Position numbers and translations under genes: made by a program. Positions 1 to 64,000 of a DNA stretch of 64,000 nt are shown here, piece after piece. Below the pieces are notes generated by a model. The model saw only the letters and a list, made by a program, of their open reading frames with translations, did not search any database and had not been told where the DNA came from. Source of the DNA: Gammaproteobacteria bacterium (lineage in GTDB: Bacteria > Pseudomonadota > Gammaproteobacteria > UBA6429 > Thiohalophilaceae). The number at the start of each line of letters is the position of its first letter. Position 1 is the first letter of the stretch. The stretch lies in contig JACQBC010000010.1 of assembly GCA_016194635.1 (NCBI GenBank), positions 124,001 through 188,000 on the forward strand, read 5' to 3'.

Positions 1-359
1 TCGGTGGATTTCGCCTCGTTTACCGCCCTACCCAGTAAATAGATGCGTCCAAGCCGAACCATGGCCTGGTAATTTTTTGGATCAAGTTCAATCACCCGGA
101 GATAAAATCCTCCCGCCTCGCGGACCTTGTTCAGCCTTTCAAACGTCCGTGCAAGTTCATAATTCGCCTGCAGGTGTTTTTGGTCTATTTTAAGGACATT
201 GCTGAATTCCACCCGCGCCTTCTCATAATTTTCGCTTTTGTAGTAATCCAATCCTCTAGAGAAATATTTTGCCTTGCGCGCGTCAATACCGCCGCACGAC
301 GTCAATGATATAAGGGTTATCAACAACACCAGTACTGGCCAAAAACGGCTAACATTCAT
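1..359 (-). CDS. TPR-repeat lipoprotein, EPS/exosortase locus (3' part outside window)
   Basis: Translating the minus strand from the ATG at 357-359 gives an open frame that reaches the window edge, so only about 119 N-terminal residues are visible. It opens with a basic-hydrophobic signal peptide and a lipobox-like LTSCGG, so it is probably a lipoprotein. After this come tetratricopeptide-like helices (KAKYFSRGLDYYKSENYEKA, then a segment with ANYELARTFERLNKVREAGG, then YQAMVRLGRIYLLG). TPR lipoproteins of this kind (PrsT-like) are common members of exosortase/EPS loci, and this one lies last in the minus-strand run after the WecA-like gene. The exact family cannot be fixed from the visible part. 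Confidence 0.75.
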   Translation of the reverse strand, partial: MNVSRFWPVLVLLITLISLTSCGGIDARKAKYFSRGLDYYKSENYEKARVEFSNVLKIDQKHLQANYELARTFERLNKVREAGGFYLRVIELDPKNYQAMVRLGRIYLLGRAVNEAKST

Positions 360-395
360 TGCGGGTAACATGGTTTTCTCCCTAACATTTAAAAC

Positions 396-2033
396 TTATG
401 ATCGGATGAACGCCATGCCGGCAATCACGAAAAGCGTGATCGCCGTTATAGCGCGGGTATATAAAATATTTCGCTTCACTTGTGATAGGATCAATTCAAT
501 TGCATAAAATAGAACCACGATGTGCACTAGGCTTATTTTAAAATTCAGTCCCGTGATTTTTATTTCCGGGAACAATAGTAATACCGCCACCATCAGTAGG
601 ATTAACACATCGAGCAACGTCGGCACAAACGTATCATTGCTAGCGTATCTGAAACCCAACACCACCGTTAACAATAAACCGGCGAAAATCATATTCATGA
701 GGCCCAGCTCTAGATTGACGATGACCGAAAAATTCTGTACCACGTACACCACCATGGTACTTAGTGTATACAAGACCACACGATCCAGCCAATTAAATTC
801 TTTCCTGGGGTCGTGCACTAACTGCGCGAATAATACCATCAACATAATCATCGATAAAACACCGGTATCAACAGGGACAGACCGCAGATTTACCATACCG
901 ATGATTAAATAAGCCGCTAGCAAGACTAACGTAAAATAAATAATAAGCGCACGAAAACGTCCGCTGGTCTGAAGCCAATGAACATTTTTCTTGATGAATT
1001 CCCTATCCTTGCCGGCCATGGCATGGATTCTCCAGCCGGAGCGCCTTGCTAGAAATAAAATTCCGGCTGTTAAAAATACGATCAACACGTAATAACCAAG
1101 GAGTACCAGGTCTTGCGCATACAATAATACATAGGCCGAACCCACCAGCATCGACTGAATGATATATATAATCAATACTGATTCATAATGATTAAAACCA
1201 ATCATTAGCAATTGGTGATGGATGTGGTTTTTGTCCGGCTTAAAAGGCGATACGCCCCGACTCAGCCGCGTTGTCATCACTTGCAAAGTATCGATGATGG
1301 GTAATCCCAGCACGAGTAACGGAATAAATGAACTGATCGAGGTATCTTTCTGTTGTGCCAACAAGATGACCGTGACCCCGAGGGTAAAACCCAGGAACTG
1401 GCTGCCGGTATCGCCCATGAATATTCTGGCCGGGTAAGTATTAAAACGCAAAAACCCCAAGATGCTACCCATGCCCGCCAGTGCGATAATGATAATATGG
1501 TTGTTAACCGTGGCATAAGCGATCAGCGCGATGCCCCCCAGACTCAGCAATGACAAGCCGCCCGCCAATCCGTCCAGACCATCCGACATATTGATGGCAT
1601 TGGTGACGCCTAACAGCGCGAAAATGGTGAATGCAACACTGATATAGGCAGGAAGCGTTTCAATGCCAAGGAACGATAGGGTATCGATGACAATGTTGCC
1701 ATAAAAGATTACTACCAACGTGGCCAGAAGTTGGCCCAGGAATTTCCATTTGTAGTCAATGTTATATTTATCATCCAGCGCGCCAAACAGTAACAAGATT
1801 ATAATTGCAATTACATACGCCTGAATTTCTCGATACCCGGTTAATAACAACATTACCGGCAGCGCGGTCCCTAACAACATTGCCACGCCACCAATTCGTG
1901 GCACTTTGGTCAGGTGAATCTTGCGTTCATCCGGCACATCGACAATCCGCCATTTTGTCGCCATTTTTATCAATGGAGGTATCAACACCACGGTAATCAT
2001 CATCCCTAGAATAAAACTGAGAAAAAGCGTCAT
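396..2033 (-). CDS. WecA/MraY-family polyprenyl-phosphate sugar-1-phosphate transferase with long C-terminal extension
   Basis: This is an integral membrane enzyme that probably starts repeat-unit synthesis by moving a HexNAc-1-phosphate from a UDP-sugar to undecaprenyl phosphate. The family motifs are present: PRIGGVAML near residue 45, GALDDKYNIDYKWK near 85, NAINMSDGLDGLAGG near 145, FMGDTGSQFLG near 205 and the histidine motif DKNHIHHQL near 270. Family members are usually about 350 residues. This one has 545, and the extra 190 or so C-terminal residues form more hydrophobic segments of unknown role. It starts 5 bases after the exosortase stop and so is in the same operon. It may replace a WcaJ-type initiating enzyme, since none is visible in the window. 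Confidence 0.88.
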   Translation of the reverse strand: MTLFLSFILGMMITVVLIPPLIKMATKWRIVDVPDERKIHLTKVPRIGGVAMLLGTALPVMLLLTGYREIQAYVIAIIILLLFGALDDKYNIDYKWKFLGQLLATLVVIFYGNIVIDTLSFLGIETLPAYISVAFTIFALLGVTNAINMSDGLDGLAGGLSLLSLGGIALIAYATVNNHIIIIALAGMGSILGFLRFNTYPARIFMGDTGSQFLGFTLGVTVILLAQQKDTSISSFIPLLVLGLPIIDTLQVMTTRLSRGVSPFKPDKNHIHHQLLMIGFNHYESVLIIYIIQSMLVGSAYVLLYAQDLVLLGYYVLIVFLTAGILFLARRSGWRIHAMAGKDREFIKKNVHWLQTSGRFRALIIYFTLVLLAAYLIIGMVNLRSVPVDTGVLSMIMLMVLFAQLVHDPRKEFNWLDRVVLYTLSTMVVYVVQNFSVIVNLELGLMNMIFAGLLLTVVLGFRYASNDTFVPTLLDVLILLMVAVLLLFPEIKITGLNFKISLVHIVVLFYAIELILSQVKRNILYTRAITAITLFVIAGMAFIRS

Positions 2034-2038
2034 AGAGT

Positions 2039-3628
2039 TTACGAGGGAATATAATTGGTAATTAACGGTTCGATTGCGCGTAATAATTCTTGCATTTCAG
2101 CCTCGGCCTGCTCTACCGGGTGTGTATGATTAATCACTGTACTGATACGCACCAAGCCTCCATCGGTGCGGTTAAGCATAATGCTGTCCTGAAAAATATA
2201 CCATTTCGCCAGGTATTCGTTGCTGATACGTCGGCCACGTTGCGGAAACCAGTAGTACACCAGCTGTTGATTCTCGCCTTGTTGCACAATCGCGCGGTTC
2301 ACAGGGACAGTACTGTCCGCCGTCTTGATGGTTTTGGTTGATATAGTCTGTATCCGCCAGCCACCGGCAGGAATACAGGTGGTCGGTGAATGCACCGATT
2401 CACCCTTGCGTTGCGAGGCGTAATACGCCATATAGAGATTGATATCTGCGCCACTGGGAGTTAGGTAATCCCCAACGTAATAATCGGTTAGTTTCAGACT
2501 GTCGAGATAAATCTTATCGATGCTACTCGTACGCAACACCCACGCGCTGATGGGATTTGGAAATTGAGTAAAGGCCAAGCGTGGGGGTTGAATTTCTTCA
2601 CGATGGGGTAATGTCAGTGCCGCGGTTAATCCCGCCAATAACAAAGCCATCAAGGGAACCGTAGTGCGCGGTAGATTACGGGTTACGACTTGCGAGTTTG
2701 GTGGCGGCGCGGGAATTGCTTCGAGTGAAAACACTTGGCGCAATGAGCGCTTTTGCTTGCCGATTTTTAACAATAGCCACATTTCAAGCATCAGCACGAC
2801 GGTGGAAATCATGAACACCACCCAGCCTTCAAAATCGTGCAGAAAACCAAGCGCGGCTTCACGCCCCCAATATTCCACCGTGACGCCCACCAGGCCGATA
2901 CGAATACTGTTCATTAAAACGGTGATGGGAATAGTGGAGAAAAATATGAGTAGTCTTTTCCAGGTTTTTTCCCGGTAAAGTACCGCCGCGATAAAACCAA
3001 GCGCCATCAATGGAAATAAGTAACGTAAACCGCTACAGGCTTCAACGACCTGAAGTTTCATGACACCCAGATCGATGACATTACCTTCCAGATAAACGCT
3101 TATTCCAAACAAACGAATTACCGCCACCCCCATCTCAGATGACAGTAACTGTAATTTTGCGGACAAGAGTTGCTGTAGGTAGTTTGGCAACGGCACCATG
3201 AACAATAACAATACAAATGCCGGCCATATTTTACGCGCTGCTTGGAAGCTAGTAATAGCGATAACCACGCCCGACAGTGTGATCACAAAACTATACTGCA
3301 CGATAACGTATAACGAGCTTAATTCACCAAAAATATACAATAAGACACCGCCGAGAACTATGGCCATCCCTGCCCAGGAACCGTTAAACGTCATTCTTTG
3401 TAACCAGTATTTTTTTGACCAGATAAAATACCCGGAGATAAACGGTAATAAGTAGGCGTGGCTATATTCCTCCATGCCCCAAGAAAGATACATATTCACG
3501 ATTCCCGTCTGAAACACTACAACAAGTATAATCGACGCGATGGCGAGAAAACCCCAGTACGCTGGAGAGCCTCGCCACAATATCGGTGTTTCTTCAATGA
3601 GTGTGTTCACTGGCAACTCCAGCTGCAT
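2039..3628 (-). CDS. xrtD: Exosortase fused to an EpsI domain (XrtD-like)
   Basis: This is a multi-pass inner-membrane transpeptidase expected to cut and re-attach proteins carrying a PEP-CTERM-type tail. Residues 1-300 hold the exosortase core: EEYSHAYLLPFISGY, the catalytic cysteine in VVEACSGLRYLFPLMALG, the conserved arginine in MNSIRIGLVG, and the histidine in FLHDFEGWVVFM. Residues from about 320 to 529 form a soluble EpsI-like domain with its SPTTCIPAGGW signature. The fused form of about 530 residues fits the XrtD (VPLPA-CTERM) group better than XrtA, but this subtype is an inference and the symbol is tentative. The start overlaps the end of the upstream glycosyltransferase by 35 bases. 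I saw no sorting-signal substrate in the window. Confidence 0.85.
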   Translation of the reverse strand: MQLELPVNTLIEETPILWRGSPAYWGFLAIASIILVVVFQTGIVNMYLSWGMEEYSHAYLLPFISGYFIWSKKYWLQRMTFNGSWAGMAIVLGGVLLYIFGELSSLYVIVQYSFVITLSGVVIAITSFQAARKIWPAFVLLLFMVPLPNYLQQLLSAKLQLLSSEMGVAVIRLFGISVYLEGNVIDLGVMKLQVVEACSGLRYLFPLMALGFIAAVLYREKTWKRLLIFFSTIPITVLMNSIRIGLVGVTVEYWGREAALGFLHDFEGWVVFMISTVVLMLEMWLLLKIGKQKRSLRQVFSLEAIPAPPPNSQVVTRNLPRTTVPLMALLLAGLTAALTLPHREEIQPPRLAFTQFPNPISAWVLRTSSIDKIYLDSLKLTDYYVGDYLTPSGADINLYMAYYASQRKGESVHSPTTCIPAGGWRIQTISTKTIKTADSTVPVNRAIVQQGENQQLVYYWFPQRGRRISNEYLAKWYIFQDSIMLNRTDGGLVRISTVINHTHPVEQAEAEMQELLRAIEPLITNYIPS

Positions 3629-4856
3629 TCAGTTTTATGAGTAAAACGTCTTCAAGGAGATTACTATAGCGTTTCGCCAGTTTCTGGCGATCATAGTGCT
3701 GTTCAATATATTTACGCCCCGCCTTACCCATTTCAATTCTTCGATTGTAGTCTGTATACAGTGATAACACCGCGTCTGCGAGCTGACGCGGATTCTCAGG
3801 CTCGATACAAATCCCGGCATCCGCGGTTGTTATTAACTCTTGACTTTCACCTTCAACGCCTAGAATAATTGGACATTCCATCGCTAGACTTTCAAATATT
3901 TTTGATGGGATGACCGTTTTGAATAATTCCGATTTTTTCAACAGCACCAGGCTGACATCGGACAATGCCCACAAATAGGGCATATTGGCTTTGTCCTGCT
4001 GGGGTAACATTTTGAGGTTCGTTAAATTCATCAAACGGCTCATTTCTAACAAACGTTCTTTTTCCGCGCCATCACCTGTCATTAAGAAAACTATCCCCTC
4101 CTCTGCGGCTAGTAATTTGGCCGCATCCAGTACTGTTTCCAGTTTATGCGCCATGCCATGGGTTCCGAAATAGGAAACCACGAATTTACCGCGAATTCCA
4201 AAACCATCCGCGAAATTCTCATCGCGGGCGCTAGGTTTAAAAAATGACAATTCAGCGCCGTTTTTCAAAACTTCAACCTTATCGATGGCAATGCCCTTGT
4301 CGATCAAGTATTTTTTAAAAGACTCCGTCACTACAACAATATGGTCGCATTTACGATACGCAAATAATTCGAGTTTTCTCAAAAAATTAATAATGATTTT
4401 ATTTTTAATGGCCCCCACGATCAATATGGAATCCGGCCACAGATCGCGAATCTCAAGAACCCAGGGAATCCTGCGCAAGCGACTCACGAAATATCCCGCC
4501 AATCCGTTAAAAAATTGCGGTGAAGTGGTTAACACAATGTCCGGCTTGCGTATAAATAATGCCGCGATTATTGCCGTGAACATATAAGAGACGTAATTCA
4601 ACGTGCGTTTAATAAACCCCTCATTGGCCGCCAGATAAGTCCAGACGCGGCGCACCTGAATTCCATCTTTAGTTTCCTTTTGCCAAACTCTATTTTTATA
4701 TCCAGGGTAGACTGCGCCGCGCGGGTGATTCGGCGCACAGGTAATCACCGTAACAGCATGACCCAGTTCCACCCAGTGTTTACAATGCTCATAGGTACGG
4801 CTTGCCGGAGCGTTCACCTCCGGGGGGAAATAATGCGACAAAAACAGGATGTTCAT
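3594..4856 (-). CDS. GT4-family glycosyltransferase, WbuB-like
   Basis: This is a cytoplasmic, membrane-associated sugar transferase of the GT-B fold. The N-terminus MNILFLSHYFPPEVNAPASR and the segment LEIRDLWPDSIL are typical of WbuB-type enzymes. The C-terminal domain has VSYFGTHGMAHKLETVLDAA, then FKTVIPSKIFESLAMECPII, where the conserved glutamate of the EX7E-type motif lies. The length of 420 residues is normal. Its last 35 bases overlap the exosortase gene, so the two are probably translated together. The donor sugar and linkage cannot be read from the sequence. WbuB homologues transfer FucNAc-type sugars, which is only a hint. Confidence 0.88.
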   Translation of the reverse strand: MNILFLSHYFPPEVNAPASRTYEHCKHWVELGHAVTVITCAPNHPRGAVYPGYKNRVWQKETKDGIQVRRVWTYLAANEGFIKRTLNYVSYMFTAIIAALFIRKPDIVLTTSPQFFNGLAGYFVSRLRRIPWVLEIRDLWPDSILIVGAIKNKIIINFLRKLELFAYRKCDHIVVVTESFKKYLIDKGIAIDKVEVLKNGAELSFFKPSARDENFADGFGIRGKFVVSYFGTHGMAHKLETVLDAAKLLAAEEGIVFLMTGDGAEKERLLEMSRLMNLTNLKMLPQQDKANMPYLWALSDVSLVLLKKSELFKTVIPSKIFESLAMECPIILGVEGESQELITTADAGICIEPENPRQLADAVLSLYTDYNRRIEMGKAGRKYIEQHYDRQKLAKRYSNLLEDVLLIKLNAAGVASEHTH

Positions 4857-5059
4857 GTATTACACACCTCATTCTCATTTTATTGCACGTACGACAAATA
4901 ACCTGGCACGTAATAAAAGTTTCGTAGGCAGTGTAGAGGGCTATCTTGACAGGGAAATGACACTCGAATGTAGTACGAATGTAATACAAAACAGCGTAAT
5001 TCATTGTTTATAAAAGCAAGCCATGCGTTATAAGCAGACAAAGGCTTATGATTGACTTA

Positions 5060-5240
5060 CTAAGGACCGCATTGACAAAGCCGCCTGCGTCGGCAATGGG
5101 TGTCGGCCGCAGGGATGCGGCCGTCAAGCCTATACGAGGGCAGGGATGCCCGGGGTAGAACAATGCAAGGAGAAATTGTCGAGGAGGTATTCACGGCGTT
5201 CCGCCGCCGAGGCAGGCGGCTTTGTCAATGCGGTTCTTAG
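5060..5240. mobile_element. Small inverted-repeat element (MITE-like), 181 bp with TA flanks
   Basis: The left end (5060-5094) and the right end (5206-5240) are inverted copies of each other, about 33 of 35 positions matching. The left end reads CTAAGGACCGCATTGACAAA and onward; the right end read backwards starts CTAAGAACCGC. Both ends are flanked by TA (5058-5059 and 5241-5242), as expected for a TA target duplication of the IS630/Tc1-mariner type. The interior has a smaller palindrome around GGCCGCAGGGATGCGGCC and no credible coding frame. It is too short for a transposase, so it is probably a non-autonomous element. The rest of the gap (4857-5057) shows nothing I can name. Confidence 0.75.
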
Positions 5241-6919
5241 TATGAATATCGAATTGAATAGCCGAATTGCCACGGTAATGTTTGAATGCAAGCAAGGCGC
5301 AACGTGGTATTCGGCTGCGCTCGACCAAACTCCGGATACCAATTTGTCTGTATTAGACTCATCTCGTCCTGCCCTTCTGGCAAGAGTAACAACTGTTCGC
5401 CTCCTGGCATCATCAGACGCACACCTTCCACCACCTGTTGTACTTTTACTGCGGGATGAAAGTGAATAAAACTTTCCAGGCGATGTCGGCCACGCCCCGT
5501 AACCGTATCGCGGATGTACCAGCCGTGCGATGGGTGATAACGTATCGACCGTGCGTGCACGACGCGCCCAGGAAGCCGCAAATAGCCGTCATGGGCTCCG
5601 TTGAATTCAACCCCGCCGTCTGGATGGTTGATCAACGCCGCCATCGTGGGCCGCGCGCGTCGGGCCACACGAAAAACACCCCAGATCTCGGATTGTTCCC
5701 GCGCATCAATCCTGACGGTATTATGCGCCGCGGTACTACGTGCATAATACCGATCGGCGGAATTCTCGTAACTATACACCCCTGTATCCACGACAAGTCT
5801 CTGGCCACAAATGCACAGCTCATAACTGAGCGTATCGCAATGGGCATGGCCTGGCTGGTAATCCGGCCCGACCGGTCCACAATCGATTACCATCATATCG
5901 TCTGCATAGCGAATAACGTAGTAGCCACTTTCGGTGAATGCACAGGAGTTCGTGGTATTGGTTTTTCCAGGCGATTGATATTTAATTATTTTCGCCGCGT
6001 ACGTGAATAACCGTTCAGGCGTCGGCGCAATACCCAAGGCGGCGTCGTTAAACAGCGGAATTTGCCCGTCCGGCAGGATGATCCGATCCAGAAAATCCAG
6101 CGCCGCGACCGTTTTATCTCTGAAGAGCTGTACTGTCGGCGTGTCGAGAACACTGATACTGTTTTGTACAAGATTAAGGATGTCAAGGTAGTCTGTAACC
6201 GCAATGCAGTGATACATGGGACTGCGTTCAATATGCCCGCCATCGCCCAAGAACTGTTCCTGGACTTCTTCGGTGAGAATCCGCGAACCGGTTTTTAACC
6301 AGCGGGCGGCATCCATACCCTCAAAATACATACCGGCAAAAAACAGGGCAACGGCGTTTTTTAGATAATGGTTGGCCAAAATATGGTATTCAAGGTGTTT
6401 CTCCAACCACAGGCATTGCGTATATAAACTGACGAGCCAGGCGTGGGGTACAGGAGTTTTGGTCCATGTAGCAAGGAAATATTTAATCCAATTCACAATA
6501 CGCAGTGATGCCGTATACGGTTCCCAGGCATTTTCGGTGCCGAGGGGATTATGTTCAATCCAGTGATTGATCAGCTGCGGTAGTTCCGCTTTACGATGTC
6601 CTGCCTCCTGCAAATAATCAAAATAATGCAGATTGTAACGCCACAACCGGGGCATATCCCGACTGATCCAATCTATTTCACCGTTTGCGAAAATACGCGA
6701 TCGGTTAAGAAACCTAAATTCATACGGCTTGGGTTGTGGCTGGGGAGTGTCCATGGCCGGTATAAAATTTACACCGGTACGCAAGCGGACTAACCCTGTT
6801 GCCACCACCGGACGATATGCCGGTTGCACACGACGCCAGATCTGATACATCATTTGCTTGGGTCTAAGATACACCGCGCTACGCAGGTACAACAGTAGCC
6901 GGTTGAGTATCGTAGGCAC
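5237..6919 (-). CDS. Heparinase II/III-like (alginate lyase-fold) protein
   Basis: Proteins of this family occur in EPS loci with glycosyltransferases and are thought to act on uronic-acid-containing polysaccharide. The N-terminal part is the helical toroid region (LPQLINHWIEHNPLGTENAW, EPYTASLRIVNWIKYFL, LANHYLKNAVALFFAG). The C-terminal part carries the beta-sheet domain with YQPGHAHCDTLSYEL and AAHNTVRIDAREQSEIWG, which are typical heparinase II/III motifs. At 560 residues it is near full length. The last codon and stop lie inside the right arm of the inverted-repeat element, so the original C-terminus has probably been changed by a few residues. It starts 17 bases after the oxidoreductase stop and is probably co-transcribed with it. 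Confidence 0.85.
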   Translation of the reverse strand: MPTILNRLLLYLRSAVYLRPKQMMYQIWRRVQPAYRPVVATGLVRLRTGVNFIPAMDTPQPQPKPYEFRFLNRSRIFANGEIDWISRDMPRLWRYNLHYFDYLQEAGHRKAELPQLINHWIEHNPLGTENAWEPYTASLRIVNWIKYFLATWTKTPVPHAWLVSLYTQCLWLEKHLEYHILANHYLKNAVALFFAGMYFEGMDAARWLKTGSRILTEEVQEQFLGDGGHIERSPMYHCIAVTDYLDILNLVQNSISVLDTPTVQLFRDKTVAALDFLDRIILPDGQIPLFNDAALGIAPTPERLFTYAAKIIKYQSPGKTNTTNSCAFTESGYYVIRYADDMMVIDCGPVGPDYQPGHAHCDTLSYELCICGQRLVVDTGVYSYENSADRYYARSTAAHNTVRIDAREQSEIWGVFRVARRARPTMAALINHPDGGVEFNGAHDGYLRLPGRVVHARSIRYHPSHGWYIRDTVTGRGRHRLESFIHFHPAVKVQQVVEGVRLMMPGGEQLLLLPEGQDEMSLIQTNWYPEFGRAQPNTTLRLACIQTLPWQFGYSIRYSY

Positions 6920-6936
6920 CGCGTTTATGAAAATGG

Positions 6937-9087
6937 TTAAAGCGGGTTTGCCAATGCCAGACTCAAACGGCTAACCTCGATCAACTCGGTAAAGGAAATT
7001 GGAGACGGCTGCCCCTGGCTGACAGCGTTAACAAAAGACTGCGCGCAAGCTTTCTGGCCTTTATCCTGGCGCCACAATGTCATACTCGTGAATTTCGGCC
7101 AGCCATAACCGCGCAGCCGACGGAAATTATCGAGTTGTAGGATACGACCGGCGCAGAATACTTCCAAGCGTTCTTTAGGAAAGGACTTGTGGCCATTGGC
7201 CAGATAGTGCACCGTGCCCATTGAGCCCTCGGCAAACTGCAGAGTAATCGTCATCTTGTCATCACGAATGCCGTAGCCTGCGTTGGGCCCTAGTATCATA
7301 GCGCCGCGATTAACCACCTCGGCGCCGGCAAGATAGCGGAGCAAGTCGATAAAATGACATGCCTCGCCGATAATACGGCCGCCGCCGATATCCCTGTCCT
7401 GGGTCCAGTGCTGCGACGGAATCATACCGGCATTGACGGTCATCACAAACACTTTCGGTTCGCTGACTCCTTGCAACAGCATTTGCATCTTCTGGATCTG
7501 CGGTGCGAAACGGCGGTTAAAACCTACCATCAGTAACGGTGGATTTTCATGCGTCCTGGTCTGTTGATAGGCGATTATAATTTCATCCAGTTGCGCCGGC
7601 GTAATCGCCAGCGGCTTTTCGACAAATACATGCTTGCCTGCATTTAATGCCTCGCACACCATATGCGCATGATTGTCGTGCCGTGTGGTAATGACGGCGG
7701 TATTGATTGCGGTATCATTGAAAATCTCCGTGGCGTCGGTTGTTATTTTATAAAATCCGTATTTTCTACCCGCATGGACACCGCTAACACCCAAACTGGA
7801 AGCCACCGTTTGCAACATGGCGCCCGTCGCCTTAAAAGCGGGAATTAATACTTGTGATGCGTAATTCCCAGAACCTATAAACCCGATCACTACACCCGAT
7901 GGCGGCGCGACAGTGTGTGGTTTCTCCACATGGAGTCTCAGCGTCTGTTCGCGCAGCGGTAGCTCCGGTGACTGCTTGGCGGAGGGGTATTCAAGCAAGA
8001 TCCCTAAGGAAAACCGACCATCCGATACCAACGCATACGCATCCGTGGCATTTTCAAACGCAAAGCGATGCGTAATCAGTCGATCGGTTTGCAGACGTTT
8101 ATCCGCCAGCATGTCGAGTATCGCTTCAAAATTGCGTTGTTCTGTCCAGCGTACGTACCCCACGGGATAATCCTGCCCGGCTTCTTCATAGGCCGGATCG
8201 TAACGGCCCGGACCATAGGAACAGGATACTTGGAAGGTCAATTCTTTCTCAAAAAAATCCGCGCGGGATAATTCCAGCCCGGCCACCCCGACCAGCACAA
8301 TCCGGCCGCGTTTGCGGCACATCTGCGCGGCCTGATGTATCGGCTCGTTGCTTTGGGTGGATGCGGTGATAATCACCGCATCCACGCCGCGTTGCCGGGA
8401 AAATTCCTGGGCGGTCATCAGCGGATCCTGGCCTATCGATAAATCCACGGTGTCAACACCGAACGCGCGCGCCAGCCGCAATTTGTCCTGATCAAAATCC
8501 AGCCCCAGTACCCGGCAGCCCTGTGCTCGTAACAGCTGCACGGTTAGGAGCCCAATCAAGCCCAAGCCGGTTACCACCACCGATTCGCCCAATGTTGGCG
8601 CCGCCAATCGAATACCTTGCAAGGCAATGGCACTCATAACGGTAAACGTCGCGTGTTCATCGCTTACAGTATCCGGAATCCGGGCGCACAGGTGCTTGGA
8701 CACCATGGTCACCTCGGCATGTTTGCCATTAGAAGCCACACGATCGCCAACTTTAAAACCTTCGACACCCTTGCCGACCTCGAGGACAATACCGGCGTTG
8801 CAATAACCCATCGGAATCGGTTGATCCAACTTGTTGCGTATTGTAGTGATCGCCGGGAGTAAACCATCTGTTTTGATTTTATCCAATACCATCCTAACTT
8901 TATCGGGTTGCTGGCGCGCCTTATTGATGAGGCTAGCCTTACCAAACTCCAGCAACATACGCTCGGTCCCAACGGACAGGAGTGATACTGTGCTGCGGAT
9001 CAATAGATGGCCGGGTTTAACGCTTGGACAGGGAATATCCGCTATTTCCGTCGTACCGTTACCCAAGTGCTGAAGGATTTGTTTCAT
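6937..9087 (-). CDS. Bi-domain oxidoreductase: zinc-type alcohol dehydrogenase fused to Gfo/Idh/MocA
   Basis: This is a cytoplasmic protein with two NAD(P)-binding halves. Residues 1-350 are a medium-chain dehydrogenase (GYCNAGIVLEVGKGVEGFKV; Rossmann motif VVTGLGLIGLLTVQLL). The second half, from about residue 380, is a Gfo/Idh/MocA sugar oxidoreductase (VIGFIGSGNYASQVLIPAF, the lysine motif HVFVEKPLAI, and GGGRIIGEACHFIDLLRYLAG). The same fusion is repeatedly found beside heparinase-like proteins in EPS loci, as here. I chose the ATG at 9085-9087 (MKQILQHLG) because the longer frame adds 11 residues unlike the family. The substrate is unknown; a nucleotide or lipid-linked sugar is likely. 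Confidence 0.87.
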   Translation of the reverse strand: MKQILQHLGNGTTEIADIPCPSVKPGHLLIRSTVSLLSVGTERMLLEFGKASLINKARQQPDKVRMVLDKIKTDGLLPAITTIRNKLDQPIPMGYCNAGIVLEVGKGVEGFKVGDRVASNGKHAEVTMVSKHLCARIPDTVSDEHATFTVMSAIALQGIRLAAPTLGESVVVTGLGLIGLLTVQLLRAQGCRVLGLDFDQDKLRLARAFGVDTVDLSIGQDPLMTAQEFSRQRGVDAVIITASTQSNEPIHQAAQMCRKRGRIVLVGVAGLELSRADFFEKELTFQVSCSYGPGRYDPAYEEAGQDYPVGYVRWTEQRNFEAILDMLADKRLQTDRLITHRFAFENATDAYALVSDGRFSLGILLEYPSAKQSPELPLREQTLRLHVEKPHTVAPPSGVVIGFIGSGNYASQVLIPAFKATGAMLQTVASSLGVSGVHAGRKYGFYKITTDATEIFNDTAINTAVITTRHDNHAHMVCEALNAGKHVFVEKPLAITPAQLDEIIIAYQQTRTHENPPLLMVGFNRRFAPQIQKMQMLLQGVSEPKVFVMTVNAGMIPSQHWTQDRDIGGGRIIGEACHFIDLLRYLAGAEVVNRGAMILGPNAGYGIRDDKMTITLQFAEGSMGTVHYLANGHKSFPKERLEVFCAGRILQLDNFRRLRGYGWPKFTSMTLWRQDKGQKACAQSFVNAVSQGQPSPISFTELIEVSRLSLALANPL

Positions 9088-9269
9088 TTTTGTGACATCA
9101 TTATTGGTGACGAATAACAATACCCCATGGATGTTACAAAATCGTTTAAAAATAACACCGCCAATACATGCTTAAATGAAAAATATACGAACCCATGGAC
9201 AACGTGTAAAGCGCAGCAGGTTGGCGACTCGCTACTTGTACGCGCATGTAAGTAACGATATTATGCGGC

Positions 9270-10076
9270 ATGGATGTGGCGAAAAAACAAGTTTATGATT
9301 TCTGGAATGAAGCGTCATGCGGCGAGCAATTGTATCTAAGCGGCACCGAACAATCGGATTATCTAGCGCAAATGCGCAAACGCTACCAATTAGAACCGTA
9401 TATCGAAAGTTTTGCGCAGTTCGTCCAGACTCGTAACCAGGACGTTTTAGAAATCGGCATAGGACTTGGAGCTGACCACCAGCGATTCGCTCAGGCCGGG
9501 GCGCGTTTGACTGGAATTGATTTGACCGAACGGGCGGTGCAACATACGCGCAAGCGTCTCAACCTGTTTGGGTTGGAATCTAATTTACAGGTGGCTGACG
9601 CGGAATCGCTACCCTTTACCAGCGAATCCTACGACTTGGTTTACTCATGGGGTGTATTACATCATTCGCCTAACACTGACCGGGCCATTGATGAGGTTTG
9701 GCGTATCCTACGGTATGGCGGCGCCGCCAGAATTATGATCTATAACAAGTATTCGCTGGTTGGTTATATGCTCTGGCTGCGTTATGCTCTTCTAACCGCT
9801 CAACCATGGACTGGCCTGAATGCTATATATGCCAAGTACCTGGAAAGCCCTGGAACTAAAGCCTACACCCTGGGGCAAGCACGGATATTATTCCGACGAT
9901 TTAGCAATATTAAAATCCATACGGTATTGACCCACGGTGATTTATTGGAATCCGCCGCCGGTCAGCGCCATCGAAGTTGGCTGTTATCAGCGGCAAGACG
10001 TATCTGGCCGCGCCGTTTTATCAAGTCGGTATTGCCGAACCACGGGCTCTTCATGTTAATAGAGGCAATAAAATAA
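9270..10076 (+). CDS. Class I SAM-dependent methyltransferase
   Basis: This 268-residue enzyme has a clear Rossmann-like methyltransferase core: motif I VLEIGIGLGADHQRFAQAG near residue 67, GIDLTERAV as the acidic loop, VADAESLPF, and DLVYSWGVLHHSPNTDRAID followed by EVWRILRYGGAARIM. It is the only plus-strand gene inside the polysaccharide locus. It is divergent from the oxidoreductase, with 182 bases between the starts, and convergent with asnB, 49 bases between the stops. It therefore needs its own promoter. It probably methylates a sugar or lipid intermediate of the locus, but the target cannot be seen. Confidence 0.82.
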   Translation: MDVAKKQVYDFWNEASCGEQLYLSGTEQSDYLAQMRKRYQLEPYIESFAQFVQTRNQDVLEIGIGLGADHQRFAQAGARLTGIDLTERAVQHTRKRLNLFGLESNLQVADAESLPFTSESYDLVYSWGVLHHSPNTDRAIDEVWRILRYGGAARIMIYNKYSLVGYMLWLRYALLTAQPWTGLNAIYAKYLESPGTKAYTLGQARILFRRFSNIKIHTVLTHGDLLESAAGQRHRSWLLSAARRIWPRRFIKSVLPNHGLFMLIEAIK

Positions 10077-10125
10077 AACAGTTTGTTAGACGCTAGAAAT
10101 AAACCGCATCAATCTTCGCGTAGGA

Positions 10126-12060
10126 CTACGCCACCCTCGATTCCTGTAGAAAAGAGCTGCGTGCGTCTATAAAACGTCGGCACCATAGCTCAATACATAA
10201 CATGGCGAAGATTGAATAGGCGGCATCAATCTTGCCGTTGGCATTTTCTTCAATCAGCCGTCTTACGGCAGCGGCGTTGAATATACCGCGATTGTTAATT
10301 GAAGCAGTAGATAAATAGTCTCCAATCATCTCTTTCAGGTCATGGGTTATCCAATAACGCAGTGGCGCCCCAAAACCCGCTTTGGCCCGATAAATCACCT
10401 CACGAGGCAAATAGGTTTCCATGGCTTTCTTGAAAATCCATTTTCCTTCAGTACCTCTTTGCTTTAACTTCGGATCAATTCTGGCCGCAAGTGAAATCAG
10501 ATCTATATCCAGCAATGGAACACGGACTTCCACCCCGTGTGCCATACTCATTTTATCTGTGTAGTTTAGGTTATGATCAGGCAGAAAATATTTACCTTCC
10601 AGATACAGCATTTGATTTAATCGTAACACTGTGTTTGGTAATGCCGTAATGCTCTCTAGCAATGATCGAGATGGTATTTCTTTATACACATCCTGCATGA
10701 CAGGCTCTGATAATATGTTTTCGATGCCAGCTGGGTTTATCCAAAGAAAATAACTAATAAGCCTATCCACGCTGGATTTCTCGGCATATTCAAATGATTT
10801 ACGAAGTCTTCTACCCATAGCTGTAGTTACAGGGATGTGTGAAGACAATAGCTTTAATTTATTCCGAATAGTTTGTGGCAGCCAATCCCATGTTCTTTCC
10901 ATATTAAGAGCAAAGTGTCTGCGATAACCAGTAAAAATATCGTCGCCTCCCGCCCCTGATAGCAGGACCTTAATATTATTTTGTCTTGCCAATTCAGAGA
11001 TAATCATAACATTGATGGGGGCCGGATCCGCCTGGGGCTCATCCATGTGATAAATCATATCTTCCAGACGATCTACAATACTAACATCCGCATGAACTAT
11101 TTTTAATGGTACCGAGAGATATTTCGCTACTTTTTTCGCATACATAAGATCCGAAGACATATTTTCTTTGTCATGGATATTTTCTTCGAATGAGACCGTG
11201 AAACATTGCAACACCTCGTCTTTCATTATTTTTTTGGCGCACGCGACAACCGCACTAGAATCTAGTCCACCGGATAAAAATGCACCTACTGGCACATCAG
11301 AGATCAACTGGCGTTGCACCGCCTGTTCGACCGCCTCACGTACTGCTAGAATCGATTCATCTTCTGACATTATACTAATTTCTTGATCATAGGGTAAATC
11401 ATAGTACTTCCAGTGTTTACTAATTCGCCCTTCTTGTACAATCATTGCATGACCAGGCTCCAGTTTTTTAACCTGCGACAAAATGGTCTTTGGAGCAGGA
11501 CACCATAAGTGTGTGAGATAGTAATAAATAGCACTTGAATCAAGATCCGAAGATACACTTTCGTCACAAAGGATTGCTTTCATTTCACTTGCGAAGATAA
11601 ATCCTTTTGACGTTAGCGAATAATAAAATGGTTTAACCCCGACATGGTCGCGCGCGATGAATAATTCGCGTTTTTCATAATCCCATATTGCAAATGTAAA
11701 TATTCCGTTTAGTTTACAGAGTACATCATGGCCATAGCATAGGTATGCATTTACTAAGACCTCTGTATCGGATTCACTGCGAAATATATATCCTTTCAAA
11801 ATAAGATCTCTTCTCAATGCTACATAATTATATATTTCTCCATTAAAAATAATCACCGCGCGTCGATTTTCATCCCACATTGGTTGTTGACCATGCGCAG
11901 ATAAATCAATAATAGACAATCGACGATGGGCTAAACCGAGGTTGTTTTCTTTAAAATAGAGATGGCCGCCATCATCAGGGCCTCGATGTTGTAATACTGA
12001 CGCCATGCGCGATAATAGTAACTCGTCAAAGCTTCCAGAAAATCCTGCTATGCCACACAT
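10126..12060 (-). CDS. asnB: Asparagine synthase (glutamine-hydrolysing)-type amidotransferase
   Basis: The protein starts MCGIAGFSG, so Cys2 is available as the glutaminase nucleophile. Further N-terminal motifs are LQHRGPDDGG, LAHRRLSIIDLS, IIFNGEIYNY and SESDTEVL. The C-terminal synthetase domain has the PP-loop VGAFLSGGLDSSAVVACA near residue 260 and LLSGAGGDDIFTGYRRHF near 370. With 644 residues it is slightly longer than housekeeping AsnB but normal for versions in EPS and exosortase loci. There it is thought to amidate a sugar acid, which would fit the UDP-ManNAcA pathway genes wecB and wecC in this locus. That role is an inference, and free asparagine synthesis is not excluded. Confidence 0.9.
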   Translation of the reverse strand: MCGIAGFSGSFDELLLSRMASVLQHRGPDDGGHLYFKENNLGLAHRRLSIIDLSAHGQQPMWDENRRAVIIFNGEIYNYVALRRDLILKGYIFRSESDTEVLVNAYLCYGHDVLCKLNGIFTFAIWDYEKRELFIARDHVGVKPFYYSLTSKGFIFASEMKAILCDESVSSDLDSSAIYYYLTHLWCPAPKTILSQVKKLEPGHAMIVQEGRISKHWKYYDLPYDQEISIMSEDESILAVREAVEQAVQRQLISDVPVGAFLSGGLDSSAVVACAKKIMKDEVLQCFTVSFEENIHDKENMSSDLMYAKKVAKYLSVPLKIVHADVSIVDRLEDMIYHMDEPQADPAPINVMIISELARQNNIKVLLSGAGGDDIFTGYRRHFALNMERTWDWLPQTIRNKLKLLSSHIPVTTAMGRRLRKSFEYAEKSSVDRLISYFLWINPAGIENILSEPVMQDVYKEIPSRSLLESITALPNTVLRLNQMLYLEGKYFLPDHNLNYTDKMSMAHGVEVRVPLLDIDLISLAARIDPKLKQRGTEGKWIFKKAMETYLPREVIYRAKAGFGAPLRYWITHDLKEMIGDYLSTASINNRGIFNAAAVRRLIEENANGKIDAAYSIFAMLCIELWCRRFIDARSSFLQESRVA

Positions 12061-12144
12061 TTTTCCTACTTTTACAATGTCTATTTATAGTGAATAACAT
12101 TCACGATTAATGATGCACAAATTCAAAGTACATTATCTCTTCAG

Positions 12145-13299
12145 TCAACCAATAACATCCAACGCTATTGAGTTAAGCTCCTTGTACGTTGCAGCAGCAA
12201 TACTGTCCCAATCCAAAATATACTTCGTTAGCCTAGCTTTACCAAGTAATTTCAATTCCTGTTGTAATTCAGGACTAGTGCAAAATTTTTGAATCGTATT
12301 TTTTATGCTTTCAGTATTATATGGATTAAAATACAGCGCGGCATCATGACAAATGCTTCTTGCAAAATCAATATCACTGGTTAAAATTGGGCAATCGTAT
12401 TGCATTGCCTCAATATAGGTACCGCTAAATGATTCTAGTAGTGTTGGAAAAATCAATGCATGCGCATTACGGTAATACGATCCCAATCTCTCCCTTGGCA
12501 ATGGACCAATATTGACCAGCTGATTTTCTAATTGATATCTTTTAATTGTATGCAATATGTTACGCACATTTTTATGCTGTTTAGAATCAATTGTTATAAA
12601 TATCACCACATCACGCATTTCATTTTTATGAAATCTAAATAATTCTATTAATATTTCTATATTTTTATACGGATAGTATCTTGTCAGTAATAATAGTCGT
12701 ATTTTATTTTTAAAATTTTCATATTCCGATGGATAATCAATTGAATTGTTAATAATATTTACAGAATTATCTGTACCATTTTGACAGATGGCGATTTTAC
12801 TGCAGCCATGATAAACTTTTACTAATCGACTTGCCATCACATCTGTTTGACAAAATGTAAGTCTCGCTTTTTTTAAATTACGCTTTAAACGTGTTCGATG
12901 TAATTCGACCATACACCGTATCAAGAACGATTCTTTACCGTAGTGACTAGATGGATACACGAAATGAGCGTCCTGAAGTAACATAGCCTGCGGGGCTTTT
13001 ACTCTGGAAACCATACGATTACCGAGCGCGAATACCACATGCGGTTTAAATTCATTAATCACATCCGGAAGAATAAATTCATCAAACAACCATCGTCGTA
13101 GTTTATTAAGCCCTGATTTACATGTGTAAATATTTGTATTTCGCCCAGTGGTAATATACCGTTCATACTCTTTTCCTTCAGGAATAGTAATCAGGTAATG
13201 GTCTGAAGCAGCATGGCGTTGTAAACTTGCTATAAGTTCCTGCCCAACTCTTACACCTCCACCAACAGCAAGAGCGTGTGCAATTATCGCAACTCTCAT
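12145..13299 (-). CDS. GT4-family glycosyltransferase
   Basis: This 384-residue GT-B fold transferase begins MRVAIIAHALAVGGGVRVGQ, the usual nucleotide-sugar enzyme start with a glycine-rich loop. The C-terminal half has RLLLLTRYYPYKNIEILIEL, then LIFPTLLESFSGTYIEAMQY, which contains the EX7E-type acid pair, and CPILTSDIDFARSICHDAAL. The gene lies in the AT-rich core of the locus, 84 bases upstream of asnB and 138 bases downstream of a methyltransferase gene. Its donor and acceptor are unknown. The low GC content, like that of its neighbours, suggests arrival as part of an exchanged cassette. Confidence 0.87.
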   Translation of the reverse strand: MRVAIIAHALAVGGGVRVGQELIASLQRHAASDHYLITIPEGKEYERYITTGRNTNIYTCKSGLNKLRRWLFDEFILPDVINEFKPHVVFALGNRMVSRVKAPQAMLLQDAHFVYPSSHYGKESFLIRCMVELHRTRLKRNLKKARLTFCQTDVMASRLVKVYHGCSKIAICQNGTDNSVNIINNSIDYPSEYENFKNKIRLLLLTRYYPYKNIEILIELFRFHKNEMRDVVIFITIDSKQHKNVRNILHTIKRYQLENQLVNIGPLPRERLGSYYRNAHALIFPTLLESFSGTYIEAMQYDCPILTSDIDFARSICHDAALYFNPYNTESIKNTIQKFCTSPELQQELKLLGKARLTKYILDWDSIAAATYKELNSIALDVIG

Positions 13300-13437
13300 A
13301 GTCTTTGAGTCTCACCTTGCCATGCTGACAATAACATCTGAGCGCACAGATTCTTGATAACCACCATCATTTAACATACACGCCATTTCGAGCCTGTCAG
13401 TTAACTACTGGGTTAAAACTTAATCCAACATTGCTAA

Positions 13438-14304
13438 TTAAAAATTGGATCGTAGATGTATTTCTATGAGATTTGGATTTCTACGATTCAGTTTGTTTTT
13501 TGATATAAACCAAAAGCGCTTATATGAATGATAAACTGGAGAGAGTAATCTATACATATACACAAAATTCTTTATAGTTTTAAATATTCCTATTCTTTCT
13601 GATCTTGTTTCAGTATCTCGAAGAATATTTCTATTCCATTCGTACACATAGTCGCTTTGTTGAACACTATTGTGCAAGAAATTTGCATTTTTTAAAACCG
13701 TCCTGGTTAAAACGTATGTTTCGTTTGGTGATATAATATTAACACGATTTCCATTACCAGGCATTTTTACTTGATACCATTTTTTAGTATTAGAGAGCTC
13801 CGCCAGAAATACTTCTGTATTTTCGTATCCATTTTCAGGAGAATAGAGTGAGAAAAACAGCTCTGGCGAAAACTGCCAGAAGCCATGTCCGCAAAAATTA
13901 TTTGCGGGTAGTATATGTAATATTTGCCCCCCTGGCTTACACAAGAGTGAACAATTCTTTAATGCTTGCGAGGTATTATATATATGTTCTAAACATCCGC
14001 TATCAATAACGGTATCATATTTGTTGAGGAGATTTTCGGGTAGCGGCTGATTCATATCGTGGATGATGCTGGCTTTTTCAAAATCTGAATTATCAATTGA
14101 ATCAACGGTTTTCGATCCGTAATTTTCTATTAGTAATTTTTCACAATACTTTTGATTTTTATAGTCTAAATTAGTGGCAAACATCTTCCGAATTAGAGGC
14201 TCAATCACGTGTATGCCTTGCCGGCCGATCGTGACAGTTTCACCGAAAATTTGGTATTTCCTGGCGTAATTAAGAAAATTTAACCCGTGCATATCAATAC
14301 CCAT
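13438..14304 (-). CDS. Methyltransferase-like protein
   Basis: This 288-residue protein shows the second half of a class I methyltransferase core: KYDTVIDSGCLEHIYNTSQA near residue 95, followed by CKPGGQILHILPANNFCGHG. The first glycine-rich SAM motif is poor, as in some lipopolysaccharide-locus methyltransferases that begin with a conserved FGETVTIGRQGIHV-type strand, present here near residue 22. A C-terminal helical tail is rich in arginine and aromatic residues. The coding sequence is very AT-rich. It sits 27 bases after the stop of a glycosyltransferase and is probably in one transcript with it. Catalytic activity is an inference. Confidence 0.68.
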   Translation of the reverse strand: MGIDMHGLNFLNYARKYQIFGETVTIGRQGIHVIEPLIRKMFATNLDYKNQKYCEKLLIENYGSKTVDSIDNSDFEKASIIHDMNQPLPENLLNKYDTVIDSGCLEHIYNTSQALKNCSLLCKPGGQILHILPANNFCGHGFWQFSPELFFSLYSPENGYENTEVFLAELSNTKKWYQVKMPGNGNRVNIISPNETYVLTRTVLKNANFLHNSVQQSDYVYEWNRNILRDTETRSERIGIFKTIKNFVYMYRLLSPVYHSYKRFWFISKNKLNRRNPNLIEIHLRSNF

Positions 14305-14331
14305 AGCTCTTTCTCCACAAATTCTATAGTT

Positions 14332-15495
14332 TCATCCGAGTTTTCTCAGAAGTTGCTTTGCATGAGAGTCGTCGATGAATGTCGCGTATACACGTTCAAC
14401 ATCTGCACGTGCTGTACGGCCCAACTTAGAAGCGTAATCCTCGTCCTGAATCAGTCGACGCAGACATGCCGCAAGATCACCTGGATCTGATGGTTTACAA
14501 TACAGACAGTTCACTTCATGGATTAAGAAACCTTCCGTTCCTGGCATTTCACAGGTCACTATCGCGTTGGCATACATCATCGCCTCGTATAACACGCGTG
14601 GAAACCCTTCAGCATAGTATGAAGGGAGCACGAAAATACCGCAGCGTTTATATGCCTCGCCCAAAACAATAGGATCAACATGGCCCAATAGAGTGACAGT
14701 ATTTTGTACGCCCAGCTTATCTTGAAGTTTATTTAATTCTTGAATTTCTTCATCAGTTCCACCACCAGCAATAAGTAGTTCAACGTCAAAACGTTGGTTT
14801 TTTAATACTGTAATTGCCCGCACTACATCATGCACACCCTTCGATTCGTTCAGGCGCCCTGCGAATAAAATGCGATTTATTTGCCGTCCAGTTATTTCAT
14901 TAATATCAATTTGATATGGCTTATGTGCGGTTAACGGAATCTCGTTTTCCACATTGTGGCAATACTCTAACAGTTTATGTCTGAATGCTTCGCCTGTCAC
15001 AATCATGAATCGAGCTTCACGAAACATCAACCGCCACCATACCGGTGTTCTTGACTTCCGATCCAACCAAGTGCCACGAATATAAATTCCATACGGTTTT
15101 CGTAATAACTTCGCCCAAAATGCAGCGAGCATTCCATTATAGCCTGGAGAAAAAATATATAGGAAATCGTAGCTTCCAATTATAAATGGAATTATGAATA
15201 TGGCACGCATATAGTTAAAATATTTAATCAACGGTGAGTGTGCGTGTTCGATATCATTAATTTTATGCAGTTTCACGTCTGATATTTTAACATTCCCTGT
15301 AAGACTTGTTATACTCTTGCTTGTCAAGAATCCTGTAATACCTATTGTTGTATACTTGCTACGCACAACACGCAGTAAATCAAGCTCAGCAACTTCAATA
15401 TAGATAAAGTCACCCTTAATGACTATTGAATGGTTTGGTATGAGAAGAAATGATTTTTCTTTACGCATAACGAACTTTAATATGTTTGTTTTCAT
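14332..15495 (-). CDS. GT4-family glycosyltransferase
   Basis: A GT-B fold sugar transferase of 387 residues. Visible motifs are KLLRKPYGIYIRGTWLDRKS in the N-terminal half, then INRILFAGRLNESKGVHDVV at the start of the donor-binding domain. Next come VTLLGHVDPIVLGEAYKRCG and IFVLPSYYAEGFPRVLYEAM, in which the two glutamates of the EX7E motif lie. Its start overlaps the end of the polymerase gene by 35 bases, which points to translational coupling. The sugar specificity is not readable. The composition is AT-rich like the rest of the cassette. Confidence 0.88.
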   Translation of the reverse strand: MKTNILKFVMRKEKSFLLIPNHSIVIKGDFIYIEVAELDLLRVVRSKYTTIGITGFLTSKSITSLTGNVKISDVKLHKINDIEHAHSPLIKYFNYMRAIFIIPFIIGSYDFLYIFSPGYNGMLAAFWAKLLRKPYGIYIRGTWLDRKSRTPVWWRLMFREARFMIVTGEAFRHKLLEYCHNVENEIPLTAHKPYQIDINEITGRQINRILFAGRLNESKGVHDVVRAITVLKNQRFDVELLIAGGGTDEEIQELNKLQDKLGVQNTVTLLGHVDPIVLGEAYKRCGIFVLPSYYAEGFPRVLYEAMMYANAIVTCEMPGTEGFLIHEVNCLYCKPSDPGDLAACLRRLIQDEDYASKLGRTARADVERVYATFIDDSHAKQLLRKLG

Positions 15496-16945
15496 TATTT
15501 GATGGTGAAAATATTGTGCAAACTAACACTACACTTAATACAAGTATCGGTCTAAAAGCCTGAAGTGTTCCATCAATAATCATTTTTGAAACCATAAACA
15601 CAACAAACGGGTAAGCGGCATATAAAATAGGATTACGTCCGCGTGTATCGTACCATCGCATAAATAGTGCAAATACAGATCCGTAAACTGTCATCCCTAT
15701 GATAACTCCAAACCATCCAAGCGATAAGTAAAGTTCCCCCGGCAGTGATGGACTTGTAGCAGTATTCCAACCTTTATGCTCGGGTATCAATAACAGATCA
15801 ATAAATACACTTGAGTCGATGCTTGGTATAATATCGCCCAATAAAGCCCTGTCCAATGGTTCTGCCCACGCCATCAAAACCATCGGGCCAAGGGTAGCGT
15901 TACCCTTTTCTATATATCGAACAGAAGTCATCGCTGTATCAAGCTGCTCAATATTTTGACTGATTACTTCTGTTAAGTGGTAACCTGCACGATCAATAAA
16001 AGTAGATAAGAAATTACCAAAGTCATCACGGATATTTCCACTCCTAAACGCCCCAACCAGTGAACCCAATAATATGATTGTTAAAGTTCCTATCAGGACA
16101 TTTCTCCATCGTAATGGTTTATGCAAACCATGATAAAAAAGTAACCAACAGAATATTGGTGCAACAACGATGTCACGGCCCTGTAACGGGGTGAAAGCCA
16201 CTGCCAAACACAATGCCAGGATCAGACACAACCATGGGTGTTTTTGTATAGCGACAATTGCGAATAACCCATAAGCGGCGAACAATAGATGTATTCCCCA
16301 AAACCAACCTCCATAAACACCCGCGAAAATATCAGCACGCCCACCAGAATACCCAAGAAGCCGACCTAATCCGCCGGAATTTATTACGAGCACGCTATAT
16401 GAAGTCATACCCAAAACCGCCAATACCATCGCACAGAAGATGGTATATCGAGTTTGACGTTGGCTTAGTAACACTTGTGACATTTGACCACTATTCCGGA
16501 TTCTAGTAACTATAAAATAACCCAGCAAGAAAAATAGATACCCTAACACAGTCATAGCCGCTGTTATACCAAGTAACGATTCCACATCCCGACCGAAATA
16601 CGGTATGTGATATGCGCCAAGACTTGCTAACCAAAGTGGCGCAATTGAAAAACTAGCCGTATAGAGGAGTGTTGCTATTTTAGCGGGTGTCAGTGTGTCC
16701 CGCGGTCGTTCAGCTAATACGAATATGATACAGATTGCCCCGAGTGACCAGGCGCTGGTCACAAACAGAATCGAACGATTTTCACTAAAAAAAAACGTGT
16801 ATATACTTAGAATGAAGAATCCTAGTAAAAATTGGAACCAGGATGCACCTTCTTTGCTTATTCTATATACAGAATAAGAAAATATTCGACGTTGGTATAA
16901 AACAGATTTTTTTTGATAAGGTAGCATTATTGCCTTAGTGCTCAT
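15461..16945 (-). CDS. O-antigen/EPS polymerase (Wzy-like) membrane protein
   Basis: The protein has 494 residues with about a dozen hydrophobic helices, separated by short loops and one long periplasmic loop around residues 300-390. This is the shape expected of a Wzy polymerase that joins lipid-linked repeats on the periplasmic side. The sequence HKPLRWRNVLIGTLTIILLG and the ending with WYDTRGRNPILYAAYPFVVF resemble O-antigen polymerase-type proteins with the oligosaccharide repeat unit polymerase fold. Wzy proteins share little sequence, so the call rests on topology and on position between flippase, glycosyltransferases and chain-length genes. It overlaps both neighbours: 35 bases with the glycosyltransferase and 4 bases with the secreted protein gene. 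Confidence 0.72.
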   Translation of the reverse strand: MSTKAIMLPYQKKSVLYQRRIFSYSVYRISKEGASWFQFLLGFFILSIYTFFFSENRSILFVTSAWSLGAICIIFVLAERPRDTLTPAKIATLLYTASFSIAPLWLASLGAYHIPYFGRDVESLLGITAAMTVLGYLFFLLGYFIVTRIRNSGQMSQVLLSQRQTRYTIFCAMVLAVLGMTSYSVLVINSGGLGRLLGYSGGRADIFAGVYGGWFWGIHLLFAAYGLFAIVAIQKHPWLCLILALCLAVAFTPLQGRDIVVAPIFCWLLFYHGLHKPLRWRNVLIGTLTIILLGSLVGAFRSGNIRDDFGNFLSTFIDRAGYHLTEVISQNIEQLDTAMTSVRYIEKGNATLGPMVLMAWAEPLDRALLGDIIPSIDSSVFIDLLLIPEHKGWNTATSPSLPGELYLSLGWFGVIIGMTVYGSVFALFMRWYDTRGRNPILYAAYPFVVFMVSKMIIDGTLQAFRPILVLSVVLVCTIFSPSNNENKHIKVRYA

Positions 16946-18288
16946 AGTATATTATTAGTTTGAGTGGACCCATGGAAATTGTTAGGCGCATTAATTAATC
17001 CGCGCACCAATAGATCTGACTCAGCTTCAGAAGTCATCCACGGTGATGCGAATGCCAGGACACCGTAGGTCTTCGCTCTTTTAACAATATTATTGAATTG
17101 TACCGCATCTATCCCTGACGGTAATCGCCATCCAACGGGTTGGACTAAGTCACCGTAAACCAACGACCACAGCGGTACACTATCAAGTTGTGGAGTATAA
17201 AGATCCATAAGAGCATAATCGATTAGATCTAGATATACTTCCGCGCAACCTTCGACCATTATCCTACCTGCCGTCTGTTTTAACAAATTACGTAATCCGT
17301 GTATCCATGCGTTTCCATCACCGGGTTCATGTCCATGATCGTATGCCCAACATTGCATGGGTGCCGACGCCGCTAACATATCGAGATATACTCCGCTAGA
17401 TAATACATAATTTGAATCCATCAAACTATTGCGCGCATTGAGGATACAGTCTTGCCATTCCTTAGAAAATGGACATGCGTAATATAGGAAATTTAATTTT
17501 TTATTGTATTTTACCATTGTGTTTTCATTAGTTCGCAATGCGGATTGCATATCACTATCGTGAAACACGGATTGATTTTCATCCCATAATAATGAATTTA
17601 TATATGGCAGAGCTAATATATCTCTTTTTAGTAGATCAGCTAAAAAATGTTGAAATTCTATTGGTTCCTTTGGTTTATAATCTGGATACATGCGATCAAA
17701 CGGGTGTTCTCGCCATTGCGTAAACCAAACACCAAGCGGGCCTTGCACCATATTGACGATATTATCAAGGTGTTTTTTTTCCAACAAAAGTGAACTACTT
17801 GAAGCCACCGAGATGAAATTTAAACGAGGTGCATTCCGTTTTCGATCTCTAACCCAGAATTGGTTAGCCGCCCAGAGACGATATTTTTCGGCAGCAGCAG
17901 CGATCGTTGGCTCTATTTTGTAAACCTGGACTTCTGGCAAGTTTCCATAAAATCTTATTCTTAATAGTACACCTGGTATTAATTCCCAATCGGAAATACC
18001 ACCATTCATATCATTCGCAATCACAAGCACACCTTCATTATTATTGAAGAACGCCGCCATCTGCATACAATGTTCACGCGAAGGATAGCGTCGGTATAAT
18101 GGTTGCCGTTGACGATATAACTGGCCATGCTCACGCGGTAGTAATATCGCATTATAGTTTGATATGTCGAACTCAAATGTTTTTACTCGTGGATCTACAT
18201 AATTGGTTACTCTACAGCCAGGTAGTATCGGTATAAATGCTGTGGAACATAATGTTTGTATAAATTTCCTTCTACGAGAATAAAGCAT
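16942..18288 (-). CDS. Secreted protein of unknown function, possibly glycoside-hydrolase-like
   Basis: I do not recognise this 448-residue protein with certainty. It starts MLYSRRRKFIQTLCSTAF and continues to ILPGCRV. This combines a twin-arginine-like RRRKFIQ motif with a possible lipobox cysteine, so export is likely, perhaps as a lipoprotein. The body alternates short hydrophobic strands and helices (LGVWFTQWREHPFDRMYPDY, ALPYINSLLWDENQSV, RIMVEGCAEVYLDLIDYALM). This would suit a TIM-barrel glycosidase in which an acidic residue of VEGCAEVY or LWDEN is catalytic. It lies between flippase and polymerase genes, overlapping the latter by 4 bases and 3 bases after the former. A role in trimming or cleaving the polymer is an inference. 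Confidence 0.6.
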   Translation of the reverse strand: MLYSRRRKFIQTLCSTAFIPILPGCRVTNYVDPRVKTFEFDISNYNAILLPREHGQLYRQRQPLYRRYPSREHCMQMAAFFNNNEGVLVIANDMNGGISDWELIPGVLLRIRFYGNLPEVQVYKIEPTIAAAAEKYRLWAANQFWVRDRKRNAPRLNFISVASSSSLLLEKKHLDNIVNMVQGPLGVWFTQWREHPFDRMYPDYKPKEPIEFQHFLADLLKRDILALPYINSLLWDENQSVFHDSDMQSALRTNENTMVKYNKKLNFLYYACPFSKEWQDCILNARNSLMDSNYVLSSGVYLDMLAASAPMQCWAYDHGHEPGDGNAWIHGLRNLLKQTAGRIMVEGCAEVYLDLIDYALMDLYTPQLDSVPLWSLVYGDLVQPVGWRLPSGIDAVQFNNIVKRAKTYGVLAFASPWMTSEAESDLLVRGLINAPNNFHGSTQTNNIL

Positions 18289-18291
18289 TGG

Positions 18292-19695
18292 TTACCACAC
18301 CTTAATCCGATATATATATACAAACATTCCAACGGTAATCAAAGATAACGGGCCTGCGATTAATAAACTCATAAGTTCATTATTCTGCCAAGGACCAGGC
18401 ATATATTTTACAATGCAAGCGACAATCGCAACCAGTAAACCTGCGACAACACCCGGGAATATGCTAGATACCAACTCAAATATTGATATTTTCATCACCG
18501 CAATACACAACCACATCATCAAGACTGCGTCCATTACCGCTGCCACGAAAATACCCCAAGCTACCGCAGTCAGACCATATTTACTGAGTATTAGTGATAA
18601 AACAATAACTATACAAGCTACAATCCACTGCCGCCAAGCGCGGCTATAGGTCTTACCGAATGCGCGTGCCGAAGGATCCGACACATTTAAGATTAATCGA
18701 AACGGCATAACTAAGGCTAAAACTTGCAACGGCTCTGTAACCGCGACCCACTGCGCCCCGAGTATAATATGTACTAACTTCTCACCTAAAAGCCAAACCA
18801 ACACGCTTAACGGTATACTGAGTAAACAAATCCCAGTAAGCGCAATTAGATAAGTTGTTGCGGAACGTTTATACTCATTCTGTATTTTAGAAATATGTGG
18901 AAATAATATTTTGTCATAGATTTGCCCTAGTTGGCCTGAAGGCATGGTTATAAGTTGATTCGCGCGACCGTAAATTCCAAGAGCGACCACCCCCAAGCGC
19001 GACGCGATAATAAAACCGTCCGCTTGGGCAGAAAGAAAACATGCCAATCTCGACAGAGTTTGTCCAAGACCATAACGGACTATACGTGTCATTTCCGTAA
19101 AACTTGGTTTAATAGTCTGTATTTTCGTAGAACTTAGTCTAATAATACCGCATCTGATAACTGTCTGGCACAAATGACCAATAACCAAAGACCAATAAGA
19201 GAAGCCTAACCAAGCTAATCCAATCGACACACCGGCATATCCAATTGAATAACTTACAAAATCCGCTTTAGCAAGATACTTAAAGTCCATTTCTCGCTTT
19301 ATAAGTGCATCGTGCACAACATACACGCCTTGAATTAAAAACATTAGTGAGTAGACGCGTAATACGGCATACAATTCTGGAATGTTAAAAATTACTGCCA
19401 TACTGGGTGCGCTGGTATACAGCACTATGGCAACAACAATGCCGAGAAAATATGCCATAAAATATGAAGTACTAATGAAATTATCAGTTAAATCTATACG
19501 TTGGACAATATAAAGACCTACACCGAATTCAGAAAAAACGAGTAAAAACTGTGTTATAAGAACAGCAACAGAAACCACGCCAAATTCATGAGGCGTCAAA
19601 AGACGAGCAAGGACTATAATCGCAACAATCTGCGATAATACTTGCGATGCAGTACCCGTCATAACCCAAGTTGCGCTACGTCTTATTTGATTCAT
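18292..19695 (-). CDS. Polysaccharide flippase (Wzx, MOP superfamily)
   Basis: This 467-residue inner-membrane protein begins MNQIRRSATWVMTGTASQVL, and has ILARLLTPHEFGVVSVAVLI and FSEFGVGLYIVQRIDLTDNF, the typical start of WzxC-type polysaccharide transporters. It has 12-14 predicted membrane helices through to the C-terminus. A conserved middle segment includes RYGLGQTLSRLACFLSAQAD and LGIYGRANQLITMPSGQLGQ. It is expected to flip undecaprenyl-linked repeats to the periplasm for the Wzy-like polymerase. The gene is followed 3 bases later by the secreted protein gene. The family call is firm and the substrate is unknown. Confidence 0.9.
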   Translation of the reverse strand: MNQIRRSATWVMTGTASQVLSQIVAIIVLARLLTPHEFGVVSVAVLITQFLLVFSEFGVGLYIVQRIDLTDNFISTSYFMAYFLGIVVAIVLYTSAPSMAVIFNIPELYAVLRVYSLMFLIQGVYVVHDALIKREMDFKYLAKADFVSYSIGYAGVSIGLAWLGFSYWSLVIGHLCQTVIRCGIIRLSSTKIQTIKPSFTEMTRIVRYGLGQTLSRLACFLSAQADGFIIASRLGVVALGIYGRANQLITMPSGQLGQIYDKILFPHISKIQNEYKRSATTYLIALTGICLLSIPLSVLVWLLGEKLVHIILGAQWVAVTEPLQVLALVMPFRLILNVSDPSARAFGKTYSRAWRQWIVACIVIVLSLILSKYGLTAVAWGIFVAAVMDAVLMMWLCIAVMKISIFELVSSIFPGVVAGLLVAIVACIVKYMPGPWQNNELMSLLIAGPLSLITVGMFVYIYRIKVW

Positions 19696-19813
19696 GATCT
19701 ATATCGTCAGTTAACTTTGATACAGTATTTTTCAGCTTAATATATCAATTATAATGTCTAATTTTTAGACGCAATTTAAAACATCCCATAAACACATCGC
19801 ACTTCATAATTGA

Positions 19814-20518
19814 TTATCTTGCAATCACTAGCAGTGAATACCCGCCAAGTATTCTTGCCGCGAGCGGAATACTTATCTTTGACATACCCCACCGAACACT
19901 ATTTGCAATTGCTTTTTTAATAGATGGGTTCTGTTTAAAAGACCAAAATGAAGCATTTGTATATATAGCATCGATTATTTCGTGGCCTGTATCTTTAAGC
20001 GTAGCAATTGCAGAATCAGCTGTAAAATAATGTAGATGCCCTTTGGAATATCGACTACGAAGAAAAGAATTTCTCAGGACAGCGGAGACATGTATATCGA
20101 GCGGTATATGATATATTTTGTAATTTGCCTTATTTTTACATATACTTATAAACCCTATGTAATCTTGGATGTGTTCAAATACATCAATCGCAAGTAATAA
20201 ATCTATATCTTTAATATTTTCATCTGAAATAAAATCTTGACATATAAAGTTTATATTGTTGCCAACGTTTTTTTTGCTAATTTCGATCGCTTGAGGCGAT
20301 ATATCATAGCCACTAAAATGCACCTCACTCAGGCAGGTTTGCTTAGCAAGCTCAGTTAGAATTTGCCCTGCACCGCATCCAACTTCCACGACGGTATTCG
20401 GGTGAAGACCATTTTTTATCATTATCTTAAGTATCTGCTCTGACTTCCAAGGAGAATCTTCGACGTGCCAAGTCTGAGTTGTCTCTAGGTATTCTCCACT
20501 TGTATAAATATTATTCAT
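19814..20518 (-). CDS. Class I SAM-dependent methyltransferase
   Basis: A 234-residue enzyme with good methyltransferase motifs: TVVEVGCGAGQILTELAKQT near residue 39, FSGYDISPQAIEISKK for the acidic loop, and DIDLLLAIDVFEHIQDYIGF near residue 104. The C-terminal part, with IYHIPLDIHVSAVLRNSFLR and KGHLHYFTADSAIATLKDTG, is typical of sugar or quinone-type methyltransferases in O-antigen loci. It is AT-rich and lies 87 bases downstream of wecB and 118 bases upstream of the flippase gene. The target is probably a glycan residue, but this cannot be proved from sequence. Confidence 0.84.
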   Translation of the reverse strand: MNNIYTSGEYLETTQTWHVEDSPWKSEQILKIMIKNGLHPNTVVEVGCGAGQILTELAKQTCLSEVHFSGYDISPQAIEISKKNVGNNINFICQDFISDENIKDIDLLLAIDVFEHIQDYIGFISICKNKANYKIYHIPLDIHVSAVLRNSFLRSRYSKGHLHYFTADSAIATLKDTGHEIIDAIYTNASFWSFKQNPSIKKAIANSVRWGMSKISIPLAARILGGYSLLVIAR

Positions 20519-20605
20519 TTTTGCGTGTCTTTATCATCATCATATATAAGATAATTTCATAACATTTTATCAACTGCTTGGGGAAACTGGTACATTCTTT
20601 GTTAC

Positions 20606-21790
20606 TTAGTTAAAGGCGACATTTTTTTGTTCGCCATTTAAATACACCTTGGTTAATCCCGTGACGATAGCTTTAACAATTTTTCTAGCAGCAGTACCAT
20701 CTCCGTAGGGGTTATGTGCATTACTCATTTTCTGATATATCAAATCATTGACCAACAACAATTCCATTGAATGTTTAATTTTATCTTTGTTCGTTCCAAC
20801 CAATCTTACTGTTTCTGCACTCACTGCCTCAGGTCGCTCAGTTACATCACGCATCACCAACACAGGCTTACCCAACGCCGGACCCTCTTCCTGAATACCG
20901 CCAGAATCAGTTAAGATGACGTCACATTGATTAATCAACCACACGAACGGTGCATATTCTTGTGGTTTGAGTAAATATACATTCGGTAGGTTACTAAGGA
21001 TACGATTAACCGGTTCTTGCACATTCGGATTCAGATGCACTGGGTATACTACTACCCAGTTCGGGTGTGCCACGGCCATGTCACGAATGGCCTGACACAG
21101 GTCTTCAAATCCATTACCGAAATTTTCGCGGCGATGCCCCGTCACCAATATTTTTTTAAACTGTGGGTTGGTGAATGCATCGTAAAATTTAGTTCCGAAT
21201 ATAGATTCCCAGTAACTCGCAGGAAAATTACTCACTTTTTCACGCACATACAACAATGCATCAATCACGGTGTTGCCGGTAACATATATGCGCGTATCCG
21301 CAATATTTTCCTTGAGCAGATTCTCTCTGGCGGTGTGTGTTGGCGCAAAATGCAGTGTTGCCAAACGACCCACCAGGCTACGGTTGGCCTCCTCGGGGAA
21401 CGGCGCCTTGAGATCGCCGGTTCGCAGCCCTGCTTCAACGTGGCCGACTTCAATGCCTGCATAAAAGGCCGCTAGTGCCCCGCTAAAGCAACTGGTGGTA
21501 TCGCCATGAACCAAAACAAGGTCCGGCTTTGCCTGTCGTAATACATCGCGCAGGCCCAGCAAGGCTCGACTGGTGATATCAAACAAATCTTGCCCGGCGG
21601 ACATGATATTGAGGTCAAAATCCGGTGTAATAGCGAATAATTCCAGCACCTGGTCGAGCATTTGCCGGTGTTGGGCAGTGACGCAGACCAGTGATTCAAC
21701 CCCGCTCTGGGCTTGCAGCGCCTTAACGACCGGCGCCATTTTAATAGCTTCGGGTCTTGTTCCGAAAACACACATCACCCGTAGTGTCAT
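20606..21790 (-). CDS. wecB: UDP-N-acetylglucosamine 2-epimerase (non-hydrolysing)
   Basis: A cytoplasmic enzyme that converts UDP-GlcNAc to UDP-ManNAc. Residues 1-25 contain [20 protein letters not shown], the family start. Further conserved sites are [60 protein letters not shown] and [20 protein letters not shown]. The length of 394 residues is a little above the usual 370-380. Its start overlaps the end of the dehydrogenase gene wecC by 4 bases. The pair forms a complete route from UDP-GlcNAc to UDP-ManNAcA for the polysaccharide repeat. Base composition is close to that of wecC and less AT-rich than the downstream cassette. Confidence 0.94.
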
Positions 21791-22995
21791 AACACCGCAC
21801 CGCGTGTGTCGATTAGGATTTTTTCTTTCAGATCCGTTGCTCGCAGTTTTTTATACTGCTTATGGTCGACGAGCAATAACAGGATATCCGACCGCTCTAA
21901 TACGTCTTCATAATCGATTAATTCTAATCCATTGCACTTCTTAATATTTGGATCGTTGATTAACACCTCACCGAGGTTCATCTGCATCAACTCATGTACG
22001 ATCTCTAATGCCGGTGATTCACGTATATCATCCACATCCGCTTTAAAACTGATCCCCAAGCAGCCAATGACGGGGCGTTTGAATTTCTCCGCCTTCATTG
22101 CGACGCGTTCTAATACCCATTTTGGTTTGTAATTATTAACTTCGCGTGCGGTACGGATCAGCCTGGCTTTCTCGGGGGCTCGCGCGACAATAAACCACGG
22201 ATCCACCGCGATACAATGCCCACCAACGCCTGGGCCAGGACTAAGAATATTGACGCGTGGGTGACGGTTCGCCATGCGGATCATCTCGAAGACATTGATG
22301 CCTTCTTGATCGCAGATCATGGATAATTCATTCGCATAGGCAATATTGATATCGCGGTAGGTATTTTCGGCCAGTTTAGCCATTTCCGCCGTGCGGGCAT
22401 CCGTTGCCAATACCTCGCCGTTGATAAAGGTTTTATAGAATTCCACCGCTTTGTTGGTCGAGGCATCATTGAGACCGCCCACGATACGATCATTTTCGAT
22501 CAATTCTCGTAATATTTTTCCAGGTAACACGCGTTCCGGGCAATGCGCGACATAGACACTGGTATCAATGTCGATACCGGCCTGGCGTAATTGTTCTCCT
22601 ACCACCTCTTCCGTTGTGCCGGGAGGACTGGTCGATTCGAGAATGACGAGATTTCCGGGGCGAACATAAGGCGCTATGGTGCGAGTAGCCCTCTCAACAT
22701 AGGATAAGTCAGGTTGGTAGCCGTCTTTAAACGGTGTTGGGACGGCGATAATAAAAATATCCGCTTCTGTGGGTTGTAAGGAGGCAGTAAGTTTTCCGGA
22801 TTGCACGGCGGATTTCACCAGGATGTCGAGATCAGGTTCAACGATATGGATCTTTCCCTGATTTATGATATCGACGACATCTTTGGAAATGTCCACCCCG
22901 TGGACGTGAAAACCTTTGGTGCCGAGCAACGAGGCAGTCGGCAGGCCAATATAGCCCAGGCCTACGACGCAAATTGTTTCCTTTCCTGTGTACAC
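21787..22995 (-). CDS. wecC: UDP-N-acetyl-D-mannosamine dehydrogenase
   Basis: An NAD-dependent four-electron sugar-nucleotide dehydrogenase that oxidises UDP-ManNAc to UDP-ManNAcA. It has the Rossmann start [20 protein letters not shown], the segment [20 protein letters not shown], and the catalytic cysteine in [20 protein letters not shown]. The C-terminal UDP-binding domain begins [20 protein letters not shown]. The 402-residue length is normal. It is the first of the wecC–wecB pair and overlaps wecB by 4 bases. The 241 bases upstream of it, to the TIGR03790-type gene, are the largest non-coding gap in the front half of the locus and could hold a second promoter, though I could not fix one. 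Confidence 0.94.
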
Positions 22996-23236
22996 AGCCT
23001 GGGCCTCATATACTATATGCAGACGGTTTTTATATTATTTAACAGTGATAGAAGGCTACTATAAATAGTAAATGTTGTACTTTTGTTGCAAATTAGCCTT
23101 TTGTCATACACAAAGAACGATTCCCGGATAACCCATCGCAGGTTGTCATATATTTGACATACATACCCACCCTCGGATAACAATAATCATTCCCTGGTCG
23201 ATTAAGTTGCATTACCACGTGATCCCGGGTTGCGGT

Positions 23237-24481
23237 TCACTCCAATTTCTTAACCAACCGATACACCAGATGCTGTGAATGGCTGAAGCGCAGGGTATTT
23301 TGTCCAGGATTGATACGCTGTACTCCCGGTAATGGCGTGAACGGCCCCAGCAGGGTCTGGCCACCCAAAATTTCATACTCGCCAGGTACGAGTTCCCAGG
23401 TGGTGTAGACCAAATCATCACCCTCCCAATGCATTTGATAATCACCGTAGGGTCTGGCCAGCGGTTCCCCCACGAATACACCCTGCCCTGGCATGTCGAC
23501 ACTTTTCCAATACGCCTCGATCAAGCTTTCGCCATTAATGTAACGATCAATCACAACGGCCGGGTTGGGAAATTTTCCTGGAATATTGCAAGGTTCCGCC
23601 ACCGTGCCGTAACTGCCGGTTGCCCCAGCGCTCAGCCATTCTAAAATACTCATTTGCTGACTGTCGGTGAGTTGCCCGCCGCTGGATGTTAAATGGTCCG
23701 CGATCGCGCCGGGCAGGAAGTTGTTACTGGTCAGCTTGCTCACAAATTTGCTTCCGGTGAAATAAAATAAAACGTCTTTTTTTCCGGTAATATAGTTCTG
23801 CTTAAGCGCTTCGATATGTAAAAACCCGCCGTACACCTGCTTAATCTTAGCAAACAAGACATCACGAACCGTGCGCGATGCGTCCGTCGTGCTCAATAGA
23901 TAACCCGTACCCTGCGGATAGGTGTGATCCGCGTGGATACCACGATCAATGAGCCGTTTGACTTCCGCCAAATTTTTTCCCGCCAGCATCATGCTAGGAC
24001 GAAACTTATAATCATCGTAAGGATATTTGCTCTGACTGGAAAAATAGGGATTGGCCGCGGTCATCCGGCAACCGCTGGCGCAATAACGCGGGTCGAACCC
24101 AAACGCAAACGCGGCTGTAATCCCCATACAGTCCACCTTGTAAGGTTTCGTCCAGGTAAGCACATAGGCTTGCACATAAACCGGTGTTTGTTGTTTTACC
24201 ACCGGCCACAGCTGATTAAATAATGTTGACGGTAGATTGACGTTGCTTGGATCGATTCGCACATGAATGGTATTTTTTTCAGGAATATGACGTCGGCGGC
24301 GGTAATACTCGGCAATTTCAACGCTGGCGGGATCATTGTCATTAACAATGATCGCCAGCTCTTCAGCACGTAGACTCGCCTTCGGTACTTGGATAACCGG
24401 TGTCACAGGCTGAAATTCCGCGAAGGCCAGCGTTATCGTGAAGCCCAGTGAAACGCCGAGCATTGTGTACACGGACTTCAT
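23237..24481 (-). CDS. TIGR03790-type secreted protein of unknown function
   Basis: A 414-residue protein with an N-terminal signal peptide (MKSVYTMLGVSLGFTITLAF). After this come ELAIIVNDNDPASVEIAEYY and RRRHIPEKNTIHVRIDPSN, which are the hallmark of the TIGR03790 family. The domain continues through YVLTWTKPYKVDCMGITAAF and ATGSYGTVAEPCNIPGKFPN. The family is found scattered in Proteobacteria and its function is unknown; the C-terminus looks like a small beta-sandwich. Here it sits between the CpsD-like ATPase and wecC in the same orientation, 20 bases after the ATPase gene, so a job at the cell surface in polysaccharide handling is reasonable but unproven. Confidence 0.82.
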   Translation of the reverse strand: MKSVYTMLGVSLGFTITLAFAEFQPVTPVIQVPKASLRAEELAIIVNDNDPASVEIAEYYRRRRHIPEKNTIHVRIDPSNVNLPSTLFNQLWPVVKQQTPVYVQAYVLTWTKPYKVDCMGITAAFAFGFDPRYCASGCRMTAANPYFSSQSKYPYDDYKFRPSMMLAGKNLAEVKRLIDRGIHADHTYPQGTGYLLSTTDASRTVRDVLFAKIKQVYGGFLHIEALKQNYITGKKDVLFYFTGSKFVSKLTSNNFLPGAIADHLTSSGGQLTDSQQMSILEWLSAGATGSYGTVAEPCNIPGKFPNPAVVIDRYINGESLIEAYWKSVDMPGQGVFVGEPLARPYGDYQMHWEGDDLVYTTWELVPGEYEILGGQTLLGPFTPLPGVQRINPGQNTLRFSHSQHLVYRLVKKLE

Positions 24482-24501
24482 GCAGGGCTGATGCCTTGCG
24501 G

Positions 24502-25290
24502 CTACTTACGTGCTGTTATAGTGGATTTGTTCAACACATTGCCGATCACATTGGCATGCTTCAACATTTCCTTGGCACGCGCGATATCGTCAATCTGGGT
24601 CTTGTTATCCTCGACCACCAGTAAAAACGCGTCGACATAGGATGAAAATACCAGCGCATCATCCGCTGACAATAACGGTGGTAAATCGAAAATAACAATG
24701 CGATTTTGGTAGCGATTCTTAAGTTCAGCGAACAAATTCACCATACGTGGCGTTGACAATGTCTCGGATGAATTTAATATCGGGACTCTTCCTGGTAATA
24801 CCACCAGGCGCTCAAGCGAGGGATTAAACAGGATTTCACTAAGACTAGACTCAGACTGGATATAATCACTTAACCCCAGTTCCGGCAGGTAACCGAAGTA
24901 GTCATGGATTGAGGGTTGGCGCAAATCCAGATCCACCAGCAGCGCCGTCTGGTTGACTTCCATGGCCATACTGATCGCCAGGTTGATGGCGGTCAGGGTC
25001 TTGCCGCTGTTAATCGCCGGACTGGTAACACCCAGTGTGGTCCAATTTTTCTCTCGCAGGCGTTGTAAAACGTGGGTACGCAATAAACGGTAAGCATCAT
25101 AGATGCTACTGTGCGTTAAAGGATTGATGACACGTTTTTCGTGTAGGTAGGCTGGAACGGTTTTAAAAACGCGCGTTAGAGTATAGCTGCTCGGTTCACT
25201 GGTCTCTTTATTTAGCACCGGCCGAACGGGGGGCTTTCTTGGTCTAATCGTGCCTTTAGCGCGTTGCAATGCATTAATGATATATTCCAT
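24502..25290 (-). CDS. CpsD/CapB-type tyrosine autokinase-like ATPase of the EPS locus
   Basis: A cytoplasmic P-loop ATPase that normally works with the Wzz/GNVR membrane protein to set export and chain length. The Walker A region is TSPAINSGKTLTAINLAISM near residue 90, Walker A' is ALLVDLDLRQPSIHDYFGY, and Walker B is IVIFDLPPLLSADDALVFSS. The C-terminus (NVIGNVLNKSTITARK) lacks the tyrosine cluster of classical BY-kinases, as in many exosortase-associated versions, so autophosphorylation is uncertain. I chose the ATG at 25288-25290 (MEYIINALQRAKG), the usual start of this family and 10 bases after the chain-length gene. The longer frame adds 24 cysteine-rich residues that overlap that gene. 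Confidence 0.86.
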   Translation of the reverse strand: MEYIINALQRAKGTIRPRKPPVRPVLNKETSEPSSYTLTRVFKTVPAYLHEKRVINPLTHSSIYDAYRLLRTHVLQRLREKNWTTLGVTSPAINSGKTLTAINLAISMAMEVNQTALLVDLDLRQPSIHDYFGYLPELGLSDYIQSESSLSEILFNPSLERLVVLPGRVPILNSSETLSTPRMVNLFAELKNRYQNRIVIFDLPPLLSADDALVFSSYVDAFLLVVEDNKTQIDDIARAKEMLKHANVIGNVLNKSTITARK

Positions 25291-25300
25291 CGATACCACC

Positions 25301-27022
25301 CTATAATCCAAGTTTGTGCAGCACTGTAAACCACAATACGTCCAACGGCATAAACAGTACATCGACCATTATCATGGCAACAACCGCACTGGCCGCCGCG
25401 CCAATCAGCGAATAGGTTAACCTGCGTTTTTGTTTGTGGCGTTCCGCGTCGGTGACAATGTAGGGGATGATGGCCAAGGGCAGTTCACCGAAAATCTCCT
25501 GTAACGCGCCATCACCGTGGATGCTTTTGTCCATGTTTTCCTTAAGCATTGTTAGGCCAAAACCGGCGCCCAATGCCAGCATTAACCCCAGCACAATGAG
25601 CGCCGTGCGGTTAGGTTTATACGGCTTTTCAGGAGTCAACGGCGGTTCAATCAGCGAGAAATGCTCACCCTTGCTGTTTTTTTCAAGCTCTTCGGCGAGT
25701 TTGGCGGAAGTCTGCTTGGCCACGATTTCTTGGTATTTTTCCACGGTATTTTTATAATCACGGGTCAGCGCCACATAGGTACGCTCGATCTTTGGCGTAT
25801 TAACAATTCGATTCTCGTACTCGGCAAGTTTTTCTTTGTATTGGCGTTTATTCTCATAAAGCGACTTTAGATCGGCCTCGGCGCTGTCCAGACGTGATTT
25901 GAGTTCAATATAAGCCGGGTTGTCCGCTGTTTCGTTCTGATCTTCCTTATTTCCTTGTTCTGCGGCAAGATGGGCTTCGATTTCGTGGATTTCTTTTCTA
26001 AGTTTAATGACATCGGGGTGATCGGGCGTGTATTTCTGCTGGTCTTCGGTCAGTTTTGCTTTTAATCCCACCAGTTGTTGTTTAAGTTCCTTGGCGGAGC
26101 GATGACTCATCCCGACGTCTTGTTGCAACGCGGCGATTTCCCGGCGCATCTTCACGAGATCCGGATGCTCTTTGCCGTATACCGCCGCGGCACTGATATA
26201 CTTGGTTTCCAGCGCCTTCAACCGGCCTTGTGGTGTCAGGATACGCTCGCCATTTTCAGAATAGATCGTCGCGGAGGGACTGAGTTGCTCAAGTTGAGCT
26301 TGCAGTTCAATTTTGCGATCTTCCAGGGAACGGACTTGACGATCGACTTCCATCAATTCCCGATCCGTACGCTCCCACAACTGGAAATTCAGATCCGTCA
26401 ATTCGGGTAGTTTTCCCGAATTCTTGACCTTGAAATCCGCCAGTTCGGTTTCATAAGTGTTTATCTGTTTCTTGAGTTTTGCCGCCTCTTGATCCAGGAA
26501 TCCGGTCGCCACCGCCGCTTGTTCAGTACGCGACTTCAAATTTTCGTTTAGATACAGGGTCACCAGCTCGTTCGCGACTTTTTGCGCCAGGTCGGGCGAG
26601 TGATTATCATACGTCAGCTTAAAGGCAATGGTGGCCTGGCTGGGACGGCCGCTACGTGGATCAATTACATCAGCACTGATCATGTTTAAATTAATGTCCT
26701 TGCGCATGATGTCCATGACTTCTTCGCGTGTCTTGATATCGCGTTCATGTTTATACAGATCATATTTTTTTAGTACGTCAGTGAGGTTCGAGGTTGTCAT
26801 GACACGTTGACTTATTACTTGTATCCGTTCGTCAGCGAAACTGGTGATCGTAGACTTTACCAAATCGCTAGGAATACCCGACTGTTCGATCAAGATAATG
26901 GCACTCGAACGGTATATGGATGGGATCAACAAAGCAATAATGATCGCAACCACGGCGACAATGGCCGTGGTAAGGCTAAAAAGCCGGATGCGGCGCCGGA
27001 GTATATACAGAAATCTTTCCAT
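25301..27022 (-). CDS. Wzz/GNVR polysaccharide chain-length determinant (EpsF/exosortase-system type)
   Basis: An inner-membrane co-polymerase of 573 residues. A first membrane helix near residues 15-35 (LFSLTTAIVAVVAIIIALLI) is followed by the Wzz domain. Then comes a long periplasmic coiled-coil from about residue 170 to 430, rich in E, K, Q and L. The second helix is near residue 470 (TALIVLGLMLALGAGFGLTM), and a further hydrophobic pair lies at the end. The exosortase-type family has this long coiled-coil form. The gene lies between the beta-barrel protein (19 bases before) and the ATPase gene, the usual arrangement for partners of one export machine. Confidence 0.88.
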   Translation of the reverse strand: MERFLYILRRRIRLFSLTTAIVAVVAIIIALLIPSIYRSSAIILIEQSGIPSDLVKSTITSFADERIQVISQRVMTTSNLTDVLKKYDLYKHERDIKTREEVMDIMRKDINLNMISADVIDPRSGRPSQATIAFKLTYDNHSPDLAQKVANELVTLYLNENLKSRTEQAAVATGFLDQEAAKLKKQINTYETELADFKVKNSGKLPELTDLNFQLWERTDRELMEVDRQVRSLEDRKIELQAQLEQLSPSATIYSENGERILTPQGRLKALETKYISAAAVYGKEHPDLVKMRREIAALQQDVGMSHRSAKELKQQLVGLKAKLTEDQQKYTPDHPDVIKLRKEIHEIEAHLAAEQGNKEDQNETADNPAYIELKSRLDSAEADLKSLYENKRQYKEKLAEYENRIVNTPKIERTYVALTRDYKNTVEKYQEIVAKQTSAKLAEELEKNSKGEHFSLIEPPLTPEKPYKPNRTALIVLGLMLALGAGFGLTMLKENMDKSIHGDGALQEIFGELPLAIIPYIVTDAERHKQKRRLTYSLIGAAASAVVAMIMVDVLFMPLDVLWFTVLHKLGL

Positions 27023-27041
27023 GTTTCAGCCTGTTGCTCGA

Positions 27042-28265
27042 TTAAAAGTGATAATACGGCCAAACATAACTCATGCTCAATGATATCAGATTTGATTTGG
27101 CGGCATCGGTATCGGTGTTATATTTTTGATAACTATAACGATAATACGCGTTTAACGACCAATTTTCAGATACCTGCCAGGTATAACCGGGTTGAACACT
27201 GTAATAAGTACGATGCACCGTGATAAACCGCGACGCCCCGGGTTTCTGATTGGTGTAGACAATATCCAGGCCTACGCTATTTCTATCAGTGACATGATAT
27301 TGCAGATTCACAGTGGCGCGATCAGTGTCGTATACCACACCGTTTCCCGCCGGTGAATAATCGCGCGTCACTTGGAATTTGATCGTGGCCCGATCCAGCG
27401 TTTTAGTCAGCGATACATTATAGGTAGAACCTTCGCTTTTGGCCGTCCCCAGCAAATAACCCAGGTATTTAAGCTCGTCCAGGCTGGTGCGTTTTCCGTA
27501 CAGCGCCGACAAAACAATATCCTCGGCATAATCATAGCTTAGACCTGCTTGGTAATTATCCGTTTTCGTGGACAGACTTGCGCCCACAAAGCCATAAGCC
27601 CCCTCTGGAATGTCAACTTCGGAACGAGTAGCAATAGCTTGCAGCTGCAGGGACTCAGTCAGGGAGTAACTATAATTAGCCGATGTTATCTGGTTAGTAT
27701 AATCGGCGAACTCCGTAATCGGCGCGTCATAGTTTTTCTTCAGATAGTCGTAGCTTAACTGCATAGCGCTATGTTGTGACAGCTGATAGGTGAATGACGG
27801 TGATAAGGTCGATTGCTTCACTTTTCGAACGACGCTGATGTAACCAGTGTCCGCCAGCTCCGAGGTAAGCGTGCTTTCGCTCGCATAAGCGCCATTGGCG
27901 TTAATCGCATAACGCTCGCCGTTATACGCATACGCCAGCGTAATGTAGTTGTCGTTTCTATCTAGCATCGTGTTATAGTCATAGTGACGTGACGCAATTT
28001 TATCGGTTAAATCCAGGCTGGTATTTTCCATTTTACGGCTTAAATCTACCGAAGCAGCAATAACAGAGCTCCAGGTCTTGGTAACGTTTTGTGTGGTGAG
28101 AAATAGATTATCATCATAAACCGCTTGCAGATCCACGGTGGGTATGAACGCCCAATCGGCGGCCTTAAGCGGGTTTATCCACACTAACACTGTCCCTGCA
28201 AGAACCAGCTGTACAGCAAACCCGCTTGCGAATATGTAAATCCCACGGGGCCTAAGGTACCACAA
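27042..28265 (-). CDS. Outer-membrane beta-barrel protein of the EPS locus
   Basis: A 407-residue protein with a signal peptide whose hydrophobic part is AVQLVLAGTVLVWINPLKAA. Nearly all the rest is alternating short amphipathic strands with many aromatic and polar residues (NYITLAYAYNGERYAINANG, YQAGLSYDYAEDIVLSALYG, LNAYYRYSYQKYNTDTDAAK). It ends with SLSMSYVWPYYHF, a C-terminal aromatic that suits BAM-dependent insertion. It resembles the outer-membrane proteins (TIGR03016 or EpsL-like) that accompany exosortase EPS clusters, probably in export or anchoring of the polymer. Its start overlaps the export-protein gene by 14 bases. The exact family is uncertain. Confidence 0.8.
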   Translation of the reverse strand: MWYLRPRGIYIFASGFAVQLVLAGTVLVWINPLKAADWAFIPTVDLQAVYDDNLFLTTQNVTKTWSSVIAASVDLSRKMENTSLDLTDKIASRHYDYNTMLDRNDNYITLAYAYNGERYAINANGAYASESTLTSELADTGYISVVRKVKQSTLSPSFTYQLSQHSAMQLSYDYLKKNYDAPITEFADYTNQITSANYSYSLTESLQLQAIATRSEVDIPEGAYGFVGASLSTKTDNYQAGLSYDYAEDIVLSALYGKRTSLDELKYLGYLLGTAKSEGSTYNVSLTKTLDRATIKFQVTRDYSPAGNGVVYDTDRATVNLQYHVTDRNSVGLDIVYTNQKPGASRFITVHRTYYSVQPGYTWQVSENWSLNAYYRYSYQKYNTDTDAAKSNLISLSMSYVWPYYHF

Positions 28266-28827
28266 TCACATCGCCGCTCTTGAGTATCAGGTTCTGATCA
28301 AGATGTTTTCCTTTCTCAACATCCGAATAATCGAATTTTAATACAAGTTGCTTGTCATTATCTCGACGCAGAATTTTAATATTGCCGGCCGAAGCGTATG
28401 GCGTTAGCCCGCCCGCCAAGGTTAGTGCCTGCATGACATCAACATATTGTTCCATCGGAAAAACACCTGGATTCTTGACTTTTCCGATAATATAAACTCG
28501 ATTACCGCTTAAATGCTTCGCCGCCACGGTCACGGATGGATCTGGAATATATTTTTTTAATCGTTTCGCAATCTCCGACTGGATTTGCGCCACACTCATA
28601 TCGTGCACATTCATGTCACCTACCAGTGGAAAGGAAATGCCGCTGTCCGGGCGCACGATGACATCGGTCTGAAGGTCCTGTTCCTTCCACACCTGAATGG
28701 TCAACACATCGCCTGGATTCACCGCGTACGCGGGTAGGTCGGTAATCTCCGCCGCCATCAATAACGGCGGTGCGAGAATCAAAGCCAGCAAGCTCAATAC
28801 AGTTCGTAGGCGAAAGGTATTACACAT
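28252..28827 (-). CDS. Polysaccharide export outer-membrane protein (Wza/EpsE-like)
   Basis: A small secreted protein of 191 residues with a cleavable signal peptide (LSLLALILAPPLLMAAE). It then has the polysaccharide biosynthesis/export domain YAVNPGDVLTIQVWKEQDLQ, RPDSGISFPLVGDMNVHDMS and ITEL-like helices, with the SLBB-type repeat beginning VYIIGKVKNPGVFPMEQYVD. This is the short form found in exosortase-associated loci, lacking the extra C-terminal SLBB repeats and helix of E. coli Wza. It is the first gene of the minus-strand locus. The 207 bases in front of it hold the terminator of the alkaline phosphatase gene and presumably the promoter of the whole operon. Confidence 0.88.
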   Translation of the reverse strand: MCNTFRLRTVLSLLALILAPPLLMAAEITDLPAYAVNPGDVLTIQVWKEQDLQTDVIVRPDSGISFPLVGDMNVHDMSVAQIQSEIAKRLKKYIPDPSVTVAAKHLSGNRVYIIGKVKNPGVFPMEQYVDVMQALTLAGGLTPYASAGNIKILRRDNDKQLVLKFDYSDVEKGKHLDQNLILKSGDVIVVP

Positions 28828-28959
28828 GAATAACGCAACATCCCTTATTTAGGTCTTTTGATTCGGGGGCTTACAACACAGGCGGGTATAATACGAAGCC
28901 ACTATGAATATTATGTTACATTTATATGCAACATTAATGTCATTTATCGAAAAATACCA

Positions 28960-28996
28960 AAGAAAACGCCAGCGTTTCTATGATTGAAACGCTGGC
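28960..28996 (-). terminator. Rho-independent terminator of the alkaline phosphatase gene
   Basis: Perfect 11-base inverted repeat, GCCAGCGTTTC at 28968-28978 and GAAACGCTGGC at 28986-28996, with a 7-base loop. On the minus strand it is followed by GTTTTCTTT. It lies 39 bases downstream of the alkaline phosphatase stop codon and separates that unit from the EPS operon. Confidence 0.85.
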
Positions 28997-29034
28997 ATGT
29001 AAGGCGAGTATGCGCACCCAGCCTGCCGCTTTGC

Positions 29035-31035
29035 TTAGTTGTCTTCCTCAATGTGCCGCACACCGCCGATCGCAGCCTGGCCCAGCTTAAAGAACACATC
29101 GGTGTTGTCCATCACGCCGGTGAAAAATACAGCCCCACGGCCGTACGCGGACAGTGGGATGTCCGTCGCGGTATGCACCGCTTGTTCACCACTGACTTGT
29201 CCGGTGATAAGGAAACCGTTGGACGCATTGCGCACGGCGGGATTAGCAGGATAGGTATTCAACGGGGCTTGTGCGACGAACGGTTGTTGTGAATCCTGTG
29301 TCGGGCGCTCGTTGGTCACCCAGGCTTCGTAACGATCGGCGTTGGCGCCGTAACCGATCAACATCTTGTTGTCGACGTCGGTGCTGACAGGATAACCGTC
29401 CGCCGCCAGGGTATATTTTGGAAACTTGGCGGCGTCGTAGGTACCCACGACTTTATCCCGCAGCGTGCCTTGACCGGTGCCCGCGTAACTGTGCAGGGTT
29501 CCATTGCTGACGACAGAGGCACCAATGATGGCGGCCCCGGCGCACTCGTGATCCGCTGTCACAATAACCAAGGTATCCGGATGTTCGATCGCAAAGTCTT
29601 TAGCCACTTGCACGGCGCGATCAAACTCTATCGTTTCTTCGATCCAGCGATCGGAATCCATCAAATGCGCTTGCTTGTCAATGGACGCGCCTTCAATCAT
29701 GGCAACGAAACCCTTGGGGTTTTTCGCCAACACCTGCAGTGCCTTGTCGGTCATTTCGTCCAACATCGGTTGATCGGGAAAACCATAGTCATCGACAATC
29801 GTCGATACCCCACGACGCTTACCGATCTTATCCATCGCCACGTTCATGTTGGAGTAGGCGAATAAACCGAGCAGTTTATCAGGCACACCCGCCGCGTCCA
29901 ACTCCGCTTTATCGGCGGCGTAGGTGAAACCGGCCGCTTGGAAATCACCGATCACATCGCGGCCGGCATCCAACGCGCCAGAGGCCGCTCCCCACGCGGT
30001 AACGATATCACTGGGAAGAATATAATCGGACGAACTTCTACGCGCGGATCCATTGGCGCCTTGTGGAACCGCGCTAGGATTCGCCAAAAACCATTTACGT
30101 CCACCACCCATGAGCACGCTCAGCCCGGTCAGTTGACGATCATCCAGATACTGATCCACGATGCCGGTGCCATTGCCGCGATTGGCCGTATGCACGGCAT
30201 TGGCGGCCGGTGTCGCATCAAATACATCGGCCGTAGTGACAATGCCGAGCGATTTACCTTGGAGACGGTGCAGATATTCGGAGAGATACTCGATACGTGG
30301 GTTATCGAAGGCAGCCACGGTATCATCGGGAAAGACACCTTCTTGATTGTTGTTGGCCTTGTTGCCGTTGACATAATTCGCCATGCCAGGCGCGGAATCG
30401 GTAACGATGGAATTCAGCGAAGCGGTCATCACCATGCCGGTATAGGGGAAGGTATCCATGGCGAGAAGACCCTTGGCCTTGCCCTGCGCGTAACCCTTCG
30501 CCATGATGCGTGCCGCCGTGCGTTGGGAAGCCCCCATGCCGTCACCCAGGAGAATGATGATGTTCTTCGCGACGCGACCGCCGTCGGTAATACCGACGAT
30601 TTCAAAATTGCCGCTGGCGGTGGATGTTTGTCCGTCGCTTTGAGTTGCAGTTACGGTCAGCACATGCACACCGGGAGCTGTATTGGCATAAGCGCGTTGC
30701 GATACCACGGCGGTACCTGCTGGCAGGCCGCTGACCAAACCGGTCGTGACCATACTGGTGGTGCCTGGTTTTGCATGTAGGGTCTTGCCATCCACTGCAA
30801 ATTGAAAACCGGTGATCGTGGCGCCTGTATCGGGTCGTAGCGTTGCTTGCAAATCAAAGCGTTGACCGGGGAGGAATCGCGCAATCACCGGCGCGGCGTT
30901 GCCGGATGCAAATAATTCGCTTGGAGGTGTTAGACGCAACACGCTAGGCGCCGCACAACTGACAATTGCGGTCGAAGCAAGTACGGTAGCTATGATCAAG
31001 CTCAAATACTTACGGGCTGGGATAGGGTCAAACAC
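29035..31035 (-). CDS. Secreted alkaline phosphatase (PhoA superfamily) with N-terminal Ig-like domain
   Basis: A 666-residue exported enzyme expected to release phosphate from organic esters. The signal peptide ends in a lipobox-like IVSCAAP. Residues 45-150 form a beta-sandwich (FDLQATLRPDTGATITGFQF). The catalytic domain follows: IILLGDGMGASQRTAARIM (metal site), VTDSAPGMANYVNGNKAN (nucleophile serine), MIEGASIDKQAHLMDSDRWI and VIVTADHECAGAAIIG (second and third metal sites). It ends RHIEEDN, with no sorting signal. The start is the GTG at 31033-31035, chosen for the GAGGAGA ribosome site just ahead of it. It lies 66 bases after a small periplasmic gene and is probably in an operon with it. 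Confidence 0.9.
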   Translation of the reverse strand: MFDPIPARKYLSLIIATVLASTAIVSCAAPSVLRLTPPSELFASGNAAPVIARFLPGQRFDLQATLRPDTGATITGFQFAVDGKTLHAKPGTTSMVTTGLVSGLPAGTAVVSQRAYANTAPGVHVLTVTATQSDGQTSTASGNFEIVGITDGGRVAKNIIILLGDGMGASQRTAARIMAKGYAQGKAKGLLAMDTFPYTGMVMTASLNSIVTDSAPGMANYVNGNKANNNQEGVFPDDTVAAFDNPRIEYLSEYLHRLQGKSLGIVTTADVFDATPAANAVHTANRGNGTGIVDQYLDDRQLTGLSVLMGGGRKWFLANPSAVPQGANGSARRSSSDYILPSDIVTAWGAASGALDAGRDVIGDFQAAGFTYAADKAELDAAGVPDKLLGLFAYSNMNVAMDKIGKRRGVSTIVDDYGFPDQPMLDEMTDKALQVLAKNPKGFVAMIEGASIDKQAHLMDSDRWIEETIEFDRAVQVAKDFAIEHPDTLVIVTADHECAGAAIIGASVVSNGTLHSYAGTGQGTLRDKVVGTYDAAKFPKYTLAADGYPVSTDVDNKMLIGYGANADRYEAWVTNERPTQDSQQPFVAQAPLNTYPANPAVRNASNGFLITGQVSGEQAVHTATDIPLSAYGRGAVFFTGVMDNTDVFFKLGQAAIGGVRHIEEDN

Positions 31036-31101
31036 TGTTTCTCTCCTCGGTTGCTGTTGCTGCTAGATTGAATCACTGTTGCGAAATTCTGAGCAACTTT
31101 G

Positions 31102-31671
31102 TTAAAGCTTATCGGCAGGTAAATTGGACTTTACTCCGAGCATCAATTCCTCCGCTGTCCCCTGGTCCAATAACAGCCGCACGGTAGAAACACGGCCGTT
31201 GCCCTCCTCTTGACCGCCCACGCTTAATACGCCTGTAAGTGTAATCAAACCGGCAACATAAGGGAGGCGTTGACCAGTGTTCTGCAGGTGCACAAACAAT
31301 GTGGCCGGCGGTAGATCATCGGCAAGGCTTTCATCTTCGTCACCCATGGTTACCGGTAACGCTGTCAGTAAAAACATACCGTCCAGGGGTTCTTCCTGTT
31401 TAACCATGTAACCGAGGATACGTATGCGTTTACCGTCTAGCTGCAAGAGTTTTTCGGTGGGTCGAAGCCCGCGCGATCCAACCGGCATTTTAAAAAAATC
31501 GTGGAATTTTAGATCAGTAATATCGTGTGCCGGCAAGGCCAGCATATCGACTCCGAATGCCGGTAATTGTTGCCCAGGACCAGACGCTACCGCTAGAACC
31601 GGGCATAATAACCCAAGCATGAGCACTACGTGCGGAAGGCGTTTTACAACAACCGCGGAAAATACGCGCAT
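31102..31671 (-). CDS. Small periplasmic protein of unknown function
   Basis: A 189-residue protein with an N-terminal signal peptide (LPHVVLMLGLLCPVLAVASG). The mature part has LLQLDGKRIRILGYMVKQEE, a strand pattern like that of DUF3299-type periplasmic proteins, then FVHLQNTGQRLPYVAGLITL and RVSTVRLLLDQGTAEELM. I do not recognise a catalytic motif. It precedes the alkaline phosphatase gene by 66 bases in the same direction, so it may be a helper for that enzyme or part of a metal or redox step. The family assignment is weak; that the gene is real is likely, given the signal peptide and the conserved-looking domain. Confidence 0.7.
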   Translation of the reverse strand: MRVFSAVVVKRLPHVVLMLGLLCPVLAVASGPGQQLPAFGVDMLALPAHDITDLKFHDFFKMPVGSRGLRPTEKLLQLDGKRIRILGYMVKQEEPLDGMFLLTALPVTMGDEDESLADDLPPATLFVHLQNTGQRLPYVAGLITLTGVLSVGGQEEGNGRVSTVRLLLDQGTAEELMLGVKSNLPADKL

Positions 31672-31921
31672 ACCTTACCCCCTAAATAATATTTACATCA
31701 TCTCTCACCCACCGCATTCAAGCCGCGCGTGATGGGGTATTCTTCGGCAAATCATACGCGATGATCATGTCAGTTTGATGAACGGTGTCTTGACCTGCAA
31801 TAATCAATAAAAATTCTAACGCGGCATACCTTGTTCAAACTTATGTTTTCTTAGTGAAAAGGTGCTTGGTCGGTGTGTCGATCGAATTTGATGGTGTGGC
31901 TGGATTCGTGCCGTAACCTAG

Positions 31922-31958
31922 AAAAAGCGGCGGCCATCTTCAAACGGACAGCCACCGC
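31922..31958 (-). terminator. Rho-independent terminator after the phosphodiesterase-like gene
   Basis: On the minus strand GCGGTGGC pairs with GCCGCCGC (31951-31958 and 31927-31934) and is followed by CTTTTTC. It lies 42 bases beyond the stop at 32000. A second, weaker hairpin (CGGCCGT at 31986-31992 with ACGGCCG at 32002-32008) overlaps the stop codon. The rest of the 328-base gap 31672-31999 shows nothing I can name apart from presumed promoter sequence for the small periplasmic gene. Confidence 0.75.
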
Positions 31959-31999
31959 ATTGGCATTACAACAACATTTGATTATCGGCCGTCATACTT

Positions 32000-33619
32000 T
32001 TACGGCCGGTTAAATCCGGGTAACACTTGCGTATATTCTTCGCGTACCGCTTTCAAATCCCCGCTATTGAGGCCAAGTGCTTTTAAGATAGTCGGCGCTA
32101 CCTGCGAGGTTTGCACGGGGCTTGCGATCGTAGTCGATTCAAACCGAGGATGGGCCAGTAACAGCACTACGTTGGTATCATCGTGGGAAAAGCCGCCGTG
32201 TTCCGCAAGCTTTTTAGTTCCCCCGGTGTACACCACGCCTGCCGTGGGTGTTACCAAGATATCGGGTGAACGCGAATCGGTCGTTGGATCATTAAAGATC
32301 AGTCCAAGCGACTTACCCGCGAAGATTTCGCCACCTCCAAATACCGCTGGATCCGCACTCAACATCGCCACCGCGTTAGCCGTCTGACCTTGATCGACCA
32401 GCCACAACATGGAAACATCATCCTCCATCGAGGCTGCCGCCAGCGAACCTACCACATCGCTGGGGGCGAGCAACGATTTGTTGTCGGCGGGGATGCGTAA
32501 CAAGGCTTTCGGATCAAGGGGAGACTGGCCGTGTTTGGCGGTTATAATGATCAGGGTTGATTCGTATAGGCCGCGTTGTTTAAGTTCTGCGATCATTTTC
32601 CCCACCGCATTATCCACAAACTCAATTTCGTTCAGCAGACCGGCACTGGGCGTGCCCGTGACGTCAAGGTAGCCACCGGTTTGCGAAAGCGATTTTTCAT
32701 TCAGCTTCTGGCCGACACTGACGGACTGGAAGTTGGCGCCGAACACACTCGGGACACGCGCGGGCTTACCATCGTGCGTCTTACCATCGATCTGATTCAA
32801 GACCGCCTTGAGGTGCAACGTGTCGTAACACTGGATGTTCTGAAAACTATCGGTCCACGCACCGGTGGCCGTGGGATCAGCCACCGTTTCACAACCGGGT
32901 ATCCCCGGCAGAGCCACCACGCTAGAGTTAATCTCGGGCCCGTAAAAATCGTCCAGACCGTTACCACTAGGCCCTTTGAGCAGATCATACGCCGGATGCT
33001 TGTCGGTCCAGGCGGTGTAACCCCCTGCTGCACGCACCACTTCAAACAAGGTGTTCGCACGCAAGAACTGATGTGGGTACACGGGTGCACAGTTATTCGC
33101 CGGATCGCGCGGTAGGTAATCCGGATTGATGCCTCCGCCTGCATCAACACGGGAAGTATCAATATCAATGGACTCGTCATAGATAACCTGGGTGCCCTTC
33201 TGTCCCGGACAGTCCCCGCCCGCCAAACCACTGATGGCGTTACTGGCCTTGGGCGGCGACAGGGTCCGATCATAACTCACGTCGTAGAACACCCCGGTCG
33301 AACGAGTGGAACCGCCTGTCACCAAGGCCAGCACACCGGGGAAGGAATCCGACGGTTTGGAGGTGGAGGCCGCCACATAATTTACCGCATGCTCACCCAA
33401 CGCGGCCAAGTGGGCACAATACGGGGCACCACCGTTAACCGTCGGGATACCCCCCGCGCAGTTGGCATAGTCCAGCGCATGCATACCATCGATACTGATC
33501 AACAGCACATGCCGAATGTCCGCGCCATGCAAACTGGTATAATCGGTGGTCGCGGCATAGCCGCCCGTTGCACAACTCACGGCCAGCACCAAACTCAAGG
33601 GGGGTTTCAAAAATCGCAT
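32000..33619 (-). CDS. Secreted type I phosphodiesterase/nucleotide pyrophosphatase-like (alkaline phosphatase superfamily) protein
   Basis: A 539-residue exported hydrolase. After the signal peptide (LSLVLAVSCATGGYA) it has HVLLISIDGMHALDYANC, with the first metal-binding aspartate, then SKPSDSFPGVLALVTGGSTR near residue 90, which carries the nucleophile Ser/Thr region. Later come LIIITAKHGQSPLDPKALLR and KLAEHGGFSHDDTNVVLLL, with metal-binding histidines and aspartates. The usual TADHG is read here as TAKHG, a possible loss of one metal ligand or a family variant. The second ATG (33617-33619) was chosen, since AGAGGTGAGCGC directly before it is a good ribosome site; an in-frame ATG five codons upstream is also possible. 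The natural substrate is unknown. Confidence 0.84.
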   Translation of the reverse strand: MRFLKPPLSLVLAVSCATGGYAATTDYTSLHGADIRHVLLISIDGMHALDYANCAGGIPTVNGGAPYCAHLAALGEHAVNYVAASTSKPSDSFPGVLALVTGGSTRSTGVFYDVSYDRTLSPPKASNAISGLAGGDCPGQKGTQVIYDESIDIDTSRVDAGGGINPDYLPRDPANNCAPVYPHQFLRANTLFEVVRAAGGYTAWTDKHPAYDLLKGPSGNGLDDFYGPEINSSVVALPGIPGCETVADPTATGAWTDSFQNIQCYDTLHLKAVLNQIDGKTHDGKPARVPSVFGANFQSVSVGQKLNEKSLSQTGGYLDVTGTPSAGLLNEIEFVDNAVGKMIAELKQRGLYESTLIIITAKHGQSPLDPKALLRIPADNKSLLAPSDVVGSLAAASMEDDVSMLWLVDQGQTANAVAMLSADPAVFGGGEIFAGKSLGLIFNDPTTDSRSPDILVTPTAGVVYTGGTKKLAEHGGFSHDDTNVVLLLAHPRFESTTIASPVQTSQVAPTILKALGLNSGDLKAVREEYTQVLPGFNRP

Positions 33620-33754
33620 GCGCTCACCTCTCATTAGTTTATGGAATCATGCACGGTAACTTTGTTATATTACTGTGGTGTAACGGAATAGTTTTTTTCC
33701 GCTTAACAAAATACGCATGAACCACAGTACGCCAACAAACCATTTAGGAGTTCT

Positions 33755-34771
33755 ATGAGTTACCCGCATCCGGCCAACATCCTAACCGTACTATTATCTG
33801 TTTCGATCGCATTGATCGCACATACCATACTCGCTGCCGAACCGCTGCAGGAGTGGCAAACCGTGTGTGAAAACCACAGCCAAACACCGCTGCCAGCGGC
33901 CGATCTGCCGAGCGGCAAACAAAGGACCGCCTTAAAAGAATGCGACGCGGAGGCGCTTTACTACGGTATCGGAATACCGGCGGATCCAAGGCAAGCACGC
34001 CTTTGCGCGTACGCCCAACGCGCAACCCAAGACGAGGAGGTCTTCGGCAGTTCTGGAATACTCATGACCATATATGCCAATGGGATCGGTGCCCAGCGTA
34101 ATCTCGATCTGGCAATACGTTTTGCGTGCGAATACGGTGGCGCGGAGGCGGAAATGCAGTCGCGCATTGAAAATTTACGTGAGAGAAAACGACCCCACTG
34201 GCAGGGCAAACCATTTCACTTGTGCGATAACATCACCAGCGGTCTAATGAGCGGCTACTGCGCCGCGCATGACGAACGCATTGCTGCTGTTGCTCGTGAT
34301 CGCCAGATTGCGGCGATCGTGCATCGTTTGACGGACACTCAACACGTCGCCTATGAACGGCTACGTCAAACCGCTAATCAGTACTTTGAAAGCCACAGCG
34401 ACATCGAGGTGGACCAATCCGGTACCGCACGCGCGCAATTTTCCATTGAGGCACGCGCAAAACTGGAGCAACAGCTCCTCGATATGCTCGATCGCCTTGA
34501 GCAAGGTAAACTACCCGCTCGAACCCATGTTGCTTTCCGACAAGCCGATGCCGAACTCAACGCCGTATACCGCCAGATACAACACGCCAAGGACTATGAT
34601 AACGGTACCGTTACACAGGCCGGCATCAAGTCCACCCAGCGTGCCTGGCTGCTGTTCCGCGACGCCTGGGCCGCCTACGTGACAGCGCGTTATCCTTCGG
34701 TTACACGCGAGTCTATACTCACACCATTGACCATTGAACGCACCATGCTCTTGATCGAGTTGCGGCCGTAA
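33755..34771 (+). CDS. Secreted LprI-domain (DUF1311) protein with Sel1-like region
   Basis: A 338-residue protein with a signal peptide (VLLSVSIALIAHTILAAEP). Residues 60-135 hold cysteine-containing, Sel1-like helical repeats (EALYYGIGIPADPRQARLCA, IYANGIGAQRNLDLAIRFAC). The C-terminal part has QADAELNAVYRQIQHAKDYD and VTQAGIKSTQRAWLLFRDAW, with YVTARYPSV, which is the LprI/DUF1311 signature found in lysozyme inhibitor-like proteins. The gene is preceded by TAGGAG nine bases before the ATG. It is divergent from the phosphodiesterase-like gene, so the 120-135 bases between them must hold both promoters. An envelope role is likely, and lysozyme inhibition is only a family-based guess. Confidence 0.8.
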   Translation: MSYPHPANILTVLLSVSIALIAHTILAAEPLQEWQTVCENHSQTPLPAADLPSGKQRTALKECDAEALYYGIGIPADPRQARLCAYAQRATQDEEVFGSSGILMTIYANGIGAQRNLDLAIRFACEYGGAEAEMQSRIENLRERKRPHWQGKPFHLCDNITSGLMSGYCAAHDERIAAVARDRQIAAIVHRLTDTQHVAYERLRQTANQYFESHSDIEVDQSGTARAQFSIEARAKLEQQLLDMLDRLEQGKLPARTHVAFRQADAELNAVYRQIQHAKDYDNGTVTQAGIKSTQRAWLLFRDAWAAYVTARYPSVTRESILTPLTIERTMLLIELRP

Positions 34772-34884
34772 ACAAGCTAGCGCATCTATCAGCATCCTTA
34801 ATCTTATTTTTTAGTTTCATAGAGGAGCTTACCATTATTCTTAACTTGGGTAATACAAGCCGGTAATCCACAACCGTGTCCAGT

Positions 34885-35766
34885 TTAGATAACAGATTCT
34901 GCTGCCACCAGAATCGTCCCTTCGCCTCGATTCATAGTCCCGGCATCATAGGTATAGTGTACGATCGAGGAACCTTGGTCGAACTCAATGGCCGAGCTAT
35001 TAATGGCGTTCACAGCAGGGTATTCATCTTGGTTGAGCGGAAAAAAGAGATCTTTATCTTTTTTCCTTACAAACCTATATAACTGTGCAGGACGAACTTG
35101 TTTAATTAAATCTATATACAAGGACTGCCATCCTTCAAGACGTAAGCGCAACATCTCCTTCGATAGCGCCAGTTGCCGCGTGATCCCTTGTGCACTCGCT
35201 TTCTCCAGCAATTCCACATGACCGGGATAACTTTCCTTGCCACTGTTGGGTTCATCACCAAATTTCATGGTTGGTCGCGCCAATGCCACATGATCTGATG
35301 CGTTCCCGCCAAATGCGGATAACTTGTACACCAGGGAAATAAAATCGCGATTGATCCCACCCACCAGGTAGCTGCCAATGCCATAAAGCACATTGGCCGG
35401 ATTAAAATCGAACTCTCGCGCCAAACGTTCAAAGTTTGCCACGTCCAATGCCGTCAAACCGGATTCGACAATAACGCTGGGCATTGATGCGCTATTGCTA
35501 AACCGTTGCCGCAAGCTAGAGGCTATAGTTTTAAACTGAGCACGCAAATCTCCAGAATCCAAGCGCACACTTAATTTGAGTTTTCCTTCAAACCGCGCGC
35601 GATGTTTCTCAATAACCGCTAGGGCAGCCGGGAAGCCACCTGTCAACGTATCGCGCGTATCCAGCAAGAACGCTAGGCTGAGTGGTTCATCTAAATTCTC
35701 TATGTCTTGATACTGCAACATACGATGAATGAATATGAATCGCCAACAACGCACAGCCATGGGCAA
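34885..35766 (-). pseudogene. 3' remnant of a nicotinate phosphoribosyltransferase gene
   Basis: The 293-residue frame matches the second part of nicotinate phosphoribosyltransferases: SLAFLLDTRDTLTGGFPAAL, LKLSVRLDSGDLRAQF (the conserved phosphate-binding loop region), NPANVLYGIGSYLVGG, FISLVYKLSAFGG and PTMKFGDEPNSGKESYPGHV. Full enzymes of this family are about 400-490 residues. The N-terminal catalytic part is missing, and the first 15 residues or so (MPMAVRCWRFIFIHR, from a TTG) do not look native. The upstream edge lies only 38 bases from the fusA terminator hairpin. I judge it a truncated gene, probably not active as an NAD-salvage enzyme; a short but functional variant is less likely. 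Confidence 0.7.
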
Positions 35767-35803
35767 TGAAACCTTAGCACTTGATCATGATATTCTGAAA
35801 ATA

Positions 35804-35840
35804 ATTGAAAAAACCCACAGGCCGCAATCACCTGTGGGTT
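35804..35840 (-). terminator. Rho-independent terminator of the EF-G gene
   Basis: AACCCACAGG (35812-35821) and CCTGTGGGTT (35831-35840) form a perfect 10-base stem. On the minus strand the stem is followed by a run of T (the A run at 35807-35811, extended by the stem end). It starts 7 bases after the EF-G stop codon. Confidence 0.9.
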
Positions 35841-35846
35841 AAAATA

Positions 35847-37898
35847 TTACTTCTTAATATTTTCAACGATATTCGCTGGCACCTTATCGTAATGCTCAAA
35901 CTGCATCGTAAAATTGGCGCGACCAGAGCTTAAGCTGCGCAAATTCCCGATATAGCCAAACATCTCCGCTAAAGGCACATGAGCCTGAACACTTATCCAA
36001 GTTTCATACCCATCCTGACCGATGATTTTACCGCGACGGCGGTTCAGATCTCCGATACAGTCACCGAGATAGTCGCTCGGTGTGTTCACTACCACACGCA
36101 TAACCGGCTCCAACAGGATCGGATGCGACTGTTGCATCCCTTGCCGGTAGGCGCCCTGCGCCGCGAGTTCAAACGCAAATGTTGATGAGTCCACTTCATG
36201 ATAATCACCACCCAACAAAGTGGCCCTGAAGTCGACACAGGGATACCCGGCAATTACACCCGAGCGCGCAGCGGCACGTATGCCTTTCTCCACACCTGGA
36301 ATATATTCCTTGGGTATTTCACCTCCCACAACATTGTTTATAAACTCAATACCAACGCCACGAGGCAACGGTTCAAAACGCATTGTTACGACTGCAAATG
36401 TCCCCGGGCCGCCTCCCTGCTTCTTCACCCGATAGGTCAGCTCGCACGGTCTACTTATCGTTTCGCGATACGCAACCTGCGGGGCACCTACGTTGGCCGT
36501 TACCCCAAAATCATTGAGCAGGCGGTTTATTTTCACTTCCAGGTGCAACTCGCCCATACCTGACAGTATTGTCTGCCCTGTTTCCTGATTCACCTTAATC
36601 GCCAGACTAGGGTCTTCCTTGACGAGTTGATGCAAGGATTGCAATAACTTGTCTTCGTCAGATTTTGTCTTGGGCTCCAAGGCCACATCAATCACCGGTT
36701 CAGGAAATACCATGCGCTCCAATACAACAGGCGCATCAGGATCGCTCAACGTATCGCCCGTCACCGTATACTTCAAGCCTACCACGGCCACGATATCACC
36801 CGCCGAGATAGCTTCCCGCTCTAGGCGTTTATCCGCCTGCATTTCATAGATACGGCTAATGCGCTCTTTCCTGCCCGTGACGGTATTCACTACCGATGTC
36901 CCGGCAAGAATGTGACCACTATAGGCGCGTAAAAAGGTTAATGCACCGAATTTGTCGTTGACCACTTTAAATGCCAAAGCGGCAAATGGCTCTGCCACAT
37001 CATTGTGGCGTGTTACCGCTGCCTCTCCCGCCGCAACGACGCATTTTACCGCCGACACCTCCATTGGCGATGGCAAATAAGCCACAACGGCATCCAGCAG
37101 TGGCTGTACGGCCTTATTTTTATAGGCCGAACCGCATAACACAGGCACAAATTTTCTGTTAAGTGTTACCTGCCGAATACATTGCGTAATCACCTGTGGT
37201 TCGGGAATCACCCCTCTCAGATAGGCAGACAATGCCACGTCATCCTGGTCCAACACCTTGTCAAGCAATAACTCGCGATAGTGCTGCGCATTGGCTTGCA
37301 TCTGTGCAGGGATCTCGGCGCTACGATATTGCACACCCTTTGGATCGGTATCCCAATACACGGCACGCATATTAACCAGATCGACTATTCCGACAAATGC
37401 CTCCTCTGAACCGATTGGCAGTTGCAACACCAACGCCTTGGTCGCCAGTCTTTCTTCTATCATGTTCACAACCCGATAGAAATCCGCACCGGCGCGGTCC
37501 AGCTTATTCACATAGCACAACCGCGGTACACCGTATTGATCGGCCAGCCGCCAGTTGGTTTCTGATTGAGGTTCCACACCCGCAACCCCGTCAAACACCA
37601 CTACGGCACCATCAAGAACTCGCAGGGCTCGATTCACTTCAACATTAAAATCAATATGGCCTGGTGTATCAATGATTGTTATCCGATGCTCTTGCCAATA
37701 CACCGATGTCGCCGCACTATAGATCGTGATCCCGCGCTTACGTTCTTCCGGATCAAAATCGGTTGTGGTTGTACCGTGGTGTACTTCACCCAGCTTATGA
37801 CTTGCCCCCGCGAAGTACAAAATGCGTTCCGTTAACGTGGTTTTGCCTGCGTCTACATGCGCAATGATGCCAATATTTCTTAAACGTCGGATATCCAT
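35847..37898 (-). CDS. fusA: Elongation factor G (stand-alone copy)
   Basis: A 683-residue translational GTPase that moves tRNA and mRNA through the ribosome. The G domain has P-loop AHVDAGKTTLTERI, the switch regions KRGITIYSAATSVYW and IIDTPGHIDFNVEVNRAL, and CYVNKLDRAGADF as the guanine-specificity motif. Domains II-V follow in order, with ILSGMGELHLEVKINRLLND and PGVEKGIRAAARSG. It is slightly shorter than the main EF-G of about 700 residues and is not beside rpsL, rpsG or tufA, so it is probably a second, paralogous EF-G. It ends in its own terminator. Its divergence from the main copy cannot be judged here. Confidence 0.92.
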   Translation of the reverse strand: MDIRRLRNIGIIAHVDAGKTTLTERILYFAGASHKLGEVHHGTTTTDFDPEERKRGITIYSAATSVYWQEHRITIIDTPGHIDFNVEVNRALRVLDGAVVVFDGVAGVEPQSETNWRLADQYGVPRLCYVNKLDRAGADFYRVVNMIEERLATKALVLQLPIGSEEAFVGIVDLVNMRAVYWDTDPKGVQYRSAEIPAQMQANAQHYRELLLDKVLDQDDVALSAYLRGVIPEPQVITQCIRQVTLNRKFVPVLCGSAYKNKAVQPLLDAVVAYLPSPMEVSAVKCVVAAGEAAVTRHNDVAEPFAALAFKVVNDKFGALTFLRAYSGHILAGTSVVNTVTGRKERISRIYEMQADKRLEREAISAGDIVAVVGLKYTVTGDTLSDPDAPVVLERMVFPEPVIDVALEPKTKSDEDKLLQSLHQLVKEDPSLAIKVNQETGQTILSGMGELHLEVKINRLLNDFGVTANVGAPQVAYRETISRPCELTYRVKKQGGGPGTFAVVTMRFEPLPRGVGIEFINNVVGGEIPKEYIPGVEKGIRAAARSGVIAGYPCVDFRATLLGGDYHEVDSSTFAFELAAQGAYRQGMQQSHPILLEPVMRVVVNTPSDYLGDCIGDLNRRRGKIIGQDGYETWISVQAHVPLAEMFGYIGNLRSLSSGRANFTMQFEHYDKVPANIVENIKK

Positions 37899-37938
37899 AC
37901 ACTATCTCACTATATTTTTTCAGTATATTTCGCTTCCT

Positions 37939-37979
37939 GAAAAAAGAACACCCTGACAAACTCGCGCCTGCCAGGGTGT
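37939..37979 (-). terminator. Minus-strand terminator upstream of fusA
   Basis: ACACCCTG (37948-37955) pairs with CAGGGTGT (37972-37979), and on the minus strand it is followed by TCTTTTTTC. It lies about 40 bases before the fusA start. It therefore ends a separate short minus-strand transcript or acts as an attenuator in the fusA leader. Confidence 0.65.
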
Positions 37980-38030
37980 CTTTACTGGAAGGCCATGAAC
38001 GTAACCTTCCTGCCAATCAATATTGGAAAG

Positions 38031-38162
38031 CTACGTGGATACCACTGAAATGGCTGCGGCCGCACGGAAAACGCCAAGGCACACATAACCCTTAGCCTTA
38101 GTAAAACCGCGACCTCGTATCACTGAACGACGATTAATCTGTAAATGTCGTAGTTGTCTCAT
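38031..38162 (-). CDS. Candidate 43-residue basic small protein or gene remnant
   Basis: An open frame of 43 residues starting at the ATG at 38160-38162. The product is strongly basic (MRQLRHLQINRRSVIRGRG, then FTKAKGYVCLGVFRAAAAIS). It lies between two hairpin terminators, at 38214-38254 and 37939-37979, so it would form a short unit of its own in front of fusA. The frame stays open upstream of the ATG for some 19 codons, so it could be a fragment of a longer lost gene. I do not recognise it. No convincing ribosome site is visible. Confidence 0.25.
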   Translation of the reverse strand: MRQLRHLQINRRSVIRGRGFTKAKGYVCLGVFRAAAAISVVST

Positions 38163-38213
38163 AATTGACTCGCTTTTATCACGCAACCATTCATGACGAA
38201 CCCTACAAAACCC

Positions 38214-38254
38214 ATAAAAAAACCCCGGTGGGGGTTGGCCTACCAGGGTTTTTA
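38214..38254. terminator. Bidirectional hairpin terminator
   Basis: AACCCCGGT (38221-38229) pairs with ACCAGGGTT (38242-38250), allowing one G-T pair. There is a T run on both strands (TTTTT after 38248 on plus, the A run at 38214-38222 on minus). No gene in either direction clearly needs it, which makes the surrounding gap look like the site of lost genes. Confidence 0.65.
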
Positions 38255-38875
38255 TGTGGGAGGCCGATCGTGCGACTCGCCTCCTAAGTATTTGAACTAA
38301 AAGGCTAGTCTATTAACACCAAAATGTATGCGCGGTCGCTTACCACGGCGGTGATACCGTTTGGCGTACTCAAAAATGCTGCGTTGTTCGATTTCATGGA
38401 GGCATATTATAGGTGAAATCATCGAATATACAAGGTCGATTTAATAATTTTATCTTTAATAGAACACAGAGTAACGATTCATTTTGTTTCTTCGCACCAT
38501 CCTAAGTTCATCGGCTGATAAAGTCTGAAGCAACGCCACAAGCATGGCTCGCCTATTCAGTTTGAATGGGCTGGGCCAACAATCCTCGCAACAGACATTC
38601 ACTTAAGAACCAAATGAGCGCCGGGTTTGATCGCCACCCAACAGGACAGTCAATGCGATCGGCAATCATAAATCAGTTGGTTCAATTTATTAAATATTCC
38701 AGTTACGGCCATACGTGCCATCAAGGAGTTCTGGTGGTTGGTTGTATCAACGATAGCTTTCAAAGCTTCCAATGACAAGACCAGGAGTAATTTACCCAGT
38801 CAATCTTTATTTACTTCCATGACAACCTATTTAATGCTATTGCTTTACTTAATTACTAGCGGAGTGACTGAATCA
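38255..38875. other. Non-coding stretch with a GGAGGC hairpin and possible gene relics
   Basis: Just after the terminator there is a further inverted repeat, GGGAGGC near 38258 with GCCTCC near 38279. On the minus strand around 38410-38310 a short frame reads like the end of a protein (EIEQRSIFEYAKRYHRRGK). Around 38790-38640 another gives LEALKAIVDTTNHQNSLMAR. Both are cut by stops within about 40 residues and lack starts, so I treat them as possible relics. Nothing else is supported here. Confidence 0.3.
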
Positions 38876-39061
38876 TCAAGAGATGAGTCTTCTCGCCTGG
38901 TTTAACAATTCAATTCGCCGCATTTCATCCAAATCAGAATAGATCTCCATCAACTCACGCAATTGCGCTGGAAACGCCTGGCACACCGGATCATGTTCGA
39001 TATGCTGCTCATCCATCCAGCCTGTGGGCTTTTGATAAAACTTCTCACAACGCCGAACCAT
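38876..39061 (-). CDS. Candidate 61-residue protein divergent from the HNH gene
   Basis: From the ATG at 39059-39061 the minus strand encodes 61 residues with a plausible soluble helical composition (FYQKPTGWMDEQHIEHDPVC, then FPAQLRELMEIYSDLDEMRR). The frame continues further upstream, antisense to the HNH gene, but that part looks like a shadow. The start lies only 17 bases from the start of the HNH gene, so the two would be tightly divergent with almost no room for promoters. I do not recognise the product and see no good ribosome site, so it may be a relic. Confidence 0.3.
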   Translation of the reverse strand: MVRRCEKFYQKPTGWMDEQHIEHDPVCQAFPAQLRELMEIYSDLDEMRRIELLNQARRLIS

Positions 39062-39077
39062 ATGCACACTCACGATA

Positions 39078-39638
39078 TTGGTGCTGCGCGCTGATGTTAA
39101 CGGCAGTGCGGTTGGTTGGCTGGAATGGGAAGATGCCGTGGTGTTGTATGCCACCGATAAGGTGTTGTACACCTTGGGCGATCCCTCACTGCGGATCCGC
39201 GGGGGAGTGTGCGGTGCGACAGGTGCTCGAACAGAGTTGGCACTGCACCCGGTGATCTTCACCCATGGGTTCTCGCGGGATGTGCTGCTGGGCCGGCGTG
39301 CACCATTGATCCGGCGAGCCTTGTTTCGGCGTGATGCGAATCTGTGCCTGTATTGTGGTAAACAGTTTCACCAGCGGGATCTGACGATAGATCACGTGAC
39401 TCCGCGTTCACGTGGTGGGCAGCATAGCTGGCAGAACGTGGCAAGTAGCTGCCGGCGGTGTAACGCTCGCAAGAGTGATCAGACGCCGGAGCAGGCGCGG
39501 ATGAACTTGATTGCCGTGCCGTACGAGCCCTGCTACGAGGAATACCTATTGCTCACCGTTGGGCAGCGGCGGATCCTCGCTGATCAGATGAGCTTTTTGC
39601 TGGATCGTTGTCCCAAGCACGACCGGCTGTGGATTTAA
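39078..39638 (+). CDS. HNH endonuclease family protein
   Basis: A 186-residue protein whose N-terminal half (LRADVNGSAVGWLEWEDAVV, ATDKVLYTLGDPSLRIRGG) matches the family of small stand-alone HNH proteins that begin with a strand-rich domain. The HNH zinc-finger core follows: CLYCGKQFHQRDLTIDHVTP, SRGGQHSWQNVASSCRRCNA and RKSDQTPEQA. It has both CxxC pairs and the catalytic histidine in DHV. No in-frame ATG exists near the family start; the likely starts are TTG at 39078 or GTG at 39081. It is followed after 28 bases by the ribosome site and GTG of the broken Ro60 gene, as if once in one operon with it. The DNA or RNA target is unknown. Confidence 0.78.
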   Translation: MVLRADVNGSAVGWLEWEDAVVLYATDKVLYTLGDPSLRIRGGVCGATGARTELALHPVIFTHGFSRDVLLGRRAPLIRRALFRRDANLCLYCGKQFHQRDLTIDHVTPRSRGGQHSWQNVASSCRRCNARKSDQTPEQARMNLIAVPYEPCYEEYLLLTVGQRRILADQMSFLLDRCPKHDRLWI

Positions 39639-39666
39639 AAGAAGTAAAGAAGTAAGGAGATAACCA

Positions 39667-40365
39667 GTGGCAAACAAGAAGTTTTTTACTAGTCGTGCGG
39701 CGGATATCGTACATAACTGGTGGGGTAGCCTTTGCGATCAACGACAAGGCTGCGTTGGTGAACTACGCCCTGCTGGGTACTTTCAACAGCACCTACTACA
39801 CCGACGCAGTGATGGATGTTGAGCGTCTGCGTGACTTGGCGATGACGCTAGAGCCGTTGTTTCTGGCAAAGTTGCGGTATTGGCCCGTGAGCGTGGTTTC
39901 ATGCGTGACATACCGGCCTTTCTGGCAGCGGCATTGAGCGTGCGGGATGTGGCATTGCTGGAAAAGGTGTTCCCGCGCGTAATCAACAACGCCGCGATGT
40001 TGCGTAACTTTGTGCAGATCATCCGTAGTAATGTGTTTGGACGTCGTTCGCTAGGTTCGGCACCGAAGCGGTTGGTGGCGCAGTGGATCACGCAGGCCAG
40101 CCCGCGGTAATTGATCAACGCCGTCGGTCAGTCGCCCTCGATGGCGGACGTGATCAAGCTGGCAACGGCCACGTCCACAGGATCAGATCCGTGAAGCGTT
40201 GTACGGTTACTTGATTGGCAAGGTTGAGGCAGGTGACGCCCGTCTGCCGGATCTGGTACGCGAGTTCGAAGCGTTCCAGATGACCGGTAACGGTGCAGTA
40301 CCGGCGGTGGATTTCCGCTTGTTGACTCCGCTATCGTTGAGCACAAAACAATGGGTTGGAACCGC
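39667..40365 (+). pseudogene. Broken Ro60/TROVE-domain RNA-binding protein gene (rsr-like)
   Basis: Three frames together read as the TROVE domain of bacterial Ro60. After AAGGAGATAACCA and a GTG start come ANKKFFTSRAADIV. A frameshift near 39715 leads to GGVAFAINDKAALVNYALLG and then MTLEPLFLAK. A second shift near 39870 leads to VAVLARERGFMRDIPAFLAA, VFPRVINNAAMLRNFVQIIR and NVFGRRSLGSAPKRLVAQWI. A TAA at 40108-40110 interrupts it, after which LINAVGQSPSMADVIKL continues. A third shift before 40181 leads to REALYGYLIGKVEAGDARLP and DFRLLTPLSLSTKQW. The C-terminal vWA part is gone. Ro60 binds Y RNAs and misfolded RNA and is often next to rtcB, as here. The gene is clearly dead. Confidence 0.85.
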
Positions 40366-40431
40366 AACGGCGCGTGAAGGGCAACGCTTCAAGGCACGGC
40401 AACCGCAAGCCAAGTTGGCGTGCCTTGATCT

Positions 40432-40575
40432 GATACCGAACCGTACAATAAGGATACCGAGATGATCGATGAAGCACCGGCTGCCTACAAACCGATTGAT
40501 ACCGTACTGCAAGCGCAACGTGATTTGATAGAGGTAGTACATACTCTGCGGCAGACGTGTGCGTCAGGGGGGTGA
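40432..40575 (+). pseudogene. C-terminal remnant of an RtcB RNA ligase gene
   Basis: The last 48 codons read DTEPYNKDTEMIDEAPAAYK, PIDTVLQAQRDLIEVVHTLR and a damaged end QTCASGG before TGA. This matches the C-terminus of bacterial RtcB, where an acidic-EAP-AYK-ID-V--AQ-DL-EV-HTL-Q segment is followed by VVCVKG. The end here has small indels relative to that motif. The rest of the ligase, with its metal and guanylylated-histidine sites, is missing. It follows the broken Ro60 gene after about 65 bases that fit neither gene well, so one deletion probably joined the two. tRNA-Glu lies 26 bases beyond on the other strand. Confidence 0.75.
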
Positions 40576-40601
40576 CATGCCGGTCGTAATAGTCGTAATA
40601 A

Positions 40602-40678
40602 TGGCGTCCCCAAGGGGATTCGAACCCCTGTTACCGCCGTGAAAGGGCGATGTCCTAGGCCGGCTAGACGATGGGGAC
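40602..40678 (-). tRNA. tRNA-Glu (UUC)
   Basis: The minus strand folds into a full cloverleaf. The acceptor GTCCCC pairs with GGGGAC, the anticodon arm is CGCCC-TTTCACG-style with anticodon TTC, and the T-loop is GTTCGAATCC. CCA is encoded at the 3' end (40602-40604). Length 77 with CCA. It is the last gene of the gltX–glnS–tRNA-Ala run, after a small membrane protein. Confidence 0.93.
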
Positions 40679-40691
40679 GCAGGTCGTACAC

Positions 40692-40892
40692 TTACTTATC
40701 TTTATCAGTGGGTTCACCTAACAAAATTCCGACCAATCCTGTTAGTACACTGACAAAGCCCATTGGGATTAAACCCAACCATGGTATTGCACGGTTATCA
40801 CGGCTAATAAACATCACCGTGAATCCGACCACAAGTCCTACCACAATCAAGACCAGGCCGAGGTACAGTACCATCCGTCCAAAACGCATCAT
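40692..40892 (-). CDS. Small two-helix membrane protein
   Basis: A 66-residue protein lying between the tRNA-Ala and tRNA-Glu genes in the same direction, 13 bases before the tRNA-Glu. It has two clear membrane helices (MVLYLGLVLIVVGLVVGFTV and WLGLIPMGFVSVLTGLVGIL) with a short loop FISRDNRAIP, and a charged end GEPTDKDK. The family may be a DUF2905-like protein, since that group has the same PWLGL-type segment, length and topology, but I am not certain. It would be transcribed with the tRNAs from the promoter upstream of tRNA-Ala. Function unknown. Confidence 0.6.
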   Translation of the reverse strand: MMRFGRMVLYLGLVLIVVGLVVGFTVMFISRDNRAIPWLGLIPMGFVSVLTGLVGILLGEPTDKDK

Positions 40893-40902
40893 AGAAAAAT
40901 AT

Positions 40903-40978
<76 letters not shown>

Positions 40979-40995
40979 GAAAAAACGGAACGCGA

Positions 40996-41024
40996 ACTCT
41001 ACGCGAGGCATGCTGTCCTGTCAA
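40996..41024 (-). promoter_or_regulatory. Sigma-70-type promoter for the tRNA-Ala/tRNA-Glu unit
   Basis: On the minus strand TTGACA (41019-41024) and TAGAGT (40996-41001) are separated by exactly 17 bases. A GC-rich discriminator follows, and the tRNA-Ala 5' end is 17 bases beyond the -10 box. This is the typical form of a stable-RNA promoter. Confidence 0.75.
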
Positions 41025-41082
41025 GAATTAAAACAGCCCCCTGAAAGTTTTTCTTTTGTATTATCAATGTGTTATCGATCAA

Positions 41083-42774
41083 CTACTTGTCGCTTTTAGC
41101 CCAGGTATCGCGCAATGTCACGGTTCGATTAAAGACCAGGGGAGCGCCGTCCGGGGATTGCTCATCCAAACAAAAATACCCTTCACGTTCAAATTGAAAG
41201 CGATCCTGCGGCTTCGCATTCGCCAGGGCGGGCTCAAGAACCGCCACACTATTTATATGAAGTGAGTCAGGGTTGAGGTACGCGGTATAGTCTTTATTCT
41301 CGCGGCTGCCCTGGACATCGGGATTGGGCACGATGAATAACCGATCGTACAGGCGTAGTTTGGCGCGGATGGCATGCCGGGCAGAGACCCAATGGATCAC
41401 CCCCGCGACCTTGCGGCCCACCGGGTTGGTACCAAGGGTGGCGGCGTCATAACTGCAATGTAATTCCTGCACGGTACCGCCGGCATCTTTGATGACTTCA
41501 TCACAGCGGATCACATAGCCGTAACGTAAGCGCACCTCGCCACCGGGGATCAGGCGTTTAAAACCTTTCGGCGGAGATTCCATAAAATCATTGCGGTCAA
41601 TAAATATTTCCGCGCAAAAAGCAATCTCACGGTTACCAAATTCCGCTTTTTGGGGGTGGTTGGCCGCGGTTAACCTTTCAACCTTATCGTAGGGGTAGTT
41701 AGTGATTAGGACCTTGAGTGGATGCAACACCGCCATACGCCGAATCGCGCGTTCGTTCAGATCATTGCGGATACAATCTTCGAGTAAACTCATTTCGACG
41801 ATGTTATCCGCCTTGGTGACACCGATGCGCAAACAGAAATCACGAATCGACTCGGGGGTAAATCCTCGTCGACGTAAACCGGCAATCGTCGGCATACGTG
41901 GGTCGTTCCAGCCGTCGACAAGTTTTTTTTGCACCAGCTCGGTGAGTTTACGTTTACTCATCACGGTATATTCCAGATTTAAACGTGAGAATTCGATCTG
42001 TTGTGGATGGCAAGGGGCTTTTAATACGTCTAATACCCAGTCGTATAACGGTCGATGATCTTCAAACTCCAAGGTACACAGCGAATGGGTGATGCCTTCC
42101 AGCATGTCCGACAAGCAATGGGCATAGTCGTACATGGGATAGATACACCACTTGCTGCCCGTTTGGTGGTGCTCGGCGTCTTTTTTGATGCGGTAAATCG
42201 TCGGGTCACGCAGGTTTATATTGGGCGAAGCCATGTCGATCTTGGCGCGCAACACGCGCGACCCGTCGGGGAATTCGCCCTTACGCATACGATCAAACAG
42301 GCCGAGATTTTCCGCCACCGAGCGATTACGGTAGGGACTGTCTTTACCGGGTTGGGTCAATGTTCCGCGGTATTCACGCATTTGTTCAAAGGAGAGATCG
42401 CACACATAGGCCTTGCCGAGTTTGATCAATTGCAAGGCAAAATCGTATAACTTATCAAAATAATCCGAGGCGTAATACAAGTGGGTCCATTTAAAACCCA
42501 GCCATTGCACATCTTGTTTGATCGATTCGACATATTCAATGTCTTCCTTGGCCGGATTGGTGTCATCAAAGCGTAAATTACACGTGCCGTGATAGTCCTG
42601 TGCGATGCCAAAATTCAACACGATGGACTTGGCGTGTCCGATATGCAAATAACCGTTGGGTTCGGGCGGAAAACGCGTTGCCACCCGGCTACCGTTTTTG
42701 CCACTGGCCAAATCCGCGTCGATGATTTGGCGAATAAAGTTGCTGGGGCGAGGATTATTGCTGGTGTCGTTCAT
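41083..42774 (-). CDS. glnS: Glutamine-tRNA ligase
   Basis: A class I aminoacyl-tRNA synthetase of 563 residues that charges tRNA-Gln. The N-terminal Rossmann domain has [20 protein letters not shown] (HIGH motif) and the dinucleotide-fold residues [19 protein letters not shown]. The second signature is [16 protein letters not shown] (KMSKS equivalent). The C-terminal beta-barrel anticodon-binding domains follow ([24 protein letters not shown]-like [19 protein letters not shown]). Length is normal. It lies 15 bases after gltX in the same direction, so the Glu and Gln synthetases form an operon. GlnS also shows that the organism charges tRNA-Gln directly. Confidence 0.96.
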
Positions 42775-42789
42775 ACGCTTGAGCGTGTC

Positions 42790-44202
42790 CTAGGCACCGA
42801 CGGCCATGTAGTTCAGGGCTTGATCCAAACGTTGCAGGGTTGTATCGCGCCCCAGCAAATACAGCGTTACATCGATCGATGGGGACACCGATCCTCCGGT
42901 CACCGCCACGCGTAAGGGTTGCGCGAGTTTGCCCATTTTTAATCCCAAGGTCTCGGCCGTGTCTTTAATCACCTGGTGGATAGGTTCTTTCTGCCAAGGC
43001 GTCAGTGCCTGCAATTTCTCACGCAGCGCCAGGAACATCGGCACCACATCCGCATTAAAATATTTACTCACGTCCTCTGGATTATAGTGGCTAAGCGGGC
43101 GGTAAAAACAGGCGCTGGCCTGCACGATCTCAACCAAGGTCTTACAGCGCTCTTGTTGTACTTTAATCACTTCGAGCAGATCCGGGCCCTGGCTGGGATC
43201 GATATTCCATTTTGTAAAATGATAACTCAGATGCCGCGCAATGTGTTCTGGAGTCGCGTGTTTAATATAATGTTGATTCAGCCATAGCAATTTACTTTTA
43301 TTGATACTCGAGGCGGAGTGATTGATATCATTGATTTCAAATAATTGCACCAAGGTATCAAGGGTAAAAATTTCCTGATCACCGTGCGACCAACCCAACC
43401 GCACTAAATAATTCAGCAACGCTTCTGGTAAATAACCCTCTTCGCGGTACTGAATCACGCTGACCGACTCTCCATGGACACGCTTGGAAAGTTTAGCGCC
43501 GTCTTCCGCCAGGATCATCGGTAGATGTGCATATACAGGTATCGGCGCGCCCATGGCTTTTAAAATATTGATTTGGCGCGGAGTATTATTCAGGTGGTCA
43601 TCACCACGAATGACATGGGTGATTTTCATGTCATAGTCATCGACCACCACGGTAAAATTATACGTGGGGGTGCCGTCGGAACGCGCGATGATCAAATCGT
43701 CCAACTCACCGTTGGCGATAACCACCTTACCACGTACCACATCATTGATCAGCACTTGGCCATCGAGCGGATTTTTAAACCGCACCACCGGTTGCGCGCC
43801 GACCAGCGGCGGGCCCTGCCGATGACGACAGCGGCCGTCGTAACGCGGTTTTTCCTTACGCGCCATTTGCGCTGCGCGCATCGCTTCGAGTTCCGCCTTA
43901 GAACAATAACAGAGGTAGGCCTTGTCTTGCTGGAGCAATTGCTGGATAACTTCTTTATAACGGTCAAAGCGTTGGGTTTGATAAAACGGGCCTTCGTCGT
44001 AATCCAATCCCAACCAGGTCATTCCCTCCAGAATGGCGTTAACCGATTCGGCGGTGGAACGTTCTAAATCAGTGTCTTCAATGCGTAAAATAAACCTGCC
44101 GCCGTGCTTACGGGCATATAACCAGGAAAATAAGGCCGTGCGCGCCCCGCCAATGTGTAAATAGCCGGTGGGACTGGGAGCAAAACGGGTTCTAACGGTC
44201 AT
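42790..44202 (-). CDS. gltX: Glutamate-tRNA ligase
   Basis: A class I synthetase of 470 residues. It has RFAPSPTGYLHIGGARTALF (HIGH motif) at the N-terminus and ILRIEDTDLERSTAESV. The zinc-binding region is CYCSKAELEAMRAA with a downstream CRHR, as in E. coli GltX. The KMSKS-type motif is AEDGAKLSKRHG-like, here AKLSKRVHGE. The C-terminal anticodon-binding helical domain ends near YMAVGA. It is the first gene of the gltX–glnS unit. It is divergent from the truncated tRNA-Val, with about 92 bases between them. In E. coli gltX is likewise divergent from a valine tRNA cluster, which supports the idea that an old arrangement was broken here. Confidence 0.96.
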   Translation of the reverse strand: MTVRTRFAPSPTGYLHIGGARTALFSWLYARKHGGRFILRIEDTDLERSTAESVNAILEGMTWLGLDYDEGPFYQTQRFDRYKEVIQQLLQQDKAYLCYCSKAELEAMRAAQMARKEKPRYDGRCRHRQGPPLVGAQPVVRFKNPLDGQVLINDVVRGKVVIANGELDDLIIARSDGTPTYNFTVVVDDYDMKITHVIRGDDHLNNTPRQINILKAMGAPIPVYAHLPMILAEDGAKLSKRVHGESVSVIQYREEGYLPEALLNYLVRLGWSHGDQEIFTLDTLVQLFEINDINHSASSINKSKLLWLNQHYIKHATPEHIARHLSYHFTKWNIDPSQGPDLLEVIKVQQERCKTLVEIVQASACFYRPLSHYNPEDVSKYFNADVVPMFLALREKLQALTPWQKEPIHQVIKDTAETLGLKMGKLAQPLRVAVTGGSVSPSIDVTLYLLGRDTTLQRLDQALNYMAVGA

Positions 44203-44294
44203 ACGGACTCGATTTCCGATCGGGATGCGGGTGCATCAAGTGGGGTATTTTAACTGTTTCAAATCAAAATGATAGGGTATGATCAGCCACGATT

Positions 44295-44342
44295 GGGCGG
44301 TTAGCTCAGGGGTAGAGCACTGCCTTCACACGGCAGGGGTCA
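44295..44342 (+). pseudogene. Truncated tRNA-Val (CAC), 5' part only
   Basis: The plus strand reads as a tRNA from its 5' end. Acceptor strand GGGCGGT is followed by D-arm GCTCAGGGGTAGAGC, then anticodon arm CTGCC-TTCACAC-GGCAG with anticodon CAC, and the variable region GGGTC. After about 44342 the T-arm and 3' acceptor strand are missing and the sequence is the coding region of an outer-membrane efflux gene. A weak -10 box (TATGAT at 44277-44282) lies upstream. It cannot make a functional tRNA. I did not find the missing 3' part elsewhere in the window. Confidence 0.8.
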
Positions 44343-45640
44343 GGCACCGTGATCACGCTCAAATAACTCACCGTGCCCGCTTTGTACTGGTTGGTGACCA
44401 GCCGAACCGATTGTTGCGCTGACTGGACCGCTTGATCTTGTACCTGCGCCTCCTGTTCCAAGATCCGTAGCGCGGCGAGATTGTCTTCGACTTCCTGTAA
44501 TCCATTCAACACGGTCTGCCGATAACTCGCCACGGTGGCGTCGTAGGCGGCGATGCTGGCCTCGGTGTGGGCGCGTCGTAAGCCGCCGTTGAACAAGGTT
44601 TCCACCAGTGTCGGTCCGATCGACCAGAATCGGCTCGGCACACTAAACCAACGCACCAGATCCGTCGCCTGAGAACCGCCGACCGCCGATAAGCTGAGGG
44701 CGGGAAAATAGGCGGCTTTTGCCACACCGATCTGCGCATTGGCAACCATCACCCGCCGTTCCGCGGCGGCGATATCCGGGCGACGTTCGAGCAGCGCCGA
44801 GGGTAACGCCACCGGGATCGGCGGAGGTTCGGTGCTAATCAATAAAGGAGAGGCTGGCAGTGAAAAACTCGACGGCGCTTTACCCACCAATTGCGCCATC
44901 GCGTGTTCGAGTTGGGCACGTTGCACACTCAGGTCGATCGCTTGGGCTTGGGTGGTTTTGAGCTGGGTATCCGCTTGAACCACATCGGCCTTGGCCACGA
45001 TACCCGCCCGGTATTGATTCTGGGCCAGTTGCAAGGATTTTTCGTAATCGGCGACCGTGGCTTGTAGCAAGTGCTGTTGCGCATCCAGTGCCCGCAATTG
45101 AAAATAATCCTGCGCCAGTTCGGCGTGTACGCTGAGCCGCACCGCCTCGAGATCCGCGGCACTGGCCTCGGCACTGGCTTGGCTGGCTTCAACCGTGCGG
45201 CGCACCCGACCCCAGAGGTCTGCTTCCCAGCTTGCATCGAGCGACACGGTATGGGTGCTGTTGACTTTGCCCGCTGTCGTCCCACTGGCGCGTGCACGGG
45301 TTGCGGAGACATCGGCGCTTATCACTGGAAAATAACCCGCACGGGCTGTAGATACGAGCGCCCGTGCTTGACGGTACTGTGCTTCGGCCTGGGCAAGATT
45401 TTGATTAGAGATCTCCACTTGCGCCTCCAAGCGATTGAGCTGCGAATCGTTAAACAGCTCCCACCAGTTACCGCGGAGGGTTTGATCGAGCGGTTGCGCC
45501 AGTTTCCAGCCCTCCAGCTCCTTGAAAACGATCGGGGTATCAAGCGGCGGTCGTAGGTAATCTGGACCGACTGCACAGCCGCTGAGTAACACCAGGGTCA
45601 CGGCTAGTTCGGTACCGCGTCTAATTTTCTGTTTCATCAC
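44306..45640 (-). CDS. NodT-family outer-membrane efflux lipoprotein, 3' end replaced
   Basis: The outer-membrane channel of a tripartite efflux pump. A lipobox-like LLSGCAVGPDYLRPP ends the signal peptide. Two outer-membrane efflux repeats follow (SNQNLAQAEAQYRQARALV; LLERRPDIAAAERRVMVANA; GGLRRAHTEASIAAYDATVA). The protein runs normally up to QYKAGTVSYLSVITV near residue 434. The family usually goes on for 20-40 more residues. Here the last residues (PDPCRVKAVLYP) and the TGA are read from antisense tRNA-Val sequence. The channel domain is nearly complete, so function may be kept, but the end is clearly foreign. It is the last gene of the MFP–RND–RND–OMF operon, 18 bases after the second pump gene. 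Confidence 0.85.
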   Translation of the reverse strand: MMKQKIRRGTELAVTLVLLSGCAVGPDYLRPPLDTPIVFKELEGWKLAQPLDQTLRGNWWELFNDSQLNRLEAQVEISNQNLAQAEAQYRQARALVSTARAGYFPVISADVSATRARASGTTAGKVNSTHTVSLDASWEADLWGRVRRTVEASQASAEASAADLEAVRLSVHAELAQDYFQLRALDAQQHLLQATVADYEKSLQLAQNQYRAGIVAKADVVQADTQLKTTQAQAIDLSVQRAQLEHAMAQLVGKAPSSFSLPASPLLISTEPPPIPVALPSALLERRPDIAAAERRVMVANAQIGVAKAAYFPALSLSAVGGSQATDLVRWFSVPSRFWSIGPTLVETLFNGGLRRAHTEASIAAYDATVASYRQTVLNGLQEVEDNLAALRILEQEAQVQDQAVQSAQQSVRLVTNQYKAGTVSYLSVITVPDPCRVKAVLYP

Positions 45641-45658
45641 TTTACCTTGGTAAGGATC

Positions 45659-48600
45659 CTATCCTTTGGGTGGATGGTAACCGCTGGCGTGCGTGGTCTG
45701 CTCTACCGAACCGCGGTGCCAGAGACGTAGACAGCGGAGACGAAAACGATCAAGGTACAGGTATACCACCGGCGTGGTGTAGAGCGTCAACAATTGACTC
45801 ACGATGAGCCCGCCGACAATGGCGACCCCCAGCGGACGGCGCAGCTCCGCGCCTTCCCCAAACCCAATCGCCAGCGGCATCGCGCCGAGCAATGCCGCCA
45901 GGGTCGTCATCATGATGGGTCGAAACCGCAGTAGACAGGCTTGGAAGATCGCCTGCTCCGGCGGCAGGCCGAAGCGGCGTTCGGCATCGAGGGCAACGTC
46001 GATCATCATAATGGCGTTCTTCTTGACAATGCCTATTAATAGAATCACGCCAATCAGCGCAATAACACTGAACTCGATGTGAAACACCAATAACGCCAGC
46101 ACCGCCCCCACCCCTGCCGACGGTAAAGTGGAAAGAATGGTGATCGGATGCACGTAGCTCTCGTATAGCATGCCCAGCACAATATAAACCGTCAGCAGAG
46201 CTGCCAGGATCAACCACGGTTGGCTGTCGAGCGAATCTTTAAAGGCACGCGCCGTGCCTTGGAAACTACCATGGATCGACGTCGGCACACCGATACGATC
46301 GAGCGTATCCTGGATCGCGCGGGTTGCGCTCGAGAGCGAAACCCCAAGCGGCAAATTGAAGGCCACCGTGCTCGCCACAAACTGGCCCTGGTGATTCACG
46401 CCCAGCGGTGCATTGCTAGCTTCGTAGTGTGTAAACGCCGCCAGCGGTACTTGCACGCCACTGGCGGTCGTGACGTAAACACTATTCAGTGCAGCGGGAC
46501 TTTGCCAATATTGTGGCGCGGCTTCCATCACCACGTGGTACTGGTTCAAGGGATTGTAAATCGTGGCAACCTGGCGCTGACTAAACGCATCGTTCAAGGT
46601 CGCGTCGATCAATTTAGGCGTCACCCCCAGGCGCGCAGCGCTGTCGCGGTCAACCACCAGGGTTGTTTGCAAACCCTTGTCCTGCTGATCGGTATTCACA
46701 TCCGTCAGCTCCGGCAATTGCGCTAGGGCGTGTTGGATACGCGGCCCCCAGACGCGGAGTTGATCGATCTCGTCGGCTTGTAATGTGTACTGGTATTGCG
46801 CATTATTCGGTCGCCCACCCATACGAATATCTTGGGCTGACTGTAAAAACAAGGTTGCACCGGGTTCACGGGCGAGCTTGCCCCGCAACCGGGCAATCAC
46901 TTGATCCGCGGAAAGCTGGCGTTCTTTAAGCGGCTTGAGTGACACAAACATAAATCCCGAGTTCACCCGCGAACCACCGGTGAAACCGACGACGTTTTCG
47001 ACCGCCGGGTCCTGGTGGATAATTTCAGTGAAACTGGCCAGCTTCTGGCGCATCAACTGAAAAGAAATGCTTTGATCACCCTGGATATTGCCGATCAGCC
47101 GTCCCGTGTCCTGTTGCGGGAAAAACCCCTTAGGAACGATCACATAGAGGTAAACATTCAGGCCAACCGTACCGGCAAGAAGTAACACCATGAAACGACC
47201 GTGCCGCAGTGCCCAGGTCAGCGAGCGTTCATAATAACCCAGTAACCCGGCAAACAAGCGTTCACTGCTGCGGTAAAAACGGCCGTGCACGCGGGCCGAA
47301 TCCGGCCGCAACAACCGCGCGCACAACATCGGGGTGGTGGTAAGCGATACCAACAGCGACACGAGAATCGCGATCGATAGGGTTACCGCGAATTCGCGAA
47401 ATAACCGCCCGACGATACCCCCCATCAGCAGAATCGGAACAAACACCGCGATCAGTGAGACACTCATCGATAACACCGTAAATCCCACCTCACGCGCCCC
47501 ACGAAGCGCGGCCTGCAGTGGCGCCATGCCTGTTTCGATGTGTCGTGAGATATTTTCCAGCACCACAATCGCATCGTCGACCACGAATCCCGTGGCGATG
47601 GTGAGCGCCATGAGGGATAGGGTATCCAGGCTATACCCCGCGAAATACATCACCCCAAAGGTACCGAGCAATGAAACCGGTACCACCACACTCGGGATAA
47701 AGGTCGCGCGCGCGTTGCGCAGGAACAAGAACACGACCAAGATGACCAAGGCCGTCGACATGAGCAGTGCGCGTTCCACATCGTGCAGCGAAGCACGGAT
47801 AGTAGATGTACGATCAAGCGGGATCGTGAGGTCGATCGCCGCGGGGATCGAAGCGCGCAACGCCGGCAGCAAAGCCCGGACACGCTCAACCGTTTCGATG
47901 ATGTTGGCGCCGGGCTGTTTGTATAAAATCACCAGTATCGCCGGTTTGCCGTTGGCCAAACCCGCGTTGCGTAGATCCTGCACCGAGTCGTTCACCTGCG
48001 CGACGTCGGACAAACGCACCGCCGTGCCGTGACGATAACTTACCACCAGCGGCAAATACTCCGCGGCTTTCTTGGCCTGGTCATTGCTATAAATCTGCCA
48101 GTGGCGGTCGCCGTCCTCTACTGCGCCCTTGGGACGATTGGCGTTGGTCGCGGTGATGGCGTTACGCACTGTCTCCAACCCAATGCCGTATTTATTCAGT
48201 GCCTGCGGGTTTAATTCCACCCGTACCGCGGGCAAGGCGCTGCCACCCACCTGCGCCTGCCCAATACCTTGCAGCTGCGACAATTTCTGCGCAATGACGC
48301 TATCGGCCGCATCGTACATCTGGCCCTGTGTCATCGTATTTGAAGTTAGCGCCAGAATCATGATCGGCGCATCAGCCGGATTGATCTTACGGTAGGTTGG
48401 ATTGCTCGGCAGTCCCGTGGGTAACAGAGTCCGCGCGGCATTGATTGCCGCCTGCACGTCACGGGCGGCGCCATCGATATCACGGTTAAGGTCAAACTGT
48501 AGGATTACCCGGGTTGAACCCAGTGAACTGGACGAGGTCATTTCCGTGATCCCCGCGATTCGACCCAACGATCGTTCCAGCGGTGTCGCGACCGTGGCCG

Positions 48601-48778
48601 CCATGGTTTCAGGGCTGGCCCCTGGTAATGCGGCTTGCACCACGATGGTGGGAAACTCAACTTGCGGTAACGGCGCCACCGGCAACAGATTAAACGCCAC
48701 CACCCCGGCCAGCGTCACGCCCAAGGTAAGCAGGGTTGTAGCCACCGGGCGATGGATAAAGGGCGCGGAAAAATTCAT
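45659..48778 (-). CDS. RND multidrug efflux permease, MdtC-like
   Basis: A 1039-residue inner-membrane proton-driven pump of the AcrB/MdtBC family with 12 membrane helices and two large periplasmic loops. It starts [20 protein letters not shown]. Helix 4 has [20 protein letters not shown], whose two aspartates relay protons. Other family marks are [20 protein letters not shown] near residue 55 and [20 protein letters not shown] near residue 910. Its start overlaps the upstream pump gene by 4 bases (ATGA), so the two permeases are translated together and probably form a mixed trimer, as MdtB and MdtC do. Confidence 0.93.
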
Positions 48779-51700
48779 GGAGGCGCTGCCTTAAACTCCG
48801 ACCTGCTCACGGCCTCCGTCTGACGCGCCCTAAAACGCCGTGCGAGCCGATCAAAGGCCAGATAAATCACCGGGGTGGTAAACAATGTCAGTACCTGACT
48901 GACCAGCAAGCCGCCCACCATGGTGATACCTAACGGCTGCCGCAACTCAGAACCCACGCCACGGCCCAGCATCAACGGCAACGCGGCTAATAACGCCGCC
49001 AAGGTTGTCATTAAGATCGGCCGGAAACGCAGCAAGCACGCCTGGTAAATCGCCTCACGCGGGGTTTTGCCTTCCCGTCGTTCGGCATCGAGCGCGAAAT
49101 CGATCATCATGATGGCGTTCTTCTTGACGATACCGATCAGCAAAATGATGCCGATAATGGCGATAATCCCCAGATCGTTACCCGACAACAGCAGCGCCAA
49201 CAACGCCCCCACCCCGGCCGAAGGCAAGGTAGATAGGATAGTGATAGGATGGATATAACTTTCATAAAGCGCGCCGAGCAAAATATACATGGTCACGATG
49301 GCGGCCAGTATCAGCAGCAAGGTATTGACCAGCGACGATTGGAACGCCAGCGCCGCCCCCTGAAAGCTGGTCTGGGCACTCGCCGGTAAACCGATGCCCT
49401 GTTCCGCCAAATGGATGGCATCCACCGCCTCCCCGAGCGACGCCCCTGCTGCCAGGTTGAATGAAATCGTGACGGCTGGAAACTGGCCGAGGTGATTGAT
49501 CAGCAGCGGCGTTGGCCGTTCGCTGACATGTGCGAAGGTGCTCAAACGGATCGGTGGACCACTCGCCGAAGGCACATAGATATTCGTTAACGCGTCAAGT
49601 CCTTGCTGCAATCCGGGTTGGACTTCAAGCACCACCCGATACTGATTAGATTGGGTAAAGATCGTGGAGATTAGCCGCTGGCCAAAAGCACTATATAAAG
49701 CGTTGTCGATGGCGGCCGGGGTAATGCCGAAGCGGCTGGCGGTATCGCGATCGATCTCGATAAACGCCTGCAGTCCCTGATCTTGTAAATCACTCGTCAC
49801 ATCAACCAATGACGGTAACTGGCGCAACCGCTCGACAAGCTTGGGGACCCAGGCACTGAGTTGGTCGGCGTTGGCATCCTCGACGCTGAACTGATATTGC
49901 GTGCGGCTGACCCGATCACCGATAGTAAGATCCTGTACCGGTTGCATATAAAGTGAAATGCCTTGCAGCGATGCCAATTTCGACTGCAAACGTCGGATCA
50001 CGTCCACGGCGCGGATCTGGCGTTGCGACAAGGGTTTGAGGTTGATCATGATGCGTCCGCTATTGAGTGTACTGTTAATTCCATCAACACCAATAAACGA
50101 TGTCAGGCTTTCGACCGCGGGGTCTTGGAGAATCACCTTGGCGAGTGCCTGCTGTTTGTCGGCCATGGCGGCAAACGAAATCGATTGCGCGGCCTCTGAA
50201 ATACCCTGGATCACGCCGGTATCCTGTACCGGAAAAAATCCTTTGGGTATGAACATATATAACAGTACGGTAAGCACTAAGGTGCCGATTGCGACCAATA
50301 ACGTCGCCGCTTGGCGATCCAAGACCCACGTGAGCATGCGCGCGTAGCGCTGAATCAGCTTATCAAAGAACTGCCCACTGGCACGATAAAACCGCCCCTG
50401 TTGTGCGTCGGGGATATGACGTAACCACTTGGAGCACATCATCGGTGTCAGCGTCAGTGAAACCAAGGCCGAGATCAGAATCGCTACCGCGAGGGTAATG
50501 GCGAATTCACGAAACAACCGACCCACCACGTCCCCCATGAACAACAAGGGGATAAGCACCGCAATCAACGAGAAGGTCAACGATATAATCGTAAAACCGA
50601 TCTGCTCGGCACCTTTGAGCGCAGCCTGGAGCGGTGAATCGCCTTGCTCAATATAGCGAGCGATGTTCTCGATCATCACGATCGCGTCGTCAACCACGAA
50701 ACCGGTCGCAATGGTCAAGGCCATGAGCGTGAGGTTGTTGATACTGAACCCGGCCAAATACATCACCCCGAAGGTTCCCACTAACGACAGCGGCACCGCC
50801 ACGCTTGGAATGACCGTGGCCGAGAGATTACGTAAGAACAGGAAAATCACCATCACCACCAAGACTACCGCCAGGAACAATTCAAACTGCACGTCCTTGA
50901 CCGAAGCACGAACCGTCACCGTCCGATCAGTGAGCAGGGAGAGGCTCACCGCGCCGGGCAGAGTCGCCTGAAGCTGCGGTAACAATTGTTTGACACGGTT
51001 GGCCACCTCAATGACATTGGCGCCCGGTTGCCGTTGAATGTTGATAATCACCGCCGGGGTCGTATTGGCCCAGGCGGCAAGCCGCGCATTTTCGGCCCCC
51101 TCCACCACTTCGGCCACATCTCCCAGACGGATCGGGCTGCCATTGCGGAAGGCGACGATCAGCCGTCGATATTCGTCGGCGGACTTGAGTTGATCATTGG
51201 CATCGATGGTGGACGCACGGCTCGGGCCATCGAAACTGCCCTTGGCCTGGTTCACATTGGCGTTGCCGATAGCAGACCGCAGATCCTCAAGACTCATTCC
51301 ATAGGCTGCCAGGGTGTTCGGATTAACCTGCACCCGGACCGCCGGCCGTTGTCCACCGCTTAGACTCACCAGTCCTACCCCCGGCAGTTGTGAAATTTTT
51401 TGCGCCAAACGCGTATCGACGAGATCTTCAACCTTCGGTAACGGCAAGGTTGGCGCGGTCACCGCCAAGGTCAGGATCGGGGCATCGGCGGGGTTGACCT
51501 TGTTGTAGATCGGTGGCATCGGCAGATCCACCGGCAGCAAGTTACCCGCCGCGTTGATCGCCGCCTGCACTTCTTGTTCAGCGATGTCGAGACTGAGATC
51601 AAGGCTGAATTGCAAGGTGATCACGGAGGCGCCGCCGGAACTTGTCGAGGACATTTGGTTCAGCCCCGGCATCTGGCCGAATTGACGCTCCAGCGGCGCG

Positions 51701-51891
51701 GTGATCAAGGAGGTCATTACGTCGGGACTGGCGCCGGGGTAAAGGGTGACTACTTGAATGGTCGGATAATCCACCTCCGGTAACGCGGCCAGCGGCAACA
51801 ACCGATATGCAATGCTGCCCGCCAGTAGAATGGCGGCCATGAGCAGTGAGGTGGCGACCGGCCGCAGAATGAAGGGACGCGAAGGATTCAC
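48775..51891 (-). CDS. RND multidrug efflux permease, MdtB-like
   Basis: A 1038-residue pump protein paralogous to the next gene. Conserved parts are [20 protein letters not shown] at the N-terminus, [40 protein letters not shown] with the proton-relay aspartates, and [21 protein letters not shown] chose the GTG at 51889-51891 (VNPSRPFIL), which matches the family start and lies 13 bases after the adaptor gene stop. The open frame extends 63 codons further upstream over the adaptor gene but looks unlike the family there. Two adjacent non-identical RND genes with one adaptor are the MdtABC arrangement. Confidence 0.93.
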
Positions 51892-51904
51892 ACGCGCGGA
51901 TCCG

Positions 51905-53221
51905 CTAAGGTGTATCGGCGGGTGCCGCGCGCCGGTGGTGCCCATCCGCGCGGCGCTGTGACGCGGTGTTGTTGGGTACCGGGGTTTGGCTCGCGGTGGG
52001 TATTGCTTCTGGCGCAATAAGCTCAACGGGCGCGGCCTCACGCAGTTTATCCGCACCGTCCACAACCACCTTGTCTCCAAGAGTTATACCGCTACGGATG
52101 GCGACGTTCTCCCCCTGGGTTGGGCCCAGTTGCACCGGCCGCAGGGTAACGGTGGCATCGGGTTTGACGACGTAAACATACGTCCCCTGGGTACCGCGCT
52201 GCACCGCGGCGCTGGGAATAAGCGTGACATTGTGAATAATATCCACCCGCAGGCGTACGTTCACGAACTGATTCGGAAAGAGGTTATTGTCAAGGTTGGA
52301 AAATTGCGCTTTGAGTTTGACACTGCCGGTGGTTGGATCAATTTGGTTATCCACGCTTAACAATTTACCGGTCGCCAGCACTGTCTTGCCCGCGCGATCG
52401 AAGGCCGTTACCAATAATCGGTTGCCTCGTTGTAATTGCTTCATCACCGCCGGTAGGCTGTCTTCCGGGATCGAGAATAATACGGTGATCGGTTGCAGCT
52501 GCGAAATAATCACCAGCCCGTTTGGATCCCCCGCGTGAACCATGTTGCCCGGATCCACCTGCCGCAAACCAACACGCCCACTCAAAGGCGCTGTAATCCG
52601 ACAGTAGGTAAGTTGCAGCTTGGCATTATCGATCTGACCCTGATCCACTTTTAGCGCCGCGTCGTATTGCCGCACCAAGGAGGCCTGAGTATCCAATTGT
52701 TGCTTGGCGATAGAATCCTCGGCAAATAATTGGGTATAGCGCGCCAGGTCGAGCTGGGCGTTCTGCAGTAAGGCTTGATCACGCGCCATTTGTCCTTGAA
52801 CCTGATCGAGCAGAACTTGGTAGGTCCGTGGATCGATCTCCGCCAATAGATCTCCCGCCTTGACCGTCTGCCCCTCGCGAAACAAAACCTTCATCAGCTG
52901 CCCGTCAATCCGGGTTTTGACTGTCACACTGATGGGGCTCACAGATCCCAGCCCGTCAAGATACACCTCCAGATCCCCTGCCGTTGCCGTCACCGCCCTT
53001 ACCGGTACCGCACGCACGGGCCCGTTGGGGTGGTTAGCAGCACGGTTTAATGATGCAGCGGATTTGGTTAGCACGGCGTAGATAATGACGCCGGTAAACA
53101 CCAACAGCAGCCACACTTGCCAACGCGCGAGCACGGCAAAAGCGTCCCTCCATCGCGATCGAGTGACTAACGTGACTTCAGTATTTGGATTCGGTATAGG
53201 CGCATTTCTGGTCATATTCAT
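51905..53221 (-). CDS. RND periplasmic adaptor (membrane fusion) protein, MdtA-like
   Basis: The periplasmic linker between pump and channel, about 439 residues. A membrane anchor ([20 protein letters not shown]) is followed by the barrel-sandwich lipoyl half ([20 protein letters not shown] and [19 protein letters not shown]) and an alpha-hairpin ([20 protein letters not shown]). The second lipoyl half is [20 protein letters not shown], and beta-barrel and C-terminal domains complete it ([20 protein letters not shown]). The start is uncertain: ATG codons at 53219-53221 and 53213-53215 suit the length, and the longer frame from 53302 adds residues unlike the family. It is the first gene of the efflux operon. 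Confidence 0.9.
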
Positions 53222-53449
53222 CGCGTTCAACCCGGTGACAATCACTGCAAATGGGAAATATTCTGGGGTAGATCCACTGAACATTATAATAGGGTAAACC
53301 AAACTAAATATTGCACCCGTTACCTCAGCAGGTGTGTGACATGATCCCCCCCATCGAGTTCCAAAGGCCGCGTCGCGTATCAGAAAATTATGGTTTTGGT
53401 GTGGAGTAAAAGTATGCGCGCCTACACCGCGACAAAACCGTGTAAGTTC

Positions 53450-55417
53450 TCACGCGCCGGGTAGTTTGTTGTCAATAAACCGCGCCAATTCAATAACAGT
53501 TTGGTATTCAAATAAATCCGTCACATCAACTACGCCCGGGTAAATCTCGTCAATGCGCTGGTGGATTTCGGTAAGCGTTAGAGAGCTGATGCCCACCTCG
53601 AAGAAATTATCCGTGGCCGCAAGGGTATTATGCTGTAGGGTATGGTGACATAGTTGCAGGATCGTTTGTGCGCTCGCGGTTAGCCCCGTCATGCCGGTTA
53701 GCTGGGACTGTTCTGATAGCAGTAGCTGCAGTTGCGCCAAAATCGCATCGTATTCACCCTGCGCGTAGCCATCACCGAGTAGCCGACGTTGTAACTTGCC
53801 ACTGGTGGTTTTGGGGATACGCTGTACGGGGATCACGTGGCATACCTCCAAACCGGTTTGTTGGTTCACATGGCGGGTAATATCCCGCGCGATCCCAACA
53901 AAATCCGCGAGCCCGGCACGAAACAGTACAAACAGGATCAATTCGTCGGCGTCGGCACGATCCCGACGCACGCCGCAGGCAACCACTTTACCCAATTCAA
54001 GCTCGGGCAGTTGCAAGGCCACGGCTTCAATATCATGCGGGTAATAATTCAACCCGTTGGCAAAAATAATGTCCTTGTGCCGGCCGGTAATGACTAATTC
54101 GTGCTGCTCGGTGAGAAAACCCAAATCGCCGGTGTTTAACCATCCCTCCGCGGTTAACGCCTGGCGATTGGATTCTTCATCCAAATAATAACCGTGTGTC
54201 ACGCTTGGCCCTTTGATCTGCACCTGCCCTATGGCAAAGGCGGGTAAAGAATGGTTGTCTTGAGCGGTGATTTTGACCTGCATATCCCGCACTGCCCGGC
54301 CTTCGATCGCAAAGCCCACTGCGTTCGGATCATCATGACTGATAATGCGCACCCTATCCCCCAGCCGCATCGCGTGCCGATCCAGGAACACTTTACGGTA
54401 TTCCTGCCCAACCGGCGGAAACGCGACGGCCAAGGTAGCCTCGGCCAAGCCGTATACGGTGAACAGGGTGTTGCGGCGTAATTTATACTTTGCCATAGCG
54501 CTGAGGAATTGTTCACACAACTCAACCGAGATCGGCTCGGCACCGTTATAAATAACACGCAGCCGCGACAGGTCCAGGCCGTCGAGGGTTTTATCCCCCA
54601 GGGCTTTTAAATAATGTTTATATCCAAAGTTGGGTGAACAGGTCACGGTGGCCTTGCACTCGCTCACCTTTTCCATCCATAACAAGGGGCGGCGGCTAAA
54701 CAAATCGGTCGGCATCAAACACTGCGACATGCCCGCCACGATCATATTTAAGTGGAACCCTAACAGACCCATGTCGTGGGTTAAGGGCATCCAACTTAAA
54801 CTGATATCCTCGGATGTATAATTAGCCCCGGCCGCAATCGCCTCGAGGTTGTTGATAATATTGGCGTGGCTCAGCATCACGCCTTTGGGTTCGCTGGTCG
54901 ACCCGGATGAAAACTGAATAAAACACAGATCCGCGGCGGTGGCGTTATGTATCCGGCCGCGTTGCCCATGGGCATGGATTAAATTCGCCAATAAGGTTTT
55001 ATGCCGTAACACAGCCAACGATTCTTGTAAGTTGTGCTGTTCGGCATAACGTTGCAGACGTTCAAGAGTATCTTCACTGGTATACAAATGGGGTCGTTCG
55101 AGTTTATTAAAGATCCGGAATAATTTGCCGCGGTGCTCATCGTTGATCCCCACCGCCACGGGTACCGGGATAATCCCGCCCAGGACACAGGCCCAGAAGG
55201 CTTCAATAAACGTTTGGTTGTTTTTATGTAAAATAATCAGCTGATCGCCGGCGCGCATCCCGGTTTCTTGGAAATCAAACAACAACATACTGGCCCGGTC
55301 ATACAGTTCCGCGTAACCCAGCGTACGCTGATCGTGTTTACCCTCGATAAAAAGGATCTGCCGATCTCGCTGTTTTTGATCCAACAAGGCGGCGCTTAAA
55401 GTGGGATAATGACTCAT
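53450..55417 (-). CDS. Fatty acyl-AMP ligase fused to an acyl carrier domain
   Basis: A 655-residue cytoplasmic protein. Residues 1-560 are an adenylate-forming enzyme: the A3 loop CFIQFSSGSTSEPKGVMLSH, ISLSWMPLTHDMGLLGFHLN (a FAAL-type motif), AEATLAVAFPP, and GWLNTGDLGFLTEQHELVIT. Residues 575-655 are a carrier domain with the phosphopantetheine serine in FFEVGISSLTLTEIHQRIDE. The DMGL motif points to a fatty acyl-AMP ligase that loads a fatty acid onto its own carrier domain without using CoA. It lies 3 bases after the P450 gene, so the pair probably oxidises or activates a long-chain acid for a lipid or small polyketide. No partner synthase lies nearby. Confidence 0.88.
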   Translation of the reverse strand: MSHYPTLSAALLDQKQRDRQILFIEGKHDQRTLGYAELYDRASMLLFDFQETGMRAGDQLIILHKNNQTFIEAFWACVLGGIIPVPVAVGINDEHRGKLFRIFNKLERPHLYTSEDTLERLQRYAEQHNLQESLAVLRHKTLLANLIHAHGQRGRIHNATAADLCFIQFSSGSTSEPKGVMLSHANIINNLEAIAAGANYTSEDISLSWMPLTHDMGLLGFHLNMIVAGMSQCLMPTDLFSRRPLLWMEKVSECKATVTCSPNFGYKHYLKALGDKTLDGLDLSRLRVIYNGAEPISVELCEQFLSAMAKYKLRRNTLFTVYGLAEATLAVAFPPVGQEYRKVFLDRHAMRLGDRVRIISHDDPNAVGFAIEGRAVRDMQVKITAQDNHSLPAFAIGQVQIKGPSVTHGYYLDEESNRQALTAEGWLNTGDLGFLTEQHELVITGRHKDIIFANGLNYYPHDIEAVALQLPELELGKVVACGVRRDRADADELILFVLFRAGLADFVGIARDITRHVNQQTGLEVCHVIPVQRIPKTTSGKLQRRLLGDGYAQGEYDAILAQLQLLLSEQSQLTGMTGLTASAQTILQLCHHTLQHNTLAATDNFFEVGISSLTLTEIHQRIDEIYPGVVDVTDLFEYQTVIELARFIDNKLPGA

Positions 55418-55420
55418 TGA

Positions 55421-56728
55421 TTAACGCTCATGAATGCGCATCATAAGAGGGTGTTTACTCCGTAAATTAACTTCCGGGGCCAATTCTACAACTCGCTCGC
55501 CCAGATATTCCATGCGAAAGTGTCTGCCCATCAGCCCAAAATGTAATTGCGCCTCGACCAAGGCGAAAAAATCTCCGATACAGCGGCGCGGCCCGGCAGA
55601 AAAAGGAATATAAACGAATTTATGCCGCGCCTTGATCGCCGCCTCGCTAAAACGCGCAGGATCAAACAACTCCGGCTGGGGCCAGAACTGCGGCAAGCGG
55701 TGTAAATAATACGGCGAAATAAATATGTCCGCGCCCGCGGGTATGACATAGTCGCCAAGCCTATCCTCGCCCAGCGCCTTGCGGCTGTACAACCATACCG
55801 GTGGATAAAGTCGCAGTACCTCTTCGATAATTTGGCGGCTGTAATCTAATTCCGGCAAATGTAAATACTCGGGGGCAGCGGAAAAACTTGCCGCGTCAAT
55901 TTCTGCGTAAAAACGCGCGGCAATCTCAGGATAGACAGCCAGTACATACCAGGTCCAATTCATTGTTGTGGCCGAGGTCTCTGAACCCGCAACGATCAAG
56001 GTCATCACTTCGTCGATCAGTTCCTTATCCAACATAGCGCTGCGGCTGTCTTTATCGGTTGTGGCGAGCATGATCCCAAGAAAATCCTGTTTGGACCGCT
56101 TTGATTGGCGGCGGCGCGCGATCACCTCGGCCACGAGTTTGGTCAAGGCGCGGAATTTAACCGCCAGTTTAAGATCGCGACGGTTGTCGTCAACCAAACA
56201 GGCAAATGGGTTAGTGCCCTGTTCCGCCAGTAAACGATCAAAATCATCACTGAAGATGGCGCGTAACACGATCTCCAGGGCCAAGTCGTTGGTCGCCGCC
56301 GTAATATTTACCACCTCATGATTCCTGGCCGAATCCTGCCAGCGCGCTAACAATCGCAGGTTGATGTGTTTGATTTCATCCGCCAGCCCGGCGATAACAC
56401 TGCGGTCGAATGCCGGTTGCACCCGACGCCGTTGCCGCCGCCAGAACGGCCCATCGCTGACGATAATGCCATTGCCCAATAACATTTTGACGCGTTCAAA
56501 TCCCACGCCCTTGTGATAGTTAGCGTGATTGCCAACCAAAACATGTTTGACATAGTCCGGGTGATTCAGCACAAAGGTCGGCGCCTTGCGTTGCTGCGGC
56601 TTGATATAAAGGATGTCTCCATACCCCACCCAATCACTCAAATGCGCGAAGCTGGCCGCATTGGTCTGCATGTCATAGGGTTCGGCCGGGCCGGGAGGTA
56701 ATGTAGAGGGAGTGGTGATCAACGTCAT
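55421..56728 (-). CDS. Cytochrome P450 monooxygenase
   Basis: A soluble 435-residue haem protein with all main P450 motifs. The oxygen-binding I-helix is LIVAGSETSATTMNWTWYVL, the ExxR is in QIIEEVLRLYPPVWLYSRKA, and the haem loop is YIPFSAGPRRCIGDFFALVE with the thiolate cysteine. The N-terminal region (VLVGNHANYHKGVGFERVKM, DGPFWRRQRRRVQPAFDRSV) resembles fatty-acid and CYP102- or CYP4-like hydroxylases. The gene ends 3 bases before the acyl-AMP ligase, which suggests a carrier-bound fatty acyl chain as substrate. The redox partner is not in the window. Confidence 0.93.
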   Translation of the reverse strand: MTLITTPSTLPPGPAEPYDMQTNAASFAHLSDWVGYGDILYIKPQQRKAPTFVLNHPDYVKHVLVGNHANYHKGVGFERVKMLLGNGIIVSDGPFWRRQRRRVQPAFDRSVIAGLADEIKHINLRLLARWQDSARNHEVVNITAATNDLALEIVLRAIFSDDFDRLLAEQGTNPFACLVDDNRRDLKLAVKFRALTKLVAEVIARRRQSKRSKQDFLGIMLATTDKDSRSAMLDKELIDEVMTLIVAGSETSATTMNWTWYVLAVYPEIAARFYAEIDAASFSAAPEYLHLPELDYSRQIIEEVLRLYPPVWLYSRKALGEDRLGDYVIPAGADIFISPYYLHRLPQFWPQPELFDPARFSEAAIKARHKFVYIPFSAGPRRCIGDFFALVEAQLHFGLMGRHFRMEYLGERVVELAPEVNLRSKHPLMMRIHER

Positions 56729-56838
56729 GGGATTTCTATCTGGTGATTGCCCTAATCCGGTGGATCCGTCAAACTAATCCCACCAGTTTACTACAGACCT
56801 CTCCCCCTGAACATTTAACCAGAATCGATTAAGCCCGC

Positions 56839-57519
56839 ATGCGCACCCTGACCTGGCCACGACGCTGGCTTTATGCCATTGCCACACCGCTGCTGCGCGC
56901 ACTACTCCGGCTGTTGTGGTCAACCTACCGCATCGTCAAGATTGAGGGACAGGCGTACTGGGAAACGTTAGCCGCCCAGGGTAAACCTTTTATCCCCTGT
57001 TATTGGCACCAACACCATTTCATCTGTGCGCAGTATTTGCGCCGCCTGTTATCCCACGGGGTTAAATTAGGATTTCTGATCAGTCCCTCGGTGGATGGCG
57101 AAGTACCCGCCAGAATCGCCGAGCACTGGGGCGCACAGGTGATACGCGGTTCTACCACTCGCAGCGGCGCGCAAGCGCTGCGCGCTATGTATCAACTGAT
57201 CGTAAAACAATCGGTTTGCCCCGTCACCACGTCCGATGGTCCGCAAGGGCCGTTGCAGGTATTTAAGCTGGGCGATATTCTTCTAGCGCAACTCACCCAG
57301 GCACCCTTGCTGCCCATGAGTTACGCAGCGGATCGTTATTGGCAATTACGCTCCTGGGATCGTTTTATCATCCCCAAACCTTTTGCGCGCATCGCGATCG
57401 ACATTGGTTGCGCCGTGACTATACCCAAGGGCATACTGGCGGAGGATCTGGAACCACAACGGTTACAATTAGAAAACACCCTCAAATCGCTTGCGCACAA
57501 CGCCAGCCAACAACTATAA
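56839..57519 (+). CDS. DUF374-type lysophospholipid acyltransferase family protein
   Basis: A 226-residue protein with a short N-terminal hydrophobic region and the LPLAT-like block ACYWHQHHF-style motif (here FIPCYWHQHHFICAQYLRR). Next come LGFLISPSVDGEVPARIAEH and VIRGSTTRSGAQALRAMY, then TTSDGPQGPLQVFKLGDIL, as in DUF374 proteins related to lipid A acyltransferases. It probably moves an acyl group to a membrane lipid or is a lipid-binding relative. It is divergent from the P450 gene, with 110 bases between, and is followed 26 bases later by the Hpt gene. The catalytic HX4D motif is not obvious, so activity is uncertain. Confidence 0.82.
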   Translation: MRTLTWPRRWLYAIATPLLRALLRLLWSTYRIVKIEGQAYWETLAAQGKPFIPCYWHQHHFICAQYLRRLLSHGVKLGFLISPSVDGEVPARIAEHWGAQVIRGSTTRSGAQALRAMYQLIVKQSVCPVTTSDGPQGPLQVFKLGDILLAQLTQAPLLPMSYAADRYWQLRSWDRFIIPKPFARIAIDIGCAVTIPKGILAEDLEPQRLQLENTLKSLAHNASQQL

Positions 57520-57545
57520 CCATCACCCGCCTGACAATTAACCCC

Positions 57546-57878
57546 ATGACCCCCTACCAAGACGATATCCAAGCGAAAATTGCCGCGGTACGCCAATCCT
57601 ATTGTGAAGCGTTACCGCAACGGCTCGCGCGTATCCAAACCTTGTGGCAGCTATTGCACGGCGATAGTAACGATCAAGCCAGTTACGACGAATTTTACCG
57701 TTTAATCCATACCATGGCGGGTTCCGCTGAAACCTTTGGATTCCCAGAGCTCACCCAGACGGCGCGCAGAATCGTCCAACAATTAAAAACCGCCGACCCG
57801 GCGCTGATACAAAATCCAGTCATCGCGCAAGAGTTAGAATCGTTGCAACGGATTATTCACAACATAGGTTTGCTATGA
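57546..57878 (+). CDS. Stand-alone Hpt-domain phosphotransfer protein
   Basis: A 110-residue all-helical protein with the histidine phosphotransfer motif FYRLIHTMAGSAETFGFPEL near residue 55, where the phosphorylatable histidine is in IHTMAGSAETFG. The surrounding helices complete a four-helix bundle, ending LESLQRIIHNIGLL. I chose the ATG at 57546, which gives a normal Hpt length; the open frame runs upstream over the acyltransferase gene but there it is a shadow. The gene follows the acyltransferase closely. Its kinase and response regulator are not nearby, so it must work with a hybrid kinase elsewhere. Confidence 0.82.
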   Translation: MTPYQDDIQAKIAAVRQSYCEALPQRLARIQTLWQLLHGDSNDQASYDEFYRLIHTMAGSAETFGFPELTQTARRIVQQLKTADPALIQNPVIAQELESLQRIIHNIGLL

Positions 57879-57882
57879 CAGG

Positions 57883-57912
57883 CAAAAAAACGCCCTGCTT
57901 TGGGGGCAGGGC
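57883..57912 (-). terminator. Minus-strand terminator in the gap before nhaD
   Basis: GCCCTGC (57892-57898) and GCAGGGC (57906-57912) form a 7-base stem. On the minus strand the stem is followed by GTTTTTTTGCC. The plus strand has no T run after the stem, so the terminator serves a minus-strand transcript, although no minus-strand protein gene lies upstream. Confidence 0.7.
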
Positions 57913-58040
57913 AAGGGTGTGTTGCGCATCTCTGCGCAGGGGAGGAATCATCAAGCAACCGAGAAAAACACCAGCTGCATAACCTAACCGTACAAGGTTT
58001 TCGGCGCGGCCCTGGAATTCTTTAATCTTTTTTAACTGTG
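57883..58040 (-). ncRNA. Candidate small RNA ending at the minus-strand terminator
   Basis: The minus strand between about 58040 and 57883 has no credible gene but ends in a good terminator. A possible long stem lies within it: CCGAAAACC around 58000 against the GGTGTTTTTCTCGG region around 57965. No known RNA family comes to mind. The 5' end is a guess, and no firm promoter could be placed. The alternative is that the hairpin terminates only readthrough. Confidence 0.3.
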
Positions 58041-58164
58041 AAAAATTTGATAACACACAAACCCTATGATCCGCCATAACTTAATGTTTTGTATAAAATT
58101 TTGCTAGTATTCTATACCCACGTAAAACTCCTTGGGCTTTTACCGCTGATAATGGTGAGGTCAT

Positions 58165-59601
58165 ATGTTACGACGCTTTAACCGCATTCCCTTAGCATTA
58201 CTCCTGGGTCTATCTCAGAGCAGTTATGCCCATCAAGTATTCCCAGTTGATCACACCCGTAGCGGTTATGCCATTCTAGCCTTGGTGGTTTTTGGGCTCG
58301 CCTATCTGATCGTGATTGGTGAGGAATTTCTGCAGTTACGCAAATCCAAACCGATGATTATTTCCGCCGGTATTATTTGGATCTGCGTTGCCCTGGCCTA
58401 TACCGCGAGCGGACAGGGACCGGTAGCGCAACAGTTGTTCCGCGGCACATTGGAAGAATACGCCGAATTGATGCTGTTCTTACTTTCGGCCATGACGTAC
58501 ATCAACACCTTGCAAGAACGCAGGGTTTTTCTGGCCCTACGCAGCAGCTTGGTGACACGCGGCTTGTCGTTACGCAGTCTTTTTTGGCTCACCGGGTTGC
58601 TGGCATTTTGCATTTCCCCTCTCGCAGACAACCTCACCACCGCCTTGGTTATGTTCGCGGTGGTCATCACCTTGGCCGATAACCAACCGCAATTTTTGGT
58701 GCTTGCCAGCATCAATCTGGTTGTCGCCGCCAATGCCGGGGGCGTTTTCACGCCCTTCGGGGATATCACCACGCTGATGGTCTGGCAAAAAGGCAAGGTG
58801 GGGTTCTTTGAGTTTTTTGACTTGTTCCTGCCCGCACTGGTGAATTGGCTGATCCCGGCGCTGCTGATGTCGCTGGCGGTGCCCAGTGCACGGCCGCAAG
58901 TCTCCAGTGAAAAAATTCAGATGCTGCGAGGTGGTTATACGGTAGTCTTGTTATTCCTGAGCACAATCGGTTTGACGGTTGCATTGCATCAGGTGTTACA
59001 GCTGCCGCCGGTGCTGGGCATGATGACCGGGCTTGGATTACTAAAAATATACGGTTTTTTCCTGCGCCGCGCTGAACTGGCTTCCCCAACCATCCCCGGC
59101 CTGGCGCAACAAGCCGCAGCCGATCCTGAACTGCTCGCGAGGTATTTCAAACCCCGCTACCGTCCATTTGATATCTTCATCAGTATCAAACGCGCCGAGT
59201 GGGATACCCTGTTGTTTTTCTACGGGGTTGTCCTGAGTGTCGGTGGCTTGGGGGCCTTAGGTTATCTGGCCTGGTCATCCCTGGTGTTGTATGGCAACCT
59301 CGGTCCAACCTGGGCCAATATCAGCATCGGTGTATTGTCTGCCGTTGTGGATAATATTCCAGTGATGTACGCGGTTTTGAATATGCAGCCAGACATGCCA
59401 CTGCAGCAGTGGTTATTAGTGACCTTAACCGCGGGCGTTGGCGGTTCACTCTTATCGATAGGTTCTGCGGCCGGAGTGGCCTTGATGGGGCAGGCCCGGG
59501 GGATCTACACCTTCGGGGCGCATATGCGTTGGAGCTGGGCCATCGCCTTAGGTTACGCCGCTAGCATCGGCGTGCATTTGGGGTTAACCACGCTCCACTA
59601 A
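58165..59601 (+). CDS. nhaD: NhaD-type sodium/proton antiporter
   Basis: An inner-membrane antiporter of 478 residues with about 12 helices in the ion-transporter fold. Family features are FGLAYLIVIGEEFLQLRKSK, FCISPLADNLTTALVMFAVV (the DN motif), AANAGGVFTPFGDITTLMVW, VLSAVVDNIPVMYAVLNMQ and SIGSAAGVALMGQARGIYTF. It begins with a signal-like stretch (LALLLGLSQSSYAHQ). The start ATG at 58165 has GGTGAGG 6-7 bases ahead. It exports sodium or lithium in exchange for protons, which is common in marine and alkaliphilic Gammaproteobacteria. It is convergent with dnaQ, 5 bases between the two stops. Confidence 0.92.
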   Translation: MLRRFNRIPLALLLGLSQSSYAHQVFPVDHTRSGYAILALVVFGLAYLIVIGEEFLQLRKSKPMIISAGIIWICVALAYTASGQGPVAQQLFRGTLEEYAELMLFLLSAMTYINTLQERRVFLALRSSLVTRGLSLRSLFWLTGLLAFCISPLADNLTTALVMFAVVITLADNQPQFLVLASINLVVAANAGGVFTPFGDITTLMVWQKGKVGFFEFFDLFLPALVNWLIPALLMSLAVPSARPQVSSEKIQMLRGGYTVVLLFLSTIGLTVALHQVLQLPPVLGMMTGLGLLKIYGFFLRRAELASPTIPGLAQQAAADPELLARYFKPRYRPFDIFISIKRAEWDTLLFFYGVVLSVGGLGALGYLAWSSLVLYGNLGPTWANISIGVLSAVVDNIPVMYAVLNMQPDMPLQQWLLVTLTAGVGGSLLSIGSAAGVALMGQARGIYTFGAHMRWSWAIALGYAASIGVHLGLTTLH

Positions 59602-59606
59602 ATACT

Positions 59607-60347
59607 TTATTCAGAGGGTTTAACGGCTGAGGGCTGTTCTAGTTCTAATTGTTGCCAGACCGATTCCCCGCCCGAGGTCTTAGCGATCGTCCTGAGGCGT
59701 TGCTGATGGGCCGCCAATTCCGCGGGACTGGGCGCTATCACCCGCAGCCGCGCTGAACGGTGCAGACGGGGAGTGTTCGTCTGGGGACGTTCAACCTGTG
59801 GCGCCGATGCCTCTAAGGATAACTTGGCTTGGCCGCCGGTCATAGCCAAATACACTTCCGCTAGTATCTCCGCATCGAGCAAGGCCCCGTGCAAACTGCG
59901 CTGGGTGTTATCCACGTTGTAGCGCTTGCATAACGCATCCAAGTTATTTTTTTGTCCGGGGTGCATCTGCCGCGCCAAGGGCAAGGTATCGACCACCTTG
60001 CAATAGTGGCGGATACCGGGCCAGGCCGCATCAATGCGCATATACTCCGCGTCGAGAAAACCAAGATCAAACGTGGCATTATGAATCACTATTTCAGTAT
60101 CGCGGACAAAGGCCAATAAATCCGCCCCAATCTCCGCAAACCGGGGCTTATCCGCTAAAAATTCGTTTTTAATTCCGTGTACCTCGATCGCACCGTCATC
60201 GATGTGGCGATCCGGATTGAGATAGGTATGAAAGCGATTCTGGGTCAAACGCCGATTAATCAGTTCGACACACCCAATTTCGATGATCCGATGCCCTTCG
60301 CGTACTTCCAGTCCTGTGGTTTCGGTATCTAGTACAATTTGTCGCAT
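59607..60347 (-). CDS. dnaQ: DNA polymerase III epsilon subunit (3'-5' proofreading exonuclease)
   Basis: A 246-residue DEDDh exonuclease. ExoI is RQIVLDTETTGLEVREGHRI, with the first two metal-binding acids. ExoII is IVIHNATFDLGFLDAEYMRI, and ExoIII is SLHGALLDAEILAEVYLAMT, with the active histidine. The C-terminal tail from about residue 185 is proline- and arginine-rich and probably binds the alpha subunit, as in E. coli. It lies downstream of rnhA, with 77 bases between. In E. coli rnhA and dnaQ are neighbours but divergent; here they point the same way. The stop is 5 bases from the end of nhaD. Confidence 0.94.
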   Translation of the reverse strand: MRQIVLDTETTGLEVREGHRIIEIGCVELINRRLTQNRFHTYLNPDRHIDDGAIEVHGIKNEFLADKPRFAEIGADLLAFVRDTEIVIHNATFDLGFLDAEYMRIDAAWPGIRHYCKVVDTLPLARQMHPGQKNNLDALCKRYNVDNTQRSLHGALLDAEILAEVYLAMTGGQAKLSLEASAPQVERPQTNTPRLHRSARLRVIAPSPAELAAHQQRLRTIAKTSGGESVWQQLELEQPSAVKPSE

Positions 60348-60424
60348 TACTGGTTCTCCTCAGGCCCTTGATGGTTGTTGCGTCAGTGCGTAGCGAATGC
60401 GTTGTCCCGGTTATTCGCTATGCT

Positions 60425-60868
60425 TCAGTCACGCCGTAACTCCTCGATCCCACGGCGCGCCAAGGCATCGACCCGCTCATTCTCCACATGCCCGCTGTGT
60501 CCCCGTACCCAGTGCCACTGCACCTGGTGTCGCGCCACTGCGGCATCCAGACGCTGCCACAGGTCGAGATTTTTAACCGGCTTTTTGTCCGCGGTGCGCC
60601 AGCCGCGCGCCTTCCAGCTTCCAATCCATTCTGTGATACCTTTTTTAACATACTGCGAGTCGGTGGTCAGCCGCACCACACAGGGCCGTGACAGGGATTC
60701 CAGGGCGTGAATCGCGGCCATCAGTTCCATACGGTTATTGGTGGTCTGCGCTTCCCCCCCATACAGCTGTTTCTCATGATCGCCGTAGCGGAGTAATGCA
60801 CCCCAGCCCCCCGGTCCCGGATTGCCGGAACAAGCACCATCGGTGAAGATGTCCACCACCTCAGCCAT
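60425..60868 (-). CDS. rnhA: Ribonuclease HI
   Basis: A 147-residue enzyme that cuts the RNA strand of RNA-DNA hybrids. The catalytic acids are in [20 protein letters not shown] (Asp10), [16 protein letters not shown] (Glu48), [20 protein letters not shown] (Asp70) and [15 protein letters not shown] (Asp134), with the basic protrusion [16 protein letters not shown]. The length is normal. The start overlaps the end of the methyltransferase gene by 8 bases, so the two are coupled. The overall order with a yafS-like gene, rnhA, dnaQ and mltD nearby matches the gammaproteobacterial block. Confidence 0.95.
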
Positions 60869-61652
60869 GACGGGGCCGCGGACGATTCTGGTAGGGCTCC
60901 AGGCCGGCAGGCACTAAACTCGGTGCCCAACGCGGGCGCACAGGGGTCAGCGTAGTCACCCGCTTGCGCGCCACCAACAGGTTGGCCGCTCCTAGAATCG
61001 GCCAGACCTGCTGCCCAACCCGCTCCCACAAGCCCTGACGGCCCAGCAGGGCCTCACTTTGCAAGGGCGGGTGGTAACAATAACCACGGCTGGTCAACAC
61101 TTCAAAACCTAGCAGGGCTAGCCAGTCCTTGAGCCGAGTGGTCCCGAGAAAACGCGCACACCAAGGCGGTGACAATCGCTTCCACGGCAGGTAACGCCGC
61201 GCGCCCCACAGGCTCCAGGGGTTAAAGCTCAGTAATACAATGTGCCCTTCGGGGATCAACACCCGTTCAACTTCGCGCAACACTTCATGCGGGTAATGTG
61301 AGAACTCCAAGGTGTGCGGTAGCACCACAACATCGATGCTATCGGATTGGAGGGGAAGTTGGTGTGGTTCGGCAATCAGGCTGATCGGATGGTGCTCGGG
61401 TTCGGTTCCTGGAAATCCAATCAATACTCGCTGTGAAATCCGACTGCTGGTTAACCAGTCGGCGCTATCCAGCCAGCCAATTTGCACCAAAAAATATCCG
61501 AATAAATTAGCCACAGCCGTTTGTACCAGTTCTCGCTCGTGATGAGCCAACGCCAACCCTAAAGGAGTACGGTACCAGGCTTGTAAAGCCGGCCAGATTT
61601 TGTGCAGTGGCTCACAACGATTAAAGCGTTTTTTACGGGGGATCCATGCCAT
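60861..61652 (-). CDS. YafS-like SAM-dependent methyltransferase
   Basis: A 263-residue protein of the YafS group that lies beside rnhA in many Gammaproteobacteria. Its core includes [20 protein letters not shown] and [20 protein letters not shown], then [20 protein letters not shown], which are methyltransferase motifs II and III. The first SAM-binding motif is weak ([15 protein letters not shown]). I chose the ATG at 61650-61652 ([12 protein letters not shown]), since the 100 upstream residues of the open frame lie antisense to the mltD start and look unlike the family. The gene is divergent from mltD. The methyl acceptor is unknown. Confidence 0.8.
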
Positions 61653-61773
61653 GGCCGACGAGTATGACGGATACCACAAACTTATCAAGATTGGTGCGGA
61701 AGGCTTGCACAAGACTTGACCGCCTGACGGCTTACTTCTACCATGTGCCAGGGTCCTGAACAAGAAGTGAAAA

Positions 61774-63486
61774 ATGAAACGTAACGTATTGATAATTACT
61801 ATATTGTTGCCATTAGCGGGTTGTGCCACCCTCACCACAGAACCACCTCCCAAGATCAGTACCGAAACTCCAGCGGTAAGCGTAGCCGTAGCCACTCCAG
61901 CGGCTATGGATACAACGGATACAACCGCCACTGCAGTTGCGCCTAACCACACGGCTACTCCCGCCAGTGAGGATCACGCTAGCGCAACATCCCAGTCAAA
62001 CAACGACGCATTGAGTCCCAATCTGGATATCGCCGCGGAAGACCCCGGCAATATTTGGGATCGGATCCGCGCGGGTTTCGCGATGCCGGATCTCGACAAC
62101 ACGCGGATCGAACAACAGCTGCAATGGTATGTGCGCAATGAAGAGTATTTAGATCGGGTGGTGGAACGCGCCGGTCCCTACATGCGCTTCATCGTGGATA
62201 AACTTGAAAAAGAAAAGATTCCATTGGAGATTGCCCTGCTACCGATCGTGGAAAGCGCCTACCAGCCGTTTGCCTATTCCCACGGCCGGGCCTCGGGGAT
62301 CTGGCAATTCATTCCATCCACCGCCAAGCGTTACGGCCTGGAACAAAATTGGTGGTACGACGGCCGCCGTGATATTTATGCCTCTACCGACGCGGCGATT
62401 CGGTTACTATCAGCGTTACGCGATGAATTTAATGGTGATTGGTTGTTAGCGCTAGCCGCTTATAATTCTGGCAGCCATAACGTGATTCGTGCGATTCGCC
62501 TCAATCAACGCAAACATAAGCCCACGGATTTCTTTTCGTTGAAATTACCGCGTGAAACCCGCGCCTACGTGCCTAAACTGCTGGCGCTTAAAAAGATCGT
62601 CGCCAACCCGGAGAAGTATAAGCTGGATCTTAATCCGATTGCCGATGAACCGTATTTTGAACGGGTGGAAGTGGATTCCCAAATTGATTTAGCGCTGGTT
62701 GCAAAACTTTCCGAGATTGAACTGGATACCATTTATCATCTCAATCCGGGTTTCAACCGCTGGGCCACGGCGCCAGGTGGGCCGCATTTTCTGTTATTGC
62801 CCATCGAAAATGCTGAAACCTTTCGCCTGAACCTGGCCCAGTACCCGGCAGAAAAACGCTTACAGTGGGTACGCCACCAAGTTAAAAAAGGCGATACCCT
62901 TAAACTGATCGCCAGCCATTACCAAACCACACCCGAGTTGATCAAGACCATTAATAAACTGCCCAGCAACAAACTGCGTAACAATCAAAGCCTGATGGTG
63001 CCGGTCGCGAGCCAAGCCCTGGCGAGTTACAAACTCAGCGCCACCGAGCGGTTGAATGAATTACAGAACACCCCGCAAAACGACGGTGTAAAGGTAACCC
63101 AAACGGTGAAGCGCGGTGATACGTGGTGGAGTATCGCGCGCCGTCACAACGTCGGTGTTAAACAATTGGCACGCTGGAACGGTTTGGCCCCACGCGACAA
63201 ACTCGTGCCCGGACAAAGCCTGGTTATTTGGTCGCAGGCTCAGCGCCATAAAGCCGAGCCGGTGAGCCTTACCCAAATCGACAATATTTTAATCCCCGAT
63301 GAGCGCAACATGGTGCAACGCATCGGTTATCGTGTACGCCGTGGGGATTCGTTGGCACGGATCTCACGCAAGTTCAATGTCAGTGTTGATCAAGTACGCC
63401 GCTGGAATCGACTCGCCACCAAATCGCGTTTACGTATCGGCCAGAAAATTCTGTTATATGTCGATGTCACCCAAACATCGGGTTAA
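61774..63486 (+). CDS. mltD: Membrane-bound lytic murein transglycosylase D
   Basis: A 570-residue outer-membrane lipoprotein that cuts the glycan strand of peptidoglycan. The signal peptide ends in the lipobox LPLAGCATL. A low-complexity Thr/Ala-rich linker runs to about residue 90. The SLT domain follows: LEIALLPIVESAYQPFAYSH, with the catalytic glutamate, then GRASGIWQFIPSTAKRYGLE and LLALAAYNSGSHNVIRAIRL. Three LysM repeats are visible: VKKGDTLKLIASHYQTTPEL, VKRGDTWWSIARRHNVGVKQ and VRRGDSLARISRKFNVSVDQ. E. coli MltD has two LysM repeats, so this is a three-repeat form. The gloB gene that usually stands between mltD and yafS is absent. Confidence 0.95.
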   Translation: MKRNVLIITILLPLAGCATLTTEPPPKISTETPAVSVAVATPAAMDTTDTTATAVAPNHTATPASEDHASATSQSNNDALSPNLDIAAEDPGNIWDRIRAGFAMPDLDNTRIEQQLQWYVRNEEYLDRVVERAGPYMRFIVDKLEKEKIPLEIALLPIVESAYQPFAYSHGRASGIWQFIPSTAKRYGLEQNWWYDGRRDIYASTDAAIRLLSALRDEFNGDWLLALAAYNSGSHNVIRAIRLNQRKHKPTDFFSLKLPRETRAYVPKLLALKKIVANPEKYKLDLNPIADEPYFERVEVDSQIDLALVAKLSEIELDTIYHLNPGFNRWATAPGGPHFLLLPIENAETFRLNLAQYPAEKRLQWVRHQVKKGDTLKLIASHYQTTPELIKTINKLPSNKLRNNQSLMVPVASQALASYKLSATERLNELQNTPQNDGVKVTQTVKRGDTWWSIARRHNVGVKQLARWNGLAPRDKLVPGQSLVIWSQAQRHKAEPVSLTQIDNILIPDERNMVQRIGYRVRRGDSLARISRKFNVSVDQVRRWNRLATKSRLRIGQKILLYVDVTQTSG

Positions 63487-63500
63487 GGTATAAACTCGGA

Positions 63501-64000
63501 TTAGCGCCACAAGGAAGCCTGTAACAGTTTGCGGGTATAGGTTTGCTGTGGCGCTGTAAACAAGCCCAACGTCTCTCCCTGTTCCACCACGCGCCCGTCC
63601 TGCAGTACCACGATACGATGCGCCATGGCGCGTATCACATTGAGGTCATGGGAAATAAAGATATAACTGATATGGTACCGGTTCTGAATATCCACTAACA
63701 ATTCCAATACCTGCTTCTGCACTGAAACGTCCAAGGCGCTGGTGGGCTCATCCAGCAAAATTAATTTTGGCTCCAAAACCAGCGCACGCGCAATCGCGAT
63801 ACGCTGACGCTGCCCGCCAGAAAACTCGTGCGGGTAACGCCATAACATGTCCTGCTCGAGACCCACTTCGGTCAGTACCTTGAGGACACGCCGCCGGTGT
63901 TCTTGGGCCGACTGCCGTGAAAAATGTATTCCCAAGCCTTCACGGATGATCTGTTCTACCGTCATGCGGGGTGACAGCGAGGAAAAAGGATCTTGAAATA
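63501..64000 (-). CDS. ABC transporter ATP-binding protein, YejF/OppF-like (5' part outside window)
   Basis: The minus-strand frame runs off the window edge, giving the last 166 or so residues of a peptide-type ABC ATPase. The Q-loop region FQDPFSSLSPRMTVEQIIRE is at the edge. Then come the signature EFSGGQRQRIAIARALVLEP, Walker B KLILLDEPTSALDVSVQKQV and the H-loop ISYIFISHDLNVIRAMAHRI. The SPRMTVEQII-type segment is typical of the C-terminal half of YejF, the double ATPase of the microcin C/peptide importer, but OppF or DppF cannot be excluded without the N-terminal part. It is convergent with mltD, 14 bases between the stops. Confidence 0.88.
   Translation of the reverse strand, partial: FQDPFSSLSPRMTVEQIIREGLGIHFSRQSAQEHRRRVLKVLTEVGLEQDMLWRYPHEFSGGQRQRIAIARALVLEPKLILLDEPTSALDVSVQKQVLELLVDIQNRYHISYIFISHDLNVIRAMAHRIVVLQDGRVVEQGETLGLFTAPQQTYTRKLLQASLWR

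Follow-up and report, generated by a model that had tools for sequence, protein, structure and literature searches.

Remnants of a TROVE gene, of rtcB and of an HTH regulator beside an HNH gene in a gammaproteobacterium: a probable collapsed tRNA-array island

The locus and its broken genes

In the window, by which we mean the whole analysed stretch of 64,000 nucleotides from a genome of the family Thiohalophilaceae, a group of damaged genes lies at positions 38876-40575. At its left end, on the minus strand (38876-39073), an HTH/XRE-like regulator of the type associated with tRNA arrays is left as a C-terminal stump of about 55-60 amino acids (residues ~139-193 of 199). This regulator stands divergently to the genes behind it and has lost its N-terminal two thirds. 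The stump forms the last ~60 codons of a minus-strand frame (39262-38876) without meaningful Pfam match, and is recognised by 58% identity over 55 amino acids to the copy of a relative (G006, L190:4239-4838); also in the intact regulator of ~199 amino acids HTH_3 is recognised weakly (0.00026, just under the curated cut-off). The next gene is an HNH endonuclease frame on the plus strand (39078-39638; Pfam HNH_5 1.6e-17; 51% identity to the nearest relative), with 186 amino acids from a TTG. This gene had been described as intact, which is correct for the frame, as it is open, full-length in comparison with homologues and alignable from codon 1, but not for its start: there is no ATG, and in the alignment with the G006 copy Met1 falls on a CTC at 39069, at the breakpoint, where the start has been lost. 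For this protein PADLOC returned nothing beyond HNH-domain matches, and for the other six proteins no match at all. The deletion junction between regulator and HNH gene lies at 39056-39077. Homology to the regulator ends at 39055 with two references or at 39073 with two others, and homology to the HNH proteins begins at 39069-39078 with three of four references, the fourth being the more distant HNH of L107, whose alignment starts at 39081 with a doubtful stretch in front of it. Stump and HNH gene meet within ~20 bp and are both truncated there, and neither tRNA genes nor their remnants were found between them in tRNA and Rfam scans.

Behind the HNH gene, positions 39667-40398 are a dead TROVE (Ro60/Rsr) gene with frame changes, a stop codon and no vWA half, all pieces of which lie on the plus strand. 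The N-terminal, MANK-like piece (VANKKFF..., 39667-39717), read directly from the sequence, begins with a GTG at 39667, has an AAGGAG upstream and is like the MANxxLF start of intact TROVE proteins. A frameshift-aware alignment against three intact TROVE proteins traces the continuation in another frame at 39719-39874, then at 39874-40164 with the in-frame TAA at 40108-40110, and finally from 40166 to ~40354-40398, where the homology fades near residue 236-248 of ~517; about half of the protein is represented, and the vWA half is therefore gone. The alignment agrees with the frameshifts that had been proposed near 39715, near 39870 and before 40181, and confirms the TAA at 40108 as well as the break before the vWA part. 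Also the TROVE assignment as such is borne out by homology: the piece of 76 amino acids at 39880-40107 shares 51-74% identity with TROVE-type proteins of 80 genome loci (retained out of 134 that encode a relative), 45-62% with plasmid proteins (in 20 of 54 plasmid records, among the matches listed) and 55% with the protein of one phage, and it matches TROVE proteins on 26 viral contigs.

The Pfam TROVE model gave no match to the fragments of the window. This silence carries no weight against the assignment, because the one intact TROVE relative tested (L115) was missed by this model as well and matched by vWA_Ro60, and for the same reason the negative outcome of PF05731 searches of the source genome and of 96 genomes is uninformative. 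When the 96 genomes were searched with the TROVE fragment, only the source genome gave a match, and there was none among solved structures searched with one fragment. In L115 (7764-9311), a proteobacterial protein, only the vWA half is seen by Pfam, and Pfam-based surveys may therefore overlook truncated TROVE members.

A second deletion junction follows at 40399-40449. In the frameshift-aware alignment, TROVE lacks its vWA half and RtcB its residues 1-365 there, and the gap between the two genes is missing as well; in intact loci, the gap and YrlA are present. What remains of rtcB is a C-terminal stump at 40450-40571 on the plus strand, which corresponds to RtcB residues 366-406, with a further frame change near 40556 and 63% identity over 41 amino acids to the RtcB of X. 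sacchari (Pfam RtcB matches 40429-40575 at 1.3e-8). The original prediction of the last 48 codons of rtcB was thus right about the C-terminus but too long, since the homology covers ~41 codons. Of the genes of an rsr-yrl-rtcBA operon, the window holds TROVE as a dead N-terminal half and, downstream on the same strand, rtcB as a mere C-terminal stump, and the unit is dead in place, as had been proposed. No rtcA was found within the window, and no rtcR either; in the source genome there is no full-length RtcR match, as the nine matches cover only residues 165-481 of 536, presumably the part common to other sigma-54 activators. A Y RNA remnant or YrlA was not found at 37900-41000 with Rfam, and as the rsr-rtcB gap is deleted here, this does not inform about the ancestor.

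The breaks could in principle be errors of assembly or sequencing in genes that are alive. Losses of hundreds of bases or more, such as the front of the HTH gene, the vWA half of TROVE and 365 residues of RtcB, are impossible as base errors, however, several lesions fall within 900 bp, and the EF-G-like, glnS and gltX genes around the locus have uninterrupted frames. It is thus extremely unlikely that the genes are functional.

The surroundings

The tRNA-Glu gene (TTC; 40602-40678, minus strand; tRNA scan of the window) is indeed located 26 bases from position 40575. The order tRNA-Glu, small frame, tRNA-Ala, glnS, gltX is shared by all six relatives searched and the cluster is therefore ancestral, which means that the neighbouring tRNA-Glu and tRNA-Ala are housekeeping genes outside the repair unit. 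On the left side, there are EF-G-like and NAPRT-like genes that were not found beside tRNA-Glu in the stretches of the six relatives, and the island therefore sits at a place of rearrangement. For a possible integration at tRNA-Glu no mark was recognised, as neither a second copy of the tRNA 3' end was seen in the window nor an att-like repeat at 37900-42000. The island has a GC content of 55-57%; just left of it the value is 44-46%, and on the right it stays at 48-54% until 44.2 kb. As the window reaches 58-60% beyond that point, GC alone is no mark of foreign origin.

Some further observations concern this neighbourhood. Upstream of the EF-G-like gene (35847-37898), on the minus strand at 37899-38270, two terminator-like hairpins with T runs, located at about 38215-38260 and 37930-37980, enclose the apparent frame of a short leader peptide with its ATG at 38162 (read by eye). 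This is possibly a translation-attenuation leader; Rfam matches there are sub-threshold. The NAPRTase-like frame (34885-35766, minus strand; 293 amino acids from TTG) matches positions 110-221 of the 239 positions of the Pfam domain with 24 bits, and it may be N-terminally truncated and thus a second damaged gene near the relic. In the relative G008 (L188, C20, 844-7158), CRISPR-type repeats and long frames like cas1 and cas9, named only from their look, lie near the tRNA-Glu/glnS cluster, on the same side as the relic of the window.

TROVE loci, the ordinary operon and tRNA arrays

In Salmonella, broken tRNAs switch on the rsr-yrl-rtcBA operon via RtcR, as far as the available part of the source goes (PMC7790460). 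With the rsr-yrlBA-rtcBA genes described there, the window shares a TROVE (Rsr) gene that is followed by rtcB on one strand, but it has no rtcR, Y RNA or rtcA, and it has an HNH gene and an HTH stump in front. The 80 TROVE loci, screened with X. sacchari reference proteins, usually have the order rtcR (minus strand), TROVE, gap, rtcB, rtcA, with rtcB in 62, rtcR in 61 and rtcA in 53 loci, which are lower bounds since the flanks reach up to 8 kb and many end at contig ends. YrlA reaches the Rfam cut-off in the gap in five of eight loci scanned (L002, L097, L107, L118 and L148, not L115, L135 and L139).

A full-length HNH of the window's family is near TROVE in only two of the 80 loci, those of Albitalea (L107) and Scleromatobacter (L139), and in both it stands directly behind a tRNA array, with 18 tRNA genes in L107 and eight in L139. 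The order in both is array, HNH, rtcR, TROVE, rtcB, rtcA, with a slipin gene between rtcR and TROVE in L107. The 80 loci also include four shorter HNH matches (L121, L122, L136 and L166), of which three again adjoin tRNA rows. As a regular member of the rtcR-type operon, the HNH gene can thus be rejected, and the idea that it might be an unrecognised member of the repair operon holds only in a changed form, as the gene is supported as a companion of tRNA-array islands with rtcB or TROVE.

At least five tRNA genes lie within the fetched stretch in nine of the 80 genome TROVE loci (L105, L107, L122, L127, L132, L136, L139, L143 and L166) and in five of the 26 viral ones (L007 and L008 look like copies), both being raw counts. 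The nine loci span Acidobacteriota, Myxococcota, Planctomycetota and Sphaerotilaceae, and in L143 the tRNA genes lie beyond rtcA. On the TROVE tree, the array label changes nine times (shuffled mean 12.3). With such a scattered label, arrays and TROVE came together repeatedly, and TROVE kinship alone says little. The tree left out L112, L126 and 22 of the 26 viral loci, and duplicate or truncated rows are L008, L012, L017, L018, L027, L112 and L126. The window's TROVE groups with that of Pseudothauera (L129) in the careful tree (98/92), and as its branch is long (1.33) this placement is a hint. In L129 (6779-11005), a TROVE-rtcB pair begins ~75 bases behind tRNA-His, which comes after tRNA-Met and tRNA-Phe; no rtcR, HTH or HNH gene was detected within reach there. 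The class of the source genome is poor in TROVE: in 369 genomes three intact genes were counted, to which a partial match in G307 and the wreck of the source genome have to be added.

Islands with regulator, tRNA array and HNH in relatives

The HTH regulator is rare, with a match in seven of 40 genomes of the order and in three of 276 genomes of the class, one of which is the source genome (the two sets overlap). Nine intact copies were found in these genomes, and six of them have 6-19 tRNA genes directly upstream: 19 each in G006 and G008, 12 in G039, nine in G185 and six each in G034 and G307. A seventh, on contig C20 of the source genome itself, has a single tRNA-Lys upstream, and the remaining two (G020 and G032), on contigs of 3.1-3.5 kb with 1.6 and ~1 kb of upstream sequence, have no tRNA there. 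Wherever regulator and HNH occur on one contig (G006, G008, G034, G039 and G307), the arrangement is a divergent HTH gene, tRNA genes and HNH, in the order and on the strands of the window, without exception in these five relatives. A second HNH copy is found in three genomes of the window's own family (G006, G008 and G027) between the tRNA array and slipin, PcfJ-like and/or 320-amino-acid genes plus rtcB; slipin and rtcB follow HNH in all three, and in G027 no HTH gene was found. In G039, slipin and PcfJ follow up to the contig end, in G034 slipin without rtcB in ~6 kb to the contig end, and in G307 neither slipin nor rtcB within ~8 kb. RNA repair genes on the HNH side, as present in the window, are thus not constant in the relatives. 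No intact relative was found with the exact order HTH, array, HNH, TROVE, rtcB, as the islands of the family have slipin/PcfJ without TROVE and those of L107 and L139 have rtcR without HTH.

The source genome keeps an intact rtcB on C20, where it is part of what looks like a reduced island (L193, C20:41000-60000, 8411-12760) with an intact HTH gene, one tRNA-Lys(TTT), slipin and this rtcB, without HNH or array. In another genome (L219, G279 C3, 5170-8651), the same parts are arranged differently, as a run of sixteen tRNA genes leads directly into rtcB, with HNH behind it, all on one strand. In the one congener examined, the HTH gene, TROVE and the neighbourhood of the relic were not found.

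The origin of the HNH gene was addressed by a tree of 49 rows, outside of which are partial copies (L200, L201 and L206), the G039 copy and places without a full-length locus. One set of HNH loci was selected deliberately: six class genomes with two or three copies contributed 13, and G034, G032, G027 and four high-scoring ones were added; counts from this set are not rates. In the tree, 25 HNHs form a chromosomal clade (96/89) that holds the C4 HNH of the source genome as sister to the copy of its congener. The window has another HNH gene, whose long branch lies outside this clade. If this gene is placed with the six array HNHs, the log-likelihood drops by 0.8 units (AU p 0.47), and if it is placed with the chromosomal clade, by 7.3 units (AU p 0.10), which is not rejected; the placement of the gene thus leans to the array lineage. 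A tRNA gene within 1.5 kb was found for none of the 25 chromosomal-clade HNHs, some of whose loci reach contig ends, and for five of the six array-clade HNHs, with 6-11 tRNAs. The HNH copies that adjoin rtcB in G185 and G192 have no tRNA within 1.5 kb.

From these data, it might be argued that an ordinary rsr-(yrl)-rtcB operon has decayed and that HNH gene and HTH stump are unrelated neighbours which came there by rearrangement. The rsr-gap-rtcB order is common, as seen from the rtcB and rtcR counts above, HNHs of this family are widespread, with copies in 133 of 276 class genomes, and the AU test leaves the chromosomal clade open to the HNH of the window. However, the source genome already has its chromosomal HNH at C4, the HNH of the window being a second and different copy, genes of the rare HTH family stand mostly at arrays, with the HNH on the far side in all five cases, and the rtcR that would be expected is missing in the window and has no full-length match in the genome. 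An ordinary operon with chance neighbours is therefore rather unlikely. Even less likely is that the remnant was brought in by a phage or plasmid equipped with tRNAs, HNH and TROVE and never was a chromosomal repair island. Viral contigs with all three exist (L007, L008 and L030), and the rearranged left-hand side would be compatible with such an entry, but rtcB was detected in none of the 26 viral TROVE loci, the islands that the HTH stump matches are found on long contigs within the same family, and an att-like repeat was not seen. The difference between this very improbable scenario and a collapsed island lies mainly in the route of arrival.

The collapsed island and its likely function

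As HTH stump and HNH gene are truncated within ~20 bp and all five relatives have tRNA genes between the two, a collapsed island is favoured: positions 38876-40575 are probably what is left of an island with the order HTH, tRNA array, HNH, TROVE, rtcB that has lost its array, half of TROVE (the vWA part) and rtcB but for its last ~41 codons. Judged by the relatives, tRNA genes would once have stood at this very locus, of which no trace remains. We infer two deletions, numbered here in a putative order. The first would have started within the HTH gene and ended at codon 1 of HNH, thereby fusing the HTH stump to the HNH gene and removing what the relatives have in between, the array. The second would have removed the vWA half of TROVE together with most of rtcB, and frameshifts and the stop would have accumulated besides.

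When whole, the island would have begun with a divergent HTH regulator and continued with a series of spare tRNA genes, followed by genes for an HNH endonuclease, a Ro60-like TROVE protein and the RNA ligase RtcB. Known systems suggest by analogy that an attack on translation or on tRNAs would make the regulator release the array. For tRNAs that have been cleaved, the spare ones would then serve as replacements and RtcB as the re-ligating enzyme, and TROVE would be the binder of RNA that is misfolded or resembles tRNA. The HNH endonuclease would most likely drive the mobility or reshuffling of the array.

Parts of such a system are known from several groups, as far as the accessible portions of the articles cited here tell. 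Among the protein genes of Mycobacterium tRNA arrays, that of an HNH-type endonuclease is the most widespread, and in arrays of group G2 an XRE regulator occurs with HNH in ~87% (PMC5966550). HNH and XRE regulator are thus shared with the window, whereas RtcB and TROVE are not mentioned in the accessible text of that article. In M. avium, one HNH gene is embedded in all four array types, which again is the feature shared with the window, and XRE, TROVE and "repair" do not appear in the part of the source at hand (PMC12803027). In contrast to these arrays, the locus of the window would have lost its tRNAs. Archaeal tRNA gene clusters have a TROVE gene in 20 of 29 cases and HNH genes in their genomic context (PMC6333295); TROVE and HNH are thus shared with the window, but the clusters are archaeal, and RtcB is not mentioned in the available sections. 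In Anabaena, deletion of the TrcR repressor lifts the repression of a 26-tRNA array and also of rtcB, slipin and two HNH genes, and translational stress likewise releases the repression of the array (PMC10272220). Unlike the HTH_3-like protein of the window, where all genes form one cluster, TrcR is a ribbon-helix-helix protein, and most genes of its regulon lie apart from the array, according to the accessible text (PMC10272220). Jumbo phages can have many tRNAs and RtcB-type ligases, and a small subset has TROVE; a single array with an HTH regulator is not described for these RNA-repair sets in the portion available (PMC7824862). In a cyanobacterium in co-culture, TROVE and RtcB genes were found to be raised together, as the available excerpt states (PMC11423583). 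One of the Anabaena HNH genes, all8564, is presumably located on the plasmid of the array, as the locus numbering suggests.

tRNA arrays, HNH genes, Ro60/TROVE and RtcB have thus each already been described, and pairings of these components are reported in several groups. A joint tRNA-array cluster with rtcB and an HTH regulator was not found in searches of the open-access literature, subscription journals and preprints being outside the scope of this search. With some reservation, as the chances for it are slightly below even, HTH-controlled arrays with HNH, slipin/PcfJ and/or TROVE, and RtcB could be regarded as one mobile "replace and mend" island against anticodon nucleases, whose parts would be induced together and which would have been assembled more than once in bacteria and phages; the locus of the window and the one on C20 would then represent two collapsed stages of it.

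The purpose of spare tRNA rows in bacteria and phages is still argued about, and where such arrays stand beside genes for an RNA ligase, for TROVE and for a regulator of their own, this suggests a concrete and testable role, namely the survival of tRNA-cutting attacks. The wreck described here is possibly a fossil of the loss of such an island, in which the array would have been excised cleanly, whereas the repair genes have been shortened and are full of frame changes.
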